The position numbers were made by a program, and so were the translations under genes. A DNA stretch of 64,000 bases, from the NCBI RefSeq assembly GCF_900113955.1, contig NZ_FORH01000003.1, positions 62,001 through 126,000 on the forward strand. Reading direction: 5' to 3'. Of this stretch, positions 1 through 64,000 are shown one piece after another (positions within the stretch are counted from its first letter, which is position 1; each line of letters opens with the position of its first letter). Source of the DNA: Celeribacter neptunius. Lineage in GTDB: Bacteria > Pseudomonadota > Alphaproteobacteria > Rhodobacterales > Rhodobacteraceae. The notes under the pieces were generated by a model. That model worked only from the letters and a program-made list of their open reading frames with translations. It made no database searches and was not told the origin of the DNA.

Positions 1-510
1 GAGGGGCTGATCCTCGAATTCCAGGCTTGGGAAAACATGGTGTTCGGCTATCATCATGCCCCGGAATATCAAAAGAACGCGCTTTTGATGGACAATGCGG
101 GCATCAAGGCGATGACCCAGGCGAGCATGGACAAATTCGATGTCCGCCCGCCCAATCCGAAGCTCGAAGCGAAGAGCTTTTCCGGCGGCAACCAGCAGAA
201 AATCGTGCTGGCGCGTGAGATCGAACGCAACCCGGACCTGCTGCTCGTGGGTCAGCCGACCCGCGGCGTCGACATCGGGGCGATCGAGTTCATCCACCAA
301 CAGATCGTCGCGCTCAGAGACGAGGGCAAGGCGATCCTCCTGGTCTCCGTGGAACTCGACGAGATCCTGTCGCTCTCCGACCGCATCGTCGTGATGTTCG
401 ACGGCCAGATCATGGGCGAACGCCTGCCCGCCGAGACCAACGAGGGCGAACTGGGCCTGATGATGGCCGGGATTACCGATACGAATACCAATGGGGAGAA
501 GGCACAGTGA
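1..510 (+). CDS. Nucleoside/BMP-type ABC transporter ATP-binding protein (3' part)
   Basis: The reading frame is open from the first base, so the gene starts before the window; 169 residues of the C-terminal half are visible. The segment is the second ATPase domain of a two-domain importer ATPase of the RbsA/YufO type. It shows the ABC signature SGGNQQK and a D-loop region PTRGVD. The Walker B position reads LLLVGQPT instead of LLLLDEPT, so the usual Asp-Glu pair is absent in this domain, as I recall for BMP-family partners. It overlaps the next permease by 4 bases (ATGA). With two permeases following, it would energise uptake of nucleosides or purines; the substrate is inferred from the family, not seen. 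Confidence 0.85.
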   Translation, partial: EGLILEFQAWENMVFGYHHAPEYQKNALLMDNAGIKAMTQASMDKFDVRPPNPKLEAKSFSGGNQQKIVLAREIERNPDLLLVGQPTRGVDIGAIEFIHQQIVALRDEGKAILLVSVELDEILSLSDRIVVMFDGQIMGERLPAETNEGELGLMMAGITDTNTNGEKAQ

Positions 511-1604
511 ACAAGATGCCGAAATGGGCGGATGCCGTCCTCATTCCGCTGATCTCCATCCTGCTGGCGTTTTTCTTTTCCGGCCTGGTGATCTGGGCCA
601 TCGGCAAGGACCCGGTGGTGGCGATCAAGACCATGGTGCAGGGCGCGTTCGGCTCGACCTCCGGGATCAGCTACACGCTCTATTACGCCACCAATTTCAT
701 CTTCACCGGGCTTGCCGTGGCCGTGGCCTATCACGCGCGGCTGTTCAACATCGGCGGCGAAGGTCAGGCGATGCTGGGGGGCTTGGGCGTGACGCTGGTC
801 TGTCTCGCGATCCCGTGGCCGCATTGGACGCTGGCGCTGCCGGCGGCGATGATCGGTGGCGCGCTGTTTGGCGCCGGCTGGGCCTTTATCCCGGCTTGGC
901 TTCAGGCCAAGCGCGGCAGCCATATCGTGATCACCACGATCATGTTCAACTATATCGGCGCGGCGCTGCTGGGCTACCTGCTGACCAAGGTCCTGAAGGT
1001 CAAAGGCTCCATGCTCACGGAAAGCGCACGCTTTCCCGAAGGCGCGCACCTGCCGAATTTCTCGGAGATCTTCGCCCCGATCGGCATCAATTTTTCGCCC
1101 AACGCACCGGCGAACATGGCGTTTTTCGTGGCGCTGCTTTGCACTTTCGCATTCTGGATTCTGATCTGGAAAACCCGGCTCGGCTATGAGATCCGCGCCT
1201 ATGGCCAGTCGGAAACCGCGGCGAAATACGCCGGCATCGCGCCCGCGCGTATCGTCATCATCGCCATGCTGATCTCCGGCGCGCTGGCTGGTCTTATGGC
1301 GATCAACAACGTCATGGGCGAGGCCGAACGTCTGATCGACAACGCTGTCGAAGGCGCCGGTTTCATCGGTATCGCCGTGGCGCTGATGGGGCGCAATCAC
1401 CCGATCGGCATCCTTCTGGCCTCGATCCTTTTCGGGTTCCTGTACCAGGGCGGCGCCGAGCTGTCATTCTGGGAATCGATCCCGCGCGAGCTTGTGGTGG
1501 TGATTCAGGCGCTGGTGATCATGTTCACGGGCGCGCTCGACAACATGGTGCGCATGCCCCTCGAAAAACTCTTCGTCGCGCTCAACCGCAAAAAGGAGGC
1601 CTGA
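507..1604 (+). CDS. ABC transporter permease (BMP/nucleoside type), first of two
   Basis: A 365-residue inner-membrane protein of the branched-chain/sugar permease superfamily (BPD_transp_2). Several hydrophobic segments are visible, the first near residues 10-35 (LIPLISILLAFFFSGLVIW), and the family core FNIGGEGQAMLGG lies near residues 80-92. A conserved GAGFIGIAVALMGRNHP stretch near residue 285 is typical of the YufP-like subunit. The start overlaps the ATPase stop (ATGA), indicating translational coupling. It pairs with the permease that follows after 3 bases. Its role is the membrane channel for a nucleoside or purine importer; the actual substrate cannot be read from the sequence. Confidence 0.87.
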   Translation: MNKMPKWADAVLIPLISILLAFFFSGLVIWAIGKDPVVAIKTMVQGAFGSTSGISYTLYYATNFIFTGLAVAVAYHARLFNIGGEGQAMLGGLGVTLVCLAIPWPHWTLALPAAMIGGALFGAGWAFIPAWLQAKRGSHIVITTIMFNYIGAALLGYLLTKVLKVKGSMLTESARFPEGAHLPNFSEIFAPIGINFSPNAPANMAFFVALLCTFAFWILIWKTRLGYEIRAYGQSETAAKYAGIAPARIVIIAMLISGALAGLMAINNVMGEAERLIDNAVEGAGFIGIAVALMGRNHPIGILLASILFGFLYQGGAELSFWESIPRELVVVIQALVIMFTGALDNMVRMPLEKLFVALNRKKEA

Positions 1605-1607
1605 TCG

Positions 1608-2570
1608 ATGGACTATCTCACGATCATCCAGATTCTCGACAGTTCCGTGCGTCTGGCCACGCCTCTGCTTTTGACCTGTCTCGCCGGTCTGTTTTCCGAA
1701 CGTGCCGGTGTTGTCGACATCGGCCTCGAGGGCAAGCTGCTCGCCGCCGCCTTCCTCTCGGGTGCCGTGGCCGCGGTCACCGGGTCGATCTGGGTCGGGC
1801 TTCTGGCCGGGGTCGCGGGCTCTCTGGCCTTTTCGATGCTGCACGGCCTGGCCTCGATCACCTTCAAGGGCGATCAGCTGATCTCCGGCGTGGCGCTGAA
1901 CTTTCTGGCCGCCGGTCTCACCGTCGTGATCGGCCAGAGCTGGTTCAAGCTGGGCGGTCGCACGCCGTCGCTGTCCGGCGATGGCCGGTTCGAGCCCTGG
2001 AACCTGCCCTTCTCGGATGCGCTGGCAAAAATCCCGGTGATCGGCCCGGCCTATGACGAACTGATCTCCGGCCACACCGCGCTGACCTATGTGGCGCTGG
2101 CCGCCGTGCCGCTCTCCTGGTGGGTGCTCTATCGCTCCCGCTTTGGTCTGCGCCTGCGCGCCGTGGGGGAAAACCCCGGTGCGGTGGATACCGCCGGCAT
2201 CTCCGTGGTGCGGCTGCGCTACATGGCGCTGGTGATCGCCGGTGTGCTCTGTGGCCTGGCCGGCACCTATCTGGCCTCGCTGGCCGCGGGGTTCGTCAAG
2301 GACATGTCGGCCGGCCGTGGCTATATCGCATTGGCCGCGCTGATCTTTGCCAAATGGCGGCCGTGGTACGCGCTCTCGGCGACCCTGCTCTTTGGTCTGC
2401 TGGAAGCCATCGGCAATCGTTACCAGTCGATTGCTCTGGGCGATTTCACCATTCCGGTGCAATTCATGCAGGCCCTACCCTATATCCTGACGGTGATCAT
2501 CCTCGCCGGCTTCGTCGGCAAGGCGATCCCGCCGCGCGCCGGCGGTCAGCCCTATGTCAAGGAACGCTGA
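1608..2570 (+). CDS. ABC transporter permease (BMP/nucleoside type), second
   Basis: A 320-residue polytopic permease of the YufQ type. The motif VVDIGLEGKLLAAAFLS (near residues 35-51) matches the conserved loop of this subfamily, and RGYIALAALIFAKWRPW (near residues 237-253) is its second hallmark. It starts 3 bases after the previous permease stop and shares its operon. A strong intrinsic terminator follows 20 bases after the stop, so this is the last gene of the importer operon. The function inferred is one half of the heterodimeric channel of a nucleoside-type importer whose binding protein must lie upstream of the window. Confidence 0.87.
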   Translation: MDYLTIIQILDSSVRLATPLLLTCLAGLFSERAGVVDIGLEGKLLAAAFLSGAVAAVTGSIWVGLLAGVAGSLAFSMLHGLASITFKGDQLISGVALNFLAAGLTVVIGQSWFKLGGRTPSLSGDGRFEPWNLPFSDALAKIPVIGPAYDELISGHTALTYVALAAVPLSWWVLYRSRFGLRLRAVGENPGAVDTAGISVVRLRYMALVIAGVLCGLAGTYLASLAAGFVKDMSAGRGYIALAALIFAKWRPWYALSATLLFGLLEAIGNRYQSIALGDFTIPVQFMQALPYILTVIILAGFVGKAIPPRAGGQPYVKER

Positions 2571-2591
2571 AACCAGATTTCAGATGTTGTG

Positions 2592-2618
2592 AAAGCGGGC
2601 CTTCGGGCCCGCTTTTTC
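2592..2618 (+). terminator. Intrinsic terminator of the ABC importer operon
   Basis: AAAGCGGGCC, loop TTCG, GGCCCGCTTT, followed by a T-rich run. It lies 21 bases after the last permease stop and before the TauE-type gene. Confidence 0.85.
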
Positions 2619-2697
2619 TTTCTGCAACGCGGCTCAGTGTTTGACGGCACAGGAAAATCAATGCATTCCTGAGAAAAGACGCCGCGAGAGCCAGCAC

Positions 2698-3606
2698 ATG
2701 CAGATTTTCCTTCCCATCGCAGAGGTTTCGGTGAATGCCTTCACCCTTCTGGGGCTGGGCGGCATCGTCGGGGTGCTCTCCGGCATGTTCGGCGTCGGCG
2801 GCGGTTTCCTGATCACGCCTCTGCTGTTCTTCGTCGGCATCCCGCCGGCGGTCGCCGTGGCCACCTCCGCCAATCAGATCGTCGCCTCCTCGGTCTCCGG
2901 TGTGCTGGCGCATTTCAAACGCAAGACGGTCGATCTGAAAATGGGCCTCGTGCTTTTGGCCGGCGGTCTCGTCGGTTCCGCCATCGGCATCCAGATTTTC
3001 AACATTCTCAAGGCCATGGGTCAGGTCGATCTGCTGGTCACCCTGTGCTACGTGGTGTTTCTCGGCATCATCGGTTTTCTCATGCTGATCGAATCCTTGC
3101 GCGCGATCAAACGTGCCAAGGGGCGCCCGGGCGGTCGGCCTGAGCGCAAGAAACATCTCTGGGTCCACACCCTGCCCTTCAAGATGAAATTCCGTGCCTC
3201 CGGGCTCTATATCTCCGCCATCCCGCCGATCGGGGTCGGCGTCATGGTCGGCATGCTCGGTGCGGTGATGGGCGTTGGCGGGGGGTTCATCATGGTGCCG
3301 GCGATGATCTATATCCTCGGCATGCCCACCAAGGTGGTGATCGGCACCTCGCTGTTCCAGATCATTTTCACCGCCGGCTTCACCACCCTGCTGCACGCTT
3401 ACACCAACCACACGGTGGATGTGCTCCTGGCGTTTCTGTTGCTCGTGGGCGGCGTGATCGGGGCACAGATCGGCACTCAGATCGGGCTCAAGCTCAAGGC
3501 CGAACAACTGCGCATCCTTCTCGCGCTTCTGGTGCTGGCGGTCTGTCTCAAGCTCGGGATCGACCTGTTGATCCCGCCCAAAGACCTCTATTCGCTGGGG
3601 GCCTGA
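2698..3606 (+). CDS. TauE/SafE-family anion exporter
   Basis: A membrane protein of about 302 residues with two homologous halves, each carrying the TauE/SafE glycine signature: GVLSGMFGVGGGF near residues 23-35 and GAVMGVGGGFIMVP near residues 188-201. The family exports sulfite, sulfoacetate or related organic acids. I chose ATG 2698 because the encoded N-terminus MQIFLPIAEVSVNAF looks like homologues I know; an in-frame TTG at 2641 would add 19 unlikely residues. The start has no strong Shine-Dalgarno sequence. The stop overlaps the ATG of the next gene by one base (TGATG), so the two are probably a functional pair. The substrate is not determined. Confidence 0.85.
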   Translation: MQIFLPIAEVSVNAFTLLGLGGIVGVLSGMFGVGGGFLITPLLFFVGIPPAVAVATSANQIVASSVSGVLAHFKRKTVDLKMGLVLLAGGLVGSAIGIQIFNILKAMGQVDLLVTLCYVVFLGIIGFLMLIESLRAIKRAKGRPGGRPERKKHLWVHTLPFKMKFRASGLYISAIPPIGVGVMVGMLGAVMGVGGGFIMVPAMIYILGMPTKVVIGTSLFQIIFTAGFTTLLHAYTNHTVDVLLAFLLLVGGVIGAQIGTQIGLKLKAEQLRILLALLVLAVCLKLGIDLLIPPKDLYSLGA

Positions 3607-4349
3607 TGTCTCGTTTGCTTGCCCTCATCGCCCTGTTGCTCCTGCCACTGTCGGCCCAGGCCGAACAGGTGGTCGCCGCGCTGTCGCAGACCCGGGTCTC
3701 GGTCAACGCGAATTTCGACGGTTCGGAAATCCTCGTCTTTGGCGCGATCAAACGGGACAAGCCGGCGCCCGAGGGCGAACCGCTGGACGTGATCATCACC
3801 GTCGCCGGCCCCGAACGGGTCGAAACCATCCGGCGCAAGGACCGGCGTTTCGGCATCTGGATCAATGTCGAGGCCGAGGTGATCGGCCATACCCCGACCT
3901 TCTACACGGTCGCCACGACCCGCCCGCTCGACGACGTCCTGCCGCGTCTCACCGATGCGCTGTGGAAGATCACCGCCGACAACCGAATCCTGCCGGGCCT
4001 GCGCGGCACGCCCGCCCGGGATGCGCTGATCCGCATCCGCCACAAGGACGATCTCTATCGCACCCGCGAGGGCGAGGTTTCACTGGTACAGGACACGTTG
4101 TTCGACACCGCCATCGCGCTTCCGGCCAATATCGTCGAAGGCGCCTATACCACGCGGATCTTCCTTTTGCGCGGCGGCGAGGTGATCGACAGCTACGGCA
4201 CATCGATCAATGTGCAAAAGGTCGGGATCGAACGCTGGCTCTACATGCTGGCCTATGACAACGCGCTGATCTATGGCCTTCTGGCGCTGGCGGTGGCCGG
4301 GCTGTCCGGTTGGGGCGCCTCCGCCCTGTTCCGGCTGATCCGACGCTGA
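3606..4349 (+). CDS. TIGR02186-type membrane-anchored periplasmic protein
   Basis: A 247-residue protein with an N-terminal signal peptide (LLALIALLLLPLSAQA, cleavage near residue 19), a mostly polar periplasmic body and one C-terminal membrane helix (YGLLALAVAGLSGWGASALF) followed by basic residues. It matches what I know as the TIGR02186 family, which commonly follows TauE-type exporters in Rhodobacteraceae. Its ATG overlaps the exporter stop by one base, so co-translation is likely. The function is unknown; a periplasmic accessory of the exporter is the simplest inference. The next gene is convergent with only an 18-base gap. Confidence 0.75.
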   Translation: MSRLLALIALLLLPLSAQAEQVVAALSQTRVSVNANFDGSEILVFGAIKRDKPAPEGEPLDVIITVAGPERVETIRRKDRRFGIWINVEAEVIGHTPTFYTVATTRPLDDVLPRLTDALWKITADNRILPGLRGTPARDALIRIRHKDDLYRTREGEVSLVQDTLFDTAIALPANIVEGAYTTRIFLLRGGEVIDSYGTSINVQKVGIERWLYMLAYDNALIYGLLALAVAGLSGWGASALFRLIRR

Positions 4350-4367
4350 GCCCTCTGGCGACTCTGC

Positions 4368-5933
4368 CTAGAAAAAACCGCCCTGAGCCTGATCCGTCTC
4401 GGCCTCGAGCGTCAAGGGCGCCGCGGTCTTGGCGGTCAGATCGGCGACCGTCAGCGGCCCCGAAGGCTTCGCCAGACGCGCCTTTGTCACCCACAAGAGC
4501 CGGGTTTGCGCCCGGGTGATCGCCACATAGGCCAGACGTTTCCACAGCGGAATGCCCGCCTCCATCCGCCCGACCCGCGCCGCGGCGTAGAGATCCGGGG
4601 CAAAGACCTGAACATCATCCCATTGCGAACCCTGCGCCTTGTGAATGGTCACCGCAGCCCCGTGCAGAAAGGCCGCGCCCATGCGGGCAGCATAGGGGAT
4701 GAACGGCTCTTCCTCGTCCGGCATTTCGATCTTCACGATCGAGGCCGCCGAGATATTCGGGTCTTCCGCCCCCATGACATGGAGCCGCGAGAACCCCGGC
4801 TTGCGCCCCGGGCCGAGATAGACCACCTGCGCGCCCTTGATCAGGCCCCGCGCCTCAAGATCCAGCCGCTTCTTGCGATGTTTCATCGGCAGCTCGATGC
4901 CGTCGCAGATCAGCGGTTCGCCGGGCAAAAGCGCATCCGCCGGCGCGTCGAAGACATTGCGAAACGCCTGAATGAGCCGGATCCGCGTGGCATTGCGCCA
5001 GACGAGAACGGGCGAGCGCGCCATCAGATCGCTTTCGACCCGCTGGGCATAGACCACGCGCTCGTCCTTGCGCGCCGCCTCCTCGATCATCCGTTCGAAT
5101 TGCTCGAAGCCCAATTGCGGGTCCGCCAGCGCATGGGCGAGATCGAGGATCGGGCTGTCCGCCTCCTGCCGGTGAATCCGGTGCAGGATATGTTGTTTTT
5201 CCTCCGGCAGGGCCTCGAACACCATGGAACCGGATTGGTTCACTGGCGCCAGCTGCGCCGGGTCGCCGAACAGCACGAGGGTCGGAAAGATCTCCTGCAA
5301 GTCCTCGAACTGGCGGGTGTCGAGCATCGAGCTTTCATCGATGAACCCGATGTCGAGCGGGTCCTCGCGCCGTTTCCAGCCGGTGATGAAATCCGAACCT
5401 CTGAGCCCCGCCGCCGCCAGCGCCCCGGGGATGGATTTGTTGTTCTGGTAGAACCCATAGGCGCGATCGAGCGCCTCATCCGTCAGCCCTTCGATCTCCA
5501 GACCTTCGATATCGGGCCGGTCGCCATTGCCGGCCAGCCAGTCGGCGATTTTCTCGTAATTCGGTTCATAGACCGGGGTGTAGAGGATACGGTGAATCGT
5601 GGTCGCCGGCACGCCGCGGTTGCGCAGCACCGAAGCCGCCTTGTTGGTCGGAGCCAAAATGGCCAGCGTGCGGCGATCCTTGCGTTTCTTGCCTTCGTAA
5701 TCGCCCGAGACGATCTCGACCCCGATCTCCTCGAGCGCCTTGTAAAGCTGGGCCAGAAGCAGCGTCTTGCCGGAACCGGCCTTGCCGATCACCGCACAGA
5801 GCTGGGTCTTGTCGCTGCCCAGAGGGGTCAAAATACCATCGTCGAGATCGATCCCCACGCGCAGCAGCATGGCGCCGATGGCATCATAGGCCTCGGCCTG
5901 ATCTTCGGAAAATCTGAGCACGGTCTCTGTCAT
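4368..5933 (-). CDS. RecD-like ATP-dependent DNA helicase (superfamily 1)
   Basis: A 521-residue SF1B helicase. Walker A GKAGSGKT is at residues 50-57, the Walker B/motif II box DESS at about 199-202, motif III GDPAQLAPV near 223-231, and the C-terminal UvrD_C_2 region shows TIHKAQGSQWD and VAITRAQTR. It lacks the N-terminal domains of the RecBCD RecD subunit and resembles the shorter Dda/RecD2-like helicases conserved in Rhodobacterales. Its likely role is DNA repair or replication restart in the cytoplasm. It is transcribed toward the TIGR02186 gene and lies downstream of luxI, 53 bases away; I see no evidence that it belongs to the quorum-sensing unit. Confidence 0.85.
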   Translation of the reverse strand: MTETVLRFSEDQAEAYDAIGAMLLRVGIDLDDGILTPLGSDKTQLCAVIGKAGSGKTLLLAQLYKALEEIGVEIVSGDYEGKKRKDRRTLAILAPTNKAASVLRNRGVPATTIHRILYTPVYEPNYEKIADWLAGNGDRPDIEGLEIEGLTDEALDRAYGFYQNNKSIPGALAAAGLRGSDFITGWKRREDPLDIGFIDESSMLDTRQFEDLQEIFPTLVLFGDPAQLAPVNQSGSMVFEALPEEKQHILHRIHRQEADSPILDLAHALADPQLGFEQFERMIEEAARKDERVVYAQRVESDLMARSPVLVWRNATRIRLIQAFRNVFDAPADALLPGEPLICDGIELPMKHRKKRLDLEARGLIKGAQVVYLGPGRKPGFSRLHVMGAEDPNISAASIVKIEMPDEEEPFIPYAARMGAAFLHGAAVTIHKAQGSQWDDVQVFAPDLYAAARVGRMEAGIPLWKRLAYVAITRAQTRLLWVTKARLAKPSGPLTVADLTAKTAAPLTLEAETDQAQGGFF

Positions 5934-5986
5934 GCGGCGACCCTACAGGGCCGCCACAGGCTTCGCCAGTGCTGACGCGCATCCGA

Positions 5987-6625
5987 TCAGGCGATCGCAC
6001 GCAGATCGGGAATCGGACGATGTTCGAAGGCCTCGTGGAACCAGCGCTTCGAGGTCTCGCGGTCGATCCCGGCACGGTCGAGCGTCGGTTCGAAAACATC
6101 CTCGTGCATGTCCCAGAGCCCGACCCCGATCGCCTCGCGCCCCTCGCCGGTCCGGCCCAGTACATCGGGAACCAGCCCCATGAGACTGTAGATCCGCTCC
6201 ATGCGCGGATCGAACACACCGACGAAATGCTCGAGGTGGAACTCTTCCATGATCTCACCCGCGCCAAGGGTCAAAGCTGCGGTCACTTGACGATCCGCCC
6301 CCGGGGCAAGGCAAAAACGTGTGCATTCCCAGATGAACGGGCTTTCGATCCGAACCCCGTCGGTGAGATGCAGGAAGTGGTCGTTCACCATGGTGTCGCC
6401 AGTGGTGGGCAGGAACCGCATCGAGCCGCCATGGGTGCCATCGGGCTTTTCCCAGATCACATAGAGCGGGTTCATGTCATCATATTCGTCGCGCTCCTCG
6501 CCGGCCTCGTTCACATGCACGTCCCATCCGAGACGGCGTTTGAACTGGTCGGCGCGGTCCTGGAACATGGTGTCGCGCAAGAGGGGGTACTGATAAAGGT
6601 CGTTTGCGTAAATATAGCGTAGCAT
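5987..6625 (-). CDS. Acyl-homoserine-lactone synthase (LuxI family)
   Basis: A 212-residue autoinducer synthase that joins S-adenosylmethionine and an acyl-ACP/CoA to make an AHL signal. The family residues are visible: an FKRRLGWDV block near residues 28-36, an EYDDMNPLYVI block, GSMRFLP with the conserved Arg, and WECTRFC with the conserved Glu and Arg near residues 100-106. ATG 6625 has an AGGAG about 10 bases upstream. The gene lies 183 bases downstream of luxR on the same strand. The acyl chain length cannot be predicted here. Confidence 0.92.
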   Translation of the reverse strand: MLRYIYANDLYQYPLLRDTMFQDRADQFKRRLGWDVHVNEAGEERDEYDDMNPLYVIWEKPDGTHGGSMRFLPTTGDTMVNDHFLHLTDGVRIESPFIWECTRFCLAPGADRQVTAALTLGAGEIMEEFHLEHFVGVFDPRMERIYSLMGLVPDVLGRTGEGREAIGVGLWDMHEDVFEPTLDRAGIDRETSKRWFHEAFEHRPIPDLRAIA

Positions 6626-6640
6626 TGGGGAGTGCTCCTA

Positions 6641-6658
6641 TCTCTGTCAGATGAGAGA
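6641..6658. promoter_or_regulatory. Short hairpin in the luxI 5' leader
   Basis: TCTCT and AGAGA arms with an 8-base loop, immediately upstream of the luxI ribosome binding site. The stem is short and may be chance. Confidence 0.25.
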
Positions 6659-6733
6659 GACGCTATCCACCAATTATTAACCATATCCTAGCAACCCCCC
6701 GTTGATTGAATTCAGGGCCACTTTGCCAGAAGT

Positions 6734-6746
6734 TGACGCTACGTCA
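6734..6746. promoter_or_regulatory. Palindrome upstream of luxI (candidate operator)
   Basis: TGACG-CTA-CGTCA is a perfect 5+3+5 inverted repeat, 109 bases upstream of the luxI start and downstream of the luxR stop. It is shorter than a classical 18-20 bp lux box, so its assignment to LuxR is only a guess. Confidence 0.35.
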
Positions 6747-6808
6747 TTTGACTAAAAATTAATCATAGTTAACATACGACAGGAAAAAACGCCGGCTTCC
6801 GGGAAATT

Positions 6809-7522
6809 TCAGACGATAATCAAGCCCATGGAAAGCGCCCGGGCCACCGCGTGAGTCGTGTTCATCGCGCCAAGCTTGTGGCGCGCCGATTCGACATAGA
6901 CCCGCAGCGTGTGCTCGGAAATGCCCATTTCCGACGCCGCCTGCCCCCGGCTCAACCCTTTGGCAATATGCGTAATCGCGGCGGCTTCCCGCGGCGACAA
7001 GGACGGACAGGCTTGGCCCTCTTCATGGGAATCGAAAGCCAGAGCTTTCTTGTTGAACTCATGCGCGATCACCATCAGATCCCGCTCGTAGCGCGCGATC
7101 ACACGCTCCCAGGCCGCATCCGAAACATCGCCATTGAGGGTAAACAGCGCGAACTGGCCATTGGGTCCGCGAATGGGGATGGTCCAGCCCTGATTGCCAA
7201 CCCCATAGTCGAGCGCATCGCGGAAAAACGCTTTCGCGGCTTTCGACGACCAGTCGAGTTGCTTCCAGTTGACGGGGGTAAATCTTTGGAAACAGCCAAA
7301 GATGACCGGATCCATGCGTAGGTAATCTTTTTCGAGGTAGCGATCGACCCATTCCGAAGAATAGGTGCCTGCGCCAAATCTCTCTCCCACGCTGTTTACC
7401 CAATGATAAACAACATGAGTAACCTTCAGGAGATCGCGCAGCCTGACGGTCGCGTCCTGAAATTCAGCGAAATCATCAACTTGCTGGATGTCCTCCAGAA
7501 AGTTTTGCAACTCCGTCGTCAT
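6809..7522 (-). CDS. LuxR-family quorum-sensing transcriptional regulator
   Basis: A 237-residue regulator with an N-terminal autoinducer-binding domain and a C-terminal LuxR helix-turn-helix. The N-terminal part has the aromatic and acidic ligand-pocket residues of the family (HVVYHWVNS, WVDRYLEKDYLRMDP). The C-terminal HTH reads LSPREAAAITHIAKGLS followed by EMGISEHTLRVYVESARHKL. I chose ATG 7522 because GGGGGTAC lies directly upstream as a ribosome binding site and the protein then begins MTTELQNF; a longer frame to 7594 has no such support. It is followed by luxI in the same direction. The start lies inside an upstream 69-codon ORF, suggesting translational coupling. Confidence 0.9.
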   Translation of the reverse strand: MTTELQNFLEDIQQVDDFAEFQDATVRLRDLLKVTHVVYHWVNSVGERFGAGTYSSEWVDRYLEKDYLRMDPVIFGCFQRFTPVNWKQLDWSSKAAKAFFRDALDYGVGNQGWTIPIRGPNGQFALFTLNGDVSDAAWERVIARYERDLMVIAHEFNKKALAFDSHEEGQACPSLSPREAAAITHIAKGLSRGQAASEMGISEHTLRVYVESARHKLGAMNTTHAVARALSMGLIIV

Positions 7523-7685
7523 GTACCCCCACCCGGTTCGAAAGCGCCTCCGAATCCTTTTTCGACAGCTCTGCTGCGACCACAAGACAGGCATCCGAAA
7601 GTTGTTCGGCGCTGGCTTTCAACCCGTTTTGTTCCGCGAATGTCCGCAGATCCGTGAGTACATCAAGAATCCAATCGTTGCGCAT
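7476..7685 (-). CDS. Small conserved-looking protein upstream of and overlapping luxR
   Basis: A 69-codon ORF (begins MRNDWILDVLTDL) with a clear Shine-Dalgarno AGAGGG 6-7 bases before ATG 7685. It overlaps the first 47 bases of luxR in another frame. The protein is acidic, predicted helical and soluble, with no signal peptide. I recall similar small proteins beginning MRNDWI next to luxR genes in roseobacters, but cannot confirm this here. The arrangement implies luxR translation may depend on reading through this ORF. The function is unknown; a modulator of the adjacent LuxR is only a hypothesis. Confidence 0.6.
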   Translation of the reverse strand: MRNDWILDVLTDLRTFAEQNGLKASAEQLSDACLVVAAELSKKDSEALSNRVGVHDDGVAKLSGGHPAS

Positions 7686-7929
7686 GTAAACCCTCTTTTC
7701 CCTGCTCTGGTAGATACATTTTCAAAATTAGACATAAGTTTCGCATTTTGAAATTCGCGTTTTTACCCTCCCCAAAAATAGCGAGGTGTGGAACTGTAAC
7801 CCCCTGAAATAAAATATCTCGTTAACTTTCACGCACTTGCCACCGGCCTTCCGGGGGCCTGCCGGCGCGGATCGCGTTATGCTAAAGGTTAACGCCATTC
7901 CCGATCATGGCACAAAGGCAACGGTCACG

Positions 7930-7963
7930 AAAAAAGCCCCGCCCGGGACAAACCGGGCGGGGC
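7930..7963 (-). terminator. Intrinsic terminator of ccrA
   Basis: Perfect 11-bp stem GCCCCGCCCGG / CCGGGCGGGGC with a 6-base loop, followed on the minus strand by six T. It lies 33 bases after the ccrA stop. The rest of the gap to 7686 shows no gene. Confidence 0.9.
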
Positions 7964-7996
7964 GATCAGAAATCCCCTCGTCGAGAGCAAGATGCC

Positions 7997-9277
7997 TTAT
8001 TTTCCGGCGTCCAGCACATCCTGCAGGGTGTGCAGCCCCTCTTTCGGCGCCTGAACCAACACCGCCATATTGCCGGGTTTATGTTGATTCTTCAGCATTT
8101 TCATATGCGCGGCCGGGATCTCGTCCCAGGGGAAGACCTCGGACATGCAAGGATCGATGCGCTTTTCGATCATCAGCTTGTTCGCGGCGGCCGCCTGTTT
8201 CAGATGCGCGAAATGCGAGCCCTGCAAACGCTTCTGGTGCATCCAGATATAGCGCACATCGAAGGTGCAGTTGAAACCGGAGGTCCCGGCACAGATCACC
8301 ACCATACCGCCCTTCTTGCAGACGAAAGAGGAGACCGGGAAGGTCGCTTCGCCCGGGTGCTCAAAGACGATGTCGACATTGTTGCCCTTGCCGGTGAATT
8401 CCCAGATCGCCTTGCCGAACTTGCGGGTCTCGTTGAACCATTCCTTATATTCCGGCGTGTTCACCGTCGGCAGCTGGCCCCAGCAGTTGAAATCCTTGCG
8501 GTTGATCACGCCCTTGGCGCCCAGCCCCATGACAAACTCGCGCTTGTCCTCGTCCGAGATCACACCGATGGCATTGCCGCCAGCCGCATTGATCAGCTGG
8601 ATCGCGAAAGAGCCCAAGCCCCCCGAGGCGCCCCAGACCAGAACGTTCTGACCCGGTTTCAGCTCATGCGGGTGATGGCCGAACAGCATCCGGTAGGCGG
8701 TCGCCAGCGTCAGCGTGTAACAGGCGCTCTCTTCCCAGGTGAGATGTTGCGGACGCGGCAAGAGCTGCTGCGCCTGCACCCGGGTGAACTGCGCAAAAGA
8801 GCCATCCGGGGTCTCATAGCCCCAGATCCGCTGGCTGGGCGAGAACATCGGGTCGCCACCGTTGCACTCCTCGTCATCGCCATCGTCCTGATTGCAGTGG
8901 ATCACCACCTCATCGCCGACTTTCCAGTTCTTCACCTTGTCGCCCACGGCCCAGACGATACCGGACGCATCGGAACCGGCGATGTGATATTCGGCGCCAT
9001 GGCCGTCAAAAGGCGAGATCGGCACGCCGAGACCGGCCCAGATGCCGTTGTAGTTCACCCCGGCGGCCATCACCAGGACGAGCACCTCGTGGCTGTCGAG
9101 CGCGGGCGTGTCGACCACCTCGTTCTTGAAGGATGTTTCCGGCTCGCCGTGACGCTCGCGGCGGATCGCCCAGGCGTACATTTTCGGCGGCACATAGCCC
9201 ATCGGCGGGATTTCCCCGATCTCGTAGAGCTCTTTCTCTTCGGCCTGGTAGGCCGGCTGGTTCGTATCGAGCGCCAT
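7997..9277 (-). CDS. ccrA: Crotonyl-CoA carboxylase/reductase
   Basis: A 426-residue cytoplasmic enzyme of the zinc-free medium-chain dehydrogenase family. It reductively carboxylates crotonyl-CoA with NADPH and CO2 to (2S)-ethylmalonyl-CoA, the signature step of the ethylmalonyl-CoA pathway for acetate assimilation. The NADP-binding glycine motif is WGASGGLGSFAIQ, in the middle of the protein. The N-terminus IGEIPPMGYVPPKMYAW is characteristic of CCR. I chose ATG 9277 because GGAGGAG sits directly upstream; the ATG at 9292 is itself part of that Shine-Dalgarno region. It is divergent from ecm, and the two probably share control from the 379-base intergenic region. Confidence 0.95.
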   Translation of the reverse strand: MALDTNQPAYQAEEKELYEIGEIPPMGYVPPKMYAWAIRRERHGEPETSFKNEVVDTPALDSHEVLVLVMAAGVNYNGIWAGLGVPISPFDGHGAEYHIAGSDASGIVWAVGDKVKNWKVGDEVVIHCNQDDGDDEECNGGDPMFSPSQRIWGYETPDGSFAQFTRVQAQQLLPRPQHLTWEESACYTLTLATAYRMLFGHHPHELKPGQNVLVWGASGGLGSFAIQLINAAGGNAIGVISDEDKREFVMGLGAKGVINRKDFNCWGQLPTVNTPEYKEWFNETRKFGKAIWEFTGKGNNVDIVFEHPGEATFPVSSFVCKKGGMVVICAGTSGFNCTFDVRYIWMHQKRLQGSHFAHLKQAAAANKLMIEKRIDPCMSEVFPWDEIPAAHMKMLKNQHKPGNMAVLVQAPKEGLHTLQDVLDAGK

Positions 9278-9356
9278 GTCTCTCTCCTCCATATTCTGTC
9301 GCGACCCCCCCCACCGCTACATGGTTTACGGACCGGGGGCCCCGTGCTTTCCCAGA

Positions 9357-9369
9357 GTTGCGCCGCAAC
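9357..9369. promoter_or_regulatory. Inverted repeat in the ccrA-ecm intergenic region (ccrA side)
   Basis: GTTGCG-C-CGCAAC is a perfect 6+1+6 repeat, 80 bases upstream of the ccrA start. It is a candidate operator; the cognate regulator is unknown. Confidence 0.4.
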
Positions 9370-9564
9370 GCAGAATCGCACGATCTCTGACATGGTGATA
9401 CGCCCCGCAAAGTAATTATGCAATGCTAACGCAATCAATTTTGTAATTTTATAACCGAGCAAACGCAGAAAATTTGTAAAACCCCAATAAAACAAGGGAA
9501 TTACATCGAAATCTTCCAGGAAATATAATTTCACCCCATGCAAATACGTGAAATTTTCCTGCTC

Positions 9565-9579
9565 CGCCGCGTTGCGGCG
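9565..9579. promoter_or_regulatory. Inverted repeat just upstream of the predicted ecm promoter
   Basis: CGCCGC-GTT-GCGGCG is a perfect 6+3+6 repeat ending 3 bases before the candidate -35 box of ecm, a position suited to a transcription factor. Confidence 0.4.
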
Positions 9580-9581
9580 AA

Positions 9582-9611
9582 TTGACATTGGCACAATATT
9601 CCACGCATAAC
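9582..9611 (+). promoter_or_regulatory. Candidate sigma-70-type promoter of ecm
   Basis: TTGACA at 9582-9587, an 18-base spacer and CATAAC at 9606-9611. The -35 box is perfect and the -10 box matches 4 of 6. The start codon of ecm is 45 bases downstream. Confidence 0.45.
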
Positions 9612-9656
9612 ATCGACTGAGTAATATTCTTGCACGACATGAATGGGAGGTTTGCG

Positions 9657-11636
9657 ATGACCGGCATGACAGAAGAGGTGAAAAAGGACCGTCCGTGGTT
9701 GTTCCGCACCTATGCGGGTCACTCGACCGCGAAAGCGTCGAATGCGCTCTATCGCACCAACCTCTCGAAAGGCCAGACCGGGCTTTCCGTCGCCTTCGAC
9801 CTGCCGACCCAAACCGGCTATGACAGCGACCACGAACTCTCCAAGGGCGAGGTCGGCAAGGTCGGTGTGCCCGTCGCGCATCTGGGCGACATGCGCATGC
9901 TGTTCGACCAGATCCCGCTCGAACAGATGAACACCTCGATGACGATCAACGCCACCGCGCCGTGGTTGCTGGCGCTCTATATCGCCGTGGCCGAGGAACA
10001 GGGCGCCGATGTCTCGAAGCTTCAGGGCACGGTGCAAAATGACATCATCAAGGAATACCTGTCGCGCGGGACTTACGTCTGCCCGCCGCGCCCGTCGCTG
10101 CGGATGATCACCGATGTCGCCGCCTACACGCGCGAACACCTGCCGAAATGGAACCCGATGAACGTCTGTTCCTACCACCTGCAGGAAGCCGGCGCGACAC
10201 CGGAACAGGAACTGGCCTTTGCCTTAGCCACGGCCATCGCCGTGCTGGACGACCTGAAAGAGAAAGTCCCCGCCGAGGCCTTCCCGGCCATGGTCGGGCG
10301 GATCTCGTTCTTCGTGAATGCCGGCATCCGCTTTGTCACCGAAATGTGCAAGATGCGCGCTTTTGTCGAGCTCTGGGATGAGATCACTCGCGAGCGCTAT
10401 GGCGTCGAGGACCCGAAATTCCGCCGTTTCCGCTACGGGGTGCAGGTCAACTCGCTGGGTCTCACCGAACAGCAGCCGGAAAACAACGTCTACCGTATCC
10501 TGATCGAGATGCTGGCGGTGACGCTCAGCAAGAACGCCCGCGCCCGCGCGGTACAGCTCCCGGCCTGGAACGAGGCACTTGGCCTGCCCCGCCCGTTCGA
10601 TCAGCAATGGTCGCTCAGGATGCAACAGATCTTCGCCTATGAGACGGATCTGTTGGAATATGGCGACCTGTTCGACAACAACCCGGCGGTCGAAGGCAAG
10701 GTCGCGGCGCTGAAAGCCGGCGCGCTGGAAGAGCTGAAAACGCTCGACGGCATGGGCGGCGCCATCGATGCGATCGAATATATGAAATCGCGCCTGGTGG
10801 AGGCCAATGCCGAGCGCATCGCCAAGATCGAGGCCGGCGACACGGTGGTGGTCGGGGTCAACAAATGGACCACGGGCGAACCTTCGCCGCTCACCGCCGG
10901 TGATGGCGGCATCATGAAAGCCGATCCGGAGGCCGAGGCCGATCAGGTCGCCCGTCTCTCCGCCTGGCGTGAAAGCCGCGATGAGGCGGCGGTGCAAGCG
11001 GCATTGAAGGAGCTGCGCGAAGCGGCGGCCAGCGGCACCAATGTCATGCCCGCCTCTATCAAGGCGGCGAAAGCCGGCGCCACCACCGGCGAATGGGGCG
11101 ACGTTGTGCGCGCCGCCTTCGGCCAGTATCGCGGCCCGACAGGTGTGTCGGCGAACCCGTCGAACCGCACCGAGGGCTTGGACGAAATTCGCGAAGAGGT
11201 CGCGCGTGTCTCCACCGCTCTGGGCCGCAAGCTCAAGTTCCTCGTCGGAAAGCCGGGCCTCGACGGCCATTCGAACGGCGCCGAACAGATCGCCGCGCGG
11301 GCCCGCGACTGTGGTATGGAGATCGCCTATGAGGGCATTCGTCTGACGCCCGGCGAGATTGTCGAAGCGGCACGTGCGGATGGCGCCGACGTGGTCGGCC
11401 TGTCGATCCTGTCTGGCTCGCATATCCCGCTGATCGAGGATCTCATGGCTCAGATGCGCGACGCGGGTCTCGGCCATATTCCGGTCGTGGTCGGCGGCAT
11501 CATCCCGGAAGAGGATGCGACATCGCTCCTGGCGATGGGGGTGGCCCGGGTCTACACGCCCAAGGATTTCGAACTGAACCGCATCATGTTCGACATCGTC
11601 GCGCTGGTCGATCCGGCGTCTCAGGCCGCTGAATAG
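9657..11636 (+). CDS. ecm: Ethylmalonyl-CoA mutase (B12-dependent)
   Basis: A 659-residue cobalamin-dependent mutase that converts ethylmalonyl-CoA to methylsuccinyl-CoA. The N-terminal two thirds form the methylmalonyl-CoA mutase-type barrel (GLSVAFDLPTQTGYDSD near residues 40-57). The C-terminal B12 domain carries DGHSNG near residues 535-540, whose His coordinates cobalt, and VVVGGIIPEEDA later on. I chose ATG 9657 because GGGAGG lies 6 bases upstream; the ATG at 9630 lacks this. It is divergent from ccrA, the enzyme making its (epimerised) substrate. The ECM rather than MCM assignment rests on this gene partner and overall resemblance; both enzymes share the fold. Confidence 0.92.
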   Translation: MTGMTEEVKKDRPWLFRTYAGHSTAKASNALYRTNLSKGQTGLSVAFDLPTQTGYDSDHELSKGEVGKVGVPVAHLGDMRMLFDQIPLEQMNTSMTINATAPWLLALYIAVAEEQGADVSKLQGTVQNDIIKEYLSRGTYVCPPRPSLRMITDVAAYTREHLPKWNPMNVCSYHLQEAGATPEQELAFALATAIAVLDDLKEKVPAEAFPAMVGRISFFVNAGIRFVTEMCKMRAFVELWDEITRERYGVEDPKFRRFRYGVQVNSLGLTEQQPENNVYRILIEMLAVTLSKNARARAVQLPAWNEALGLPRPFDQQWSLRMQQIFAYETDLLEYGDLFDNNPAVEGKVAALKAGALEELKTLDGMGGAIDAIEYMKSRLVEANAERIAKIEAGDTVVVGVNKWTTGEPSPLTAGDGGIMKADPEAEADQVARLSAWRESRDEAAVQAALKELREAAASGTNVMPASIKAAKAGATTGEWGDVVRAAFGQYRGPTGVSANPSNRTEGLDEIREEVARVSTALGRKLKFLVGKPGLDGHSNGAEQIAARARDCGMEIAYEGIRLTPGEIVEAARADGADVVGLSILSGSHIPLIEDLMAQMRDAGLGHIPVVVGGIIPEEDATSLLAMGVARVYTPKDFELNRIMFDIVALVDPASQAAE

Positions 11637-11690
11637 CTGCGAACAGGGCGGCACACTGGAAATATCCTTCCGGGGCGCTACCTTTAGGGG

Positions 11691-11966
11691 ATGAAACGCA
11701 TCGCCAGACATGTTCGGATTCTGGGGAAGGTTCAGGGCGTCGCCTATCGCGCCTGGACCAAGAGTTTTGCCGACAGCGAAGGCATCACCGGCTGGGTCCG
11801 CAACGAGGTCGACGGGTCGGTCGCCGCACTGCTGTGCGGGGCGGAAGAGCCGGTGGAACGGTTGTTGAGCGCCATGTGGGAAGGCCCCGGCGCCGCCGCT
11901 GTCCGCGAGGTTCAGGTCAGCCACGCCATGGAAAACGTCACCAGCGGGTTTGAAATTCTGCACTGA
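11691..11966 (+). CDS. acyP: Acylphosphatase
   Basis: A 91-residue cytoplasmic enzyme hydrolysing acyl phosphates. The signature GKVQGVAYRAW (residues 12-22) contains the substrate-binding Arg, and GWVRNEVDGSV (about 35-45) contains the catalytic Asn. The length fits the family. It lies 54 bases after ecm and ahead of deoD on the same strand, but nothing ties it functionally to either. Confidence 0.92.
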   Translation: MKRIARHVRILGKVQGVAYRAWTKSFADSEGITGWVRNEVDGSVAALLCGAEEPVERLLSAMWEGPGAAAVREVQVSHAMENVTSGFEILH

Positions 11967-12044
11967 TTTACGCAGCGAGGTCGCTTGCCCTTTGCGCCCC
12001 AGCCTATAGGCTGTCGGCGTTTCAGATGGCACGGAGATTTGCAC

Positions 12045-12755
12045 ATGCCCACCCCCCATATCAGCGCCAAGCCCGGCGATATTGCCGAAACCGTTTTGAT
12101 GCCCGGCGATCCCTATCGCGCCAAATGGGCGGCGGAAAATTTCCTCGAGGATGCCGTTCTGGTCAATGAGGTGCGCGGCATGCTGGGCTTTACCGGCACC
12201 TATAAGGGCAACCGCGTCACCATCCACGGCTCCGGCATGGGCATGCCGTCGCTGTCGATCTATGCCAATGAGCTGATTTCCGAGTATGGCGCCAAGACGC
12301 TGATCCGCATCGGCTCCTGCGGCGCAATGCAGGAGAATATCAAGGTGCGCGACGTGGTGATCGCGATGACCGCGACGACCCAGGGCACCACCCCCTCAGG
12401 CGGGTTCTTCAAGGAAATCAACTATGCGCCCTGCGCCGATTATGGCCTGTTGGAGGCCGCCGTCGCCTCGGCCCGCAAAAAGGACACCGGCGTCCATGTC
12501 GGCAATATCTACTCCTCCGACGTGTTCTATGCCGAGCGTCCCGATCTCGATGAGGTGATGATCCGCCACGGCATCCTCGGCGTCGAGATGGAAGCGGCCG
12601 AGCTTTACACGGTCGCCGCCCGCCACGGCGTGCGCGCGCTGGGTGTGATGACCGTCTCGGACCACCTGATCACCCATGAGGCCCTGCCTTCGGACCAGCG
12701 CGAAAAGAGCTTTGGCGACATGGTCGAGATCGCGCTCGAAGCGGCCTTCGCCTGA
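12045..12755 (+). CDS. deoD: Purine-nucleoside phosphorylase, DeoD type
   Basis: A 236-residue trimeric/hexameric-family phosphorylase that cleaves purine (deoxy)nucleosides with phosphate. Visible family motifs are [12 protein letters not shown] (phosphate loop), [16 protein letters not shown] (near residues 64-79), [15 protein letters not shown] (ribose-binding Glu) and SDHL with the catalytic Asp near residue 205. I chose ATG 12045, preceded by ACGGAG; the longer frame from 11985 has no family similarity. It is a salvage enzyme, consistent with the nucleoside-type importer at the window start, although not linked to it. Confidence 0.94.
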
Positions 12756-12792
12756 GGCTGGATTTTTCTGCGCATGCAAACTAACTAAAACG

Positions 12793-12815
12793 GGCCGCCC
12801 CTTCCGGGCGGCCTT
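12793..12815 (+). terminator. Terminator-like hairpin after deoD
   Basis: GGCCGCCC, loop CTTCC, GGGCGGCC: a perfect 8-bp stem with only a weak T tract (TTA). It lies between deoD and the aldo/keto reductase gene. Confidence 0.6.
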
Positions 12816-12845
12816 ATCCATTCAAGACGAGACAGGAGGACATCC

Positions 12846-13835
12846 ATGTCCATGCCCAAACGCCAGCTTGGCGCACATGGCCCGATGGTGGGCGCAATCG
12901 GCTTCGGTTGCATGAGCTTTGCCGGGTTCTTCGGCACCGCCGATGATGAGACCTCGCTCGAGACCCTAGCCGCCGCCGAGGCCGCCGGGATCGATTTCTG
13001 GGACACCGCGAATCTCTACGGCATGGGCCGGTCCGAACGCATCGTCGGGCAGTATCTCAAGGAAACCGGGGCGCAAGTGACGCTTGCCACCAAGGTCGGC
13101 ATCATCCCTGGGCCACCGCGCGCCTTCAACAATGAAGAGGACTACATCCGCGCCGAGTTGGAGAGCTCGCTCACCAAACTGAACCGCGACAAGGTCGAGC
13201 TTTATTACATCCATCGCCGGCAACAGGAATTGCCGGTGGAGAAAGTCGCCGAAACCATGGGCAAGCTGATCGAAGAGGGGCTGATCGACGCCTGGGGCCT
13301 TTCCGAAGTGGCGCCCGCGACGATCAAACGCGCCCATAAGGTGGTGCCGGTCACGGCGGTGCAGAACGAATATTCGCTCTGGACCCGGCAGCCGGAACTC
13401 GGCGTGATCCAGACCTGCGAGGAATTGGGCATCGCCTTCATCCCCTTCTCCCCCGTCGCACGTGGCGCGCTCGGGGTTGCGGATCTCGATCCGGCCAGCT
13501 TCGATGCGGCGGACTTCCGCAAGGTGAACCCGCGTTTCATGGAGCCCAACTGGTCGGAAAATCTCGACTATATCCACGCCTTCCGCGCCTATGCCGAGAC
13601 AAAAGGCGTCACCGCCCCGGCCTTGGCGCTGGCCTGGGTGCTGCACCAGGGTGATCATCTGATCCCGATCCCCGGCACGCGCACCAAGGAACACCTGGCC
13701 GATTGGGCCGATGCGGCAGAGATCGGCCTGTCGGAAGACGACCTCTGGGAACTCGAACAGATCCTGCCCGCCGGCTGGGCCGCAGGGGACCGCTATTCCG
13801 ATATGCAGATGGTCGGAGTGGAACGCTACTGCTGA
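12846..13835 (+). CDS. Aldo/keto reductase
   Basis: A 329-residue NADPH-dependent oxidoreductase with the AKR (beta/alpha)8 barrel. Catalytic-tetrad elements are visible: DTANLYG with Asp and Tyr (near residues 56-62), the TKVG Lys (near 84) and YYIHRR with His (near 120). The N-terminus begins KRQLGAHGPMVGAIGFGCM as in the family. The start has AGGAGG about 7 bases upstream. It resembles the general sugar/aldehyde-reducing AKR subgroup (YakC/PLR-like); the physiological substrate is unknown. It stands alone between a hairpin and a repeat-filled gap. Confidence 0.9.
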   Translation: MSMPKRQLGAHGPMVGAIGFGCMSFAGFFGTADDETSLETLAAAEAAGIDFWDTANLYGMGRSERIVGQYLKETGAQVTLATKVGIIPGPPRAFNNEEDYIRAELESSLTKLNRDKVELYYIHRRQQELPVEKVAETMGKLIEEGLIDAWGLSEVAPATIKRAHKVVPVTAVQNEYSLWTRQPELGVIQTCEELGIAFIPFSPVARGALGVADLDPASFDAADFRKVNPRFMEPNWSENLDYIHAFRAYAETKGVTAPALALAWVLHQGDHLIPIPGTRTKEHLADWADAAEIGLSEDDLWELEQILPAGWAAGDRYSDMQMVGVERYC

Positions 13836-13869
13836 GGATCTTGGCCTCAAACTGGCCGAACAGTGGACC

Positions 13870-14131
13870 AAGGAGGGCTTTGCGGGACGGAGCGGACATT
13901 GATCACCGGACTGACGTGAGGGCGTGCGCCGGACCGTGGGCAGGCGCTGCAACGACTGGACGTTGCGCTTTATGCCTGCCAAGTCCGAGAAAGATCAGAT
14001 CGACCACGCGAGGATGGCAATGCGCCTGACCGCCGGGACGGGTCATGCCGGAGGCATGCTTTCAGCATGACCGCACGCCCGGGCAACTGCGTTGCTATTC
14101 CGGGCGGTGGCGCGCCATTCCCAATGTCCCC
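13870..14131. repeat. Dispersed intergenic repeat, copy A
   Basis: This 417-base gap (13836-14252) has no supported gene. It contains blocks nearly identical to 24355-24607. One is GGCGTGCGCCGGACCGTGGG at 13921-13940. Another is an almost unbroken match from about 14026 to 14118, from CCGCCGGGACGGGTCATGCC through the GGGCGGTGG end. Weaker similarity (a TTTATG...CCAA.TCCGA block) joins it to two further gaps. It looks like a non-coding repeat family rather than a gene; no terminal transposon features were seen. Confidence 0.7.
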
Positions 14132-14201
14132 AAAGGGCTCAAATCAACCCTTCGTCGATTGCGCCTCGCACACAGGCTCGCCTGAGCGATCTCTGCAAAA
14201 G

Positions 14202-14230
14202 AAAAGCCCCGCTCAACCGGCGGGGCTTTT
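14202..14230. terminator. Bidirectional intrinsic terminator
   Basis: AAAAGCCCCG, 9-base loop, CGGGGCTTTT. It is symmetric and could end transcription from either side, most obviously that of the minus-strand small gene at 14253-14423. Confidence 0.8.
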
Positions 14231-14252
14231 TCATCTCATCACGAGGATCGGA

Positions 14253-14423
14253 TCACTCGTAATAGGCGTACATCTGGTCGAGCACATCGAGTTTCGACGT
14301 GGAGATCTGTTCGACCTTCACCGCAACCGGCGAGCTCGGGGCATAGTATTCCAGCCAGTCGGAGACTTTCATCGTGGTCTCGTTGGTGTCAGCTTCTTTC
14401 AGTGCAACATCGTGCAGGGTCAT
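14253..14423 (-). CDS. Small hypothetical protein (56 aa)
   Basis: A 56-codon ORF starting MTLHDVALKEADTNETTMKV and ending YAYYE, followed closely by a strong terminator, which supports it being a real transcription unit. ATG 14423 has ACGGAG about 9 bases upstream; a longer frame to 14654 has no such support and an unlikely composition. The peptide is acidic, without signal or membrane segment. I do not recognise it. Its well-marked end and start make it a plausible conserved small protein. Confidence 0.55.
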   Translation of the reverse strand: MTLHDVALKEADTNETTMKVSDWLEYYAPSSPVAVKVEQISTSKLDVLDQMYAYYE

Positions 14424-14569
14424 TTCACAGGCTCCGTTCAGGGTTCGTTTCCGTTCTCCCTTGTGCACAGAGGTATGCTGGGGCGGGGCAAATGACAGCC
14501 CCCTAATGGCGCATAGTCGCCATGCGCATGCCGCAACGCAGAAAACCCAGGACGTGTGCGCGGAGCTTC

Positions 14570-14773
14570 TCAGAGTTTCGGCGCCGTCGCACCGCAATGT
14601 TTGGGCTCGCCCTTCTCCGTGCGGGCCTCGGCGCCGCAGACCTGACAGCGCCACAAGCGTTCATCTTGCTCCCGCCCGGTCTGGCGCCAGCGACAGTCCG
14701 AGGTCCGCTCGGTGCGCATGAAATACATGCCCAGATAGAGCGCGATCAGAATGAGGGGGATAAGAAGGATCAT
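14570..14773 (-). CDS. Small membrane protein with a zinc-ribbon-like tail (67 aa)
   Basis: A 67-codon ORF. Residues 1-19 (MILLIPLILIALYLGMYFM) form one membrane helix. The rest is a cytoplasmic or periplasmic tail with a CQVCGAEA pair and a later Cys (KHCG), spaced like a degenerate zinc ribbon, preceded by CRWRQ. I recall similar short proteins with a CRWRQ block in Rhodobacteraceae. The function is unknown. It is in the same orientation as the 56-aa gene downstream, separated by about 150 bases. Confidence 0.55.
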   Translation of the reverse strand: MILLIPLILIALYLGMYFMRTERTSDCRWRQTGREQDERLWRCQVCGAEARTEKGEPKHCGATAPKL

Positions 14774-14864
14774 GGTCTTTCTCTACGCCTGCCACGCCGC
14801 GGCGCCAAGGCACAGAGCCGCGCAGCGCTCTGTTCAGAAAACCACAGGCGAGGGCGCGGGCCGG

Positions 14865-15500
14865 TCAGTCGAGATCGAGTTGCCGACGCAGCACTTCGCT
14901 TTGACGATTGCGGTTCTTGCGCCGCCAAAAGCCAATATCGACAATAAAATCCGGCGCCAGCCAGTCGGCGATCTTTTCCGGCCCGTCCTGGCCCAGCTCG
15001 AACCGCAGGAAGCGCGCATCACGTGTGGTGAAATAGTCCATGACCTCTCGGCTGTGCAGATCGTAATAGGCGCCCCAGGCGGCAAAGACTTCCGCCTCCG
15101 TGGCCCCCGTCAGTTTGCAGAACCGTCTGAGATAGCCGCCCTCCCCATGGGCGGCGCGCGACGCGATCCAATCGCCACGGTCGCGGGTGTTGAACAGGAA
15201 ATAGGCCTCCGGATAGGCCTCGTGCAGCGAGCGAAAGAACCGGGCACCGGCGATGAAGACCCGCCCCGAGAGATGGGCGATATCGGAAAAGACCTGCACC
15301 TTTTCATAGCCATGAAACGGCGCGCGCCCGAGCGAGAGATTGGTGATCATCCGCTCGGCCAGAACCTGTTTGTCATCATCCTGCCAGTGCAGGCTTTTGT
15401 AGCCGCTCTTCGACATCATCTCGTGAAACGACAGGGTGCCGCAGCGGTTGAACCCGATCTGGATCACCATCGGCTTCGCCTGTCTCGCCTCGCTTTGCAT
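14865..15500 (-). CDS. Sulfotransferase-like protein
   Basis: A 211-residue protein with the sulfotransferase PAPS-binding 5'-loop near its N-terminus (IQIGFNRCGTLSFHEMM) and a likely 3'-phosphate segment FLFNTRDRGDW in the middle. It would transfer a sulfuryl group from PAPS to an unknown acceptor. I chose ATG 15500 because GGGGAGGGG lies immediately upstream; the frame extends to 15539 without such a signal. It begins 16 bases after the DUF1989 gene stop on the same strand, so the two form an operon, and the Shine-Dalgarno sits in the gap. Confidence 0.75.
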   Translation of the reverse strand: MQSEARQAKPMVIQIGFNRCGTLSFHEMMSKSGYKSLHWQDDDKQVLAERMITNLSLGRAPFHGYEKVQVFSDIAHLSGRVFIAGARFFRSLHEAYPEAYFLFNTRDRGDWIASRAAHGEGGYLRRFCKLTGATEAEVFAAWGAYYDLHSREVMDYFTTRDARFLRFELGQDGPEKIADWLAPDFIVDIGFWRRKNRNRQSEVLRRQLDLD

Positions 15501-15516
15501 CAGCCCCTCCCCGTTC

Positions 15517-16377
15517 TCACCGCCCGTGACGACGATCATAGCCGTTGGGCTCTGGAGACCGCCAGCCTTTCAACGCATCGCCCTTGGTCGCAAAAACCTC
15601 GACCAGAAGCGGATGACAGGCCGCCGTATCCGAGGAATGTTCCGCCGAACAATCGCCGCCGGGACAGGCCGAGAGCGCCCCCAGAACGTCGATCTCGGCG
15701 AAGAATTCCAGATAGTCGCCGGGACGCACCGGCGAGGCCTTCATGAAATACTGGCCGGTGTCACGGGTGAAACCGGTGCACATGAAAACGTTCAAGACGT
15801 CATGCACATGCGGCTCGGCCTCGGCCAGCGAGATCCCCAGCTCATCGGCCAGCGCCCGAGTCAGGTTTGAATGGCAGCAATGATGATACTGCCCGCCGGA
15901 CAGAAGATTGTTCGTATAGGGATCGCAGCGGGTGCCGATCACATCATGGACCGAGCCGCCGTATTCATCGATCCCGTACCAGCCGAGCGTGTCATCGATG
16001 ATGGTCGCCATCGGTCGCAGATGCGGGAAGCTGCTCCACATCCGCGCCCCCGCGCCCAGATGCGTGCCATGCAGCGCCCGCGTCTTGCCGGAATAGAAAC
16101 GTTCGGAGAGATCGTGCGCATTCCACAGGTTGAAATCGCCGACCTGCGGACCTTCGATGCTCGAAATCCTGAAAAACTGCCCGGCTCTCGCCCGGAATGT
16201 CGCCGCCTCGCGCGGCGGCACCACCACTTCGGCAATCTTTTCCGCCCCTTCTCGGGCGCGCCGATAGAGCGCCAGATCGGGCGTTGGAAGGGTCTCTGTC
16301 GGGTAGCAAATCACGGGCGCAACGGCGCGCCGTTGATCGGCGTCATCGGGAATATAATTGGGCATTGGTCTCGTCAT
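15517..16377 (-). CDS. DUF1989 (urea carboxylase-associated family) protein
   Basis: A protein of 286 residues with the DUF1989 domain. The family signature GDFNLWNAHDLSERFYSGKT is near residues 92-111, and a Cys/His-rich block (YHHCCHSNL) lies near residue 178, probably binding metal. Members often accompany urea or allophanate metabolism and aminomethyltransferase-like enzymes, but none of those is nearby here. ATG 16377 has AGGAAGGA upstream. It is followed after 16 bases by the sulfotransferase gene. The biochemical role is unknown. Confidence 0.82.
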   Translation of the reverse strand: MTRPMPNYIPDDADQRRAVAPVICYPTETLPTPDLALYRRAREGAEKIAEVVVPPREAATFRARAGQFFRISSIEGPQVGDFNLWNAHDLSERFYSGKTRALHGTHLGAGARMWSSFPHLRPMATIIDDTLGWYGIDEYGGSVHDVIGTRCDPYTNNLLSGGQYHHCCHSNLTRALADELGISLAEAEPHVHDVLNVFMCTGFTRDTGQYFMKASPVRPGDYLEFFAEIDVLGALSACPGGDCSAEHSSDTAACHPLLVEVFATKGDALKGWRSPEPNGYDRRHGR

Positions 16378-16649
16378 ATCCTTCCTGAAAGAAACCGTTG
16401 CAACGGCACAGGTCCGACAGCCTTTCCTGAGGCCTGTGCTGAAAAGGGATATGCGCAAAAATTACACAAATTTCGCCATTTCAGGTGCCGTAGGGGCAAT
16501 CTAGTTCATATTCCCAGCCCCAAAAGACAAAACTTTTGCCATCGTCGCCAGCGAATCGTTCATAGTTAACGGACAAATTACGTAACCAGTTGCAAGAAGC
16601 CAATCTGCCGGGTCTCCCCGCGCTTTGGCGCCCAGGGAGGAAAGCACTC

Positions 16650-17252
16650 ATGAAGAAAATCATTCTCAGCACAGCACTTTTGGCCGGACTTGGCGCGGCG
16701 ACCGTCGCCGAGGCTGCCACGATCACCGAAACCGAGAGCATCACGACCCAAGGCCAGAGCATGAGCTTTGCCACACCCGCGGCGGGATATGCCGGGGGCA
16801 CGGGCACGCTGTCGATCACCCTGAACGGCGACTTCAGCACCAATTTCTACGACACAGAATATGCCGATGTCACTTTGGCACCGCTTGGCGGCACCCTGAG
16901 ACTGGCGAACCTGCCCGGCAGCAACTATGTCACAAGCAATTCCATCTCCGGCCTGTCCCTGGATTCCAGCTCGGGCACCGACATGATCGTGAATTGGGAT
17001 TCCCTGCTCCAATACACTTTCACCGTCAGTGCGAGCGCCATGGCGGCCCTTCTGGCCGACGACGTGTTCGACATTGCGTTTGACCTTGGCGGCGGGGTCA
17101 ACCCGCATGCGGAATATGACGCCGACTTCGTCTCCTATTCGCTGGACTATACCTCCCTCCCCGCTGTGCCGCTGCCGGCCACGGCGCCGCTCCTGCTCGG
17201 GGCATTGGGCGGATTCGGTGCACTGCGCCGTCGCAGGAAAAGCCGCGGCTGA
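16650..17252 (+). CDS. VPLPA-CTERM sorting-domain exported protein
   Basis: A 200-residue secreted protein. Residues 1-22 form a signal peptide ending in VAEAA. The middle is a Thr/Ser/Gly-rich beta-type domain without a recognised fold. The C-terminus has the sorting tripartite signal: VPLPATAPLL, a hydrophobic helix (LLLGALGGFGAL) and a basic tail RRRRKSRG. The VPLPA motif predicts recognition by an exosortase-type membrane enzyme, which is not encoded in this window. The start has GGGAGGAAAG upstream. It stands alone between the DUF1989 promoter region and a terminator shared with sdhB. Confidence 0.85.
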   Translation: MKKIILSTALLAGLGAATVAEAATITETESITTQGQSMSFATPAAGYAGGTGTLSITLNGDFSTNFYDTEYADVTLAPLGGTLRLANLPGSNYVTSNSISGLSLDSSSGTDMIVNWDSLLQYTFTVSASAMAALLADDVFDIAFDLGGGVNPHAEYDADFVSYSLDYTSLPAVPLPATAPLLLGALGGFGALRRRRKSRG

Positions 17253-17301
17253 TCCCGGCGAGCTCTCTTCGAGAACGCAAGTCGACACGACCAAGACAAC
17301 A

Positions 17302-17325
17302 AAGCCCGGCCAAATGGCCGGGCTT
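17302..17325. terminator. Bidirectional terminator between the VPLPA gene and sdhB
   Basis: AAGCCCGGCC, loop AAAT, GGCCGGGCTT: a perfect 10-bp stem, symmetric, between two convergent genes. Confidence 0.85.
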
Positions 17326-17363
17326 CTCTTTTGCGGTGCTTGAGCGGTGCCTGAGGCGCTGCC

Positions 17364-18143
17364 TCAGTGGGCGCGTTCGAGCATCATCTTCTTGATATGC
17401 GCGATCGCCTTGGCCGGGTTGAGACCTTTCGGACAGGTTTTCGCACAGTTCATGATGGTGTGGCAGCGATAGAGCTTGAACGGGTCCTCGAGCATATCGA
17501 GACGCTCGCCGGTGGCCTCGTCGCGACTGTCGATCAGCCAGCGGTAAGCGTGCAGCAGCGCGGCCGGTCCAAGATACTTGTCGCCGTTCCACCAATAAGA
17601 CGGGCAAGAGGTCGAACAGGAGGCACACATCACGCATTCATAGAGACCGTCGAGTTTCTTGCGATCCTCGATCGACTGACGCCATTCCTTTTCGGGACGG
17701 TTGGTCTTGGTCTCGAGCCAGGGCATGATCGAGGCGTGCTGGGCATAGAAATGCGTCAGATCCGGGATCAGGTCCTTGACCACGTCCATATGCGGCAGCG
17801 GGAAGATCCGCACGTCGCCCTTGATCTCGTCGAGACCGTAGATGCACGCGAGCGTGTTGATCCCGTCGATGTTCATCGCACAGGAGCCACAGATACCCTC
17901 ACGGCAGGAGCGGCGGAAGGTCAGCGTCGGGTCGATCTCGTTCTTGATCTTGATCAGCGCGTCGAGAACCATCGGACCGCATTTGTCCATGTCGAGGAAA
18001 TAGGTATCCACCGACGGATTCTTTTCGTCATCGGGGTTCCAGCGGTAAATCTGGAACTTGCGGACATTGGTCGCGCCTTCCGGCTTCGGCCAGGTCTTGC
18101 CCGTCACGATCTTGGAATTCTTGGGAAGGTTGAATTGAACCAT
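17364..18143 (-). CDS. sdhB: Succinate dehydrogenase iron-sulfur subunit
   Basis: A 259-residue subunit of complex II carrying electrons from the flavoprotein to ubiquinone. All three clusters can be read: the [2Fe-2S] ligands in [12 protein letters not shown] plus a later Cys (residues about 73-93), the [4Fe-4S] motif [12 protein letters not shown], and the [3Fe-4S] motif [17 protein letters not shown] 18143 has AGGAG 9 bases upstream and gives the usual length; the upstream extension has no family similarity. It is the last gene of the sdhC-D-A-lipoprotein-B operon, ending at a strong terminator. Confidence 0.97.
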
Positions 18144-18154
18144 CGTTTTTTCTC

Positions 18155-18478
18155 CTAACCGAGCAGGCCGCTCAGACCGTTCTGAGCAACGCATTTGAGA
18201 GTTTCGGGCTCGCTGGCGATTTCTGTCACCGTGGTCACCGTGCTGGAATCCACCCCAACCACCGCGGCCTTCGCGAGGCTCACAAGTTGAGATGTATTGG
18301 CATTGTCCATCACACAGTCCACGTAGAGATCGGCATCAACTCCTGGGAATTTGGAGCTGATAACCGTTTTGACGACACCTTTCGCGGCCACGCGGGTCGT
18401 GTCCTCCACCAGGGGAGAACTCTCCACGCAACCGCTCAGGATCAAAGCGGAAAGGGCAGCAAAAGCAGCCCCTCGCAT
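18155..18478 (-). CDS. Small lipoprotein encoded between sdhA and sdhB
   Basis: A 107-residue protein with a lipoprotein signal peptide ([11 protein letters not shown], lipobox LSGC, lipidated Cys at residue 17) and a soluble part with two further Cys that could form a periplasmic disulfide. Its ATG overlaps the sdhA stop by one base (TGATG), and sdhB starts 11 bases after it, so it is embedded in and translationally coupled to the complex II operon. The function is unknown. I recall comparable ORFs at this position in other Rhodobacteraceae. A role in complex II assembly or envelope anchoring is speculation. Confidence 0.75.
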
Positions 18479-20286
18479 CAGAATGTCCTCGCTTTCGGCG
18501 CGATCTTGGCGAGGCTGATACCACCCTCGTCCTCGGTCGTGAGCGGGGCTTCGATGATCGGGCGATAGCTGAGCTCGACCTTGTTGCCTTCGACGCGGGA
18601 GATGGTGTGGATCCGCCAGTTCTTGTCGTCACGCTCCGGATAATCCTCGTGGGCGTGCGCACCACGGCTCTCCTTGCGCGCCTCGGCCCCGTGGATGGTG
18701 GCCAACGCGTTCGGCATCAGGTTGGTGAGCTCGAGCGTTTCCATCAGATCGGAGTTCCACACGAGCGAGCGATCGGTGACATGAAGGTCATCCATTTTCG
18801 CGGCCACGGCGGTCATCTTCTCGACGCCTTCCTTGAGCGACTTGTCGGTGCGGAACACGGCGGCATCGGCCTGCATCGTGCGCTGCATCTCGAGGCGCAG
18901 TTCGGCGGTGGCGATATTGCCCTTGGCGTGGCGGATGCCGTCGAAACGATCGAAAGCCTTCTGCACGGAGGCCATGTTGAGCTCCGGGTTCGGGGATTTC
19001 TTGTCGACGACCTGACCGGCGCGGATCGCGGCGGCACGACCGAAGACAACGAGGTCGATCAGCGAGTTGGAGCCGAGACGGTTGGCACCGTGCACGGAGG
19101 CACAGCCCGCTTCGCCCACGGCCATCAGGCCCGGCACGACCGCGGTCGGATCGTCTTTCGATGGGTTGAGCACTTCGCCGTGATAGTTGGTCGGGATACC
19201 GCCCATGTTGTAATGCACGGTCGGCAGAACCGGGATCGGCTCCTTGGTCACATCCACACCGGCAAAGATCTTCGCGGATTCGGAGATGCCCGGCAGACGT
19301 TCCGCCAGCGCCTCGGCCGGAAGGTGGCTGAGGTTGAGGAAGATATGATCGCCATGTTCACCGACACCGCGGCCTTCGCGGATCTCCATGGTCATCGAGC
19401 GGGACACGTAGTCGCGCGGCGCCAGATCCTTGTAGGTCGGGGCATAGCGTTCCATGAAACGCTCGCCTTCGGAGTTGGTCAGGTAACCGCCCTCACCGCG
19501 CGCACCCTCGGTGATCAGACAGCCGGAGCCGTAGATACCGGTCGGGTGGAATTGCACGAATTCCATATCCTGAAGCGCCAGACCCGCGCGGGCCACCATG
19601 CCGCCACCGTCACCGGTGCAGGTGTGCGCCGACGTGGCGGAGAAGAAGGCACGACCATAGCCGCCGGTCGCCAGAACCACCATTTTCGCGGAGAACAGGT
19701 GGAAGGTGCCGTCATCGAGTTTCCAGCACAGCACGCCCTGACACACGCCGTCGTCGGACATGATCAGATCGATGGCGAAATATTCGATGTAAAACTCGGC
19801 TTTCTCTTTCACCGACTGGCCGTAAAGCGTGTGCAGGATCGCGTGACCGGTGCGGTCGGCGGCGGCACAGGTGCGCTGCACGGGCGGGCCTTCACCGAAC
19901 TCGGTGGTGTGGCCACCAAACGGACGCTGGTAGATCTTGCCCTCTTCGGTGCGCGAGAACGGCACGCCGTAATGTTCGAGCTCGTAAACCGCCTTCGGCG
20001 CCTCACGGGCGAGGTATTCCATCGCGTCGGTGTCGCCGAGCCAGTCGGAGCCCTTGACGGTGTCATACATATGCCACTGCCAGTTGTCCGGCCCCATGTT
20101 GGAGAGCGATGCGGCGATGCCGCCCTGGGCGGCCACGGTGTGCGAGCGCGTCGGGAAGACCTTGGTCACACAGGCGGTGCGCAGCCCCTGTTCGGCCATG
20201 CCGAGCGTGGCGCGCAGGCCAGAGCCGCCGGCGCCGACGACCACGACGTCATATTCGTGAGTTTCATATTCATATGCTGCTGTCAT
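18478..20286 (-). CDS. sdhA: Succinate dehydrogenase flavoprotein subunit
   Basis: A 602-residue catalytic subunit oxidising succinate to fumarate. The FAD-binding N-terminus reads [18 protein letters not shown], the covalent-flavin His lies in [14 protein letters not shown] (near residues 47-60), and the active-site region [15 protein letters not shown] (near 252-266) is present. The length fits alphaproteobacterial SdhA. AAGGA lies upstream of ATG 20286. The order sdhC-sdhD-sdhA-lipoprotein-sdhB indicates one operon. The TGTGATCACA operators upstream of sdhC would control it. Confidence 0.97.
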
Positions 20287-20299
20287 CGTATTCTAGTCC

Positions 20300-20671
20300 T
20301 TACAGCGCGAGTTTCACGAGGGCGAAGAGGCCCGCTGCGATCAGGGTGTAGCAGAAGAAATTCATGCCGATGACGAGGAAGGCCCGGGTGAAACCGCCGG
20401 TGTAATCCTCGACCATCATCTGCCAGCCGCGCATCATGTGGAGCATCGACACCACGAGCGTCAGCCCGGCGACGATCGCGGGGAACGGACGGCTGTAATA
20501 GGCCACGACCTCTTCATAGGTCCCGCCCAGCGCACAGCCGAAGGTGAAAATGAACAGCGGCACCAGGATCAAGAGGCCGATCGACGAGGTGATCATGAAC
20601 CAGTGGTGATCCGCACCATGATGAGCGGAACCGAGATTGGCAGCGCGTTTGCGGTCAGTGAGAAATGCCAT
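20300..20671 (-). CDS. sdhD: Succinate dehydrogenase hydrophobic membrane anchor subunit
   Basis: A 123-residue integral membrane protein with three predicted helices (starting at about residues 27, 60 and 95). It carries the conserved heme/quinone-side stretch SMLHMMRGWQMMVEDY, whose His is the likely heme ligand. It anchors complex II with SdhC. GGAGGCGACA is directly upstream of ATG 20671. It sits between sdhC (10-base gap) and sdhA (13-base gap). Confidence 0.94.
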   Translation of the reverse strand: MAFLTDRKRAANLGSAHHGADHHWFMITSSIGLLILVPLFIFTFGCALGGTYEEVVAYYSRPFPAIVAGLTLVVSMLHMMRGWQMMVEDYTGGFTRAFLVIGMNFFCYTLIAAGLFALVKLAL

Positions 20672-20681
20672 TGTCGCCTCC

Positions 20682-21071
20682 TTAAACCACGAGAGCCGTG
20701 AAGATCGTCAGGACCGTGGCGCCGATGAACATCGCCCAGCCCATTTTTTCGGAAATATCGACGTCGAGGCAATAGCCAGCGTCCCAGATCAGGTGGCGAA
20801 GACCGCCGCCGAGATGGTACCAGAGCGCCCAGACGGACAGGAACATGATGATGTCCCCGAGCCAGCAGGTGATCAGTCCGTTGACGAATTCGTAATACTC
20901 GGGACCGGCGGCAGCGGCGATGAGCCACCACACAGAGAGGAACGCGGCTGCGATCAGCGCGTTGCCCGTAATCCGCACCATGACCGACGAAAGCGCGGTC
21001 ATCTGGAGCCGATAGTATTTGACGAACATGAAGGGGGAAAGCGGTCGGTTGCCGCGATTCACATCAGCCAT
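20682..21071 (-). CDS. sdhC: Succinate dehydrogenase cytochrome b556 subunit
   Basis: A 129-residue membrane subunit, first gene of the sdh operon. It starts NRGNRPLSPFMFVKYYR, followed by three membrane helices, with the heme-ligand His in the block WYHLGGGLRHLIWD (about residues 83-96). These are hallmarks of the SdhC family. AAAGGA lies upstream of the ATG. Two TGTGATCACA-type operators lie 130-159 bases upstream of the start. Confidence 0.95.
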   Translation of the reverse strand: MADVNRGNRPLSPFMFVKYYRLQMTALSSVMVRITGNALIAAAFLSVWWLIAAAAGPEYYEFVNGLITCWLGDIIMFLSVWALWYHLGGGLRHLIWDAGYCLDVDISEKMGWAMFIGATVLTIFTALVV

Positions 21072-21200
21072 GGTGGCGTCCTTTCACGATTGATGCGGTT
21101 TGTGGTTGTTCCCCGTATGATACTTTTCATCCGCCGAGTCACCACCTGTGAGCGCTAACATTTGTGGTTTCCGGTCATTTCCGGTCGCAAAAACAAGTTA

Positions 21201-21230
21201 TGTGATCACAAGAAACTTGCCGTGATCACA
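21201..21230. promoter_or_regulatory. Paired TGTGATCACA operators upstream of sdhC
   Basis: TGTGATCACA at 21201-21210 and CGTGATCACA at 21221-21230, centres 20 bp (two helical turns) apart, spacer AGAAACTTGC. The same pair with a near-identical spacer is found before sucC. Probably bound by the GntR-type regulator encoded at 40865-41518, whose own start is preceded by the same palindrome. The rest of the 365-base gap 21072-21436 holds no gene. Confidence 0.75.
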
Positions 21231-21301
21231 AAATTCCACATAGCGCATTTTCTGAGGTTTTTTGTAGGATTAATATGGGTATAATTTTGAATTTGCTTGA
21301 T

Positions 21302-21335
21302 AAAAGGGCCATGCAACACCCGCATGGCCCTTTTT
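21302..21335 (-). terminator. Terminator after the mch gene
   Basis: GGGCCATGC, loop AACACCC, GCATGGCCC, with T runs on both strands. It lies 102 bases beyond the minus-strand mch stop. Confidence 0.7.
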
Positions 21336-21436
21336 GCGATCACAAATTCACGCTTATGCATGGATTCCCACTGCGCGATCGTGTCTCCCCCTGCGCCCCC
21401 TCTTTGGTCTGACAGGTCGCTGCAGGGTTCTCCGGC

Positions 21437-22468
21437 TCAGAGCGGCACCACCGCCCAATAGTCGAGATCCAGAAGCACGTCGGGATGGTATTTCCCCTCG
21501 TCCGTTTTATAGGCAAACTCCGGCGCGCCATGTTTGTAGGCCACGAGACGCAGACGCAGCGCACCGACGCCGGGCGCCGCGGTCTCCGCCTTGTCGAGAA
21601 CCTCGGTATAGGCCCGCACGGTATCGCCGGTGAAACACGGGTTGGCATGCGCGCCACCGTTGAGACCCACGATCATCTGGGCATTGGCCAACCCGTTGAA
21701 CGACAGCGCCCGCGCCATCGAGATCACGTGCCCGCCATAGATCAGCCGCTTGCCATCTTCGCGATTGGTGGCGTCGAAATGCACCTTGGCGGTGTTCTGC
21801 CAGAGCCTTGTGGCCATCATGTGCTCGGCTTCCTCGATGGTCACACCATCGACATGGTCGATTTTCTCGCCCACCTCGTAATCCGCCCAGCGATGCTCCT
21901 CGCCCGCCAGAGTGAAATTGTAGCGCAGGAAATCCAGCCCTTCCGGGATCACCAGATCTTCCGGCGCCACGACCTTTGCAAGCTCCGGGATCACGGTCTC
22001 GGGCGCCGGCGCGTCGAGATTGCCTTTGCGCACCATCACCCAACGCACATATTCGAGCACCACCTCGTCATATTGGTTGAGCCCCCTGGTGCGGACATAG
22101 ACCACGCCGGACTTGCCGTTGGAATTCTGCTTGAGCCCGATCACCTCGGAGACCGAGCGCAACGTGTCGCCGGGATAGACCGGTTTCAGCCAGCGCCCCT
22201 CGGCATAGCCCAGATTCGCCACGGCATTGAGGGAGATATCCGGGACGGTTTTGCCAAACACCACGTGGAAGGCGATCAGATCGTCGAGCGGGCTTTTCTC
22301 GAGCCCGCAGGTCTCGGCAAATTCATCGGAGGAATAGAGCGCATGGCGCGCCGGGTAGAGCGCATGATAGAGCGCGCGTTCGCCGCCCGACACGGTGCGC
22401 GGCACGGCGTGCTCGATCACCTGACCAATGCTGTAGTCCTCGAAAAAACGTCCCGGATTGGTTTTCAT
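21437..22468 (-). CDS. mch: Mesaconyl-CoA hydratase (MaoC family)
   Basis: A 343-residue double-hotdog (MaoC-like) hydratase. Blocks characteristic of mesaconyl-CoA hydratase are visible: NPGRFFEDYSIGQVIEHAVP at the N-terminus, LLIDLIAFHVVFGKTVPD-like text near residues 60-77, and LIYGGHVISMARALSFNG (about 240-257). The enzyme hydrates mesaconyl-CoA to beta-methylmalyl-CoA in the ethylmalonyl-CoA pathway. GGAGGACAAGGG precedes ATG 22468. It is the last gene of an operon beginning with malyl-CoA thioesterase, which agrees with its role. Confidence 0.92.
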   Translation of the reverse strand: MKTNPGRFFEDYSIGQVIEHAVPRTVSGGERALYHALYPARHALYSSDEFAETCGLEKSPLDDLIAFHVVFGKTVPDISLNAVANLGYAEGRWLKPVYPGDTLRSVSEVIGLKQNSNGKSGVVYVRTRGLNQYDEVVLEYVRWVMVRKGNLDAPAPETVIPELAKVVAPEDLVIPEGLDFLRYNFTLAGEEHRWADYEVGEKIDHVDGVTIEEAEHMMATRLWQNTAKVHFDATNREDGKRLIYGGHVISMARALSFNGLANAQMIVGLNGGAHANPCFTGDTVRAYTEVLDKAETAAPGVGALRLRLVAYKHGAPEFAYKTDEGKYHPDVLLDLDYWAVVPL

Positions 22469-22497
22469 CCCTTGTCCTCCTCCATGGGCGCCTCGCG

Positions 22498-22701
22498 TCA
22501 GAGCGCGCCCAGTTTCACCTCGGGGGAATAATCCCCCTCGGCCTCTTTGGTGACCGCCTGGGCGCAGCGCATCTTGCCGGTGCTCGCGTCAAAGGCGTAG
22601 CTGGGCGAGCCATGAAGCACCCAGCCCTTGTTCAATGCCTCTGTCACCTTGTGACAAAAGGCGGATGTGTCCTCTTCGGTCAGCAACCTGTAGGCTTTCA
22701 T
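22498..22701 (-). CDS. DUF1737 domain protein (67 aa)
   Basis: A 67-residue protein matching the small DUF1737 family: KAYRLLTEEDTSAFCHKVTE at the N-terminus, then NKGWVLHGSPSYAFD and MRCAQAV. Soluble, no signal peptide. The function of the family is unknown. AGGAG is present upstream of ATG 22701. It lies within the mcl2-nnrU-DUF1737-mch operon, 10 bases after nnrU and 29 before mch. Confidence 0.8.
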   Translation of the reverse strand: MKAYRLLTEEDTSAFCHKVTEALNKGWVLHGSPSYAFDASTGKMRCAQAVTKEAEGDYSPEVKLGAL

Positions 22702-22711
22702 ATCCTGCTCC

Positions 22712-23263
22712 TTACATCGGGAATGGCGAGGGCCCGACCCAGCCATGGATCAGCCCGATTACGCCATAAAGCACGACGGAGGCGGCAAAGAACATGGCAT
22801 CCTTGCCATAGCTGCCTTTTTCCCGGCCTTCCCAAACGGGCTCTGCGCGGTTGATCACCACGATCTCGGTGAGCGCCCAGAGAAGCAGACCGCCGAACAG
22901 GACCAGTGCCGCCAGATCGCCGTTGACCAGCAAATGCGCCACGGCCCAAAGCGCAAAGCCCAGAAGCATCGGATGACGCATGCCGGACAGGAGCGCACCG
23001 CGCTTGGGCGCCGGGCTCATCATGTAGATCGCGATCAGCACCAACAGGTTGTTCAAATGCCGCAGGAAGGCCGGCGGGGTCCAGAGGTCCACGACCGGCG
23101 CCATGCGGAACCCGATCACCATGAGGACGATCGCGACCAGAAGCGACGTGGCCACCAGCGGCGCGGTTTTCTTGTCGCCCAGCGCGGCGCGTTTGGCCGG
23201 CGCCAACCGTTTGAACAAATGGGCCCCGGCCCACAAAAGAACCCCGAGTATCAGAATAAGCAT
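22712..23263 (-). CDS. NnrU family membrane protein
   Basis: A 183-residue membrane protein with about six hydrophobic segments, beginning MLILILGVLLWAGAHLFKRL. The central PAPKRGALLSGMRHPMLLG is the NnrU/isoprenylcysteine-methyltransferase-like signature, with RHPM in the usual place. NnrU proteins were first noted beside denitrification genes, but here it sits between ethylmalonyl-CoA pathway genes. ATG 23263 has TAGGAG upstream; the longer frame to 23329 is not supported. The function is unknown. Confidence 0.82.
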   Translation of the reverse strand: MLILILGVLLWAGAHLFKRLAPAKRAALGDKKTAPLVATSLLVAIVLMVIGFRMAPVVDLWTPPAFLRHLNNLLVLIAIYMMSPAPKRGALLSGMRHPMLLGFALWAVAHLLVNGDLAALVLFGGLLLWALTEIVVINRAEPVWEGREKGSYGKDAMFFAASVVLYGVIGLIHGWVGPSPFPM

Positions 23264-23291
23264 AAAATCTCCTATCCGGGGTCTGCGTCCG

Positions 23292-24158
23292 TTACCCCGC
23301 TGCCTGTGACATGGTCTGAATTGCGTCATGTTTCGCGAGCGTCGCCCGCGCAGTCACAATATGGAGGTTCTCGACGATTTTTCCATCGACCACCGCAACG
23401 CCCTCGCCCTTGGCCTCGGCCTCTTCAAACGCGGCAATCTGACGGCGGGCGAGATCGATCTCGGCCTCGGTCGGCGCAAAAGCGGCATTGGTGATCTCGA
23501 GCTGCGCCGGATGAATGAGCGTCTTGCCGTCAAACCCCATGTCGCGCCCCTGTTCGCATTCCGCCTTGAGCCCTTCGTCATCCTTGAAGGCATTATAGAC
23601 GCCGTCGAGCGCAACGATGCCGTAAGCCCGCGCCGCAATCAGGCAGAGATGCAGCCCGCCCATCATCGGCAACCGGTCGGCGCGGAACCGGGTATTGAGC
23701 TCTTTCGCGAGATCATTGGTGCCCATGACGAATCCGGCCATGCGCGGATGGGCGGCGATCTCGGCGGCGTTGATCATGCCCAAAGGTGTTTCCATCATCG
23801 CCCAGAGCGGCACATCGGGAATGGCCCGGGCCAGTTCTTCGACCATGGCCGCGCTCTCGACCTTGGGCAGGAGAATCCCATCGATATCGGCGCCGACGAA
23901 AGCGGCCACGTCATCGCGCCCCCAGTCCGTGTCGAAACCGTTGACCCGCACGATCTTGGCGCGGTTGCCATAGCCCCCCGCCGCAATCGTCTCTTTCAAC
24001 AGCACCCGAGCGTTGACCTTTTCATCGGGAGCCACCGCATCCTCGAGATCAAAGAGAATGGCGTCGCAGGCCAGCCCCTTGGCCTTTTCCAGCGCGCGTT
24101 CCTTGGAACCGGGGATATAGAGAGCCGAGCGATAGGGACGATTGGCGACTTGGGTCAT
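23292..24158 (-). CDS. mcl2: (3S)-malyl-CoA thioesterase (citrate-lyase beta family)
   Basis: A 288-residue TIM-barrel enzyme of the CitE/Mcl family. It starts with the RSALYIPGSKERALEKAKGL block typical of the Mcl2 thioesterase rather than the Mcl1 lyase, followed by ILFDLEDAVAPDEK (metal Glu/Asp region), WAMMETPLGM and GMDFGKTLIHP-like text (reads GFDGKTLIHPAQLE). In the ethylmalonyl-CoA pathway it hydrolyses (3S)-malyl-CoA to malate and CoA. ATG 24158 has GGAGGAAGA upstream. The Mcl2 rather than Mcl1 call is by recalled similarity. First gene of an operon with nnrU, DUF1737 and mch. Confidence 0.88.
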   Translation of the reverse strand: MTQVANRPYRSALYIPGSKERALEKAKGLACDAILFDLEDAVAPDEKVNARVLLKETIAAGGYGNRAKIVRVNGFDTDWGRDDVAAFVGADIDGILLPKVESAAMVEELARAIPDVPLWAMMETPLGMINAAEIAAHPRMAGFVMGTNDLAKELNTRFRADRLPMMGGLHLCLIAARAYGIVALDGVYNAFKDDEGLKAECEQGRDMGFDGKTLIHPAQLEITNAAFAPTEAEIDLARRQIAAFEEAEAKGEGVAVVDGKIVENLHIVTARATLAKHDAIQTMSQAAG

Positions 24159-24235
24159 TGATTCTCTTCCTCCGCAATATTGTTGCGCAAGAGGCCACAG
24201 AAACGCACCAATCCGCAAGGGTAAATTTTCCGCAG

Positions 24236-24247
24236 CGCAGAATTTTG
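24236..24247. promoter_or_regulatory. CGCAGAATTTTG element upstream of mcl2
   Basis: An AT-rich element 78-89 bases upstream of the mcl2 start. A similar CGCAGAAAATTTG sits at 9464-9476 between ccrA and ecm. It might be a shared binding site for an ethylmalonyl-CoA pathway regulator; the evidence is only this resemblance. Confidence 0.3.
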
Positions 24248-24354
24248 CAGTTTCGAACAAGAGGAGTCCTGCCTGTCGCGCGAGGCTCTGATGCTTGCGA
24301 GATTGCCCGATGAGCCCATCCAAGGCCCTATCCGATCGCAGCTCGAATGGCCGC

Positions 24355-24607
24355 TTTGCTGACGGAGCGGACGTTGGCGATTTGTCTGACATGAGGGCGT
24401 GCGCCGGACCGTGGGCTGGCGCATCTGATCTCTGTGGTCTGCGATTTATGCTCACCAAATCCGATCAAGATCAATCTGTTGCACAGGGATGACAAATGCG
24501 CCCGACCGCCGGGACGGGTCATGCCGGAGGCATGCTTTCAGCATGACCGCACGCCCGGGCAACTGCGTTGCTATTCCGGGCGGTGGCACGACGTTCCCAA
24601 TGTCCCC
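24355..24607. repeat. Dispersed intergenic repeat, copy B
   Basis: Second copy of the repeat at 13870-14131, with GGGCGTGCGCCGGACCGTGG at 24394-24413 and a long almost exact match from about 24504 to 24588. It fills most of the 650-base gene-free stretch 24159-24808. No coding region is supported there. Confidence 0.7.
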
Positions 24608-24808
24608 TGCGGGCGTCCTTCCACCGCCCGCACCACTCATTAACCACATTTTCAGCCCTGCGGGCGCAGTCTTATGCAATCGGACAGCACGGGAGGCGGC
24701 AGAATCGGGCAAGACGACCCGGATATCCGTTCGATCATCTGCGCGGGCAAAGCCCGCTCCACTTGCCAGACGGGAAACCCCGTCCACAGGACCGGAAAGG
24801 ATAAGACG

Positions 24809-25117
24809 ATGAAGCTTCTCTCTCTTGCCGCATTTCTGGGGTCGCTCGGATCGCTGATCGCCACCCCGGTTCTTGCGCAACAAAACTGCGGCAGCCGCGA
24901 CCAGGTGCTCAATCGCCTGGAAAGCAAATATGGCGAAAGCCGCCAGTCGATCGGGCTCGCCCCCAATTCGGGCGTGGTCGAGGTCTTCGCCTCCCCCGAG
25001 ACCGGCACATGGACCATCCTGATGACGCAGCCCGATGGCACGACCTGCCTGATCGCCTCCGGTCAGGCCTTCGAGGCGATGGCCGCGATCGGCGTGACCA
25101 AAGGCGACGATGTCTAG
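24809..25117 (+). CDS. Small exported protein (102 aa)
   Basis: A 102-residue protein with a signal peptide (LLSLAAFLGSLGSLIATPVLA, cleavage near residue 23) and a small periplasmic domain with two Cys (QNCGSRDQ and TTCLIASG) that may form a disulfide. ATG 24809 gives a proper signal sequence; the longer frame from 24674 does not. It resembles short periplasmic hypothetical proteins with SRDQVLNRLESKYGE blocks common in Rhodobacteraceae, as I recall. No function can be assigned. It is convergent with the following gene. Confidence 0.7.
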   Translation: MKLLSLAAFLGSLGSLIATPVLAQQNCGSRDQVLNRLESKYGESRQSIGLAPNSGVVEVFASPETGTWTILMTQPDGTTCLIASGQAFEAMAAIGVTKGDDV

Positions 25118-25143
25118 CCGAGGCGCGACACCACCGACCCGGC

Positions 25144-25902
25144 TCACCCCGCCAGCGCTTCCCAGATCAGCTTTGTGCCGGTGAGCACCAGAAACACATA
25201 GGCCAGGCCGAAAAACAGCCGTTCCGGCACTTTATGGTGCATCCATGCGCCGCACAGCACACCGACCACCGCCGCCGGGATCAGCGTCAGATCGGCGATC
25301 AACGTCTCTTTCGAGAAGATCCCGACAAAGCCATAGGGCACGACCTTCATCAGATTGACAGCCCAGAAGGTCAAAACCGACGAGGCCTGATAGGTAGTCT
25401 TGTCCATCCGCTTCGAGAGCATATAGACCGCGGCCGGCGGACCGCCCGCGTGGGAAATGAAGCTGGTGAACCCGGTGACAGCGCCCCAGAACAGGCCTGC
25501 GCCGGTGCCCAGTTCGGCTTTCGGCGGCTTGATCCAGCGCCGCGCTTTCGCCAATTGCCAGAGCACGAAACCGACGGCCACGATGCCGATCAACAGCTTG
25601 AAAACCGACGGATCGGCAATGCCGTAGAGCAGCGCCCCGATCACAATTCCGGGAATGGCACCCAGGATCAGCACCCCCGCAACATGCAGATCCCATTTGC
25701 GCCAGAACACTTTCACCGCCGTCACATCCATCACCATCAACAGCGGCAACATCAGCCCGACCGCCTGCCCCGGTGTGAGAATCAAGGCCAGAAAAGGCGT
25801 GGCGGCAAAGGCCGCAGCGGAGCCGAACCCACCTTTCGACATGCCGGCGAACAGCACCGCAGGGATCGCGAAAAGGTAGAAAGACAGGTCCAAAGTCATC
25901 AT
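25144..25902 (-). CDS. TauE/SafE-family membrane transporter, second copy
   Basis: A 252-residue polytopic membrane protein of the shorter TauE/SafE type. Glycine-rich family signatures are visible in both halves: GMSKGGFGSAAAF near residues 20-32 and GFTSFISHAGGPPAAVYML near 143-161. It likely exports a small anion such as a sulfonate product; the substrate is unknown. It differs clearly from the 302-residue relative at 2698-3606. It stands alone between an exported-protein gene and mdh. Confidence 0.87.
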   Translation of the reverse strand: MMTLDLSFYLFAIPAVLFAGMSKGGFGSAAAFAATPFLALILTPGQAVGLMLPLLMVMDVTAVKVFWRKWDLHVAGVLILGAIPGIVIGALLYGIADPSVFKLLIGIVAVGFVLWQLAKARRWIKPPKAELGTGAGLFWGAVTGFTSFISHAGGPPAAVYMLSKRMDKTTYQASSVLTFWAVNLMKVVPYGFVGIFSKETLIADLTLIPAAVVGVLCGAWMHHKVPERLFFGLAYVFLVLTGTKLIWEALAG

Positions 25903-25977
25903 GAAAGCTTTCCGGAGGGAGACATATTTCCCAATGCATTAGAGGGTGGTTATCGCTAACGCGAGAGAAAACCTTGA

Positions 25978-27024
<1,047 letters not shown>

Positions 27025-27051
27025 GTTGCTCTAAAACTGGACTGAATTTAG

Positions 27052-27083
27052 AAACCGCGCCGCAATCATGCGGCGCGGTTTTT
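27052..27083 (+). terminator. Intrinsic terminator of mdh
   Basis: AAACCGCGCCGCA, loop ATCA, TGCGGCGCGGTTT followed by more T. It lies 28 bases after mdh. Confidence 0.9.
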
Positions 27084-27156
27084 CTTTGTCTGCGCTCCGC
27101 CATGGACGTATGGTGCCCCCGTAGTTTACTGAAATTGACCCGCGAAAGTTTCCCAC

Positions 27157-27957
27157 ATGCCGCAAGACGCCTCCCTTCCAACCGTTTCGTCTCTCTGGAT
27201 CGGTGGCGATCTCGGCTGGCTCGAACACCTGTGCCTGACATCCTTCGTCGCTGCCGGTCAGCCCACCGTGCTCTACCACTATGCGCCCGTCGGCAATGTG
27301 CCGGACGGGGTCGAGATGCGAGATGCCCGCACCGTCTTCGAGATGCCCGAAAAGCTCGCGGCACAGACCGCCCCCTCCTATGTCGCGGATATGTTCCGCA
27401 TTCATCTGATGCAACACACCGATGAGATCTGGATCGACACGGATATCGTCTGTCACGCCCCGCTCCGACCCGATGCCGAGGGCTTCCTCATCGGCTGGAC
27501 GCCCTGGCATGCAGAGATCAACAATTGCATCCTCCGCCTGCCGCGCGGCTCCCAGACCCTTGCCGAACTCATGGAGTTTCTGTCCGACCTGTCACGCCTG
27601 CCGCCCTGGGTCCGTCCGAAGCTGCGCCAAAGGCTCGAACGCACCCCGCTCGAGGAGCGCCTGGTCGCGCGTTATCACACCCTGCGCACCATCATCGGCC
27701 CGAAAGCACTGACTCACCTTCTGAAAGAGACGGGCGAGGCCAGCCATGCGCAAGAGCCCGATGTCCTCTCGCCCGTGCCCTGGCAATATGTCGATGTCCT
27801 GTTCAACCCCCATGGCGGGTGGCAAGGATGGACCTCTGAAGAGACCCGCTCCATGCATCTCTGGTCGAATATGCTCAAACATCACAAGAAACAGACGCTC
27901 CAGCCCGGCAGCTACCTGGCGCAATGGGCGGAGAAACTCGATGTGCCCACCCCATGA
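27157..27957 (+). CDS. Glycosyltransferase (sugar-binding DXD, capsular/Gb3-synthase-like)
   Basis: A 266-residue cytoplasmic glycosyltransferase. The N-terminus SSLWIGGDLGWLEHLCLTSF and the motif DEIWIDTDIVC, with the metal-binding DTD near residues 93-95, are typical of GT-A enzymes related to polysaccharide alpha-1,4-glycosyltransferases. It overlaps the following gene by 4 bases (ATGA). It belongs to a three-gene unit with a sulfotransferase-like gene and a GT2-type gene, suggesting decoration of a surface or exported glycan. Donor and acceptor are unknown. Confidence 0.75.
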   Translation: MPQDASLPTVSSLWIGGDLGWLEHLCLTSFVAAGQPTVLYHYAPVGNVPDGVEMRDARTVFEMPEKLAAQTAPSYVADMFRIHLMQHTDEIWIDTDIVCHAPLRPDAEGFLIGWTPWHAEINNCILRLPRGSQTLAELMEFLSDLSRLPPWVRPKLRQRLERTPLEERLVARYHTLRTIIGPKALTHLLKETGEASHAQEPDVLSPVPWQYVDVLFNPHGGWQGWTSEETRSMHLWSNMLKHHKKQTLQPGSYLAQWAEKLDVPTP

Positions 27958-28754
27958 TCATCAGTCATAGCCACAAGTTCATCTTCATCAAAACGATGAA
28001 GACCGCGGGCACCAGTCTCGAGCTCGCCTTCGCCCAGGCTTGCGGGGCACAGGACATCGTGGCGCGTATCCGTCCGCCCGAACCCTCTCTCGAAGCGCGC
28101 GACGATATCCGCTTCGGCAATGCGCATTTCCGGCATCGCAAAACGGACGCTTCGCTGATCCTGCGGCAGCATTCGCCGCTCAGCCGCGCGGTACAGGCGC
28201 TTGGCCCGGGGATCGCCGACTACGCGATCGTGACGAGCGAGCGCAACCCTTGGCGCAAACTCGTCTCTTCCTTTTTCTGGAAGCTCAAGGACACGCCGGA
28301 GCAAATCCTCGGCGACGCCCCCCGCCCCGAGGACCCCGAAGCGCTTCAGGCCCTTTTTCGCCACTTCGTTCTCTCTCCGGTCCCCGACCCGAGCGACGCC
28401 TTTGACATGTATTCCCATGCCGGCATCGTCCTCGCCGATCATGTGATCCGCTTCGAACATCTGGCCGAGGATCTGGCCGAGACGGCACGGGCTCTCGATC
28501 TGCCTCCCGGCGTGCGCCTCCCTGAAAAACCTGCGAAAGGCGGCATTGCGCCGGCCGTTTCCCAATTGCACTTCGATGCGGAAATGGACGCCACCGTGCG
28601 CCGCCGTTTCGCCCGCGAGATCGTCTGGTTCGGATACGATGGTCCGGATGCCACCGGCGCCCCCTACCGGCCTCATTCCGCCATCGCACAATGGCGACAA
28701 GCGTTTGAAACGCGCTATGCTGAAAGCGGTTGGGTTCCGAAACGAAAGGGCTGA
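27954..28754 (+). CDS. Sulfotransferase-family protein
   Basis: A 266-residue protein with a sulfotransferase-type PAPS loop near the N-terminus: FIFIKTMKTAGTSLELAF. The family motif K-T-AGTS is clear, and a later SERNPWRKLVSSFFW matches the 3'-phosphate binding region. It would sulfate a glycan or similar substrate. It starts within the stop of the preceding glycosyltransferase (ATGA), so translation is coupled. The next glycosyltransferase starts 1 base after its stop. Substrate unknown; a glycan made by the neighbours is the natural guess. Confidence 0.78.
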   Translation: MIISHSHKFIFIKTMKTAGTSLELAFAQACGAQDIVARIRPPEPSLEARDDIRFGNAHFRHRKTDASLILRQHSPLSRAVQALGPGIADYAIVTSERNPWRKLVSSFFWKLKDTPEQILGDAPRPEDPEALQALFRHFVLSPVPDPSDAFDMYSHAGIVLADHVIRFEHLAEDLAETARALDLPPGVRLPEKPAKGGIAPAVSQLHFDAEMDATVRRRFAREIVWFGYDGPDATGAPYRPHSAIAQWRQAFETRYAESGWVPKRKG

Positions 28755-28755
28755 C

Positions 28756-29757
28756 ATGCGTCAGGCGCAGACACCGAGTTGGGCGGTTGCCGCCCTGGGC
28801 GATGAACCGCCGCAGCTCATTGCCGCCTTCGCCCGTCATCACCGGGCCATCGGCGCCTCGGAGGTCCATGTGTTCCTCGACCGCCCCAATCCCGCGCTCG
28901 AGGCGATGATCGGCGATCGCGACGGGATCTTTCTGACCACCTGCGATCAGAACTATTGGGACCGGGTCAACAACGGCCGCCGCCCGGAGCGCCACACGGG
29001 GCGGCAGAAATTCAACGCCACCCGGGTCTATCGCAACACGAAATGCGACTGGGTCCTGCATTGCGATGTCGATGAATTCATCCGAGATGGCGATGCCCTG
29101 ACAGACGCGCTCTCGAAAGCGGACCGTGAAAAGGGTCTTGTGGTGCGCAATCTCGAACGGGTCTACCTGCCCGGCGCCACGGGCAGCTCGATCTTCGAGG
29201 GCGGGTTTCGCGCCCCGATCCTGTTCCAGGATGACGAGGCCGAGGCGCTCTATGGCCGGTTCGGCAAGTTTCTCGCCCATGGGCTGACCGGGCACCGGGC
29301 CGGCAAGACCATCGTACCCACGGGCCAGCCCTGGGAGATGGGCGTACATCACCCGAAGAGCCTGTCGGACGGCATCACCCCCGACCTGAAACGGATGAAG
29401 CAGAGGCTGTTGCTGCATTTCGACGGGCTGACCCCGCTGCATTACGCGATCAAGCTGTTGAAGAAGGCCTTCGAGGATTACTCCGGCCCGAAACGCAAGA
29501 TCGGCCTCGAACGCGAGGCGCAATATCGCTTCACCCGCAACCACGCCGACCGCCCGTCAGAGGTGATGCGGCTGGTGATGGGGGTGCAATCGCTCAACGC
29601 CTCTCAGGCGGGGAAATTGCAGCTTCTGGACGCTCTGACCCCGGAAGGGTTCACCCCGCGCGATTGCGGGGATCTGGATCTCAGCCGCGCGGCCTTTGAC
29701 GCGGCGCTGCGCGAACGCGATGCCGGGATTCTCGCCAAGGCCGGGTTGGAGATGTAA
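28756..29757 (+). CDS. Glycosyltransferase family 2-like protein
   Basis: A 333-residue protein of the Glyco_tranf_2_4 type. Early residues PSWAVAALGDEPPQLIAAFA match the usual start of this group, then HRAIGASEVHVFLDRPNP, and the metal-binding DVDEF motif occurs near residues 102-106 after CDWVLHC. ATG 28756 begins 1 base after the sulfotransferase stop; a longer frame from 28546 overlaps it and is not supported. It is the last gene of the three-gene glycan cluster and is followed by a hairpin. Confidence 0.8.
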   Translation: MRQAQTPSWAVAALGDEPPQLIAAFARHHRAIGASEVHVFLDRPNPALEAMIGDRDGIFLTTCDQNYWDRVNNGRRPERHTGRQKFNATRVYRNTKCDWVLHCDVDEFIRDGDALTDALSKADREKGLVVRNLERVYLPGATGSSIFEGGFRAPILFQDDEAEALYGRFGKFLAHGLTGHRAGKTIVPTGQPWEMGVHHPKSLSDGITPDLKRMKQRLLLHFDGLTPLHYAIKLLKKAFEDYSGPKRKIGLEREAQYRFTRNHADRPSEVMRLVMGVQSLNASQAGKLQLLDALTPEGFTPRDCGDLDLSRAAFDAALRERDAGILAKAGLEM

Positions 29758-29784
29758 AAACCGGACCCTGAAGAGGCCCGGTTT
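29758..29784 (+). terminator. Hairpin after the glycan cluster
   Basis: AAACCGG and CCGGTTT arms around a 13-base loop that can extend the stem (one mismatch). It overlaps the gap to a convergent gene; the T run is short. Confidence 0.5.
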
Positions 29785-29834
29785 CCACTGTCTTTCGCTG
29801 GTGTCTCTCACCGATGTCTCACGACAATCCGCGA

Positions 29835-30491
29835 TCAGAATTTATAGCTCACACCGAAGTTCAGCGCATTGGTGATGATATCGGTTTCGAGATTGCCGCC
29901 GCCGTCGAGATCGACGTCGAGCTGGCTATAGGTCCCCTTGTACTCGGTGAACAGATCCCAACGATCGTTGAGCTCATAGCTTGCGCCCAGAACCAGCGCG
30001 ATGGAGGGACCCGCCACCTGATATTCGATCGTGTCGGTGTTGGCCGTGACCACTTCGACATGCGGGATCACCACACCGGCAGAGATACTGGCATAAGGGG
30101 TAAGCTTGTTCCAGGCGCCGGGCCAGCGCCAGATCGGACCCACGGTCAGGTTGTTCAACCCGTCGGTGAACTCGAGCGTCGAAAAGCCGTTTGCCGCCTT
30201 GTCATCCTCGTCGGCATAGACCTTGGTGTGGTTGAAATCGGCAATCCAGCCGAAATTCTCGCGCACCCAATAGGTGCCGCGGATGCCGTAATAGGGCGGC
30301 ATGGCAAAGCTCTTGCCTTTCCAGCCGGTGGTGAAATCGAACGTGTCGACACCGTCGGTCCCGTCGACGCCGCTGTGCGGCGCGGTCTGATAGCCGCCGT
30401 AGACGGACAGGCTGAAATCACCGGCGGAAGCCATGGCGGTCGAGGCCAGGAGCGCGATCCCGGCGCATGTCGCCTTTGCAAGATACTGCAT
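29835..30491 (-). CDS. Outer-membrane beta-barrel protein, LpxQ (lipid A oxidase)-like
   Basis: A 218-residue protein with a signal peptide (AGIALLASTAMASA, cleavage near residue 23) and an alternating hydrophobic pattern ending in Phe (NFGVSYKF), the classic outer-membrane barrel terminus. The segments LSVYGGYQTAPHSGVDG and GKSFAMPPYYGIRGTYW resemble the lipid A oxidase LpxQ, which makes 2-aminogluconate in rhizobial lipid A. The enzyme call is from recalled similarity only; a plain OmpW-like barrel is the alternative. It is convergent with the glycan cluster and divergent from sucC. Confidence 0.65.
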   Translation of the reverse strand: MQYLAKATCAGIALLASTAMASAGDFSLSVYGGYQTAPHSGVDGTDGVDTFDFTTGWKGKSFAMPPYYGIRGTYWVRENFGWIADFNHTKVYADEDDKAANGFSTLEFTDGLNNLTVGPIWRWPGAWNKLTPYASISAGVVIPHVEVVTANTDTIEYQVAGPSIALVLGASYELNDRWDLFTEYKGTYSQLDVDLDGGGNLETDIITNALNFGVSYKF

Positions 30492-30778
30492 GGGAAGTCC
30501 TCTTCGTAGAATCTCTTTCCTTTGCTTTATACCCGCAAACCCCGCTGCGCGAGATCACATTCGAAAAATTGACAATCGGTCACAGGACGTCCCCGACAGG
30601 CCACAGGGGGATGTTCCCGCGCAGCTCCGTTTTGCCTGACGGGACATCGGCCGCCACTCCAGTGGCATGCCTGTCGATGGCGGCCATGGTTTCCCCACCT
30701 CTTCTCTGGGGATTGCCGCAATCATTGCGCGCTTCCGAATCCTGCGCAGAATGCCTGAACGGGGCGATTCCCTTCATT

Positions 30779-30809
30779 TGTGATCACACAAAACTTTGCT
30801 GTGATCACA
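30779..30809. promoter_or_regulatory. Paired TGTGATCACA operators upstream of sucC
   Basis: TGTGATCACA at 30779-30788 and 30800-30809, with an 11-base spacer CAAAACTTTGC close to the sdhC-side spacer AGAAACTTGC. They lie 110-140 bases before the sucC start. A small bulged hairpin (30829-30850) follows. The rest of the 427-base gap 30492-30918 shows no gene. Confidence 0.75.
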
Positions 30810-30918
30810 AAAAACAAAAACACGGGCCTTTTACCGCCGAAGGCGTAAAAACCATTTCTTATGCCTTTGATGCAATGGCATACACGGAGCCAATCGAACC
30901 AGGGAGAGGATATCTCTA

Positions 30919-32112
30919 ATGAACATCCACGAGTATCAGGCCAAATGCCTTCTCAAGGAATACGGTGCGCCGGTCTCTGACGGCCGTGTCGTTCTCAACG
31001 CAGCCGACGCCAAGACCGCCGCGGGCGAGCTTGACGGCCCGCTTTGGGTGGTGAAAGCCCAGATCCACGCCGGTGGCCGCGGCAAAGGCTCCTTCAAGGA
31101 AGCCGCAGCCGGTGAAAAAGGCGGTGTGCGTCTTGCCAAGTCGGTCGAGGAAGCCGCCGAGGAAGCCAACCGCATGCTCGGCCACACGCTGGTCACGCAC
31201 CAGACCGGCCCGGCCGGCAAACAGGTCAACCGCATCTATATCGAAGACGGCTCCGACATCGAGCGCGAGCTTTACCTCGCCCTGCTCGTCGACCGTCAGT
31301 CCTCCCGCGTGTCCATCGTGGCCTCCACCGAAGGCGGCATGGACATCGAGGAAGTCGCGGCGAACACGCCGGAGAAAATCCTCTCCTTCTCCATCGATCC
31401 GGCCACCGGGCTTCAGGGCTTCCACGGCCGCCGCGTCGCTTTCGCCTTGGGTCTCGAAGGCAAGCAGATCAAACAATGCGCCGCGTTGATCTCCAACCTC
31501 TACCGCCTGTTCATCGACAAGGACATGGAGATGCTGGAAATCAACCCGCTCATCGTCACCGATGCGGGCGATCTGAAATGTCTCGACTGTAAGGCCGGCT
31601 TCGACGGCAATGCGCTTTACCGCCACGCCGATATCGTCGGCCTGCGCGACGAGACGGAAGAAGACCCGAAAGAGCTGGCCGCTTCCCAGCACGACCTGAA
31701 CTACATCGCTCTGGACGGTGAGATCGGTTGCATGGTGAACGGCGCGGGTCTGGCCATGGCCACCATGGATATCATCAAACTCTACGGCGCAGAACCGGCC
31801 AACTTCCTCGACGTGGGCGGCGGCGCAACCAAAGAGAAAGTGACCGAAGCCTTCAAGATCATCACCTCTGACGACAACGTCAAAGGCATCCTGGTGAACA
31901 TCTTCGGCGGCATCATGCGCTGTGACATCATCGCCGAGGGCGTGATCGCCGCGGTGAAAGAGGTCGGCCTCAAGGTTCCGCTCGTTGTCCGTCTCGAAGG
32001 CACCAACGTGGAGCTCGGCAAAGAGATCATCAACAATTCCGGCCTCGATGTCATCGCTGCCGACGATCTCAAAGACGGCGCCCAGAAAATCGTTAAAGCA
32101 GTGAAGGGCTAA
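30919..32112 (+). CDS. sucC: Succinyl-CoA synthetase beta subunit
   Basis: A 397-residue ATP-grasp subunit that with SucD converts succinyl-CoA to succinate, producing nucleoside triphosphate. The N-terminus [19 protein letters not shown] is canonical, the grasp-domain block [16 protein letters not shown] is at about residues 43-58, and the C-terminal CoA-ligase block [20 protein letters not shown] is present. GGGAGAGGA lies upstream. It is the first gene of sucC-sucD-sucA-sucB-...-lpd, and the paired palindromes upstream probably control the whole set. Confidence 0.97.
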
Positions 32113-32117
32113 CAGAC

Positions 32118-33005
32118 ATGGCAATTCTCGTTGATGAAAACACCAAAGTGATCTGTCAGGGCTTCACCGGCTCGCAGGGCACCTTCCACTCTGAACAAGC
32201 CATCGCATATGGCACCAAAATGGTCGGCGGCGTGACCCCGGGCAAAGGTGGCAATGAGCACCTCGGCCTGCCGGTCTTCAACTCCGTGCACGAAGCCAAG
32301 GCCAAGACCGAAGCCAACGCCTCCGTGATCTACGTGCCGCCGCCGTTTGCGGCCGACTCGATCCTCGAGGCGATCGACGCCGAAATGGAGCTGATCATCT
32401 GCATCACCGAGGGCATTCCGGTCCTGGACATGATGAAAGTGAAACGCGCCCTGATGGACAGCAATTCGCGCCTGATCGGCCCGAACTGCCCGGGTGTCAT
32501 CACGCCCGACGCCTGCAAGATCGGCATCATGCCGGGTCACATCCACAAACGTGGCTCCGTCGGCGTCGTCTCCCGTTCCGGTACGCTGACCTATGAAGCC
32601 GTGAAACAGACCTCCGATCTGGGCCTCGGCCAGTCGACCGCTGTCGGCATCGGCGGCGACCCGATCAAAGGCACCGAGCATATCGATGTCCTCGACATGT
32701 TCCTCGACGATCCGGAAACCACCTCGATCATCATGATCGGTGAAATCGGCGGCTCCGCCGAAGAGGAAGCTGCTGAATTCCTCGCCGAGCAGAAGAAAAA
32801 AGGCCGCTGGAAGCCGACCGCTGGTTTCATCGCCGGTCGCACCGCCCCTCCGGGCCGCCGCATGGGCCACGCCGGCGCCATCGTCGCCGGTGGTAAAGGC
32901 GACGCCGAGTCGAAGATCGAAGCGATGAAATCCGCAGGCATCATCGTCGCCGACAGCCCGGCCACCCTCGGTGAAGCCGTGCAGGAAGCGATTGCGAAGG
33001 GCTAA
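32118..33005 (+). CDS. sucD: Succinyl-CoA synthetase alpha subunit
   Basis: A 295-residue subunit carrying the phosphorylated His, in the motif [16 protein letters not shown] near the C-terminus (about residue 250). The N-terminal CoA-binding part begins [20 protein letters not shown], and [15 protein letters not shown] is the conserved mid-section. It follows sucC by 5 bases, giving equimolar expression. A long hairpin without T run separates it from sucA. Confidence 0.97.
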
Positions 33006-33035
33006 GCCCGACGCTTGCGATCCTTGAAAATCCTC

Positions 33036-33067
33036 GCCTGCGCCCTTTCTCAAACGAGGGCGCAGGC
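33036..33067 (+). promoter_or_regulatory. Hairpin in the sucD-sucA gap
   Basis: GCCTGCGCCCT / AGGGCGCAGGC, a perfect 11-bp stem with a 10-base loop and no T tract. It may act as an mRNA processing or stability element, or a weak attenuator, within the operon. Confidence 0.5.
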
Positions 33068-33133
33068 GCACCCACAAAAGGCAATGCGATCCTGCCCTCG
33101 AAACGGAAACGCACCCCAGATAAGGTCAAACCG

Positions 33134-36103
33134 ATGAACGACCAGAGCCCCAACGACATCTTCCATGCCTCCTCCTTCATGCAGGGGCATAACGCGGAAT
33201 ATCTCGAACAGGTTTACGCGCAATATGCTCAGGACCCCACCTCCGTGGACGCCTCCTGGGCCGAGTTCTTCCAATCCCTGGGCGATGCGGCAAATGATGT
33301 CACCGCCGAGGCGGCAGGACCTTCCTGGGCGCGTATGGACTGGCCGCCGGTGCCGAATGATGAGCTGACCCATGCCTTGGACGGCCAATGGGCCGAACCT
33401 CTGGCCGCCGAGAAGGCCGGCAAGAAAATTCAGGAGAAAGCCGCCGAAAAGGGCGTCGCCATCTCCGAGGACCAGATCAAGCGCGCCGTCCTGGATTCCG
33501 TGCGCGCGATCATGATCATCCGCGCCTACCGGATCCGCGGCCATCTGATCGCCGATCTCGACCCGCTCAAGATGATCGATGAGACACCGCATCCGGAGCT
33601 CGATCCGAAAAGCTACGGCTTCACCGAAGCCGATATGGATCGCCCGATCTTCATCGACAACGTTCTGGGCCTGCAACATGCCTCGATGCGCCAGATCATC
33701 GACGTGCTGCAGCGCACCTATTGCGGCACGTTTGCGCTGCAATACATGCATATTTCCGATCCGGAACAGGCCGGCTGGCTGAAAGAGCGGATCGAAGGCT
33801 TCGGCAAGGAAATCCAGTTCACCCGCGAAGGCCGCCGCGCCATTCTCAACAAGCTGGTTGAGGCCGAGGGCTTCGAGAAATTCCTGCATGTGAAATACAT
33901 GGGCACCAAGCGCTTCGGCCTCGACGGCGGCGAAAGCCTCATCCCGGCGATGGAACAGATCATCAAGCGCGGCGGCAATCTCGGTGCGAAAGAGATCGTC
34001 ATCGGCATGCCGCACCGCGGGCGCCTGTCCGTGCTCGCCAATGTGATGTCGAAACCCTACCGCGCGATTTTCAACGAATTCCAGGGTGGTTCTTTCAAAC
34101 CCGAGGACGTGGACGGCTCCGGCGACGTGAAATATCACCTCGGCGCCTCCTCCGACCGTGAATTCGACGGCAACAAGGTGCACCTCTCGCTGACCGCGAA
34201 CCCGTCGCACCTCGAGGCGGTGAACCCGGTTGTGCTCGGCAAGGCCCGCGCCAAGACCGACCAGAACAACGACCCGGAGCGCACTTCGGTCATTCCGGTG
34301 CTCTTGCATGGTGACGCGGCCTTCGCGGGCCAAGGCGTCGTGGCCGAATGTTTCGGTCTGTCGGGCCTGCGCGGTCACCGCACCGGCGGCACGATCCACA
34401 TCGTGGTGAACAACCAGATCGGTTTCACCACCGCGCCGCATTTCTCGCGCTCGTCTCCGTATCCGACCGATATCGCCCTGATGGTGGAAGCCCCGATCTT
34501 CCACGTCAACGGCGACGATCCGGAAGCCGTGGTTCATGCCGCCAAGGTGGCCACCGAGTTCCGCCAGAAATTCCACAAGGACGTGGTGATCGACATCTTC
34601 TGCTACCGCCGCTTCGGTCACAACGAAGGCGACGAGCCGATGTTCACCAATCCGCAGATGTACACCAACATCAAGCGGCACAAGACCACGCTGCAACTCT
34701 ATACCGAGCGTCTCGTGGCCGACGGTCTCATCCCCGAGGGCGAGATCGAGGACATGAAAGCGGCGTTCCAGTCGACGCTCAATGACGAGTTCGAAGCCGG
34801 CAAGACCTTCAAGCCGAACAAGGCCGACTGGCTCGACGGCCGCTGGTCGCACCTGAATGCCGAAGGCGAAGAGTACCAGCGCGGTCAGACCTCGATCTCC
34901 GAGGACACCATGGCCCAGATCGGACGCTCGCTCACCAGCTATCCGGAAGGGTTCAACATCCACAAGACCGTGGGTCGTCAGCTCGACGCCAAATCGAAAA
35001 TGTTCGAAAGCGGCGAAGGCTTTGACTGGGCGACCGGCGAAGCGCTGGCCTTCGGCTCGCTTCTCACCGAGGGCTACCCGGTGCGTCTCGCGGGTCAGGA
35101 CAGTACCCGCGGCACCTTCTCGCAGCGGCACTCCGGTCTGATCGATCAGAAATCCGAAGACCGCTACTATCCGCTCAACCACATCCGCGAGGGTCAGGCC
35201 AATTACGAGGTCATCGACTCGATGCTGTCGGAATATGCAGTGCTGGGTTTTGAATACGGCTACTCGCTGGCGGAACCGAATGCGCTCACGCTCTGGGAAG
35301 CCCAGTTTGGCGATTTCGCCAACGGCGCCCAGATCATGTTTGACCAGTTCATCTCCTCTGGTGAACGCAAATGGCTCCGCATGTCGGGTCTCGTCATGCT
35401 TCTGCCGCACGGGTTCGAAGGTCAGGGTCCGGAACACTCCTCCGCCCGTCTCGAGCGCTTCCTGCAAATGTCCGCCGAGGACAACTGGATCGTGGCCAAC
35501 TGCACGACGCCGGCGAACTATTTCCACATCCTGCGTCGCCAGCTGCACCGCTCGTATCGCAAGCCGCTGGTGCTGATGACGCCGAAATCGCTTCTGCGTC
35601 ACAAGCTCGCCACCTCCGTGGCCGCCGATTTCACCGATGGGTCGTCCTTCCACCGCGTCCTTTGGGACGATGCGGATCGCGACAACGGCACCGCCAAGTC
35701 GGAAATGAAGCTCAAGGCCGACAAGGACATCAAGCGCGTCGTGATCTGTTCCGGCAAGGTCTACTATGACCTGCTGGAAGCCCGCGACGCCGCCGGCAAG
35801 GACGACACCTATATCCTGCGTCTCGAACAGTTCTACCCGTTCCCGGCGCTCTCCATGGTGAAAGAGCTCGAACGCTTCAAAGGCGCAGAGATCGTCTGGT
35901 GTCAGGAAGAGCCCAAGAACCAGGGCGGCTGGAGTTTTGTCGAGCCGAATATCGAATGGGTGCTGACGCGTATCGGCGCCAAGCACACGCGCCCGGTCTA
36001 TGCCGGTCGTGCCGCCTCCGCCTCGCCCGCCACGGGCCTGGCCTCTCAGCACAAAGCACAACAAACGGCGCTCGTGAACGATGCGCTCAATATCGAAGGG
36101 TAA
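33134..36103 (+). CDS. sucA: 2-oxoglutarate dehydrogenase E1 component
   Basis: A 989-residue thiamine-diphosphate enzyme decarboxylating 2-oxoglutarate and reductively succinylating the E2 lipoyl group. The N-terminal helix region ([20 protein letters not shown]) is the E2-binding segment. The core has [14 protein letters not shown] (near residues 292-305), a ThDP-binding stretch with [14 protein letters not shown] (near 393-406) and [12 protein letters not shown]. The C-terminal transketolase part is full length. It lies between sucD and sucB in the TCA operon; 4 bases separate it from sucB. Confidence 0.97.
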
Positions 36104-36107
36104 TCCA

Positions 36108-37610
36108 ATGACCGTTGAAGTTCGCGTCCCCACCCTGGGCGAATCCGTGACCGAGGCCACCGTTGCAACCTGGTTCAAGAAACCGGGCGATGCGGTCGCC
36201 GTTGACGAAATGCTCTGTGAGCTCGAGACCGACAAAGTGACCGTCGAGGTGCCCTCCCCCGCCGCGGGCGTGATGGGGGACATCATCGCCGCCGAGGGCG
36301 AGACCGTCGGCGTCGACGCCCTGCTGGCAACGCTGAACGCTGGCGACGGCGCTCCGGCGGCTCCTGCCCCGAAAGCCGATGCAGCCCCCGCTGCGGCTCC
36401 GGCCGCCGCCGGTTCTGCCGCCACCGTCGATGTGATGGTGCCGACCCTTGGCGAATCCGTGACCGAGGCCACCGTCGCCACCTGGTTCAAAGCCGTGGGT
36501 GATACGGTCGAAGCCGACGAGATGCTCTGCGAACTCGAGACCGACAAGGTCTCCGTCGAGGTTCCGGCCCCCTCCGCAGGTGTGCTGAGCGCGATCATCG
36601 CCAATGAGGGCGACACGGTTGCCGCCGGTGGCAAACTGGCCGAGATGTCCTCGGGTGCCGGCGCTGTTGCCGCGGCCCCCGCTGCAACCCCGGCCCCGGC
36701 CGCCGCGGCACCCGCCGGTGGCAAGGACGTCGAGAATGCGCCCTCGGCCAACAAGCTGATGGCCGAGAAAGGCGTCACCCCGGCGTCTGTCACCGGCACC
36801 GGCAAGGACGGTCGCATCATGAAGGAAGACGTGCTGAACGCGCTGAACAAACCGGCGGCAGCCCCGGCCCCGGCCGCAGCCCCCGCTGCCCCGCGTCCGG
36901 CCGAAGACGCCGCCCGCGAAGAGCGCGTGAAAATGACCAAGCTGCGTCAGACCATCGCCCGTCGCCTCAAGGAATCGCAGAACACCGCCGCCATGCTCAC
37001 CACCTATAACGAGGTGGACATGACCGAGGTGATGGCGCTGCGCAAAGAGTACAAAGACCTGTTCGAGAAGAAACACGGCGTCCGTCTGGGCTTCATGTCC
37101 TTCTTCACCAAGGCCTGTGTGCATGCGCTGAAAGAAGTCCCCGAGGTGAACGCCGAGATCGACGGCACCGATGTGGTCTACAAGAACTACGTCAACATGG
37201 GTGTTGCCGCTGGCACGCCGCAGGGTCTCGTGGTGCCGGTGATCAAGGATGCCGACAGCATGTCCTTCGCCGAGATCGAGAAAGCCATTTCTGAAAAGGG
37301 CAAACGCGCCCGTGACGGCAAGCTCTCCATGGCCGAGATGCAGGGCGGTACCTTCACCATCTCCAACGGTGGTGTCTATGGCTCGCTGATGTCCTCGCCG
37401 ATCCTGAACCCCCCGCAGTCCGGTATCCTCGGCATGCACAAGATCCAGGACCGTCCGATGGCGATCAACGGTCAGGTGGTGATCCGCCCGATGATGTATC
37501 TGGCGCTCTCCTACGACCACCGTATCGTCGACGGCAAAGGCGCCGTGACCTTCCTCGTGCGCGTCAAAGAAGCGCTGGAAGACCCGCGTCGCCTGTTGAT
37601 GGATCTGTAA
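36108..37610 (+). CDS. sucB: Dihydrolipoyllysine succinyltransferase (E2 of 2-oxoglutarate dehydrogenase), two lipoyl domains
   Basis: A 500-residue E2. It has two tandem lipoyl domains (about residues 3-78 and 104-180), each with the modified Lys in CELETDKV. Each is followed by an Ala/Pro-rich linker. An E1/E3-binding domain ([20 protein letters not shown], about 213-232) and a catalytic acyltransferase domain ending with [12 protein letters not shown] (active-site His and Asp) follow. Most bacterial SucB proteins have a single lipoyl domain; two is usual in Rhodobacteraceae as I recall. ATG 36108 starts 4 bases after sucA. A 9-bp hairpin follows the stop. Confidence 0.96.
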
Positions 37611-37623
37611 GACCAAGTTGTAT

Positions 37624-37653
37624 GCCTCGGGCAGATAGACTTTTGCCCGAGGC
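37624..37653 (+). terminator. Hairpin after sucB (attenuator-like)
   Basis: GCCTCGGGC, 12-base loop, GCCCGAGGC. A perfect 9-bp stem but no T tract afterwards, so transcription may partly continue into the small genes and lpd. Confidence 0.5.
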
Positions 37654-37680
37654 CATTTCCGAAGCCGCAATGGTACTTTG

Positions 37681-37938
37681 ATGAGCTATAGCCCTGAACC
37701 AGATCCCCGCGAAGAGCTCCCGAAGCTCACGGCATTCGCAGATCGGGTGGCTGCGTTCTACAAGAACAAGCCCATCAAGTTTTGGGGATTATTGTGGCTG
37801 TTTTCCGCAATCTTTGTCGTCCTTGAACTCATAACCGACGGCCTGTCAGGCTTCACGACACCGCGAGAAAAAACTTTTCTGACATATGGCCTCATTGGCT
37901 GGAGTTATCCGCTCTTTCTGTTCGTGAGACGGAGATGA
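37681..37938 (+). CDS. Small two-helix membrane protein (85 aa)
   Basis: An 85-codon ORF between sucB and lpd. It has a charged, proline-rich start (PEPDPREELP), then two hydrophobic segments (FWGLLWLFSAIFVVLEL at about residues 36-52; TYGLIGWSYPLFLFV near 67-81) and ends in basic residues. The ATG at 37681 is preceded by TTG, also in frame. Base composition is visibly less GC-rich than its neighbours, so it may have been acquired. I do not recognise a family, and its ribosome binding site is weak. Confidence 0.5.
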   Translation: MSYSPEPDPREELPKLTAFADRVAAFYKNKPIKFWGLLWLFSAIFVVLELITDGLSGFTTPREKTFLTYGLIGWSYPLFLFVRRR

Positions 37939-37940
37939 AA

Positions 37941-38057
37941 ATGACCCCACTCCTCGCCTTCCCTGCACAAATCGCGCATCGCGCCCCGGACTTGATCCGG
38001 GGCCTCTCCGCCAGTTTCTCGGGACCCCGGATCAAGTCCGGGGCGGGTGCTGCATGA
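37941..38057 (+). CDS. Possible 38-codon ORF spanning an inverted repeat and coupled to the MAPEG gene
   Basis: ATG 37941 has GGAG 6 bases upstream, and its TGA overlaps the next gene's ATG by 4 bases (ATGA). The first 19 bases closely resemble the start of the MAPEG gene (ATGACCCCNCTCCTC), hinting at a partial duplication. Its middle is encoded by a 21-bp inverted repeat, so the peptide contains mirrored DLIRG and PRIKSG segments. It may be a translated upstream ORF controlling the MAPEG gene or an accident of the repeat; I cannot decide. Confidence 0.35.
   Translation: MTPLLAFPAQIAHRAPDLIRGLSASFSGPRIKSGAGAA
37982..38045. repeat. REP-like inverted repeat (21-bp perfect arms)
   Basis: The left arm is 37982-38002 and the right arm 38025-38045, exact reverse complements built on CCCCGGATCAAGTCCGGGG, with a 22-base loop. 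This is a repeat type I recall as very common in alphaproteobacterial genomes. It sits within the odh/lpd operon just before the MAPEG gene and could stabilise or process the mRNA. Confidence 0.85.
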
Positions 38058-38449
38058 CCCCGCTCCTCACCCTCCTCGCCCTCGCAGGCCTGTTGCACAT
38101 CGCGCAATTCGTGGTGGCCTCTGTCATGGCGAATGTCGACCTCGGGCCGGGCTATACGACCTCGCCCCGCGACCGGGCACCAAGCCGCGAGATGCGCAAG
38201 ACCACGGGCCGGATGCTGCGCGCCTATGACAATCACGTCCAGATGTTCCCCTTCTTCGCCGCCGGTGTGCTCCTGATCCATCTGACGGATCAGTCGAGTG
38301 CCGTGACGCTCGGCGCCGCTTGGGTCTATCTGATCGCAAGGGTGCTCTACGTGCCCGCCTATGCTTTCGGCTGGCAGCCGTGGCGGTCCTATATCTGGAT
38401 GCTCGCCATGCTCTGCTGCGCCACCCTGTTCATCGCCGCGCTCGTCTGA
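38054..38449 (+). CDS. MAPEG-family membrane protein
   Basis: A 131-residue membrane protein with four predicted helices. It belongs to the MAPEG (membrane-associated eicosanoid/glutathione) superfamily: the block [20 protein letters not shown] (about residues 48-67) carries the AxxNHxE-like polar motif, and [19 protein letters not shown] lies near residues 99-117. Bacterial members are mostly uncharacterised; some act as glutathione transferases. It lies in the odh operon between sucB and lpd, 104 bases before lpd. Its ATG overlaps the stop of a tiny upstream ORF. Confidence 0.8.
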
Positions 38450-38553
38450 GCGCATATTCGAAATGCCCGACGGATGTCCGACAGAAGTCCGACGCAAATC
38501 CGACACCGAAATCGACACTGAAAACGACCAGATCCAAGACCAAGGAGAAGACC

Positions 38554-39948
38554 ATGGCATCCTATGACGTCATCATCATCGGCGCTGGCCCCGGCGGCTA
38601 CGTCTCCGCCATCCGCTGCGCCCAACTGGGCCTCAAGACCGCCATTGTCGAGGGCCGCGAAACGCTCGGCGGCACCTGCCTCAACGTCGGCTGCATCCCC
38701 TCGAAAGCGCTTCTGAACGCGACGCACCATCTGCATGAGGCAGAGCACAATTTCGCCGCCATGGGGCTCAAGGGCAAATCGCCCTCCGTCGACTGGAAAC
38801 AGATGAAAGCCTACAAGGATGACGTCGTCGGCCAGAACACCGGCGGTGTCGAATTCCTGATGAAAAAAAACAAGATCGACTGGCTCAAAGGCTGGGCCTC
38901 GATCCCCGCCGTCGGCAAGGTCAAGGTGGGCGAAGAGACCCACGACGCCAAAAATATCGTCGTCGCCTCCGGGTCCGTGCCGACCTCGTTGCCGGGTGTC
39001 GAAGTGGACAATGACGGCGGCATCGTCGTCGACAGCACCGGCGCGCTCGAACTGCCGAAAGTGCCGAAGAAACTCGTGGTCATCGGCGCCGGTGTGATCG
39101 GTCTCGAACTCGGCTCCGTCTATGCCCGCCTCGGCTCCGAAGTGACCGTGGTCGAGTTCATGGACTTCATCACCCCGGGCATGGATGCCGATGTCCAGCG
39201 CACCTTCAAGAAGCTGTTGGAAAAACAGGGCCTTAAATTCGTTCTCGGCGCCGCCGTGTCCGGTGTCGAAGCCTCGAAAACCAAGGCCAAGGTGAACTAC
39301 AAGCTGAAGAAAGACGATTCGGAACACACGCTCGACGCCGATGCGGTTCTCGTCGCCACCGGTCGCAAACCCTTCACCGACGGGCTGGGTCTCGCCGAGC
39401 TGGGTGTCGCATTCACCCCGCGCGGTCAGATCCAAACCGACGCGCATTGGGCCACGAATGTGCCGGGCATCTACGCCATCGGTGACGCGATTGTCGGCCC
39501 GATGCTGGCGCATAAGGCCGAGGACGAGGGCATGGCCGTCGCCGAGGTTCTGGCCGGCAAACATGGTCATGTGAATTACGACGTGATCCCGGGCGTGGTC
39601 TACACCTCGCCGGAGGTGGCCACCGTCGGCAAGACCGAAGCCCAGCTCAAGGAAGAAGGCCGCAAATTCAAGATCGGCAAGTTCTCCTTCATGGGCAACG
39701 CCCGCGCCAAGGCCGTGTTCCAGGGCGACGGTTTCGTCAAGCTCATCGCCGATGCCGAGACCGATCGCCTCTTGGGCGCTGCGATCATCGGCCCGGGCGC
39801 CGGCGATCTGATCCACGAGATCTGTGTCGGCATGGAATTCGGCGCCTCGGCCCAGGACATCGCCCTGACCTGCCACGCCCACCCGACCTATTCGGAAGCC
39901 GTGCGCGAAGCCGCTCTGGCCTGTGGCGACGGCCCGATCCACGCTTGA
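38554..39948 (+). CDS. lpd: Dihydrolipoyl dehydrogenase (E3)
   Basis: A 464-residue FAD enzyme that reoxidises lipoyl groups of the 2-oxo acid dehydrogenase complexes. The FAD motif [15 protein letters not shown] begins at about residue 6, the redox-active disulfide lies in [16 protein letters not shown] (residues about 38-53), and the NAD motif [20 protein letters not shown] and the C-terminal His-Glu dyad HAHPTYSEA are visible. AAGGAGAAG precedes ATG 38554. It is the last gene of the sucCDAB-lpd set and ends at a strong terminator. Confidence 0.97.
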
Positions 39949-39970
39949 TCCTTTTGAAATCAAAAGAAAA

Positions 39971-39994
39971 GGCGCTCTTCGGAGCGCCTTTTTT
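39971..39994 (+). terminator. Intrinsic terminator of the suc-lpd operon
   Basis: GGCGCTC, tetraloop TTCG, GAGCGCC followed by six T. It lies 22 bases after lpd. Confidence 0.93.
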
Positions 39995-39995
39995 G

Positions 39996-40466
39996 TTAGC
40001 CTTTTGCCGCCTCTTCCAGCCGTTTGGCGTGTTCGCGCCTGAGCTCCTTGCGCAGCTCGGCGGCGCGCCAGCGTTTCTTGTCCGCTTCCGTCTCCGGACT
40101 GAATTGCGGCACAGCGACGGTTTTGCCGTCATCATCCACGGCAACCATGGTGAAATAGCAGGAATTGGTGTGGCGCACGGTCTGAGTGCGGATGTTTTCC
40201 GCCTCGACCCGGATACCGATCTCCATCGAGCTGCGCCCGACATAGTTCACCGTCGCCCGGAAATGCACCAGCTCGCCCACGTGGATCGGCTGTTTGAACA
40301 TCACCTGATCGACCGAGAGCGTCACCGCATATTGGCCGGAATAGCGCGAGGCGCAGGAAAACGCCACGAGATCCAAAAGTTTGAGCAGGGCGCCGCCATG
40401 CACCTTGCCGGAGAAATTCGCCATATCCGGCGTCATCAACTCGGTCATTTCCAGATAGCGTGCCAT
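39996..40466 (-). CDS. Acyl-CoA thioesterase (hotdog fold, YciA/TesB-like)
   Basis: A 156-residue hotdog-fold thioesterase of the acyl-CoA hydrolase family. The conserved N-terminal part reads TPDMANFSGKVHGGALLKLL (near residues 11-30), followed by VTLSVDQVMFKQPIHVGELV and a charged C-terminal tail. It would hydrolyse short or medium acyl-CoAs in the cytoplasm. ATG 40466 has AAAGGGG upstream; the longer frame to 40529 is unsupported. It is convergent with lpd across the terminator. Confidence 0.87.
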   Translation of the reverse strand: MARYLEMTELMTPDMANFSGKVHGGALLKLLDLVAFSCASRYSGQYAVTLSVDQVMFKQPIHVGELVHFRATVNYVGRSSMEIGIRVEAENIRTQTVRHTNSCYFTMVAVDDDGKTVAVPQFSPETEADKKRWRAAELRKELRREHAKRLEEAAKG

Positions 40467-40599
40467 GTCCCACCCCTTTGCTTTTTCGCTCGCGTCAGAA
40501 GACTCTGCGGCGCGGCAAAGGTCAAGCACGCGGCTGACAACCTGGCCACATGTCTCACGCGGCCCCGCGGTTTTCCAAACGCCTCCTCCCGCATCTCAT

Positions 40600-40800
40600 T
40601 CGAATGGCTGGTTTGCGGGCCTTGCTGCCATTCGTCATCTGGGCGCAAGCCGCACCTTGATGACGCGGGCGGTGGCGAGCCTGTCCGCTGAACCTCTCGA
40701 TTTATCTCAACCAAATCCGAAAAAGTTCAACACGTTGCCTGAACCTGACAAAATCGCCGCCGCGCGGGACGCGTCAGCGATGTGCGGCGGCCTGCGGCCT
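40600..40800. repeat. Probable diverged copy of the dispersed repeat (copy C)
   Basis: The gap 40467-40864 has no supported gene. It contains CGATTTATCTCAACCAAATC at 40698-40717, aligning with CGATTTATGCTCACCAAATC in copy B, plus further scattered similarity including the GGGCGGTGGCG type end. It is weaker than copies A and B. Confidence 0.45.
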
Positions 40801-40864
40801 TGATTCCGCGCAAAGGTGCTACATTCAAATGTCTTCCAAAAGCTCTCAGATCGCCCCTGAAATC

Positions 40865-41518
40865 TCAAACGGCCAGCATCCTGAGCCCCTGGGTCACATC
40901 GGAACGCACGGCAAGCCGCAACCCCGGCTCGTCCCCTGCCCTGAGAGCGGCGACGATCAGCCGATGATTATGCGGCACCTCGGTGCGGTTTAGCCGGCTG
41001 TAGAGCGCCCGCATGGTCGGTCCGAGCTGAAGCCAAACCGTCTCGGTCAAGGCCAGCATCGCCGGCGCCTGTGCCCGCAGATAGAGCGTGCGATGAAACT
41101 CCAGATTGGCGCGGATATAGCCGACATCGTCGTGTTTCGCGACCAGTTCGGCAATCGTGCCATTGATGGTCTGCAACCGTTCGATCAGCGCCATATGCGC
41201 CCGCGGCAAGGCCCGGGACGCCAGCTCCGGCTCGATCAGGGCGCGAATGGCGGCCAGCTCCTCGATCCGTTCGTTCGACAGCTCCGGCGTCGAGACCCGC
41301 CCCGAAGCCGACAGGTTCAGCCCGCCATCGGCCACCAGACGCCGCACCGCCTCGCGCGACGGCGTCATCGAGACATCGAACATCTTGCCGATGCCGCGCA
41401 GCGTCATCGCCTGCCCCGGCGGGAATTCCCCATGCATGATGCGGGTACGCAAGGCACGGTAGACCCTGTCATGGGCGGCGGAGGGGCTGTCGGACTGTCG
41501 AGGCGTCGGGGTGATCAT
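40865..41518 (-). CDS. GntR-family transcriptional regulator (FCD domain)
   Basis: A 217-residue regulator. The N-terminal winged HTH (about residues 15-80) has YRALRTRIMHGEFPPGQAMT, then MFDVSMTPSREAVRRLVADG. The C-terminal FCD ligand domain has a metal/ligand Asp/His set with ANLEFHRTLYLRA (His near residue 144) and NHRLIVAALRAGD (about 186-198). FCD regulators usually sense carboxylic acids. The palindrome TGTGATCACA lies 9 bases upstream of its ATG. The same palindrome pairs precede sdhC and sucC, so it is the best candidate regulator of these TCA operons. I recall AkgR of Rhodobacter as an alphaproteobacterial TCA regulator, but cannot establish orthology. Confidence 0.88.
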   Translation of the reverse strand: MITPTPRQSDSPSAAHDRVYRALRTRIMHGEFPPGQAMTLRGIGKMFDVSMTPSREAVRRLVADGGLNLSASGRVSTPELSNERIEELAAIRALIEPELASRALPRAHMALIERLQTINGTIAELVAKHDDVGYIRANLEFHRTLYLRAQAPAMLALTETVWLQLGPTMRALYSRLNRTEVPHNHRLIVAALRAGDEPGLRLAVRSDVTQGLRMLAV

Positions 41519-41526
41519 GGGCGCAA

Positions 41527-41536
41527 TGTGATCACA
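41527..41536. promoter_or_regulatory. TGTGATCACA operator before the gntR gene
   Basis: A single perfect palindrome, 9 bases upstream of the GntR start codon, matching the sites at sdhC and sucC. Its place over the start region suggests negative autoregulation. Confidence 0.65.
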
Positions 41537-41614
41537 AATCGCACAAAGGTCAATCCGCCCCGGACGGCTCTTGCCTGCGCTCCCTCACACCTGCTGCGCC
41601 CAGCCGCACAGAGC

Positions 41615-42304
41615 TCACTCAAAGCGCCAGGCGTGCAGCGTTTCGCCCTCAGCATGCAACCACCGCCGGTGTCCGGCATGATCCGGACAGATCCGGGCGA
41701 CATGGGCCCAGAAACGCTCCGAATGGTTCATCTCCAACCGATGCGCCACCTCATGCGCGGCGACATAATCCAGCACCGCTTCGGGGGCCATCATCAGCCG
41801 CCAGGAATACATGAGATTGCCTTCGGAGGTGCAGGAGCCCCAGCGCGAGCGCGGATCGCGCAGGCTCAGACGACCATAGGAGACACCCAGCGCCGCCGCA
41901 TACCGGTCGGTGGCGGCACGCAGCCGCAGCCCGGCTTCGAGCTTGAGAAAGGCCTTGATACGGGCCGGCACGCGGTCCTCGGCGCCGGGCACCTCGAGAC
42001 GCCCATCGCGCAGCACCGCACGGCGGCCCGTACCGGGGCAGATTTCCACCTCGCGACCCAAAACCGGGATCCGTGCACCGAATTCCGGATGCCGATCCTC
42101 GGGCCTGTTGCCGAGATGCTTGCGCACCCAGTCTTCCTTTTCCCGCAGAAAGGCCACGGCCTCGCGTTCCGGCAGACGTTTCGGCATCGACAGGGTCACC
42201 CGGCCATCGAGACGCGACACCCGCAGCGACAGCCGCCGGGCCCGCGCCGAGCGGCGCAGCGTGACCTGAACAGGCGGATCGCCGTCAAGATAAATATCGC
42301 TCAT
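41615..42304 (-). CDS. SprT/YgjP-type zinc metalloprotease
   Basis: A 229-residue protein of the YgjP/DUF45 M48-like metallopeptidase group. The zinc motif HEVAHRLEMNH (near residues 182-192) provides two His and the catalytic Glu, and RWGSCTSEGNLMYSWRL precedes it as in the family. ATG 42304 gives an N-terminus MSDIYLDGDPPVQV typical of the group; the frame runs further upstream without support. Cytoplasmic, substrate unknown. It is followed by the GntR gene on the same strand. Confidence 0.88.
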   Translation of the reverse strand: MSDIYLDGDPPVQVTLRRSARARRLSLRVSRLDGRVTLSMPKRLPEREAVAFLREKEDWVRKHLGNRPEDRHPEFGARIPVLGREVEICPGTGRRAVLRDGRLEVPGAEDRVPARIKAFLKLEAGLRLRAATDRYAAALGVSYGRLSLRDPRSRWGSCTSEGNLMYSWRLMMAPEAVLDYVAAHEVAHRLEMNHSERFWAHVARICPDHAGHRRWLHAEGETLHAWRFE

Positions 42305-42525
42305 ACGGTCCTCTTGGATCGAGCTGCCGCCGATCATCTGGCCTATCGGTTTGGCCGGTCTGCTTACCGGAAAATTTCCTCGCTGTTCTTTCCAATAGCG
42401 CGAGCAGATGCAACAGACCACCAAGTTTCCGCGATTTCCGGCAAAAGCCTTTGACACCTCTCTCGCGATATGGCATGGCCCGCAAATCTCCGCATATGGA
42501 TCAGCAATTACGAAAGGGATTCAAC

Positions 42526-42840
42526 ATGCCCAAAGAGGAATGGGGCGTAAAGCGCCTTTGCCCCACCACCGGCAAACGGTTCTATGACCTGAACCGTGAC
42601 CCGATCGTGTCTCCCTACACCGGTGAAGTTGTCACCTTTGACGCGAATAACAAATCGCGCGTGGCGATTCAGGAAAAAGTCGCACCGGCGCAGGCCGAAG
42701 ATGTCGACAACGATGATGATCTGCTCGTCGATGACGATACCGATCTGGATATCGATGACGATCTCCTCGACGATGATGATGATGACGATAACGTCTCTCT
42801 CGACGACATCGCCGATGTCGCCGCGGACGATGACGACTGA
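42526..42840 (+). CDS. TIGR02300-family acidic protein
   Basis: A 104-residue protein. Residues 1-45 (KEEWGVKRLCPTTGKRFYDL and SPYTGEV) form the conserved TIGR02300 head with a CPTTGKRFYDLNRDP motif. The C-terminal half is an extremely acidic Asp-rich tail, with one seven-Asp run near residues 82-88. The function of the family, common in Alphaproteobacteria, is unknown. ATG 42526 has AAAGGGA upstream. The Asp repeat is encoded by GAT/GAC-rich DNA. Confidence 0.9.
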   Translation: MPKEEWGVKRLCPTTGKRFYDLNRDPIVSPYTGEVVTFDANNKSRVAIQEKVAPAQAEDVDNDDDLLVDDDTDLDIDDDLLDDDDDDDNVSLDDIADVAADDDD

Positions 42841-43032
42841 TTGAGAACAATGATGGGCGGCGCGGGATCGCGCCCCCATGACTGTTTCCTGACCGCGCCG
42901 AAGCTTTACGACAAAAAATAACGGCTTGTCATTTTTTCTCTTGCAACCCCGAGCGAGACAAAATAGGAAGCGCGGGCAGACGGAAATGACGCCTCTGCAA
43001 CAGACCCGACCGGGACCCAAACCGGTCATGAT

Positions 43033-43108
43033 GGGGCCTTAGCTCAGCTGGGAGAGCGCCTGCATGGCATGCAGGAGGTCAGCGGTTCGATCCCGCTAGG
43101 CTCCACCA
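43033..43108 (+). tRNA. tRNA-Ala (anticodon GGC)
   Basis: A 76-nt cloverleaf: acceptor GGGGCCT pairing with AGGCTCC (one G-T), D-arm GCTC...GAGC, anticodon stem CCTGC/GCAGG with loop ATGGCAT giving anticodon GGC, T-arm AGCGG/CCGCT with loop TTCGATC, and encoded CCA at 43106-43108. GGC reads Ala GCC/GCT codons. Confidence 0.97.
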
Positions 43109-43599
43109 AATCCCCCTATATGATTAGATCGCAAAGATTCTACGCAGGGATCTGCGTTACAAAATTCTTCTTTTGTCAGATGGTTACGTCTCATCGACAA
43201 TATCCCGCCCTTTGGCGCGGCTCTCCAGACCATGCTTGCGCCGGAAGCGTTCGAGCGAATTATGCCCTGACCTTTTGATATCCCAAAAGCGCTCGCCGAC
43301 TTGTTCGCATTAACAATCGATCCTTTCAGATCGGACCATCGCAGACCATGTCGCTCCAAATGCCACTGCCGCGGCAGAATCATCGACTTCGGAGCTCCCG
43401 CATGCGGTCGGAGGGCCGAGGAGATAGCGGTCGGGCGCCGCGACGCCCCGCAGTCATTTCCCCATATGCGCAAACAATCGTCAGAGATATTAGCCATTGT
43501 GCTTGCCGCGAGGACAGAGCGTATCGAATTGCGGCATAAAGTTGACAAAACCAAGGCGGGATGATGCTCTTAAGAAAGATTAATTTGGAGCATTTCTAG
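43109..43599. other. Gene-free stretch after tRNA-Ala, less GC-rich
   Basis: A 491-base stretch with short, unconvincing ORFs on both strands and noticeably lower GC than its neighbours. I see no transposase, integrase or repeat of the tRNA 3' end. It could be an eroded insertion or the promoter region of the RTX gene. Confidence 0.4.
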
Positions 43600-44697
43600 A
43601 TGTTTATGTTTGCAGGCCTTCTTGTATCACTGACCGCTGCCGGGTTCATGTTTGATTTCTCGGGAGGCGAGTCGGAGGACCAAGATACGGCAACCACCGG
43701 CACCGAAGAGAACGATGCAATCGTCGGGTCCGACATGGATGATGAGGTCATCGCCGGGGCCGGCGAAGACATCATCTTCGGCAACAGCGGCGACGACACC
43801 ATTCGCGGCTATGCCGATGATGACACGGTGATCGGCGGCGATGGCGATGACGACCTGCGCGGCAACGGCGGCGATGATCAACTCTATGGTGAAGACGGCA
43901 ACGATCTGCTGCGGGGCGGCTGGGGCGACGATCTGGCGGTCGGTGGCGAAGGCAATGACACGCTGGTCGGCGACGAGGGTGACGACACGCTGATGGGTGA
44001 CGCAGGCGATGACCGGCTCTTTGGCGAAGAGGATGACGACACCATCTGGGGCGGGGACGGCAATGACGAGATCGATGGTGGCACGGGCCAGGACCTGCTG
44101 AACGGCGGCGCCGGTGACGACACCATCCGTGGCAGCGGCGGCAGCGACCTGATCTTTGGTGGCGAGGGCAATGACGACCTGCGCGGCAACTCGGGCGACG
44201 ATGTCGTCGATGGGGCCGAGGGCGAAGACCGTATTCGTGGCGGCGGTGGCGATGACACGCTCGCCGGCGGCGAGGATGACGATTACATCACCGGCGAGAT
44301 CGGCGATGACACCCTGCTGGGCGAAGACGGCAATGACGTCCTGTTCGACACCGAGGGCAGCAACATCTTCGATGGCGGCGCGGGCGACGATCACATCATC
44401 ACCGGGCAGACCGGCGATCTCACCGGCGGGGACGGTCTTGACCAGTTCGAGGTTGCCTTCGATTCCTTCGAAACCCCGATTGAGGGCGAGGACAGCGCCT
44501 ATCCGACGGTTCAGGACTTTACACCAGACGAAGATACGATCCTGCTGAGCGGCGTGCCGCAAGATGCCACCGTCGAAGTCAGCGCCATGGCAGATGGCAC
44601 CGGCTCCAATGTTCTGGTCGACGGCGCAATCGTTCTCGGTGTCCCCGGGGTGACGGATCTCACGGCCGATCAGATCGCGATCGAATACGCGGCCTGA
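43600..44697 (+). CDS. RTX (hemolysin-type calcium-binding repeat) protein
   Basis: A 365-residue protein. Residues 1-22 are hydrophobic (FAGLLVSLTAAGFMF) and could be a signal or anchor. From about residue 38 to 270 it is almost entirely Asp/Gly-rich nonapeptide repeats of the GGxGxDxx type (for example GGDGDDDLRGNGGDDQLYG), enough for a long calcium-binding parallel beta-roll. The last 80 residues are a non-repeat domain (VQDFTPDEDTILLSGVP) typical of roseobacter RTX proteins. No catalytic domain is seen. RTX proteins are usually secreted by a type I system, but no such genes are nearby. Confidence 0.88.
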   Translation: MFMFAGLLVSLTAAGFMFDFSGGESEDQDTATTGTEENDAIVGSDMDDEVIAGAGEDIIFGNSGDDTIRGYADDDTVIGGDGDDDLRGNGGDDQLYGEDGNDLLRGGWGDDLAVGGEGNDTLVGDEGDDTLMGDAGDDRLFGEEDDDTIWGGDGNDEIDGGTGQDLLNGGAGDDTIRGSGGSDLIFGGEGNDDLRGNSGDDVVDGAEGEDRIRGGGGDDTLAGGEDDDYITGEIGDDTLLGEDGNDVLFDTEGSNIFDGGAGDDHIITGQTGDLTGGDGLDQFEVAFDSFETPIEGEDSAYPTVQDFTPDEDTILLSGVPQDATVEVSAMADGTGSNVLVDGAIVLGVPGVTDLTADQIAIEYAA

Positions 44698-45271
44698 TCC
44701 GGCGCCGGACCTGTGTTACAGGTCGCAGGCAGGCCCGTTGGCTTGGCGAGCACAGCTGAAAGATATCTGCCCCGTGGCGTTTTCCGCCCCGGGTAATTTT
44801 GGGGCCAGAACCAGAGCCGAGGAACTGGACGCACGAATGCCTGCTTTGCGGGACGGAAGGATCGCCTCTCTGGCGCTGAGCCGTGACAAGCCTGCCCGTG
44901 GGGTGACGCTTAAACAGGTACGCAGCACTCTATGACACAGCACATTTCTTATTTATGAGGTCTTTGCGCGGCCTGAGTGCGCCAGCCCGGCCGCGCTGAA
45001 AGCACGCCTCCGGCGTGGCACGGGCAGGCGCAGGCACCGCAGCCTTCGGCCTTGTCCCGCGCCCAGAAGGCCAATGTCCGACATGGGCGCGAACCTGCCT
45101 TTCGATGCGAAAGGCGGAAAGCTCGGCAGGGTGTCATCGCTTCACACCCCGAAATCGGCGACGTTAGCGCCCAAAGGCAGCCGGGATTTTGGCGAGAAGC
45201 TGCACGTGGGGCTTGGTTTTGCCCCGGCCAGGCTATAACAGAGAGCAACTTCACCAACGGAGATTGGATCT
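44698..45271. other. Gene-free stretch before nadA
   Basis: A 574-base stretch with no ORF that looks real. It contains a hairpin GACCTGT-GTT-ACAGGTC at 44708-44724 just after the RTX stop, without a T run. A second, CACGCC-TCC-GGCGTG, is at 45003-45017. The nadA promoter must lie here, but I could not place it. Confidence 0.5.
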
Positions 45272-46324
45272 TTGCTCGATCTTACTCACGTTCGCTCGGT
45301 ACTCACCGATGCCTATGACCTCGCCCCGTCCCTCGATCTGGCCAATTCCATGCAGGACATCTATGCCCGCATGGATCGTGTGGTGCCCCTGCCCGACTGG
45401 GCAATCTACGCCCCCTATGTGAAAGCCATCAATGCGCTGAAAAAAGAGCGCAACGCGGTGATCCTCGGGCACAATTACATGACGCCGGAGATCTATCACG
45501 GCGTTTCCGATTTCGTCGGCGACAGCTTGCAGCTGGCGATGAAAGCCGCCGAGGTCGAGGCCGACGTGATCGTCCAGGCCGGTGTGCATTTCATGGCCGA
45601 GACCTCGAAGATCCTCAGCCCTCAAAAGACCGTGCTGATGCCGGATATGCAGGCGGGCTGTTCCCTGGCCGAAAGCATCACCGCCGACGGCATCGAGGAA
45701 ATGCGGGCGAAATACCCCGGCGCGCCGGTGGTCTCCTACGTCAACACCACGGCCGAGGTGAAAGCCGCCTCCGACATCTGTTGCACCTCGTCGAACGCCG
45801 CCCAGATCGTCGCCGCGCAAGAGAGCGACACGGTGATCATGACTCCGGATCAGTATCTGGCACAGAATGTCGCCCGCGACGTGCCGCAGAAAAACGTGGT
45901 GTTCTGGCCCGGCTCCTGCATCGTGCACGAACAATACACGGCCGAGGACATCAACGACTTTCGCAGCTGGAACCCGGGAACGAAGATCATCGCCCATCCG
46001 GAATGCCCCCCCTCGGTGATCGAGGCTTCGGATTTCTCCGGCTCCACGAGCGGCATCATCAAATATGTCACCGAGAACAAGCCGAAACAGGCGATGCTGG
46101 TGACCGAATGCTCGATGGCTTCGAATATCGCCGACGAGCTGCCGGAGGTCGATTTCCTCGGCCCCTGCAACATGTGCCCCTATATGAAGAAGATCTCGCT
46201 CGAAAAGATCCTCTACGTGCTGCACACGATGGACAATCAGGTCGAGGTCGATGAGGCCATCGCCGCCAAGGCACGCCTGTCGGTGCAACGTATGATCGAC
46301 CTGTCGCGCGAGCTTGGGATTTAA
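45272..46324 (+). CDS. nadA: Quinolinate synthase
   Basis: A 350-residue [4Fe-4S] enzyme condensing iminoaspartate and dihydroxyacetone phosphate to quinolinate in NAD synthesis. The active-site block VILGHNYMTPEIYHGVSDFV (near residues 64-83) and the three cluster-ligand regions MQAGCSLAE, VTECSMASN and GPCNMCPYMKK are visible. The start is TTG 45272, preceded by ACGGAG; this gives the usual N-terminus, and no in-frame ATG occurs before residue 27. It forms the nadA-nadB-nadC operon, with nadB 7 bases downstream. Confidence 0.95.
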   Translation: MLDLTHVRSVLTDAYDLAPSLDLANSMQDIYARMDRVVPLPDWAIYAPYVKAINALKKERNAVILGHNYMTPEIYHGVSDFVGDSLQLAMKAAEVEADVIVQAGVHFMAETSKILSPQKTVLMPDMQAGCSLAESITADGIEEMRAKYPGAPVVSYVNTTAEVKAASDICCTSSNAAQIVAAQESDTVIMTPDQYLAQNVARDVPQKNVVFWPGSCIVHEQYTAEDINDFRSWNPGTKIIAHPECPPSVIEASDFSGSTSGIIKYVTENKPKQAMLVTECSMASNIADELPEVDFLGPCNMCPYMKKISLEKILYVLHTMDNQVEVDEAIAAKARLSVQRMIDLSRELGI

Positions 46325-46331
46325 GCCGGAC

Positions 46332-47918
46332 ATGAAAATCGTCACCACCGATCGCATCGTCATCGTTGGCGCAGGGCTCGGTGCCCTTTACGCCGCTCTG
46401 GAATTGGCGCCCCGCCCGGTGGTGATGATCTCCCCCGAGACGCTGGGGCTGGGCGCAAGTTCCGCTTGGGCCCAGGGCGGTGTCGCCGCCGCCATGGACC
46501 CCGCCGACACGGCCGAGAACCACGCCCATGACACCGAGGTGGCGGGCGCCGGCACGGTCGATCCCAAAATCGCCGCCATGGTCACCCATGAGGCACGGGC
46601 GCATATTCTCGATCTGACCTCCTTGGGCGCACCGTTCGATCGCACCGAGGATGGCGGCTATGTGCTGTCACGCGAGGCGGCGCATAGCTTTGCCCGTGTG
46701 GTACGGGTCAAGGGCGATCAGGCCGGGGCCGCGATCATGGCGGCGCTCATCGAGCGCGTCCGTGCGACCCCGTCGATCCAGGTGCTCGAAGGCACGATGG
46801 CGGTCGATCTCGATGTCGAGAACGGTCGGATCACCGGCGTCGCGATCCAGGCCGCCGATGAGGCCCGCTCTGCCCCGGTGATGCTGCGCGGTGCCGCCTA
46901 TCTGATGGCCGGGGGCGGCTCTGGCGGGCTGTTTGCCGTGACCACCAATCCGCCGCGCATCCGCGGTCAGGTGATCGGCATGGCGGCGCGGGCCGGTGCG
47001 GTGATCGCCGACCCGGAATTCGTGCAATTTCACCCGACCGCGATCGATGTCGGCGAAGACCCGGCACCTCTGGCGACCGAGGCGCTCCGGGGCGAAGGCG
47101 CGGTGCTGATCAACAAGCATGGCGAACGCTTCATGCTCGGGCTGCACAAGGATGCGGAACTGGCGCCGCGCGATGTGGTGGCGCGTGCGGTCTATACCCA
47201 GTCGCAGGCCGGGATGCGGCCGATGCTCGACACCCGCGAGGTGCTGGGCGAACGGATCAAGACCCAATTCCCGACCGTGGCCGAGGCCTGCGCCCGCAAC
47301 GGCATCGACCCGGCGAAAGAGCCGATCCCGGTGGCCGCCGCCGCGCATTACCACATGGGCGGGATCGACACGGATATCGACGGGCAATCGTCTCTCGGCA
47401 ATCTCTGGGTCTGTGGCGAGGCGTCCTCGACCGGGCTGCACGGCGCCAACCGGCTGGCCTCGAACGGCTTACTCGAAGCGCTGGTCTATGGCCGGGTCTG
47501 TGCCCGGGGCATGCTGAAAAGCCTTGGCGAAACGCCGGAGAGCCTGGAGGACCCCGGTGAAACTCCCGAGGTCACGATCACCTTCGAGCAAGGCGGCGAA
47601 CGCCCGGATGCGCGCGCCGTGGCCAGGCTCCGCCAGACCATGACCGGCTGTGTCGGTGTGGTGCGCGATGCCAAGGGGCTGAAAACCGCGCTCAGGGCCA
47701 TTGCCGAGATCGAGAGCGCGCACCCCGAAAGCCGTTCTTTCGCCAATATGTGCGCCACCGCCACCCTGATCGCCGCCGGGGCGTTGTTGCGCGAGGAAAG
47801 CCGCGGCGCGCACGAGCGCAGCGATTTCCCGGACATGGCAGAGCGCGGCAAACGCACGAAAATCACCCTGCCTGAGGCGCTCGCCCTGCGAGAGAAAGTC
47901 ATTGAGGAGCTGTCATGA
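46332..47918 (+). CDS. nadB: L-aspartate oxidase
   Basis: A 528-residue FAD enzyme producing iminoaspartate for NadA. The FAD motif IVIVGAGLGALYAALEL starts near residue 9. Family blocks SAWAQGGVAAAMDP, GGSGGLFAVTTNP and a C-terminal LREESRGAHERSDFP (helical domain shared with SdhA-type enzymes) are present. ATG 46332 gives the expected start. It follows nadA by 7 bases and overlaps nadC by 4 (ATGA), so the three genes are one operon. Confidence 0.96.
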   Translation: MKIVTTDRIVIVGAGLGALYAALELAPRPVVMISPETLGLGASSAWAQGGVAAAMDPADTAENHAHDTEVAGAGTVDPKIAAMVTHEARAHILDLTSLGAPFDRTEDGGYVLSREAAHSFARVVRVKGDQAGAAIMAALIERVRATPSIQVLEGTMAVDLDVENGRITGVAIQAADEARSAPVMLRGAAYLMAGGGSGGLFAVTTNPPRIRGQVIGMAARAGAVIADPEFVQFHPTAIDVGEDPAPLATEALRGEGAVLINKHGERFMLGLHKDAELAPRDVVARAVYTQSQAGMRPMLDTREVLGERIKTQFPTVAEACARNGIDPAKEPIPVAAAAHYHMGGIDTDIDGQSSLGNLWVCGEASSTGLHGANRLASNGLLEALVYGRVCARGMLKSLGETPESLEDPGETPEVTITFEQGGERPDARAVARLRQTMTGCVGVVRDAKGLKTALRAIAEIESAHPESRSFANMCATATLIAAGALLREESRGAHERSDFPDMAERGKRTKITLPEALALREKVIEELS

Positions 47919-48763
47919 CCCTTCCCGATCTCATCCTGGAACCGATGGTGCGCAACGCGCTGATGGAAGACCTCGGTAGCTATGGCGACATCACCACCCG
48001 CACCGTGATCCCGGCCGGCACCACCTATAAGGCGCGGCTCAATGCCCGCGCCGATGCGGTGGTCTCGGGCATGCAGATCGCCCGCATCGCCTTTCACCTC
48101 GTCGATCCCTCCCTGAAAGTCCGCACGGTGATCGGCGACGGTCAGCGCTGCCAAAAGGGTGACGTTCTGATGGAGATCGAAGGCGACGCCGCGGCGATCC
48201 TCTCGGGCGAACGCGTGGCGCTGAATTTCGCCGGGCGCCTCACCGGCATTGCCACGATGACGGCGGGCTATGTGGCCGCCGCCGAAGGCTATGCGACCCG
48301 CATCACCTGTACCCGCAAAACCACGCCGGGGCTCAGGATCGTCGAGAAACAGGCGGTGCTGCATGGTGGCGGCTTCAACCACCGCTATTCCTTGTCGGAT
48401 GCGATCCTGATCAAGGACAATCACATTGCCGCCGCCGGCGGCATCCGTCAGGTGCTCGAGGCCACCAAGGCGCAGGCCAGCCATATGATGGTGGTCGAGA
48501 TCGAGGTCGACCGTCTAGACCAGCTCGCAGAAGTGCTCGAGGTCGGCGGCGCCTCCGTCGTGCTTTTGGACAATATGGACAACGACATGCTGCGCGAGGC
48601 GGTCGCCATGGTGGCCAAGGACGGAGACCGCATCAAGACCGAGGCCAGCGGCAATGTCACGCTCGAGCGCATCGCCTCGATTGCCGCCACGGGGGTCGAT
48701 TACATCTCCTCGGGCGCGCTGACCCATTCGGCCGGCACCGTCGATCTCGGCCTCGATTTCTGA
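47915..48763 (+). CDS. nadC: Nicotinate-nucleotide diphosphorylase (carboxylating)
   Basis: A 282-residue enzyme transferring phosphoribosyl from PRPP to quinolinate with decarboxylation to give nicotinate mononucleotide. Conserved blocks are EDLGSYGDITTRTVIP (near residues 11-26), CTRKTTPGLRIVEKQAV (about 130-146) and VEIEVDRLDQL with the catalytic acidic residues. The start overlaps the nadB stop (ATGA). It is convergent with nirD with only a 4-base gap and no visible terminator. Confidence 0.96.
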   Translation: MTLPDLILEPMVRNALMEDLGSYGDITTRTVIPAGTTYKARLNARADAVVSGMQIARIAFHLVDPSLKVRTVIGDGQRCQKGDVLMEIEGDAAAILSGERVALNFAGRLTGIATMTAGYVAAAEGYATRITCTRKTTPGLRIVEKQAVLHGGGFNHRYSLSDAILIKDNHIAAAGGIRQVLEATKAQASHMMVVEIEVDRLDQLAEVLEVGGASVVLLDNMDNDMLREAVAMVAKDGDRIKTEASGNVTLERIASIAATGVDYISSGALTHSAGTVDLGLDF

Positions 48764-48767
48764 CGCA

Positions 48768-49088
48768 TCACAGCCCGAGCAACACGGTCTCCCCGTCCAG
48801 TTTCACCGGGAAACTTGCGGTCTCGCCCTCATCGGCGCCCTGTGCGGCGCCGGTCTCCAACGAGATCACCCAGTTGTGCAGCGGGCATGTGACACAGCCG
48901 TCGTGCACGATGCCCTGGCTCAGCGGGCCATTCTTGTGCGGGCATTTGTCTTCGAGGGCGAAAAGCCGGTCATCCGCGGTGCGGAAGATGGCGATGGTCA
49001 TTTCGCCGTTTTTCACGCAGCGCGCACCTTGGCGCGGGATGTCACTCAAGCTGCCGACGTCAATCCAGTTTTTGGTCTGCATGTTCAT
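48768..49088 (-). CDS. nirD: Nitrite reductase (NADH) small subunit
   Basis: A 106-residue Rieske-like [2Fe-2S] subunit of assimilatory nitrite reductase. The two cluster motifs are CPHKNGPLSQG (near residues 48-58) and CPLHNWV (near 67-73), giving the usual Cys-His/Cys-His ligation. It overlaps the nirB stop by 4 bases and is translationally coupled to it. No nitrite transporter or nitrate reductase gene follows within the window. Confidence 0.94.
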   Translation of the reverse strand: MNMQTKNWIDVGSLSDIPRQGARCVKNGEMTIAIFRTADDRLFALEDKCPHKNGPLSQGIVHDGCVTCPLHNWVISLETGAAQGADEGETASFPVKLDGETVLLGL

Positions 49089-51556
49089 TCCGCTGCCTCC
49101 AGATTGAGCGTGGCCATGGGAGAGAATTCATGGGCTTCGGCGCCGGCGACGCGTTCGGCCCAGGGGTCGATCTGTGCGAATTTCTGAGAATACCGGAACC
49201 GTTCGGCGTAGCTCTTGCGCGCCTCAAGGTCGTCGTAGGCCACCTCTTTGATGTGATCGTAGCCAATCCGGTTGGCCCATTTGTAGATGCGCTCGAGGTA
49301 GAACCCGGTCTCGCGATAATATTGTGTCAGCGCGCAGATGGTCTCCATCACCTCGTCTTCACTGGCAACCTTGCCCAAGGGCGTTGTGCCCTGGATATGC
49401 AGGCCCGCCGCGCCGCCATAGACGATCTCATAGCCGCTATCGACACAGATCACGCCGATGTCCTTACAGGTCGCCTCGGCGCAATTGCGCGGGCAGCCGG
49501 TGACGGCGAGTTTCAGTTTCGCAGGCGACCAGGCGCCCCAGAGCGCTTTCTCGAGCTTGATGCCGAGCCCGGTCGAATCCTGCGTGCCGAAGCGGCACCA
49601 ATCCGTACCGACACAGGTTTTCACCGTCCTGAGCCCCTTGGCATAGGCCGCGCCCGACACCATCCCGGCATCGTTGAGATCGGCCCAGACCGGGATCAGG
49701 TCCTCTTTTTTGACCCCCAGCAGGTCGATGCGCTGACCGCCGGTGACCTTGACCGTCGGGATGTCGTATTTGTCGGCCACATCGGCGATCGCGCGCAGCT
49801 CATCCGGCGTGGTGATGCCGCCGAACATCCGCGGCACGACCGAATAGGTGCCGTCCTTCTGAATATTGGCGTGGACGCGTTCGTTGATGAACCGCGACTG
49901 CTGGTCGTCCACATATTCACCGGGCCAATCGGCCACCAGGTAATAGTTCAGCGCCGGGCGGCATTTGGCACAGCCCTCGGGCGTCGCCCATTCCAGCTCC
50001 TGCATCACCGCCGGGATGGATTTGAGCTCCTTGGCCTTGATCATCCGGCGAATGAACCCGTGACCATGCGTGGTGCAGCCACAGATGCCTTCGGCCTCGG
50101 GCAGCTTGAACGCGTCGCCAAGGGTCAGCCCCATGACACTCTCGACCAGCCCGGTACAGGTGCCGCAGGAATTCGAAGCCTTGGTGTGCGCCCGCACATC
50201 GGCCAAGGAGGTCAGCCCCTTGTCCTTGATCGCCTGAACGATCGTGCCCTTGCTGATGCCATTGCAACCGCAGATCTCGGCATCGTCCGGCAGCGCCGCG
50301 ACGGCGGCCAGCGGATCGGCCTGCCCGCCCCCCTGATAGGCCTGACCGAAGATCAGCGTCTCGCGCATTTCGGAGACATCTTCGCCCGAGGTCAGAAGCT
50401 GGTTGTACCAGGCGCCATCAGCGACATCGCCATAGAGCACGGCACCGATCACCTTGTTGTCCTTGAGGATCACGCGTTTGTAGGTGCCGCGTTGTGCATC
50501 GCGCAGCACGATGTCCTCGCGCCCTTCGCCCTCGGCAAAATCGCCGACCGAATAGAGATCACAGCCGGTGACCTTCAGCTTGGTCGGGGTTTCGGCATGG
50601 GCGAAAGCAGCCTCCGACGCCCCGGCAAGATGCGTCGCGGCCACTTTCGCCATGCGGTAGAGCGGTGCGACGAGGCCATAGACCATGCCGCCCACTTCCA
50701 CGCATTCCCCAACGGAATAGATATGCGGGTCCGAGGTTTTCATCGTCGCGTCCGTCACGATGCCGCGGTTGACCTCGAGCCCGGCCTCCTGCGCGAGCTG
50801 CACATTCGGACGGATGCCCACGGCCATCACGACGAGCGAGGCGTCGATCACCGTGCCATCGGCAAGCTCCACGCCCTCGACCTTGTCCTTGCCCAGGATC
50901 TGTTTGGTATTGGCCTCGCAACGCACCTCGATGCCGCGGCTTTCCAGCTCTTTTTGCAAAAGATAACCGGCGGCGGTGTCGAGCTGGCGCTCCATCAGCG
51001 TCGGCATCAGATGCAACACCGTCACCTCCATGCCGCGCAGTTTCAGACCGGCGGCGGCTTCGAGTCCAAGAAGCCCGCCACCGATCACCACAGCACGACC
51101 GCCCTCCTCAGCGGCTTTGATCATGCCGTCGGTATCATCGAGATCACGATAGGCCAGAACCCCCGGCAGATCGTGGCCGGGAACGGGGATGATGAACGGG
51201 TTGGAGCCGGTGGCGATGACCAGATTGTCATACTCCGCCACCACGCCCTTTTCAGAGACCACCTTGCGCTCGTGGCGGCGGATCTCGGTGATCTTGTCAC
51301 CCTGATGCAGAGTCACACCATGTTCCTCATACCAGCCTTCACCATGGATGATGATATCGGCGTAGCTTTTTTCGCCCGACAGCACGGGCGAGAGCATGAT
51401 ACGGTCATAGTTCACGCGCGGCTCGGCGTTGAAAATCGTGACCTCATATTGGTCGGTGGTTTCGAACAGATGTTCGAGCATCCGCCCCGGCGCCATGCCA
51501 TTGCCGACGATCACGAGTTTCTGTTTGCGGGTCTCAATATGGAGTTCAGCAGTCAT
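49085..51556 (-). CDS. nirB: Nitrite reductase (NADH) large subunit
   Basis: An 823-residue siroheme/FAD enzyme reducing nitrite to ammonium with NADH. The order is an FAD/NAD domain (IVGNGMAPGRMLEHL and VVIGGGLLGLEAAAGLKL), a BFD-type [2Fe-2S] domain (CGCNGISKG and CGTCTGLVESV), and the ferredoxin-like and siroheme domain with TCVGTDWCRFG and GCPRNCAEATCKD. ATG 51556 has AGAGGAAG upstream and gives the usual length; the longer frame is unsupported. Its leader carries two hexaloop hairpins resembling ANTAR targets, suggesting NasT-type control by nitrate or nitrite. Confidence 0.95.
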   Translation of the reverse strand: MTAELHIETRKQKLVIVGNGMAPGRMLEHLFETTDQYEVTIFNAEPRVNYDRIMLSPVLSGEKSYADIIIHGEGWYEEHGVTLHQGDKITEIRRHERKVVSEKGVVAEYDNLVIATGSNPFIIPVPGHDLPGVLAYRDLDDTDGMIKAAEEGGRAVVIGGGLLGLEAAAGLKLRGMEVTVLHLMPTLMERQLDTAAGYLLQKELESRGIEVRCEANTKQILGKDKVEGVELADGTVIDASLVVMAVGIRPNVQLAQEAGLEVNRGIVTDATMKTSDPHIYSVGECVEVGGMVYGLVAPLYRMAKVAATHLAGASEAAFAHAETPTKLKVTGCDLYSVGDFAEGEGREDIVLRDAQRGTYKRVILKDNKVIGAVLYGDVADGAWYNQLLTSGEDVSEMRETLIFGQAYQGGGQADPLAAVAALPDDAEICGCNGISKGTIVQAIKDKGLTSLADVRAHTKASNSCGTCTGLVESVMGLTLGDAFKLPEAEGICGCTTHGHGFIRRMIKAKELKSIPAVMQELEWATPEGCAKCRPALNYYLVADWPGEYVDDQQSRFINERVHANIQKDGTYSVVPRMFGGITTPDELRAIADVADKYDIPTVKVTGGQRIDLLGVKKEDLIPVWADLNDAGMVSGAAYAKGLRTVKTCVGTDWCRFGTQDSTGLGIKLEKALWGAWSPAKLKLAVTGCPRNCAEATCKDIGVICVDSGYEIVYGGAAGLHIQGTTPLGKVASEDEVMETICALTQYYRETGFYLERIYKWANRIGYDHIKEVAYDDLEARKSYAERFRYSQKFAQIDPWAERVAGAEAHEFSPMATLNLEAAE

Positions 51557-51618
51557 AACGGCACTTCCTCTCAGAACGCGGATCGTCACAGACGACCCAA
51601 TTGGTCTTTGGTGAGATT

Positions 51619-51634
51619 GCAGCGCCGTTGCTGC
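51619..51634 (-). promoter_or_regulatory. ANTAR-type hexaloop hairpin 2 in the nirB leader
   Basis: On the minus strand: GCAGC, hexaloop AACGGC, GCTGC. Loop position 1 is A and position 4 is G, the published ANTAR-target rule. It lies 63-78 bases before the nirB start. Confidence 0.55.
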
Positions 51635-51663
51635 GGGCCCCGGATCGGGGCGATATCGGTCAC

Positions 51664-51679
51664 GTCGCGTCCTTGCGAC
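51664..51679 (-). promoter_or_regulatory. ANTAR-type hexaloop hairpin 1 in the nirB leader
   Basis: On the minus strand: GTCGC, hexaloop AAGGAC, GCGAC, with A at loop position 1 and G at position 4. It precedes hairpin 2 by 29 bases. The rest of the 324-base gap 51557-51880 holds no gene. Confidence 0.55.
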
Positions 51680-51822
51680 ATGCGAGCGCGTGGCTCGTTG
51701 CGTTTAGCTTCTAGGAGATCACCGCGCCCGGGCAAGGAGGTTTCCCGCCCCCTGCCCCGATTTTTTTCGCATATGCAGCATGATTGGCTTGTTTTTCACG
51801 CGCCTACCCTGCGCATTGCCAC

Positions 51823-51852
51823 AAAAAAAGGCAGTGCGAAAACCACACCGCC
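51823..51852 (-). terminator. Intrinsic terminator of phnM (first copy)
   Basis: On the minus strand: GGCGGTGTG, loop GTTTT, CGCACTGCC (two G-T pairs), then seven T. It lies 28 bases after the phnM stop and separates it from the nirB leader. Confidence 0.8.
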
Positions 51853-51880
51853 TCCATTTCAAATGTCACGAAAGCCCCGT

Positions 51881-53023
51881 TCAGCCGACCTGACGACCAT
51901 GTGACCAGACGCCCCGGATCACCGGCGTGCCCTCGATTCGGGCGATCCGCACCAGATCGGCATGCAGCCCCGGCGCAATACGGCCGCGATCCGCGAGCCC
52001 CACGGCACGGGCCGGATTGGCGGTCACCGTGGCCACCGCCCGGGGCAGATCGTCCCAGAGATCCGCCAGAAGGATGGCCGAGGAAATCAGCGCCGAGGGC
52101 ACATAGTCGGACGAGACGATATCCAGCAGCCCGCGTTCGGCGAGGTCATGGGCGGCGACATTGCCGGAATGCGAGCCGCCGCGAATGAGATTGGGCGCGC
52201 CCATCATCGCCGAGATACCATGCAGTTTGCAGGCCTGTGCCGCCTCCACCGTGGTCGGGAATTCCGCCACCCGCACGCCGTGTTTGCGCGAGGTCTCGAC
52301 ATGATCCGCCGTGGTATCGTCATGGCTGGCCAGAACCGCGCCGTAGCGCTTGGCCTCCGCCACCGCCACCGCCTCATGCCGGGTGGCATAGGTGTCGCGC
52401 AGCTCGTAGAGATGCGCCACGTGATCGTCGAACTCGGCGTCCGACATGCCGCGTTTCTTCTGCACATAATCCTTGAGCTTGGAAATGTCGCGGAACTGCC
52501 GCTGACCGGGCGTGTGATCCATAAGGGACACCAGCCCGACGCGATCCTCCGGCCCGAATTCGGCCATTTCTTCCTCGAGCGTCTCGGAACAGATCTCGGC
52601 CCGCAGATGCAGGAAATGGCTGATCTTCAGCGCGCCGAGATCGCGCATTCCCATGATCTCGCGCGACAGGTTGCGGGCATATTTGCCATAGCCCGCGTCG
52701 CCACGGGTGTGGATCGAGCCCACACGCAGTGCGTCGAATACGGTGGTGATACCGACGGAGGCCAGCTCCGCGTCATGGGCGAGGATCGCCGCCTTATGCG
52801 GCCAGTCGACCTTGGGGCGCGGTTCGATATGGCGTTCGAGATTGTCGGTATGCAGCTCGATGAGGCCGGGGATCAGCAAGTCACCCGCACAATCGATCGC
52901 ACCCGCCACCGTCGTGCCGCCCGTGCTCACATCGGCGATCTTGCCATCTTCGATGCGCACAGAGCCGGTGATTACCTCATTCTCCAGAACGATCCGGGCG
53001 TTGCTCAAAGTAAAGTCGGTCAT
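51881..53023 (-). CDS. phnM: Alpha-D-ribose 1-methylphosphonate 5-triphosphate diphosphatase
   Basis: A 380-residue amidohydrolase-fold enzyme removing diphosphate from the PhnGHI product in the C-P lyase pathway. Metal-site motifs are visible: LIELHTDNLERH (near residues 56-67), DHTPGQRQF (near 184), LASHDDTTADHV, and a late SSDYVPSAL Asp. I chose the second of two adjacent ATGs (53023) because AAGGA lies 7 bases upstream. It is divergent from the DUF1045 gene, with a perfect 18-bp inverted repeat in the 79-base gap. A second, more distant paralogue lies at 60775-61953. Confidence 0.92.
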   Translation of the reverse strand: MTDFTLSNARIVLENEVITGSVRIEDGKIADVSTGGTTVAGAIDCAGDLLIPGLIELHTDNLERHIEPRPKVDWPHKAAILAHDAELASVGITTVFDALRVGSIHTRGDAGYGKYARNLSREIMGMRDLGALKISHFLHLRAEICSETLEEEMAEFGPEDRVGLVSLMDHTPGQRQFRDISKLKDYVQKKRGMSDAEFDDHVAHLYELRDTYATRHEAVAVAEAKRYGAVLASHDDTTADHVETSRKHGVRVAEFPTTVEAAQACKLHGISAMMGAPNLIRGGSHSGNVAAHDLAERGLLDIVSSDYVPSALISSAILLADLWDDLPRAVATVTANPARAVGLADRGRIAPGLHADLVRIARIEGTPVIRGVWSHGRQVG

Positions 53024-53062
53024 CATCTCATCCTTGTCAGAAGCGCCTGTCTGACCGATCAA

Positions 53063-53080
53063 TGTCACATGGATGTGACA
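53063..53080. promoter_or_regulatory. Perfect 18-bp inverted repeat between phnM and the DUF1045 gene
   Basis: TGTCACATGGATGTGACA, arms of 8 with a GG centre. It sits in the middle of a short divergent promoter region. It contains TGTCA units as in Pho boxes but is inverted rather than direct, so a dimeric regulator is more likely than plain PhoB. Confidence 0.65.
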
Positions 53081-53102
53081 GAGCGCGGATAGGCAGGGCA
53101 GC

Positions 53103-53786
53103 ATGGAAAATTTCAAAAGATACGCGGTCTATTACGCCCCCGCGCCGGGGCCGTTCGCCGATGTCTGTGCCAGCTGGCTCGGCTGGGATGCATTCGAGGG
53201 GCAGGAGATCCCGCATCCGCAACTCGACGGCCTGCCGCTCCCGGTCTCGGAGATCACCGCCACCCCGCGCAAATACGGGTTTCACGGCACTTTGAAGCCG
53301 CCGTTTCGCCTGACCGGCACGGTGGAAGAGTTGCGGAGCGATCTCGAGACCTTCGCCGCCACCCATGCGCCGGTGGTGCTCGATGGGCTGGCTTTGACGC
53401 GGATCGGCAGCTTCCTGGCGCTCACGCCCACGGGCGATCTCTCGGCGCTGGAAACGCTGGCGGGCGAAGTGGTCGCCACGCTGGACAAGCATCGGGCGCA
53501 GCCGCCAGAGACGGAGCTGGCGCGTCGTCGCGCCTCCGGGCTCTCTGAGCGGCAAGAGGCGCTGTTGACACAATGGGGCTACCCCTACGTGATGGAGGAA
53601 TTCAAATTCCACCTGACACTTTCCGGCAAGCTCGCGGGAGATGAGGCCGAGGCGGTGAAGGCCGCGCTCCTGCCCGTCTTGGCCCCGCTCCTGCCCGATC
53701 CCTTCGTGATCGAGAACCTGTGCCTCTTCGGCGAAGCCGAGGACGGGCGGTTCCATCTCTTGCACCGTTACACCCTCTCCGGCTGA
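53103..53786 (+). CDS. DUF1045 phosphonate-associated protein (2H phosphoesterase-like)
   Basis: A 227-residue protein of the TIGR03223/DUF1045 family regularly found in phn clusters. Two H-x-T motifs (HGTLKPPF near residue 61 and HLTLSG near 177) mark it as a 2H phosphoesterase-type fold, so it may hydrolyse a cyclic phosphate of the C-P lyase pathway. The start MENFKRYAVYYAPAPGP fits the family. It is divergent from phnM and its 3' end overlaps the convergent phnN by 19 bases. The substrate is not established here. Confidence 0.87.
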   Translation: MENFKRYAVYYAPAPGPFADVCASWLGWDAFEGQEIPHPQLDGLPLPVSEITATPRKYGFHGTLKPPFRLTGTVEELRSDLETFAATHAPVVLDGLALTRIGSFLALTPTGDLSALETLAGEVVATLDKHRAQPPETELARRRASGLSERQEALLTQWGYPYVMEEFKFHLTLSGKLAGDEAEAVKAALLPVLAPLLPDPFVIENLCLFGEAEDGRFHLLHRYTLSG

Positions 53787-54310
53787 AGCGCCGCGAGAAA
53801 CTGCACCACCGCCTCTTCGAGGGACCCGTCATTCTCGACCCGGCGAACCGGCAGGCCGGGCGCAATGTCATATCCGGCACGAGCCAGACGTTTTTCGATC
53901 TCTTCCCGGCTCTCGCGGCCACGGGCGGCGAGCCGTTTCGCCAGCACCTCTGGTGAGGCGGTGATCAGCAGCACCCCCATATTGGGATAGAGCGCATAGG
54001 CCTCCGCCAAGATGCCGCGCGAGCCGTTGAACAGCACATCGTGCCCCTCATTGAGCGCGGTCTCGATCGAGATCGGCACACCGTATTTCAGCCCGTGCGC
54101 TTGCCAGTGAAGCGCAAAGTCCCCGGCCTCCAGACGACGGTCGAACTCCTCGACAGAGACGCCTTCGAAATCTTCGCCACCGGCCTCGGTCGGGCGGGTG
54201 ATCACCCGCTTGGCCCGCACGAGATCCCGACGGCGCTCCATTGTCGCCTCTATCAACGTGTCCTTGCCGACCCCCGAAGGGCCGACCACCGCATAGAGCC
54301 GCCCGACCAT
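53768..54310 (-). CDS. phnN: Ribose 1,5-bisphosphate phosphokinase
   Basis: A 180-residue kinase making PRPP from ribose 1,5-bisphosphate. The P-loop is VGPSGVGKDTL (residues 9-19) and the guanylate-kinase-like lid region RVITRPTEAGGEDFEGVS (near residues 35-52) is conserved. Its ATG overlaps the phnL stop by one base. It ends 19 bases inside the convergent DUF1045 gene. Confidence 0.93.
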   Translation of the reverse strand: MVGRLYAVVGPSGVGKDTLIEATMERRRDLVRAKRVITRPTEAGGEDFEGVSVEEFDRRLEAGDFALHWQAHGLKYGVPISIETALNEGHDVLFNGSRGILAEAYALYPNMGVLLITASPEVLAKRLAARGRESREEIEKRLARAGYDIAPGLPVRRVENDGSLEEAVVQFLAALQPERV

Positions 54311-55020
54311 CAGGCCGCCCTCGAGGGCGTGAAGGCGGAGACATCGATCTCGCGATCCGCCACACGGTCACGTGCCGGAGCATCGTGGAAAATCCCGATG
54401 ATCGCCGCCCCGCGCGCCTTGGCCTCTTCGATAAGGCTGAGCACGGTCTCACGATTGGTGGCATCGAGCGAGGCGGTGGGCTCGTCCAAAAGCATCGCCG
54501 GGTAGGTATGAGCAAAGCCTCGGGCAATATTGACCCGCTGCTGCTCGCCGCCCGAAAACGTCGTCGGCGACAAGCTCCAGAGCGTTTCCGGGATGTTCAG
54601 CCGCGAGAGCAGATCGCGGGCGCGCGCGTAAGCCGCCTCCTTCGCCACGCCGACGGCCAGCAAGGGCTCGGCCACCACCTCGAGCGTCGGCACACGCGGC
54701 ACGACGCGCAAGAATTGCGACACATAGCCCAGCGTGGCACGCCGCAATGCGATGATCTCGCGCGGTTCGGCATTGGCAACGTCCGTTTCGCCGACCCAGA
54801 TATGCCCCGCCTGGCTCAGGTAATTGCCGTAGATCATCCGCATCAGGGTCGATTTACCAGCACCGGAATTGCCCGTAAGCGCGACGCATTCGCCGGCGGC
54901 AACCTCGAAACTGGCGCCTTGCATCACCGGGATCACCGCGCTGCCCTGATTGTGCAGGGTGAAGGATTTCGCGAGATCCTCGATGCGGATCATCGGAGTG
55001 TCAGAAGAGGTCTGGGTCAT
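54310..55020 (-). CDS. phnL: Phosphonate C-P lyase system protein PhnL (ABC-type ATPase)
   Basis: A 236-residue ABC-type ATPase accessory to the C-P lyase core. Walker A GNSGAGKSTLMR is near residues 46-57, the signature FSGGEQQRVNIARGF near 153-167, and Walker B AMLLDEPTASLD follows. The PhnL-specific ATLGYVSQFLRVVPRVP precedes these. ATG 55020 is my choice; the frame extends upstream. CorA starts just upstream, and phnN follows with a one-base overlap. Confidence 0.92.
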   Translation of the reverse strand: MTQTSSDTPMIRIEDLAKSFTLHNQGSAVIPVMQGASFEVAAGECVALTGNSGAGKSTLMRMIYGNYLSQAGHIWVGETDVANAEPREIIALRRATLGYVSQFLRVVPRVPTLEVVAEPLLAVGVAKEAAYARARDLLSRLNIPETLWSLSPTTFSGGEQQRVNIARGFAHTYPAMLLDEPTASLDATNRETVLSLIEEAKARGAAIIGIFHDAPARDRVADREIDVSAFTPSRAA

Positions 55021-55025
55021 GTCGA

Positions 55026-55988
55026 TCACAGCCATTTTTTCCATTTGCAAAAGAGGTAAGTGCCCAGGGCCGAACCGATCATCAGCGCCGTGGCGATGAG
55101 ATAGCCGTGCGGGCTTTCCAGTCCCGGGATGAAGGGGAAGTTCATGCCATAGACCGAGGCCACAAGCGTCGGCGGCAGGAACAGGACGGCGACCACCGAG
55201 AGGATGCGGCTGGTGTCGCTCTGCTCCAGATTGATCAGACCCAGCGTCACATCGGTGAGCTGCGCGATCCGACCGGCGAGAAAGTCGGAATGCACCGTGA
55301 GCGCCTGACAATCCCGGACCTGCGCCTTGAGGATCTCGCGCAGCGCCTTGTCGCCCTTTTCCTCAAGCCCAAGGCCAAAGTTCGACAGCGCCCGCTCGAT
55401 GGTCAGAAGCGCATGGCGATATTTGGCGACCTGTTCGCTTTGACGTCCCAGCGCTCTGAGCGCATCCGCCAGCTCGTCACCACGTGGTTTCGGATCGCGA
55501 AAGGCCACATGCGATTGCTGATCGAGCGCCTCGCCCACACCTTCCATAAGGTCGGCCAGGCGCGCAACGATCTCTTCGATCAGCCCCATGAACAACCGCC
55601 GACGCCCGCCGAAACCGGCACTCGATTGCGCCGCGTGATCGGCAAAGGTCTCGAACGGCCGCGGCGTGTGATAGCGCACTGTAAAGAGCCGCTCCGGCGT
55701 GATCAGAAAGGCCACGGGACCGAAGCTCGGCGTCTTGTGCTTGTCGAGCCCCGGCAAGACGATGGTGAGCACCTCCGTGTCGCCCTCGCGGTACAGACGG
55801 TTGGAGACCTCGATCTCCTGCATATCCGCGAGCGTCGGCACATTGACACCCATGGCCTCCACCGCCGCCACCTGAGCGGACTGCGGGCTCAAAAGATCCA
55901 CCCAAAGCGCATCGGTCAGATCGCCGGCCCCAAGCGTTTCGGGTGGCAATTTTTCAAGGCCGAGAGGGGTTGCGCGATAGGCGAACAT
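55026..55988 (-). CDS. CorA-family magnesium/divalent-cation transporter
   Basis: A 320-residue CorA-like protein: an N-terminal cytoplasmic domain, a long coiled helix (about residues 135-245), and two C-terminal membrane helices with the selectivity motif YGMNF (near residue 280) before the second. The end FCKWKKWL is basic. It lies between phnK (gap 6 bases) and phnL (gap 5 bases) on the same strand, so it is co-transcribed with the C-P lyase genes. ATG 55988 or 55991 are both possible. It might supply a divalent cation to phn enzymes; this is inference. Confidence 0.88.
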   Translation of the reverse strand: MFAYRATPLGLEKLPPETLGAGDLTDALWVDLLSPQSAQVAAVEAMGVNVPTLADMQEIEVSNRLYREGDTEVLTIVLPGLDKHKTPSFGPVAFLITPERLFTVRYHTPRPFETFADHAAQSSAGFGGRRRLFMGLIEEIVARLADLMEGVGEALDQQSHVAFRDPKPRGDELADALRALGRQSEQVAKYRHALLTIERALSNFGLGLEEKGDKALREILKAQVRDCQALTVHSDFLAGRIAQLTDVTLGLINLEQSDTSRILSVVAVLFLPPTLVASVYGMNFPFIPGLESPHGYLIATALMIGSALGTYLFCKWKKWL

Positions 55989-55994
55989 CATGGC

Positions 55995-56783
55995 TCAGAC
56001 CTGCAGGACCGAGGAGACGAGAAGCTGGGTATAGGCATGTTGCGGATCATCGAGCACCTGATCGGTAAGGCCGTGCTCGACCACACGGCCGGATTTCATC
56101 ACCATCAGACGATCCGCCAAAAGCCGCACCACGGCAAGGTCATGGGTGACGATGATCGCCGAAAGGCCCATTTCGCGCACCAATCCGCGCAGCAAGTCCA
56201 AAAGGCGGGCCTGCACCGAGACGTCGAGACCACCCGTGGGCTCATCCATGAAGACAAGCCGCGGCCCGGTCACAAGGTTCCGCGCGATTTGCAGACGCTG
56301 CTGCATGCCACCGGAAAAGGCCGAGGGTTTGTCATCCACCCGGTCTTCGCTGATCTCGACGCGGTCGAGCCAATCCACCGCCTGAGAGCGGATATTGCCG
56401 TAATGCCGCGCGCCCACGGCCATCAGCCGCTCGCCGACATTGCCACCAGCCGAGACGCCCATGCGCAGCCCGTCGCGGGCATGCTGATGGACAAAGGCCC
56501 AGTCGGTGCGCGACAGCATGCGGCGTTCCGGCTCGGACATCTTGAGCGTATCGACCAGCCCCCGGTCGCGGGTGTCGAACAGCACCTCGCCACCGTCCGA
56601 GGGCAGATGCCCGGCGAGACAATTCAGAAGCGTCGATTTGCCGGAGCCGGATTCGCCGACGATGCCCATGACCTCGCCGGGGTAGAGATCGAAAGAGACA
56701 TCGGTACAGCCGATGCGCCCGCCATAGGTCTTGCGGATATCTTTGACAGAGAGAAGCGGTTGAACAGGGGGGTGCGTGCTCAT
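55995..56783 (-). CDS. phnK: Phosphonate C-P lyase system protein PhnK (ABC-type ATPase)
   Basis: A 262-residue ABC-type ATPase that associates with the PhnGHIJ core. Walker A VGESGSGKSTLL is near residues 44-55, the signature FSGGMQQRLQIARNL near 159-173, and Walker B LVFMDEPTGGLD near 179-190. The PhnK-type block WAFVHQHARDGLRM is present. ATG 56783 overlaps the phnJ stop. The frame continues upstream without support. Confidence 0.94.
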   Translation of the reverse strand: MSTHPPVQPLLSVKDIRKTYGGRIGCTDVSFDLYPGEVMGIVGESGSGKSTLLNCLAGHLPSDGGEVLFDTRDRGLVDTLKMSEPERRMLSRTDWAFVHQHARDGLRMGVSAGGNVGERLMAVGARHYGNIRSQAVDWLDRVEISEDRVDDKPSAFSGGMQQRLQIARNLVTGPRLVFMDEPTGGLDVSVQARLLDLLRGLVREMGLSAIIVTHDLAVVRLLADRLMVMKSGRVVEHGLTDQVLDDPQHAYTQLLVSSVLQV

Positions 56784-57655
56784 TCGGCAGCCTTCTCTAT
56801 ATTTTCGGAGGGGGACAGACGCCCGCGATGGCCTTCGGCCTGCCGCTCGGCGCAATAATCAGTGTCGGAGCAGACGAACATCCGCCCGCCCTCGTCGTCG
56901 ATGATCACCTCATCGAGATAGGTATGCTCGGCCCCGCAGAGATCGCAGGGGTGATTGGCTTTCGACGGATCGAACGGGTGATCCTCGAAATCCAGCGAGA
57001 CCACTTTCGTATAGGGCGGCACGGCATAGATGCGTTGCTCGCGCCCCGCACCGAAAAGCTGGATCGCCGCCATGTCCATTTTCGGATTGTCGAATTTCGG
57101 GATCGGCGACGGGTCCATCACATAGCGATCTTCGACCTTCACCGGATAGGCGTAAGAGGTGGCGATATGACCGTGTTTGGCGATGTCCTCGTAAAGTTTC
57201 ACATGCATCAGCCCGTATTCTTCGAGCGCGTGCATCTTGCGGGTCTCGGTCTCGCGCGGCTCCAGAAAGCGCAGCGGTTCGGGAATGGGCACCTGATAGA
57301 CAAGGATCTGGCCTTCGGTGAGCGGCTCCTCGGGAATGCGGTGACGTGTTTGGATCACCGTTGCCTCGCGGGTTTTCTCGGTCACGGCGATCTCGGCGGT
57401 CTTCTCGAAAAACTTGCGGATCGACACGGCATTCGTGGTGTCATCGGCGCCCTGGTCGATCACCTTGAGCGTGTCTTCCGGGCAAAGACAGGCGGCAGAG
57501 ACCTGCACGCCGCCGGTGCCCCAGCCATAAGGCATCGGCATTTCGCGCGAGGCGAAAGGCACCTGATAGCCCGGCACGGCAATCCCCTTGAGGATCGCGC
57601 GACGGATCATCCGTTTGGTTTGCTCGTCGAGATAGGCGAAGTTATAGTCGCTCAT
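56780..57655 (-). CDS. phnJ: Carbon-phosphorus lyase PhnJ (radical SAM-type)
   Basis: A 291-residue catalytic subunit cleaving the C-P bond. The glycyl/thiyl radical region with PGYQVPFASREMPMPYGWG lies near residues 28-46. The [4Fe-4S] ligands are in CDLCGAEH and FVCSDTDYC; the last Cys of the latter is the expected catalytic thiyl residue. It overlaps phnI at its start (ATGA) and phnK at its end. The full length and Cys set suggest an active enzyme. Confidence 0.96.
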   Translation of the reverse strand: MSDYNFAYLDEQTKRMIRRAILKGIAVPGYQVPFASREMPMPYGWGTGGVQVSAACLCPEDTLKVIDQGADDTTNAVSIRKFFEKTAEIAVTEKTREATVIQTRHRIPEEPLTEGQILVYQVPIPEPLRFLEPRETETRKMHALEEYGLMHVKLYEDIAKHGHIATSYAYPVKVEDRYVMDPSPIPKFDNPKMDMAAIQLFGAGREQRIYAVPPYTKVVSLDFEDHPFDPSKANHPCDLCGAEHTYLDEVIIDDEGGRMFVCSDTDYCAERQAEGHRGRLSPSENIEKAAE

Positions 57656-58752
57656 TCCGCGGCCTCCTTCACGCTTGATCCGGCCTCAGCTTCGGCGATC
57701 TCCGCGCGCATTTTGCGCACTAGCTCCATCTCGGACTGGAAATCCACATAGTGTGGCAATTTGATATGCTCGAGAAATCCGGTCGCCTGAATGTTATCAC
57801 AGTGATACAGCACGAATTCTTCATCATGCGCCGGGGAGTTTGACACCTCGACGCCAAGCTCCTTACTGCGCAGCGAGCGGTCGACCAACGCCATGGAAAT
57901 CGCCTTGCGTTCGGTCTGGCCAAAGGTCAGCCCGTAGCCGCGGGTGAATTGCGGCGGCTCCACCTTGGAGCCGGCGAATTTGTTCACCGTTTCGCATTCG
58001 GTCAGTTCGACCTCGCCGACCTCGATGGCAAAACCCAGCTCGGGAACTTCCATCTCGACGGCCACCTTGCCGATGCGCAGCTCGCCGACGAACGCATGGC
58101 TGTTGCCGTAGCCGCGCTGCGTCGAATAGGCCATCGACAGGATGAAGCCTTCGTCGCCCCGGGTCAGCGCCTGAAGCCTGAGCGCCCGGTTGGCGGGCAG
58201 CTCGAGCGGCTCACGGGTGAGATCCGGCGGCATCACCTCAGCATGTTCTTCACCCTGAATCAGCCCCTCTTTGTTCAGAAAAGACGTCACATGTGGTGTC
58301 GGCTCCAGACGCGGTTCACCTTCTGCGGCCGCCGGCAATTCGCCCTCGGCCATGAGTTTGAAGTCCAAGAGGCGGTGGGTGTAATCGAAAGTCGGCCCGA
58401 GCACCTGCCCGCCCGGCACATCCTTGAAGGTCGCGGAGACGCGACGATCACAGGCCATGGTGTCGGTCTCCACCGGCTCTGAATGGCCAATGCGCGGCAA
58501 TGTCGTCCGGTAGGCGCGGATCAGAAAGATCGCCTCGATCAGATCGCCGCGCGATTGCTTGATCGCCAGAGCGGCCAGATCGGGATCATAGAGCGAACCT
58601 TCGGTCATCACCCGATTGACCGCCAGCGCCAACTGTTCGCGGATCTGCGGCACGGTGAGTTCCGCTACGGATGTATCACCCCGGCGTTCCTCGGCCAGCC
58701 AGGCATGGGCATTGTCGATGGCGCGTTCGCCGCCTTTGACTGCAACATACAT
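57652..58752 (-). CDS. phnI: Carbon-phosphorus lyase complex subunit PhnI
   Basis: A 366-residue nucleosidase subunit of the C-P lyase core. It transfers ribosyl triphosphate onto phosphonate with PhnG, PhnH and PhnL. The N-terminus MYVAVKGGERAIDNAHAWLA is canonical, and SMAYSTQRGYGNSHAFVGEL with FAGSKVEPPQFTRGYGLTFG are family blocks. It overlaps both phnH and phnJ, so the G-H-I-J-K block is tightly coupled. Confidence 0.96.
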   Translation of the reverse strand: MYVAVKGGERAIDNAHAWLAEERRGDTSVAELTVPQIREQLALAVNRVMTEGSLYDPDLAALAIKQSRGDLIEAIFLIRAYRTTLPRIGHSEPVETDTMACDRRVSATFKDVPGGQVLGPTFDYTHRLLDFKLMAEGELPAAAEGEPRLEPTPHVTSFLNKEGLIQGEEHAEVMPPDLTREPLELPANRALRLQALTRGDEGFILSMAYSTQRGYGNSHAFVGELRIGKVAVEMEVPELGFAIEVGEVELTECETVNKFAGSKVEPPQFTRGYGLTFGQTERKAISMALVDRSLRSKELGVEVSNSPAHDEEFVLYHCDNIQATGFLEHIKLPHYVDFQSEMELVRKMRAEIAEAEAGSSVKEAAE

Positions 58753-59348
58753 CAGTTGGCCTCCGTGGCTTCGAGAACCTGCGTGCCCGAGATGCGGGTC
58801 GAACGCGGCAGACCGGCGATCTGCGTGCCGGCGGTGAAATAGAAGTCCACCCCGAGCGGGAAGAGCGCATGGTTCATCTGGAAAGGTTCAATGTCGGGCA
58901 GCGCTAAAGTCGCTGTCTCCTTGATCCCCGGCCCGGCGAGCGTCGCGCCGTCCTGGCTCAACGCCTCCATTTCGACGATCAAGGTCGTCGACCGATCCGG
59001 ATATTCCGGCGTGCCGATGAGAAAATTCGTGATCGGCTGCAAGGCTGTCCAGGTGCCAAGCGCAAACATCGCACTTTCCGGTCCGACAATCGGCGCGCCG
59101 ATCTGAAAGGCGATCCAATCACGGATCTCCGGCGTATCATGCCTGCCCATCAGGCAGAGCGGGGTCTCCGGGTCGCAAAGCGTGAGCAGAAGGCTCGCCG
59201 CCGCCTCGGAAACCGGCGCAGGGGCTTGGCCGCCCTTGATCTCATGGATCGTGCCGGGACGCGCCAGCGCTTCCAAAGCGGCGCGAAACGCCCGGGCGGC
59301 ATCCTGCGGCGGGGCCTCGAACGCCCCGATAAGGCTTTGTTCCTGCAT
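58752..59348 (-). CDS. phnH: Carbon-phosphorus lyase complex subunit PhnH
   Basis: A 198-residue core subunit required for ribosyl transfer to the phosphonate. It starts with AAPQDAARAFRAALEALA-like text (reads APPQDAARAFRAALEALARP) and carries TLCDPETPLCLMG. ATG 59348 has GAGAGGAGAGG upstream; an adjacent TTG is also in frame. It shares one base with the phnG stop and with phnI. Confidence 0.94.
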   Translation of the reverse strand: MQEQSLIGAFEAPPQDAARAFRAALEALARPGTIHEIKGGQAPAPVSEAAASLLLTLCDPETPLCLMGRHDTPEIRDWIAFQIGAPIVGPESAMFALGTWTALQPITNFLIGTPEYPDRSTTLIVEMEALSQDGATLAGPGIKETATLALPDIEPFQMNHALFPLGVDFYFTAGTQIAGLPRSTRISGTQVLEATEAN

Positions 59349-59815
59349 CAATCCTCTCCTCTCACCATGGTGAAGAAATCGACCTTCGTGGCGGCGGCCT
59401 TGGCGGCGCGGGCGGTGCGGATCTCGGTTTGGGCGGCCTCCAGCGGGTCGAGCACGGTGTCGCGGACCTCATCGGCGCGCGGGCCTTGCATCAGCGCATC
59501 GACGAGGGCGGCGTGCTCGGCCTGCACCTTGTCGCGGCCCTGCACATAGCCATGACCGACCTCACCCGTCGCCAGTCGCAGCGAACAGCGGGTCACGGTC
59601 ATTTCGCCCAAGTTGAACGGCGCACCGGAGCCGCCCATGCGGCCCCGCACCATGACACCCCCGATCTCTGGACGGCGCAGCCAGTCAAACGCGGGAAGCG
59701 CGCCCTGCGCCCCGACCAACCCGGCCAGCTGCGCCGCATCGGATTTCGCCAAAAGCCCCATCCAGGTCTGGCGCGCCGCCTGTTCGGGGGTGAGTGATCT
59801 CTGCGGTTTGCCCAT
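59348..59815 (-). CDS. phnG: Carbon-phosphorus lyase complex subunit PhnG
   Basis: A 155-residue subunit of the C-P lyase core and first gene of the phnGHIJK-corA-phnLN operon. Family blocks ARQTWMGLLAKSDAAQL (about residues 13-29), RRPEIGGVMVRGRMGGSG and GEVGHGYVQGRDK (near 97-109) are visible. ATG 59815 has GAGGG upstream. It is divergent from phnF, whose operators lie in the 140-base gap. Confidence 0.95.
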   Translation of the reverse strand: MGKPQRSLTPEQAARQTWMGLLAKSDAAQLAGLVGAQGALPAFDWLRRPEIGGVMVRGRMGGSGAPFNLGEMTVTRCSLRLATGEVGHGYVQGRDKVQAEHAALVDALMQGPRADEVRDTVLDPLEAAQTEIRTARAAKAAATKVDFFTMVRGED

Positions 59816-59840
59816 CGGCGCCCTCTTTTTCGTCCTGTGT

Positions 59841-59850
59841 TGTCTAGACA
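59841..59850. promoter_or_regulatory. PhnF-type palindrome, phnG side
   Basis: TGTCTAGACA, a perfect palindrome 26 bases upstream of the phnG start. Confidence 0.65.
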
Positions 59851-59860
59851 TCTTGCGGAG

Positions 59861-59888
59861 TTGTCTAAATTACTATACAACTAGACAA
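59861..59888. promoter_or_regulatory. PhnF-type inverted repeat in the phnG-phnF gap
   Basis: TTGTCTA and TAGACAA arms separated by 14 bases. These share the half-site with the palindrome 20 bp away, consistent with a GntR-type PhnF dimer binding to repress both directions. Confidence 0.6.
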
Positions 59889-59955
59889 ATCATTGCCGAT
59901 CCACACCGACTCGGCAAGTGAAAATTCGTGAAACTTTGGTGACGGACCAAGACCC

Positions 59956-60681
59956 ATGCCACGCACGCCGGTTTGGAAATCGATCGCGGAAACCCTCTCG
60001 GAAGAGATCGCCAAGGGGCATTATCGCCCCGGCGACAAGCTGCCGACCGAGGCGAAACTGGCCAGTCGCTTTGGCGTCAACCGCCATACGGTCCGCCATG
60101 CTTTGAGCGATCTCACCGAACGCGGCATCACCCGCTCGCGGCGCGGCGCCGGGGTCTTTGTGCAAAGCGCGCCGGTCGAGTATCCGATCGGCAAGCGCGT
60201 GCGGTTTCACCAGAACATCCGCGCCACCGGGCGGCTTCCCGACAAGAATGTGCTGCGCATCGAGACCCGGCCCTGTGACGCCACCGAGGCCGCCGCGCTG
60301 GCGCTCAGCGAGGGCGACGAAGTTCTGGTCTACGAGGGCCTGTCCTTGTCTGGCGGGGCGCCGATTGCGCATTTCATCTCGATTTTCCCGACTGTACGCA
60401 CGCCCGGGCTGCGCGCCGCCTTCGAAGAGATCTCTTCGGTCACCGAGGCGCTCAAATCCATCGGCATCGGCGATTACATCCGGGCCGAGACCCGGGTCAG
60501 CGCCGAACGCGCCAGCACCACCCAAGCGCTGCATCTGAACCTGCGCGACGGCGAACCTCTGCTCAGGACCGTCAGCCTCAACACCACGCCCGATGGCACG
60601 CCGATCGAACGCGGAATCACCTGGTTTGCCGGTGAGCGGGTCACGCTCACGGTCACCCCGGACAGTGTCACGCCAGGCTGA
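59956..60681 (+). CDS. phnF: Phosphonate operon regulator PhnF (GntR/HutC family)
   Basis: A 241-residue regulator. The N-terminal winged HTH (about residues 5-72) reads VWKSIAETLSEEIAKGHYRP, then LASRFGVNRHTVRHALSDL. The UTRA ligand-binding domain follows, with FISIFPTVRTPGLRAAFEE and NLRDGEPLLRTVSLNTTPDG. It is divergent from phnG with TGTCTA/TAGACA operators between, the usual PhnF arrangement. A second phnM follows 93 bases downstream. Confidence 0.93.
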   Translation: MPRTPVWKSIAETLSEEIAKGHYRPGDKLPTEAKLASRFGVNRHTVRHALSDLTERGITRSRRGAGVFVQSAPVEYPIGKRVRFHQNIRATGRLPDKNVLRIETRPCDATEAAALALSEGDEVLVYEGLSLSGGAPIAHFISIFPTVRTPGLRAAFEEISSVTEALKSIGIGDYIRAETRVSAERASTTQALHLNLRDGEPLLRTVSLNTTPDGTPIERGITWFAGERVTLTVTPDSVTPG

Positions 60682-60774
60682 TCAAAACGTCACGCGGACG
60701 ATACAAAGCCTCTGTATCACCTCTGAAAACGGCATAAGCCGCAGGTGTTTCAGATCATTTCACGGGCATTACCC

Positions 60775-61953
60775 ATGGCAGTTCTCCCCCCGCTCAGCTT
60801 TACCGGCGCCTCGGTTCTCAGCGGTGACCGGTTCGAAAAGCGCCCTCTCAGCATCGAGGGCGGCTATCTCTCGACTGGTCGCTTCCCCGAGCTGGACCTC
60901 TCGGGCTACATGATCCTGCCGGGCATCATCGATCTGCATGGCGACGCCTTCGAGCGGCATATCGCGCCGCGCCCGCGTGCGCCGTTTCCGATCCGCTCCG
61001 GGCTCGCCTCGGCGGCCCGCGATGCAGCGGCGCATGGGGTGACGACCGCCTGGTTCGCGCAATGCTGGTCCTGGGAAGGCGGGCTTAGAGGGCCGGAATA
61101 TGCCGAAGAGCTTCTGGCCGAGATGCGGGCATTCGAGCCGCAGGCGCCGATTGATATCCGGCTGCAAATCCGTTGCGAGACCCATATGATCGACAGCCGC
61201 GACCGGCTCCTGGCTTTGATCCGGCGCTATGGCGTCGATTATGTGATTTTCAACAATCACCTGCCCGAGGCGATCGAGATCGCCAAGAAAGAGCCGCTGG
61301 AATTCGCCGCCTGGGCGAAACGTGGCGGGCGCACACCGGAGGAATTCATCAAGGTGCTGCGCCAGGCCAAGGATCGCAAAAGCGAAGTGCCCCGGCATCT
61401 GTGGCAATTGGCCGAAGCCTTCGACACGCTGGGCGTGACCTATGGCAGCCATGACGACCCGGATGCCGAAACCCGCGAGGAGTTCCGCATCCTCGGCGCC
61501 CGCGTTGCCGAATTCCCGATCTCGGAAAAGGCGGCGGCAGCGGCCAAGGCGATGGACGACCCGGTGCTAATGGGGGCACCGAATGTTGCCCGCGGCGGCT
61601 CGCAATCCGGCAATATCTCGGCGCAGAAACTGATCGAACGCGGGCTCTGCGATGCGCTGGTCTCGGATTATCACTACCCGGCTCTGGCCCAGGCGGCCTG
61701 GGTGCTGGTGGACAAGGGCGTGCGCGATCTGGCGGGCGCCTGGGCGATGATCTCGAGCAACCCCGCCCGGATCATGCGGCTCGAGGATCGCGGCACGCTG
61801 GAGCTGGACAAACGCGCGGATCTGGTGGTCGTCAACGAAACCACGCGCGAGATCGAAGCGACGCTCTCAGGCGGACGCGTGGCCTATCTCAGCGGCCGGA
61901 TCGGTCAGCGACTGGCGGCGGCCGGCGGAGAGATGTCGCTGGCGGCGGAGTGA
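60775..61953 (+). CDS. Second PhnM-like amidohydrolase
   Basis: A 392-residue protein of the PhnM family, following phnF in the same direction. It has LPGIIDLHGDAFERH (near residues 48-62), YGSHDDPDAETREEF and a SDYHYPAL Asp, the expected metal ligands. It differs from the first copy: the DHTPGQ block of copy 1 is replaced by FNNHLPEAIEI. Its ATG 60775 has no strong ribosome binding site; a GTG 30 bases upstream is in frame. It may act on a different intermediate or be a backup diphosphatase. Confidence 0.85.
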   Translation: MAVLPPLSFTGASVLSGDRFEKRPLSIEGGYLSTGRFPELDLSGYMILPGIIDLHGDAFERHIAPRPRAPFPIRSGLASAARDAAAHGVTTAWFAQCWSWEGGLRGPEYAEELLAEMRAFEPQAPIDIRLQIRCETHMIDSRDRLLALIRRYGVDYVIFNNHLPEAIEIAKKEPLEFAAWAKRGGRTPEEFIKVLRQAKDRKSEVPRHLWQLAEAFDTLGVTYGSHDDPDAETREEFRILGARVAEFPISEKAAAAAKAMDDPVLMGAPNVARGGSQSGNISAQKLIERGLCDALVSDYHYPALAQAAWVLVDKGVRDLAGAWAMISSNPARIMRLEDRGTLELDKRADLVVVNETTREIEATLSGGRVAYLSGRIGQRLAAAGGEMSLAAE

Positions 61954-61959
61954 GGTTGC

Positions 61960-62160
61960 GAAGGCGCGGCCTTTGGGAACATGCGTACTTTGGCGCGGAA
62001 CAAGGCGAAGCCGCCGCGCCTGCGCCTGCCCGTCCCCGCGGGCTGGCGCATTGCACCGGCGCACAGCAGATTGAACTTTCGCGGGTTGGGTTGGGATAAA
62101 GCGATGACCTCGCATGTTCGAGCGCCATCCCACGGGCAGGCTTGTCTCGGCTCAGCGTTC
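61960..62160. repeat. Probable diverged copy of the dispersed repeat (copy D, inverted)
   Basis: The 252-base gap contains GATTGAACTTTCGCGGGTTG at 62070-62089 and a following GGGATAAAGCG, the reverse complement of the CTTTATC..AACC...AAGTTCAA-type block in copy C. Similarity is partial. No gene is seen. Confidence 0.35.
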
Positions 62161-62205
62161 GACCGGCAATGGCAGCGAGCTCCTGTCTCCCCCCCCTTCA
62201 AGACC

Positions 62206-62820
62206 TCACGCGTATTTCTCCAGAAACGCCTCGGCCTCCAGCGTCCGAAAATCCGGCAGGGCCTCGCGCAGGGTCTCGTGCGACCAATCCCACCAGGCAA
62301 GCTCTTGCATCCGCTCGGCAATGCCATCCGGGTAACGCGGGCGCATTTCCTGCGACGGCACACCGGCGACGATCATGTAAGGCGGCACATCCTTGGTCAC
62401 CACGGCGCCGGAGGCGACGATGGCGCCGTGGCCGATGGTCACTTCGGGTTTGATGATCGCCCCGTGGCCGATCCAGGTGTCATGTCCGATTACCGTGCGG
62501 CGCGCGGCGCGGTGTTCGAAAAACGCCGGATCATCCTCGGCATCCTCCCAATAGTAGGACGAGCGATAGAGGAAATGATGCAGGGAGGCGTTCTTATACG
62601 GGTGATCGGTCGGACCGATGCGGGTGAAAGCAGCGATATTGGCGAATTTGCCCAGCGTGGTATTGGCGATATCGGCGTATTGGTCGCAATAGGCGTAGTC
62701 GAGGAACTCGGAATTCAGCACTCTTGCGCCCTTGCCGACCTCGCAATAGGCGCCGAATGTCGAATGGGTCACCTCGGCGCCTTCATGGACGAAGGGCGCG
62801 GTCGCACTGAGTTTTGGCAT
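62206..62820 (-). CDS. Phosphonate-associated hexapeptide-repeat acetyltransferase
   Basis: A 204-residue left-handed beta-helix transferase with hexapeptide repeats ([17 protein letters not shown] and [20 protein letters not shown]). It matches the TIGR03308-type family found in phn clusters. It would acylate a phosphonate-related or aminoglycoside-like small molecule; the true substrate is unknown. It begins 98 bases downstream of phnE on the same strand and is convergent with the second phnM. Confidence 0.88.
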
Positions 62821-62918
62821 GTCTCACCTGTCTGAAACCCCGGTGGGAGTCCGGTGGCTGTATTACCAGCACGCCAAGAGCCCGAAGACCAGCCCCCGCA
62901 ACGTGCAGCCTGTTCTTC

Positions 62919-64000
62919 TCATTCGCCCTTGATCAGCTTGCGGCGCAGCCAGCCGGAGAAGCTGTCCATCGCCATCACCAGAAGCACCACGAGAATGATG
63001 TAATAGGACACCTCTTCCCAGTCCTTCTGGGTGATCATCGCCTGGGTCAGCAAGAGCCCGATGCCGCCACCGGTGATCGCCCCGATGATGGTGGCCGACC
63101 GGGTGTTGGATTCCAAGAAGTACAGCACCTGCGACAAGAGCACCGGAACGATCTGCGGGATCACCCCGAAGCGGTAGCGCTGCAAAGGCTTGGCACCGGT
63201 GGAGGCGATGCCCTCGATCTGCTTGCCATCGACATTTTCCAGCGCTTCAGAGAACAGCTTGCCGAAAGAGCCGGTGTCGGTGAACAGCATCGCCAGCGCG
63301 CCGGTCATCGGGCCGGGCCCGAAGGCACGCGACAGAAGGATGGTCCAGATCAGCCCGTCGACGCCCCTCAAGAAGTCGAACAGCCGCCGCGCCGCCATAC
63401 GCACCACTTTGAGCGGCGCGAAATTGCGCGCAGCGAGAAAGGCCAGCGGCAGGGCAACGATGGCCGCACCGAAGGTGCCCAAGAAAGCCATGAGCACGGT
63501 TTCGAACAGCGCCCAGGCCGTGTCACCATGACGCCAGATCGCGTTGTTCCAGAAATCCTGCCAGGCCCCCGTCAGGTTGGAGCGGGCCGGATCGATACGG
63601 TCGCCGAAAAGGATCTCGCCAAAGCTGTGATCGTAATAGGGGCTCTCGAGCGTGAAAAAGAACAGCTCCCAGCCGAAATCATAGACGAAGACTTCGGTCC
63701 GGGCCTTGGTCAGGGTGAGCCGTGCCGCATCGGTGCTGACCATGAGGCGGGTTTTCGACAGCGACACCCAGTCCGGCAGAGCCTCGGGATCGAGATTGGT
63801 GGTGACGCCAGCCGAGCGGCTCTGCGTCGCCTCGATCACACCATAGCCCGGCACGTCGAAGCGCACGAGATCGCCATTGATGTCGATGCTGCCGCCATTG
63901 TCGAGCGTGATATGCGCGCTGTCCTCAGCCAGCACGACCCAGCCCGGCATATTGGTCTCGTCATATGTGCCTTTGCGCTCGCCCTCGACGGCGACCTCGA
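62919..64000 (-). CDS. phnE: Phosphonate ABC transporter permease (5' end beyond the window)
   Basis: The frame is open to the window edge, so the start lies outside; 360 codons are visible. The N-terminal portion (before about residue 150 of the visible part) is a non-membrane region, followed by membrane helices with ALPLAFLAARNFAPL, the permease loop FSEALENVDGKQIEGIASTG and a C-terminal segment ending RRKLIKGE. The long N-terminal extension is typical of alphaproteobacterial PhnE proteins as I recall. The binding protein and ATPase (phnD, phnC) should lie just beyond the window. It belongs upstream of the hexapeptide transferase. Confidence 0.87.
   Translation of the reverse strand, partial: EVAVEGERKGTYDETNMPGWVVLAEDSAHITLDNGGSIDINGDLVRFDVPGYGVIEATQSRSAGVTTNLDPEALPDWVSLSKTRLMVSTDAARLTLTKARTEVFVYDFGWELFFFTLESPYYDHSFGEILFGDRIDPARSNLTGAWQDFWNNAIWRHGDTAWALFETVLMAFLGTFGAAIVALPLAFLAARNFAPLKVVRMAARRLFDFLRGVDGLIWTILLSRAFGPGPMTGALAMLFTDTGSFGKLFSEALENVDGKQIEGIASTGAKPLQRYRFGVIPQIVPVLLSQVLYFLESNTRSATIIGAITGGGIGLLLTQAMITQKDWEEVSYYIILVVLLVMAMDSFSGWLRRKLIKGE

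Follow-up and report, generated by a model that had tools for sequence, protein, structure and literature searches.

Comparison with relatives shows that the putative operator GTGATCAC stands in pairs, with the copies 20–21 bp (about two helical turns) apart, before sdhC and before sucC, and as a single copy at the start of a GntR/FCD regulator gene. The window that holds all three promoters (the whole stretch of DNA analysed here, 64 kb in length; contig 13, bases 62001–126000, of a 4.4-Mb genome) most likely shows an already described system in which the regulator is AkgR, as judged from the gene neighbourhood, family-wide co-occurrence and published targets. The regulator, the motif and the targets have all been published, so the main claim itself has no novelty. 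What the comparison contributes is an operator grammar, with two sites at each operon and one at the regulator start, along with counts across the family and a prediction that the putatively leaderless regulator gene represses itself.

The palindrome, the regulator and its published counterpart

Exact copies of TGTGATCACA are found four times in the window, at 21201–21210, 30779–30788, 30800–30809 and 41527–41536, compared with a mean of 0.06 and a largest count of 1 in 100 dinucleotide shuffles of the window. The first-pass annotation had placed the palindrome at 41527–41536 and before both sdhC and sucC, and had seen no other full match in the window, all of which the exact search bears out. 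Its description of close pairs holds fully for sucC, where both copies are exact, and partly for sdhC, where one full copy is accompanied by a copy with one mismatch. Two further copies with one mismatch are located in the window at 21335 and 57792, and the former (TGCGATCACA, 21335–21344) is overlapped by the end of a terminator-like hairpin followed by T's (21302–21344, recognized by eye).

The akgR-like regulator gene (40865–41518, minus strand) encodes a protein of 217 aa with an N-terminal winged helix-turn-helix and a C-terminal FCD domain (Pfam GntR, E = 1.6e-11; FCD, E = 3.3e-19; both above cut-off), which fits the FCD group (FadR subfamily) of the GntR family. The protein is 92–94% identical to proteins of three Celeribacter genomes, and from this similarity the source of the window is most likely Celeribacter or a near relative in the Rhodobacteraceae. 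The metal ligands of the FCD pocket are one Asp and three His. H142 and H185, which we take to be FCD metal ligands, are invariant, and N138 and D207, presumably at two further metal-ligand positions, are present in 81/81 orthologues each. The TCA intermediate that the first-pass annotation named as a natural ligand is a putative assignment and one of the weaker parts of its interpretation. The predicted structure of the regulator is poor (mean pLDDT 65), and the nearest solved relative by sequence is the distant McbR of Escherichia coli (4p9f, E = 1.5e-18), the targets of which reportedly differ from those of the window regulator. Beyond the regulator gene lies a YgjP-like metallopeptidase gene (41615–42457), and beyond both a gene for an RTX calcium-binding repeat protein (nine stretches; 43600–44697).

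AkgR of Rhodobacter sphaeroides is, like the window regulator, a member of the GntR family; we take it to be RSP_0981 and presume that it has an FCD domain. RSP_0981 has been predicted to act on sdh, sucCD and 2-oxoglutarate dehydrogenase (PMC4344238), the same succinate dehydrogenase, succinyl-CoA synthetase and 2-oxoglutarate dehydrogenase genes as in the window, and AkgR is termed an activator whose sites carry GTGATCAC (PMC6365646), the motif also present at the sdh and suc promoters of the window. By locus number, the R. sphaeroides regulator is near the same TCA genes (RSP_0962 to RSP_0981), and the window genes are likewise clustered; the numbering puts the R. sphaeroides regulator beyond sdh, whereas the window regulator lies beyond lpd. 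The 80 loci listed in the regulator search of genome contigs included no R. sphaeroides. From this comparison, the GntR/FCD gene would be the AkgR orthologue of the window.

Paired sites precede the sdh operon and the suc genes

The sdh operon (17364–21071, minus strand; Pfam and family matches) contains sdhC (20682–21071) and the gene for the second membrane subunit of succinate dehydrogenase (20300–20671), each with an Sdh_cyt domain, followed by sdhA (18478–20286) and sdhB (17364–18194), both assigned by family match; all four are on the minus strand. Upstream of sdhC, the exact palindrome at 21201–21210 is the copy nearer the gene, and the copy with one mismatch (CGTGATCACA, 21221–21230) is 20 bp farther away. 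From the sequence and from relatives, GTGACT (21137–21142, minus strand) would probably serve as the −35 box for sdhC. A palindrome pair (20–21 bp apart, at most two mismatches per copy) was found before sdhC in 28/30 loci, and, counting from where the second operator starts, a GTGAC hexamer follows at 66–70 bp in 22 of these 28 promoters. The two sdhC loci lacking the pair are L157 (G032) and L178 (G048), the latter from a genome without the regulator. Besides L157, sdhC lacks the pair despite presence of the regulator in G090, and likewise in G033, which has a 47% relative of the regulator.

The suc genes (30919–39948, plus strand) were assigned by family matches to sucC (30919–32112), sucD (32118–33005), sucA (33134–36103), sucB (within 36081–37610, the match beginning at ORF residue 115) and lpd (within 38320–39948, the match beginning at ORF residue ~80), all on the plus strand. 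The two exact operator copies before sucC, at 30779–30788 and 30800–30809, are 21 bp apart, and a pair of the same spacing range and mismatch limit precedes sucC in 30/30 loci. Counting in the same way, TATA is present at 78–83 bp in 11/30 sucC promoters, and in 17/30 when looser forms are included, both counted by eye with no control. The 30 sucC and 30 sdhC loci, oriented by the listed strand and including the source genome, are the best SucC and SdhC matches and, because they were chosen as such, are not a random sample.

The paired sites would be situated ~85–120 bp upstream of the likely transcription start, and therefore at a place suited to an activator. Their position is thus consistent with activation, as is the term activator used for AkgR in print.

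Other elements and genes were observed around these promoters. A CceR-like palindrome (TGTGAGCGCTAACA, 21147–21160, one mismatch to the CceR consensus) sits between the AkgR sites and the likely sdhC −35 box. The core TTAGCG/CGCTAA occurs in 11/30 sdhC loci vs. 3.9 in shuffles, in 6 vs. 3.8 for sucC, and in 0 vs. 3.2 for akgR. CceR is, we presume, RSP_1663 of R. sphaeroides. In that organism, RSP_1663 has been predicted to act on sdh (PMC4344238). A second shared element, resembling GCGNCAAAA, separates the AkgR pair from the core promoter in 8/30 sucC and 10/30 sdhC loci and is found in 0/30 akgR loci (shuffles, 0.1–0.3); in seven of the eight sucC occurrences it follows the second site by 41–42 bp. 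Adjoining the sdh operon on the same strand is a mesaconyl-CoA hydratase-like gene (MaoC domain, 21437–22468), and a gene of the lactate/malate dehydrogenase family (26026–27024) is found between the sdh and suc genes.

A single operator at the putatively leaderless start of the regulator gene

The single operator of the regulator gene (41527–41536, an exact match) ends 8 bp before the start codon. The likely −35 box is TTGACC (41548–41553, minus strand), which precedes the operator by 11 bp and the start codon by 29 bp. CACATT (41525–41530, minus strand), read from the sequence, would be a weak −10-like hexamer that overlaps the operator and follows a 17-bp spacer. Because this spacer would put the transcription start at the start codon, we infer that the akgR mRNA is leaderless and that the operator covers the promoter.

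The arrangement is widely conserved. At the regulator start of 73/80 named relatives the site is present with at most one mismatch (exact in 66), and 62 of these 73 have it ending 7–10 bp short of the start codon. The family set has the site in 22/30 loci and lacks it in the other 8; the two sets overlap in part. In 72/80 relatives TTGAC is found no more than 50 bp from the akgR start codon, vs. 13/480 background windows, and the hexamer ends 28–32 bp before the start in 61/67 relatives with the site and in 5/5 without it. The distance from the first base of TTGAC or TTGAT to the operator is exactly 17 bp in 57 of the 73 relatives with the site and in 18 of the 22 family loci. Shine-Dalgarno-like bases around the site and start were seen in 3/73 relatives. 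From these features, akgR appears to be a leaderless, self-repressed gene, although its −10 hexamer is weak and a sigma-70 scan detects no promoter there.

These observations suggest a mechanism in which each palindrome would be bound by an AkgR dimer. At the tandem sites, two dimers would sit on the same face of the helix and activate sdhCDAB and the suc genes. At akgR, the mRNA of which is probably leaderless, the single site fills the stretch from the −35 box to the start codon, and a dimer there would block RNA polymerase and repress the gene. A TCA-cycle activator would in this way limit its own amount by negative feedback, with tuning by an FCD-bound metabolite; the polarity of the sites and the FCD ligand are both putative assignments. 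We hold with good confidence the overall account of an AkgR orthologue whose tandem sites activate sdh and suc and whose single site represses akgR. The sharper claim, that one palindrome acts with opposite polarities (activation of TCA operons from tandem sites, repression of leaderless akgR from a single site) in a feedback that much of the family retains and that disappears with the regulator, stands in our judgement slightly better than even.

Less probable, although a serious alternative, is that the sdhC and sucC sites are AkgR activator sites as published, while the akgR site either activates or is inert and the mRNA starts elsewhere. A scan with the sigma-70 consensus found no promoter at akgR, and 7/80 relatives lack the site there, as this alternative would allow. 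It fits poorly with the nearly fixed position of the operator between a conserved TTGAC and the akgR start codon, since a dimer bound there would obstruct RNA polymerase.

Self-repression through an operator at the leaderless akgR start is a prediction made here from sequence, and it sets the window gene apart from AkgR as described in the literature searched. Self-control of AkgR was not found in that literature, which did not extend to what is said to be the main paper on AkgR (Imam et al. 2015, mBio). The accessible portion of PMC5343134 does not treat AkgR. If opposite polarities are correct, the system provides a simple test of one operator acting both ways.

Sites and regulator co-occur across the family

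For a broader count, the exact 8-mer pair was searched in 149 family genomes, one per genus, with the genes behind the pairs unchecked per genome. It was present in 133/149 (twice in 106, once in 25, and three times in 2). The reversed pattern was found in none, a weak control because it contains CTAG, and a second control with permuted half-sites was therefore used, which also gave 0/149. CTAG is rare in such genomes. The operator grammar, with its compact set of three promoters, covers a large family of mostly unstudied bacteria.

By protein search, 131 of the 149 genomes contain an orthologue of the regulator (at least 63% identity) and two contain a 47–48% match (G033 and G122); the remaining 16 have no match better than E = 9.7e-46 and 38% identity. 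The exact pair occurs in 129/131 genomes with the orthologue, in 1/2 with the 47–48% match, and in 3/16 with neither (129/131 vs. 3/16, Fisher 4e-14, kinship ignored). The regulator gene is present with only degenerate pairs in G040, and in the absence of the exact pair in G147 (73% complete). The three genomes with sites and no detected regulator gene are drafts, G019 (~210 contigs), G096 (~50 contigs, 77% complete) and G114 (~320 contigs, completeness 100%), and it is possible that the gene was missed in them.

Inspection of individual promoters gave a similar picture. Among the sucC upstream stretches of 15 of the 16 gene-less genomes (G021 was unplaced), three carry the pair and 12 do not. 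A degenerate single copy, a leftover of the site, is present at the usual sucC position in two gene-less genomes, G017 (−139, two mismatches) and G109 (−116, one mismatch). Upstream of sdhC, the pair is present in 2 of 13 gene-less genomes, and the further gene-less G048 has none. In five odd-case genomes with the gene or its relative, pairs with at most three mismatches per copy were found at 5/5 sucC and 3/5 sdhC promoters (not in G033 and G090). The sites thus mostly disappear where the regulator is gone. The conservation of sites alongside gntR in relatives, proposed as a check by the first-pass annotation, was found at sucC, at sdhC, at the regulator start and in the family-wide pair count.

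A SucC tree built from 70 of the 149 genomes shows eight changes in the absence of the gene, three of these forced by well-supported branches. Independent contrasts on the supported branches number only three; on average 1.5 of them have the sites changing together with the gene, and none has them changing in the opposite direction, whereas the figure is 2/2 contrasts when the three exceptional drafts are left out. A sign test on three or two contrasts is unable to reach significance, and G033 was counted as having the gene.

Outside the family, a sample of the class contained the pair in 3/285 genomes (G295, G162 and G350), compared with 4/4 family members. In G295 (L220, C189:992–1020) the pair precedes a 26%-identical FCD gene, and in G162 (L219, C1:1130808–1130837) it lies ~2.5 kb from a 31%-identical one. 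The same palindrome GTGATCAC is also the proposed site of PS417_07240, the GntR regulator for the deoxyribose genes of Pseudomonas simiae, which is ~32% identical to AkgR and differs from it in its targets and in having a single site 40–47 bp before the start codon (PMC6365646). Because pairs occur near other FCD genes outside the family, the motif appears common to the FCD group, and it is probably older than AkgR.

These relatives, together with the eight matches in all to the regulator protein in the source genome, raise the alternative that the main binder of the palindrome is a paralogous GntR/FCD regulator and not the product of the gene at 40865–41518. We consider this improbable, as the pair is absent from 13 of the 16 orthologue-less genomes, each of which still has other matches to the regulator protein, and a copy of the site is found at the start of the orthologue itself. 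Site conservation and co-occurrence of the sites with the gene instead support the earlier proposal that one regulator controls sdh, suc and itself, and this proposal matches the published assignment of RSP_0981/AkgR.

Palindromes elsewhere in the genome

Exact TGTGATCACA occurs six times in the 4.4-Mb genome, four of them within the 64-kb window, and scaling up the window shuffle rate predicts ~4 chance copies per genome. Since ~4 would be expected and 6 are present, it is the placement of the copies that is improbable and not their genome-wide number. This near-expected number could speak for palindromes that arose by chance or that serve some other role in the DNA, for instance in restriction or methylation, but conserved place and spacing at sucC, sdhC and akgR and the permuted control pair (0/149) lead us to reject chance and leave this reading as a whole with a negligible probability.

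Of the two exact copies outside the window, one is inside the TRAP transporter gene dctM, and the other (contig C5) is ~50 bp before a short ORF with no Pfam match and also within a 552-codon open frame on the opposite strand. The expectation of the first-pass annotation that the palindrome would mark other central-carbon promoters was not borne out by these two copies. The wider-regulon comparison used exact copies, the genome having 86 places with at most one mismatch, and covered 20 of 24 exact sites outside the TCA cluster from five of 19 genus relatives, plus the two of the source genome; no further central-carbon targets were found among the exact sites examined. The source genome's two sites have no counterpart among the 20 from the five relatives. 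Stop-to-stop open frames of at least 100 codons enclose 19 of these 22 sites, although this is weak evidence. Between relatives, three locus pairs are alike, at 87–94% identity (L278/L300, L297/L306 and L280/L299). More exact palindromes are present in G042 (20) and G125 (29) than in the source genome (6), which might reflect a larger regulon or base composition.
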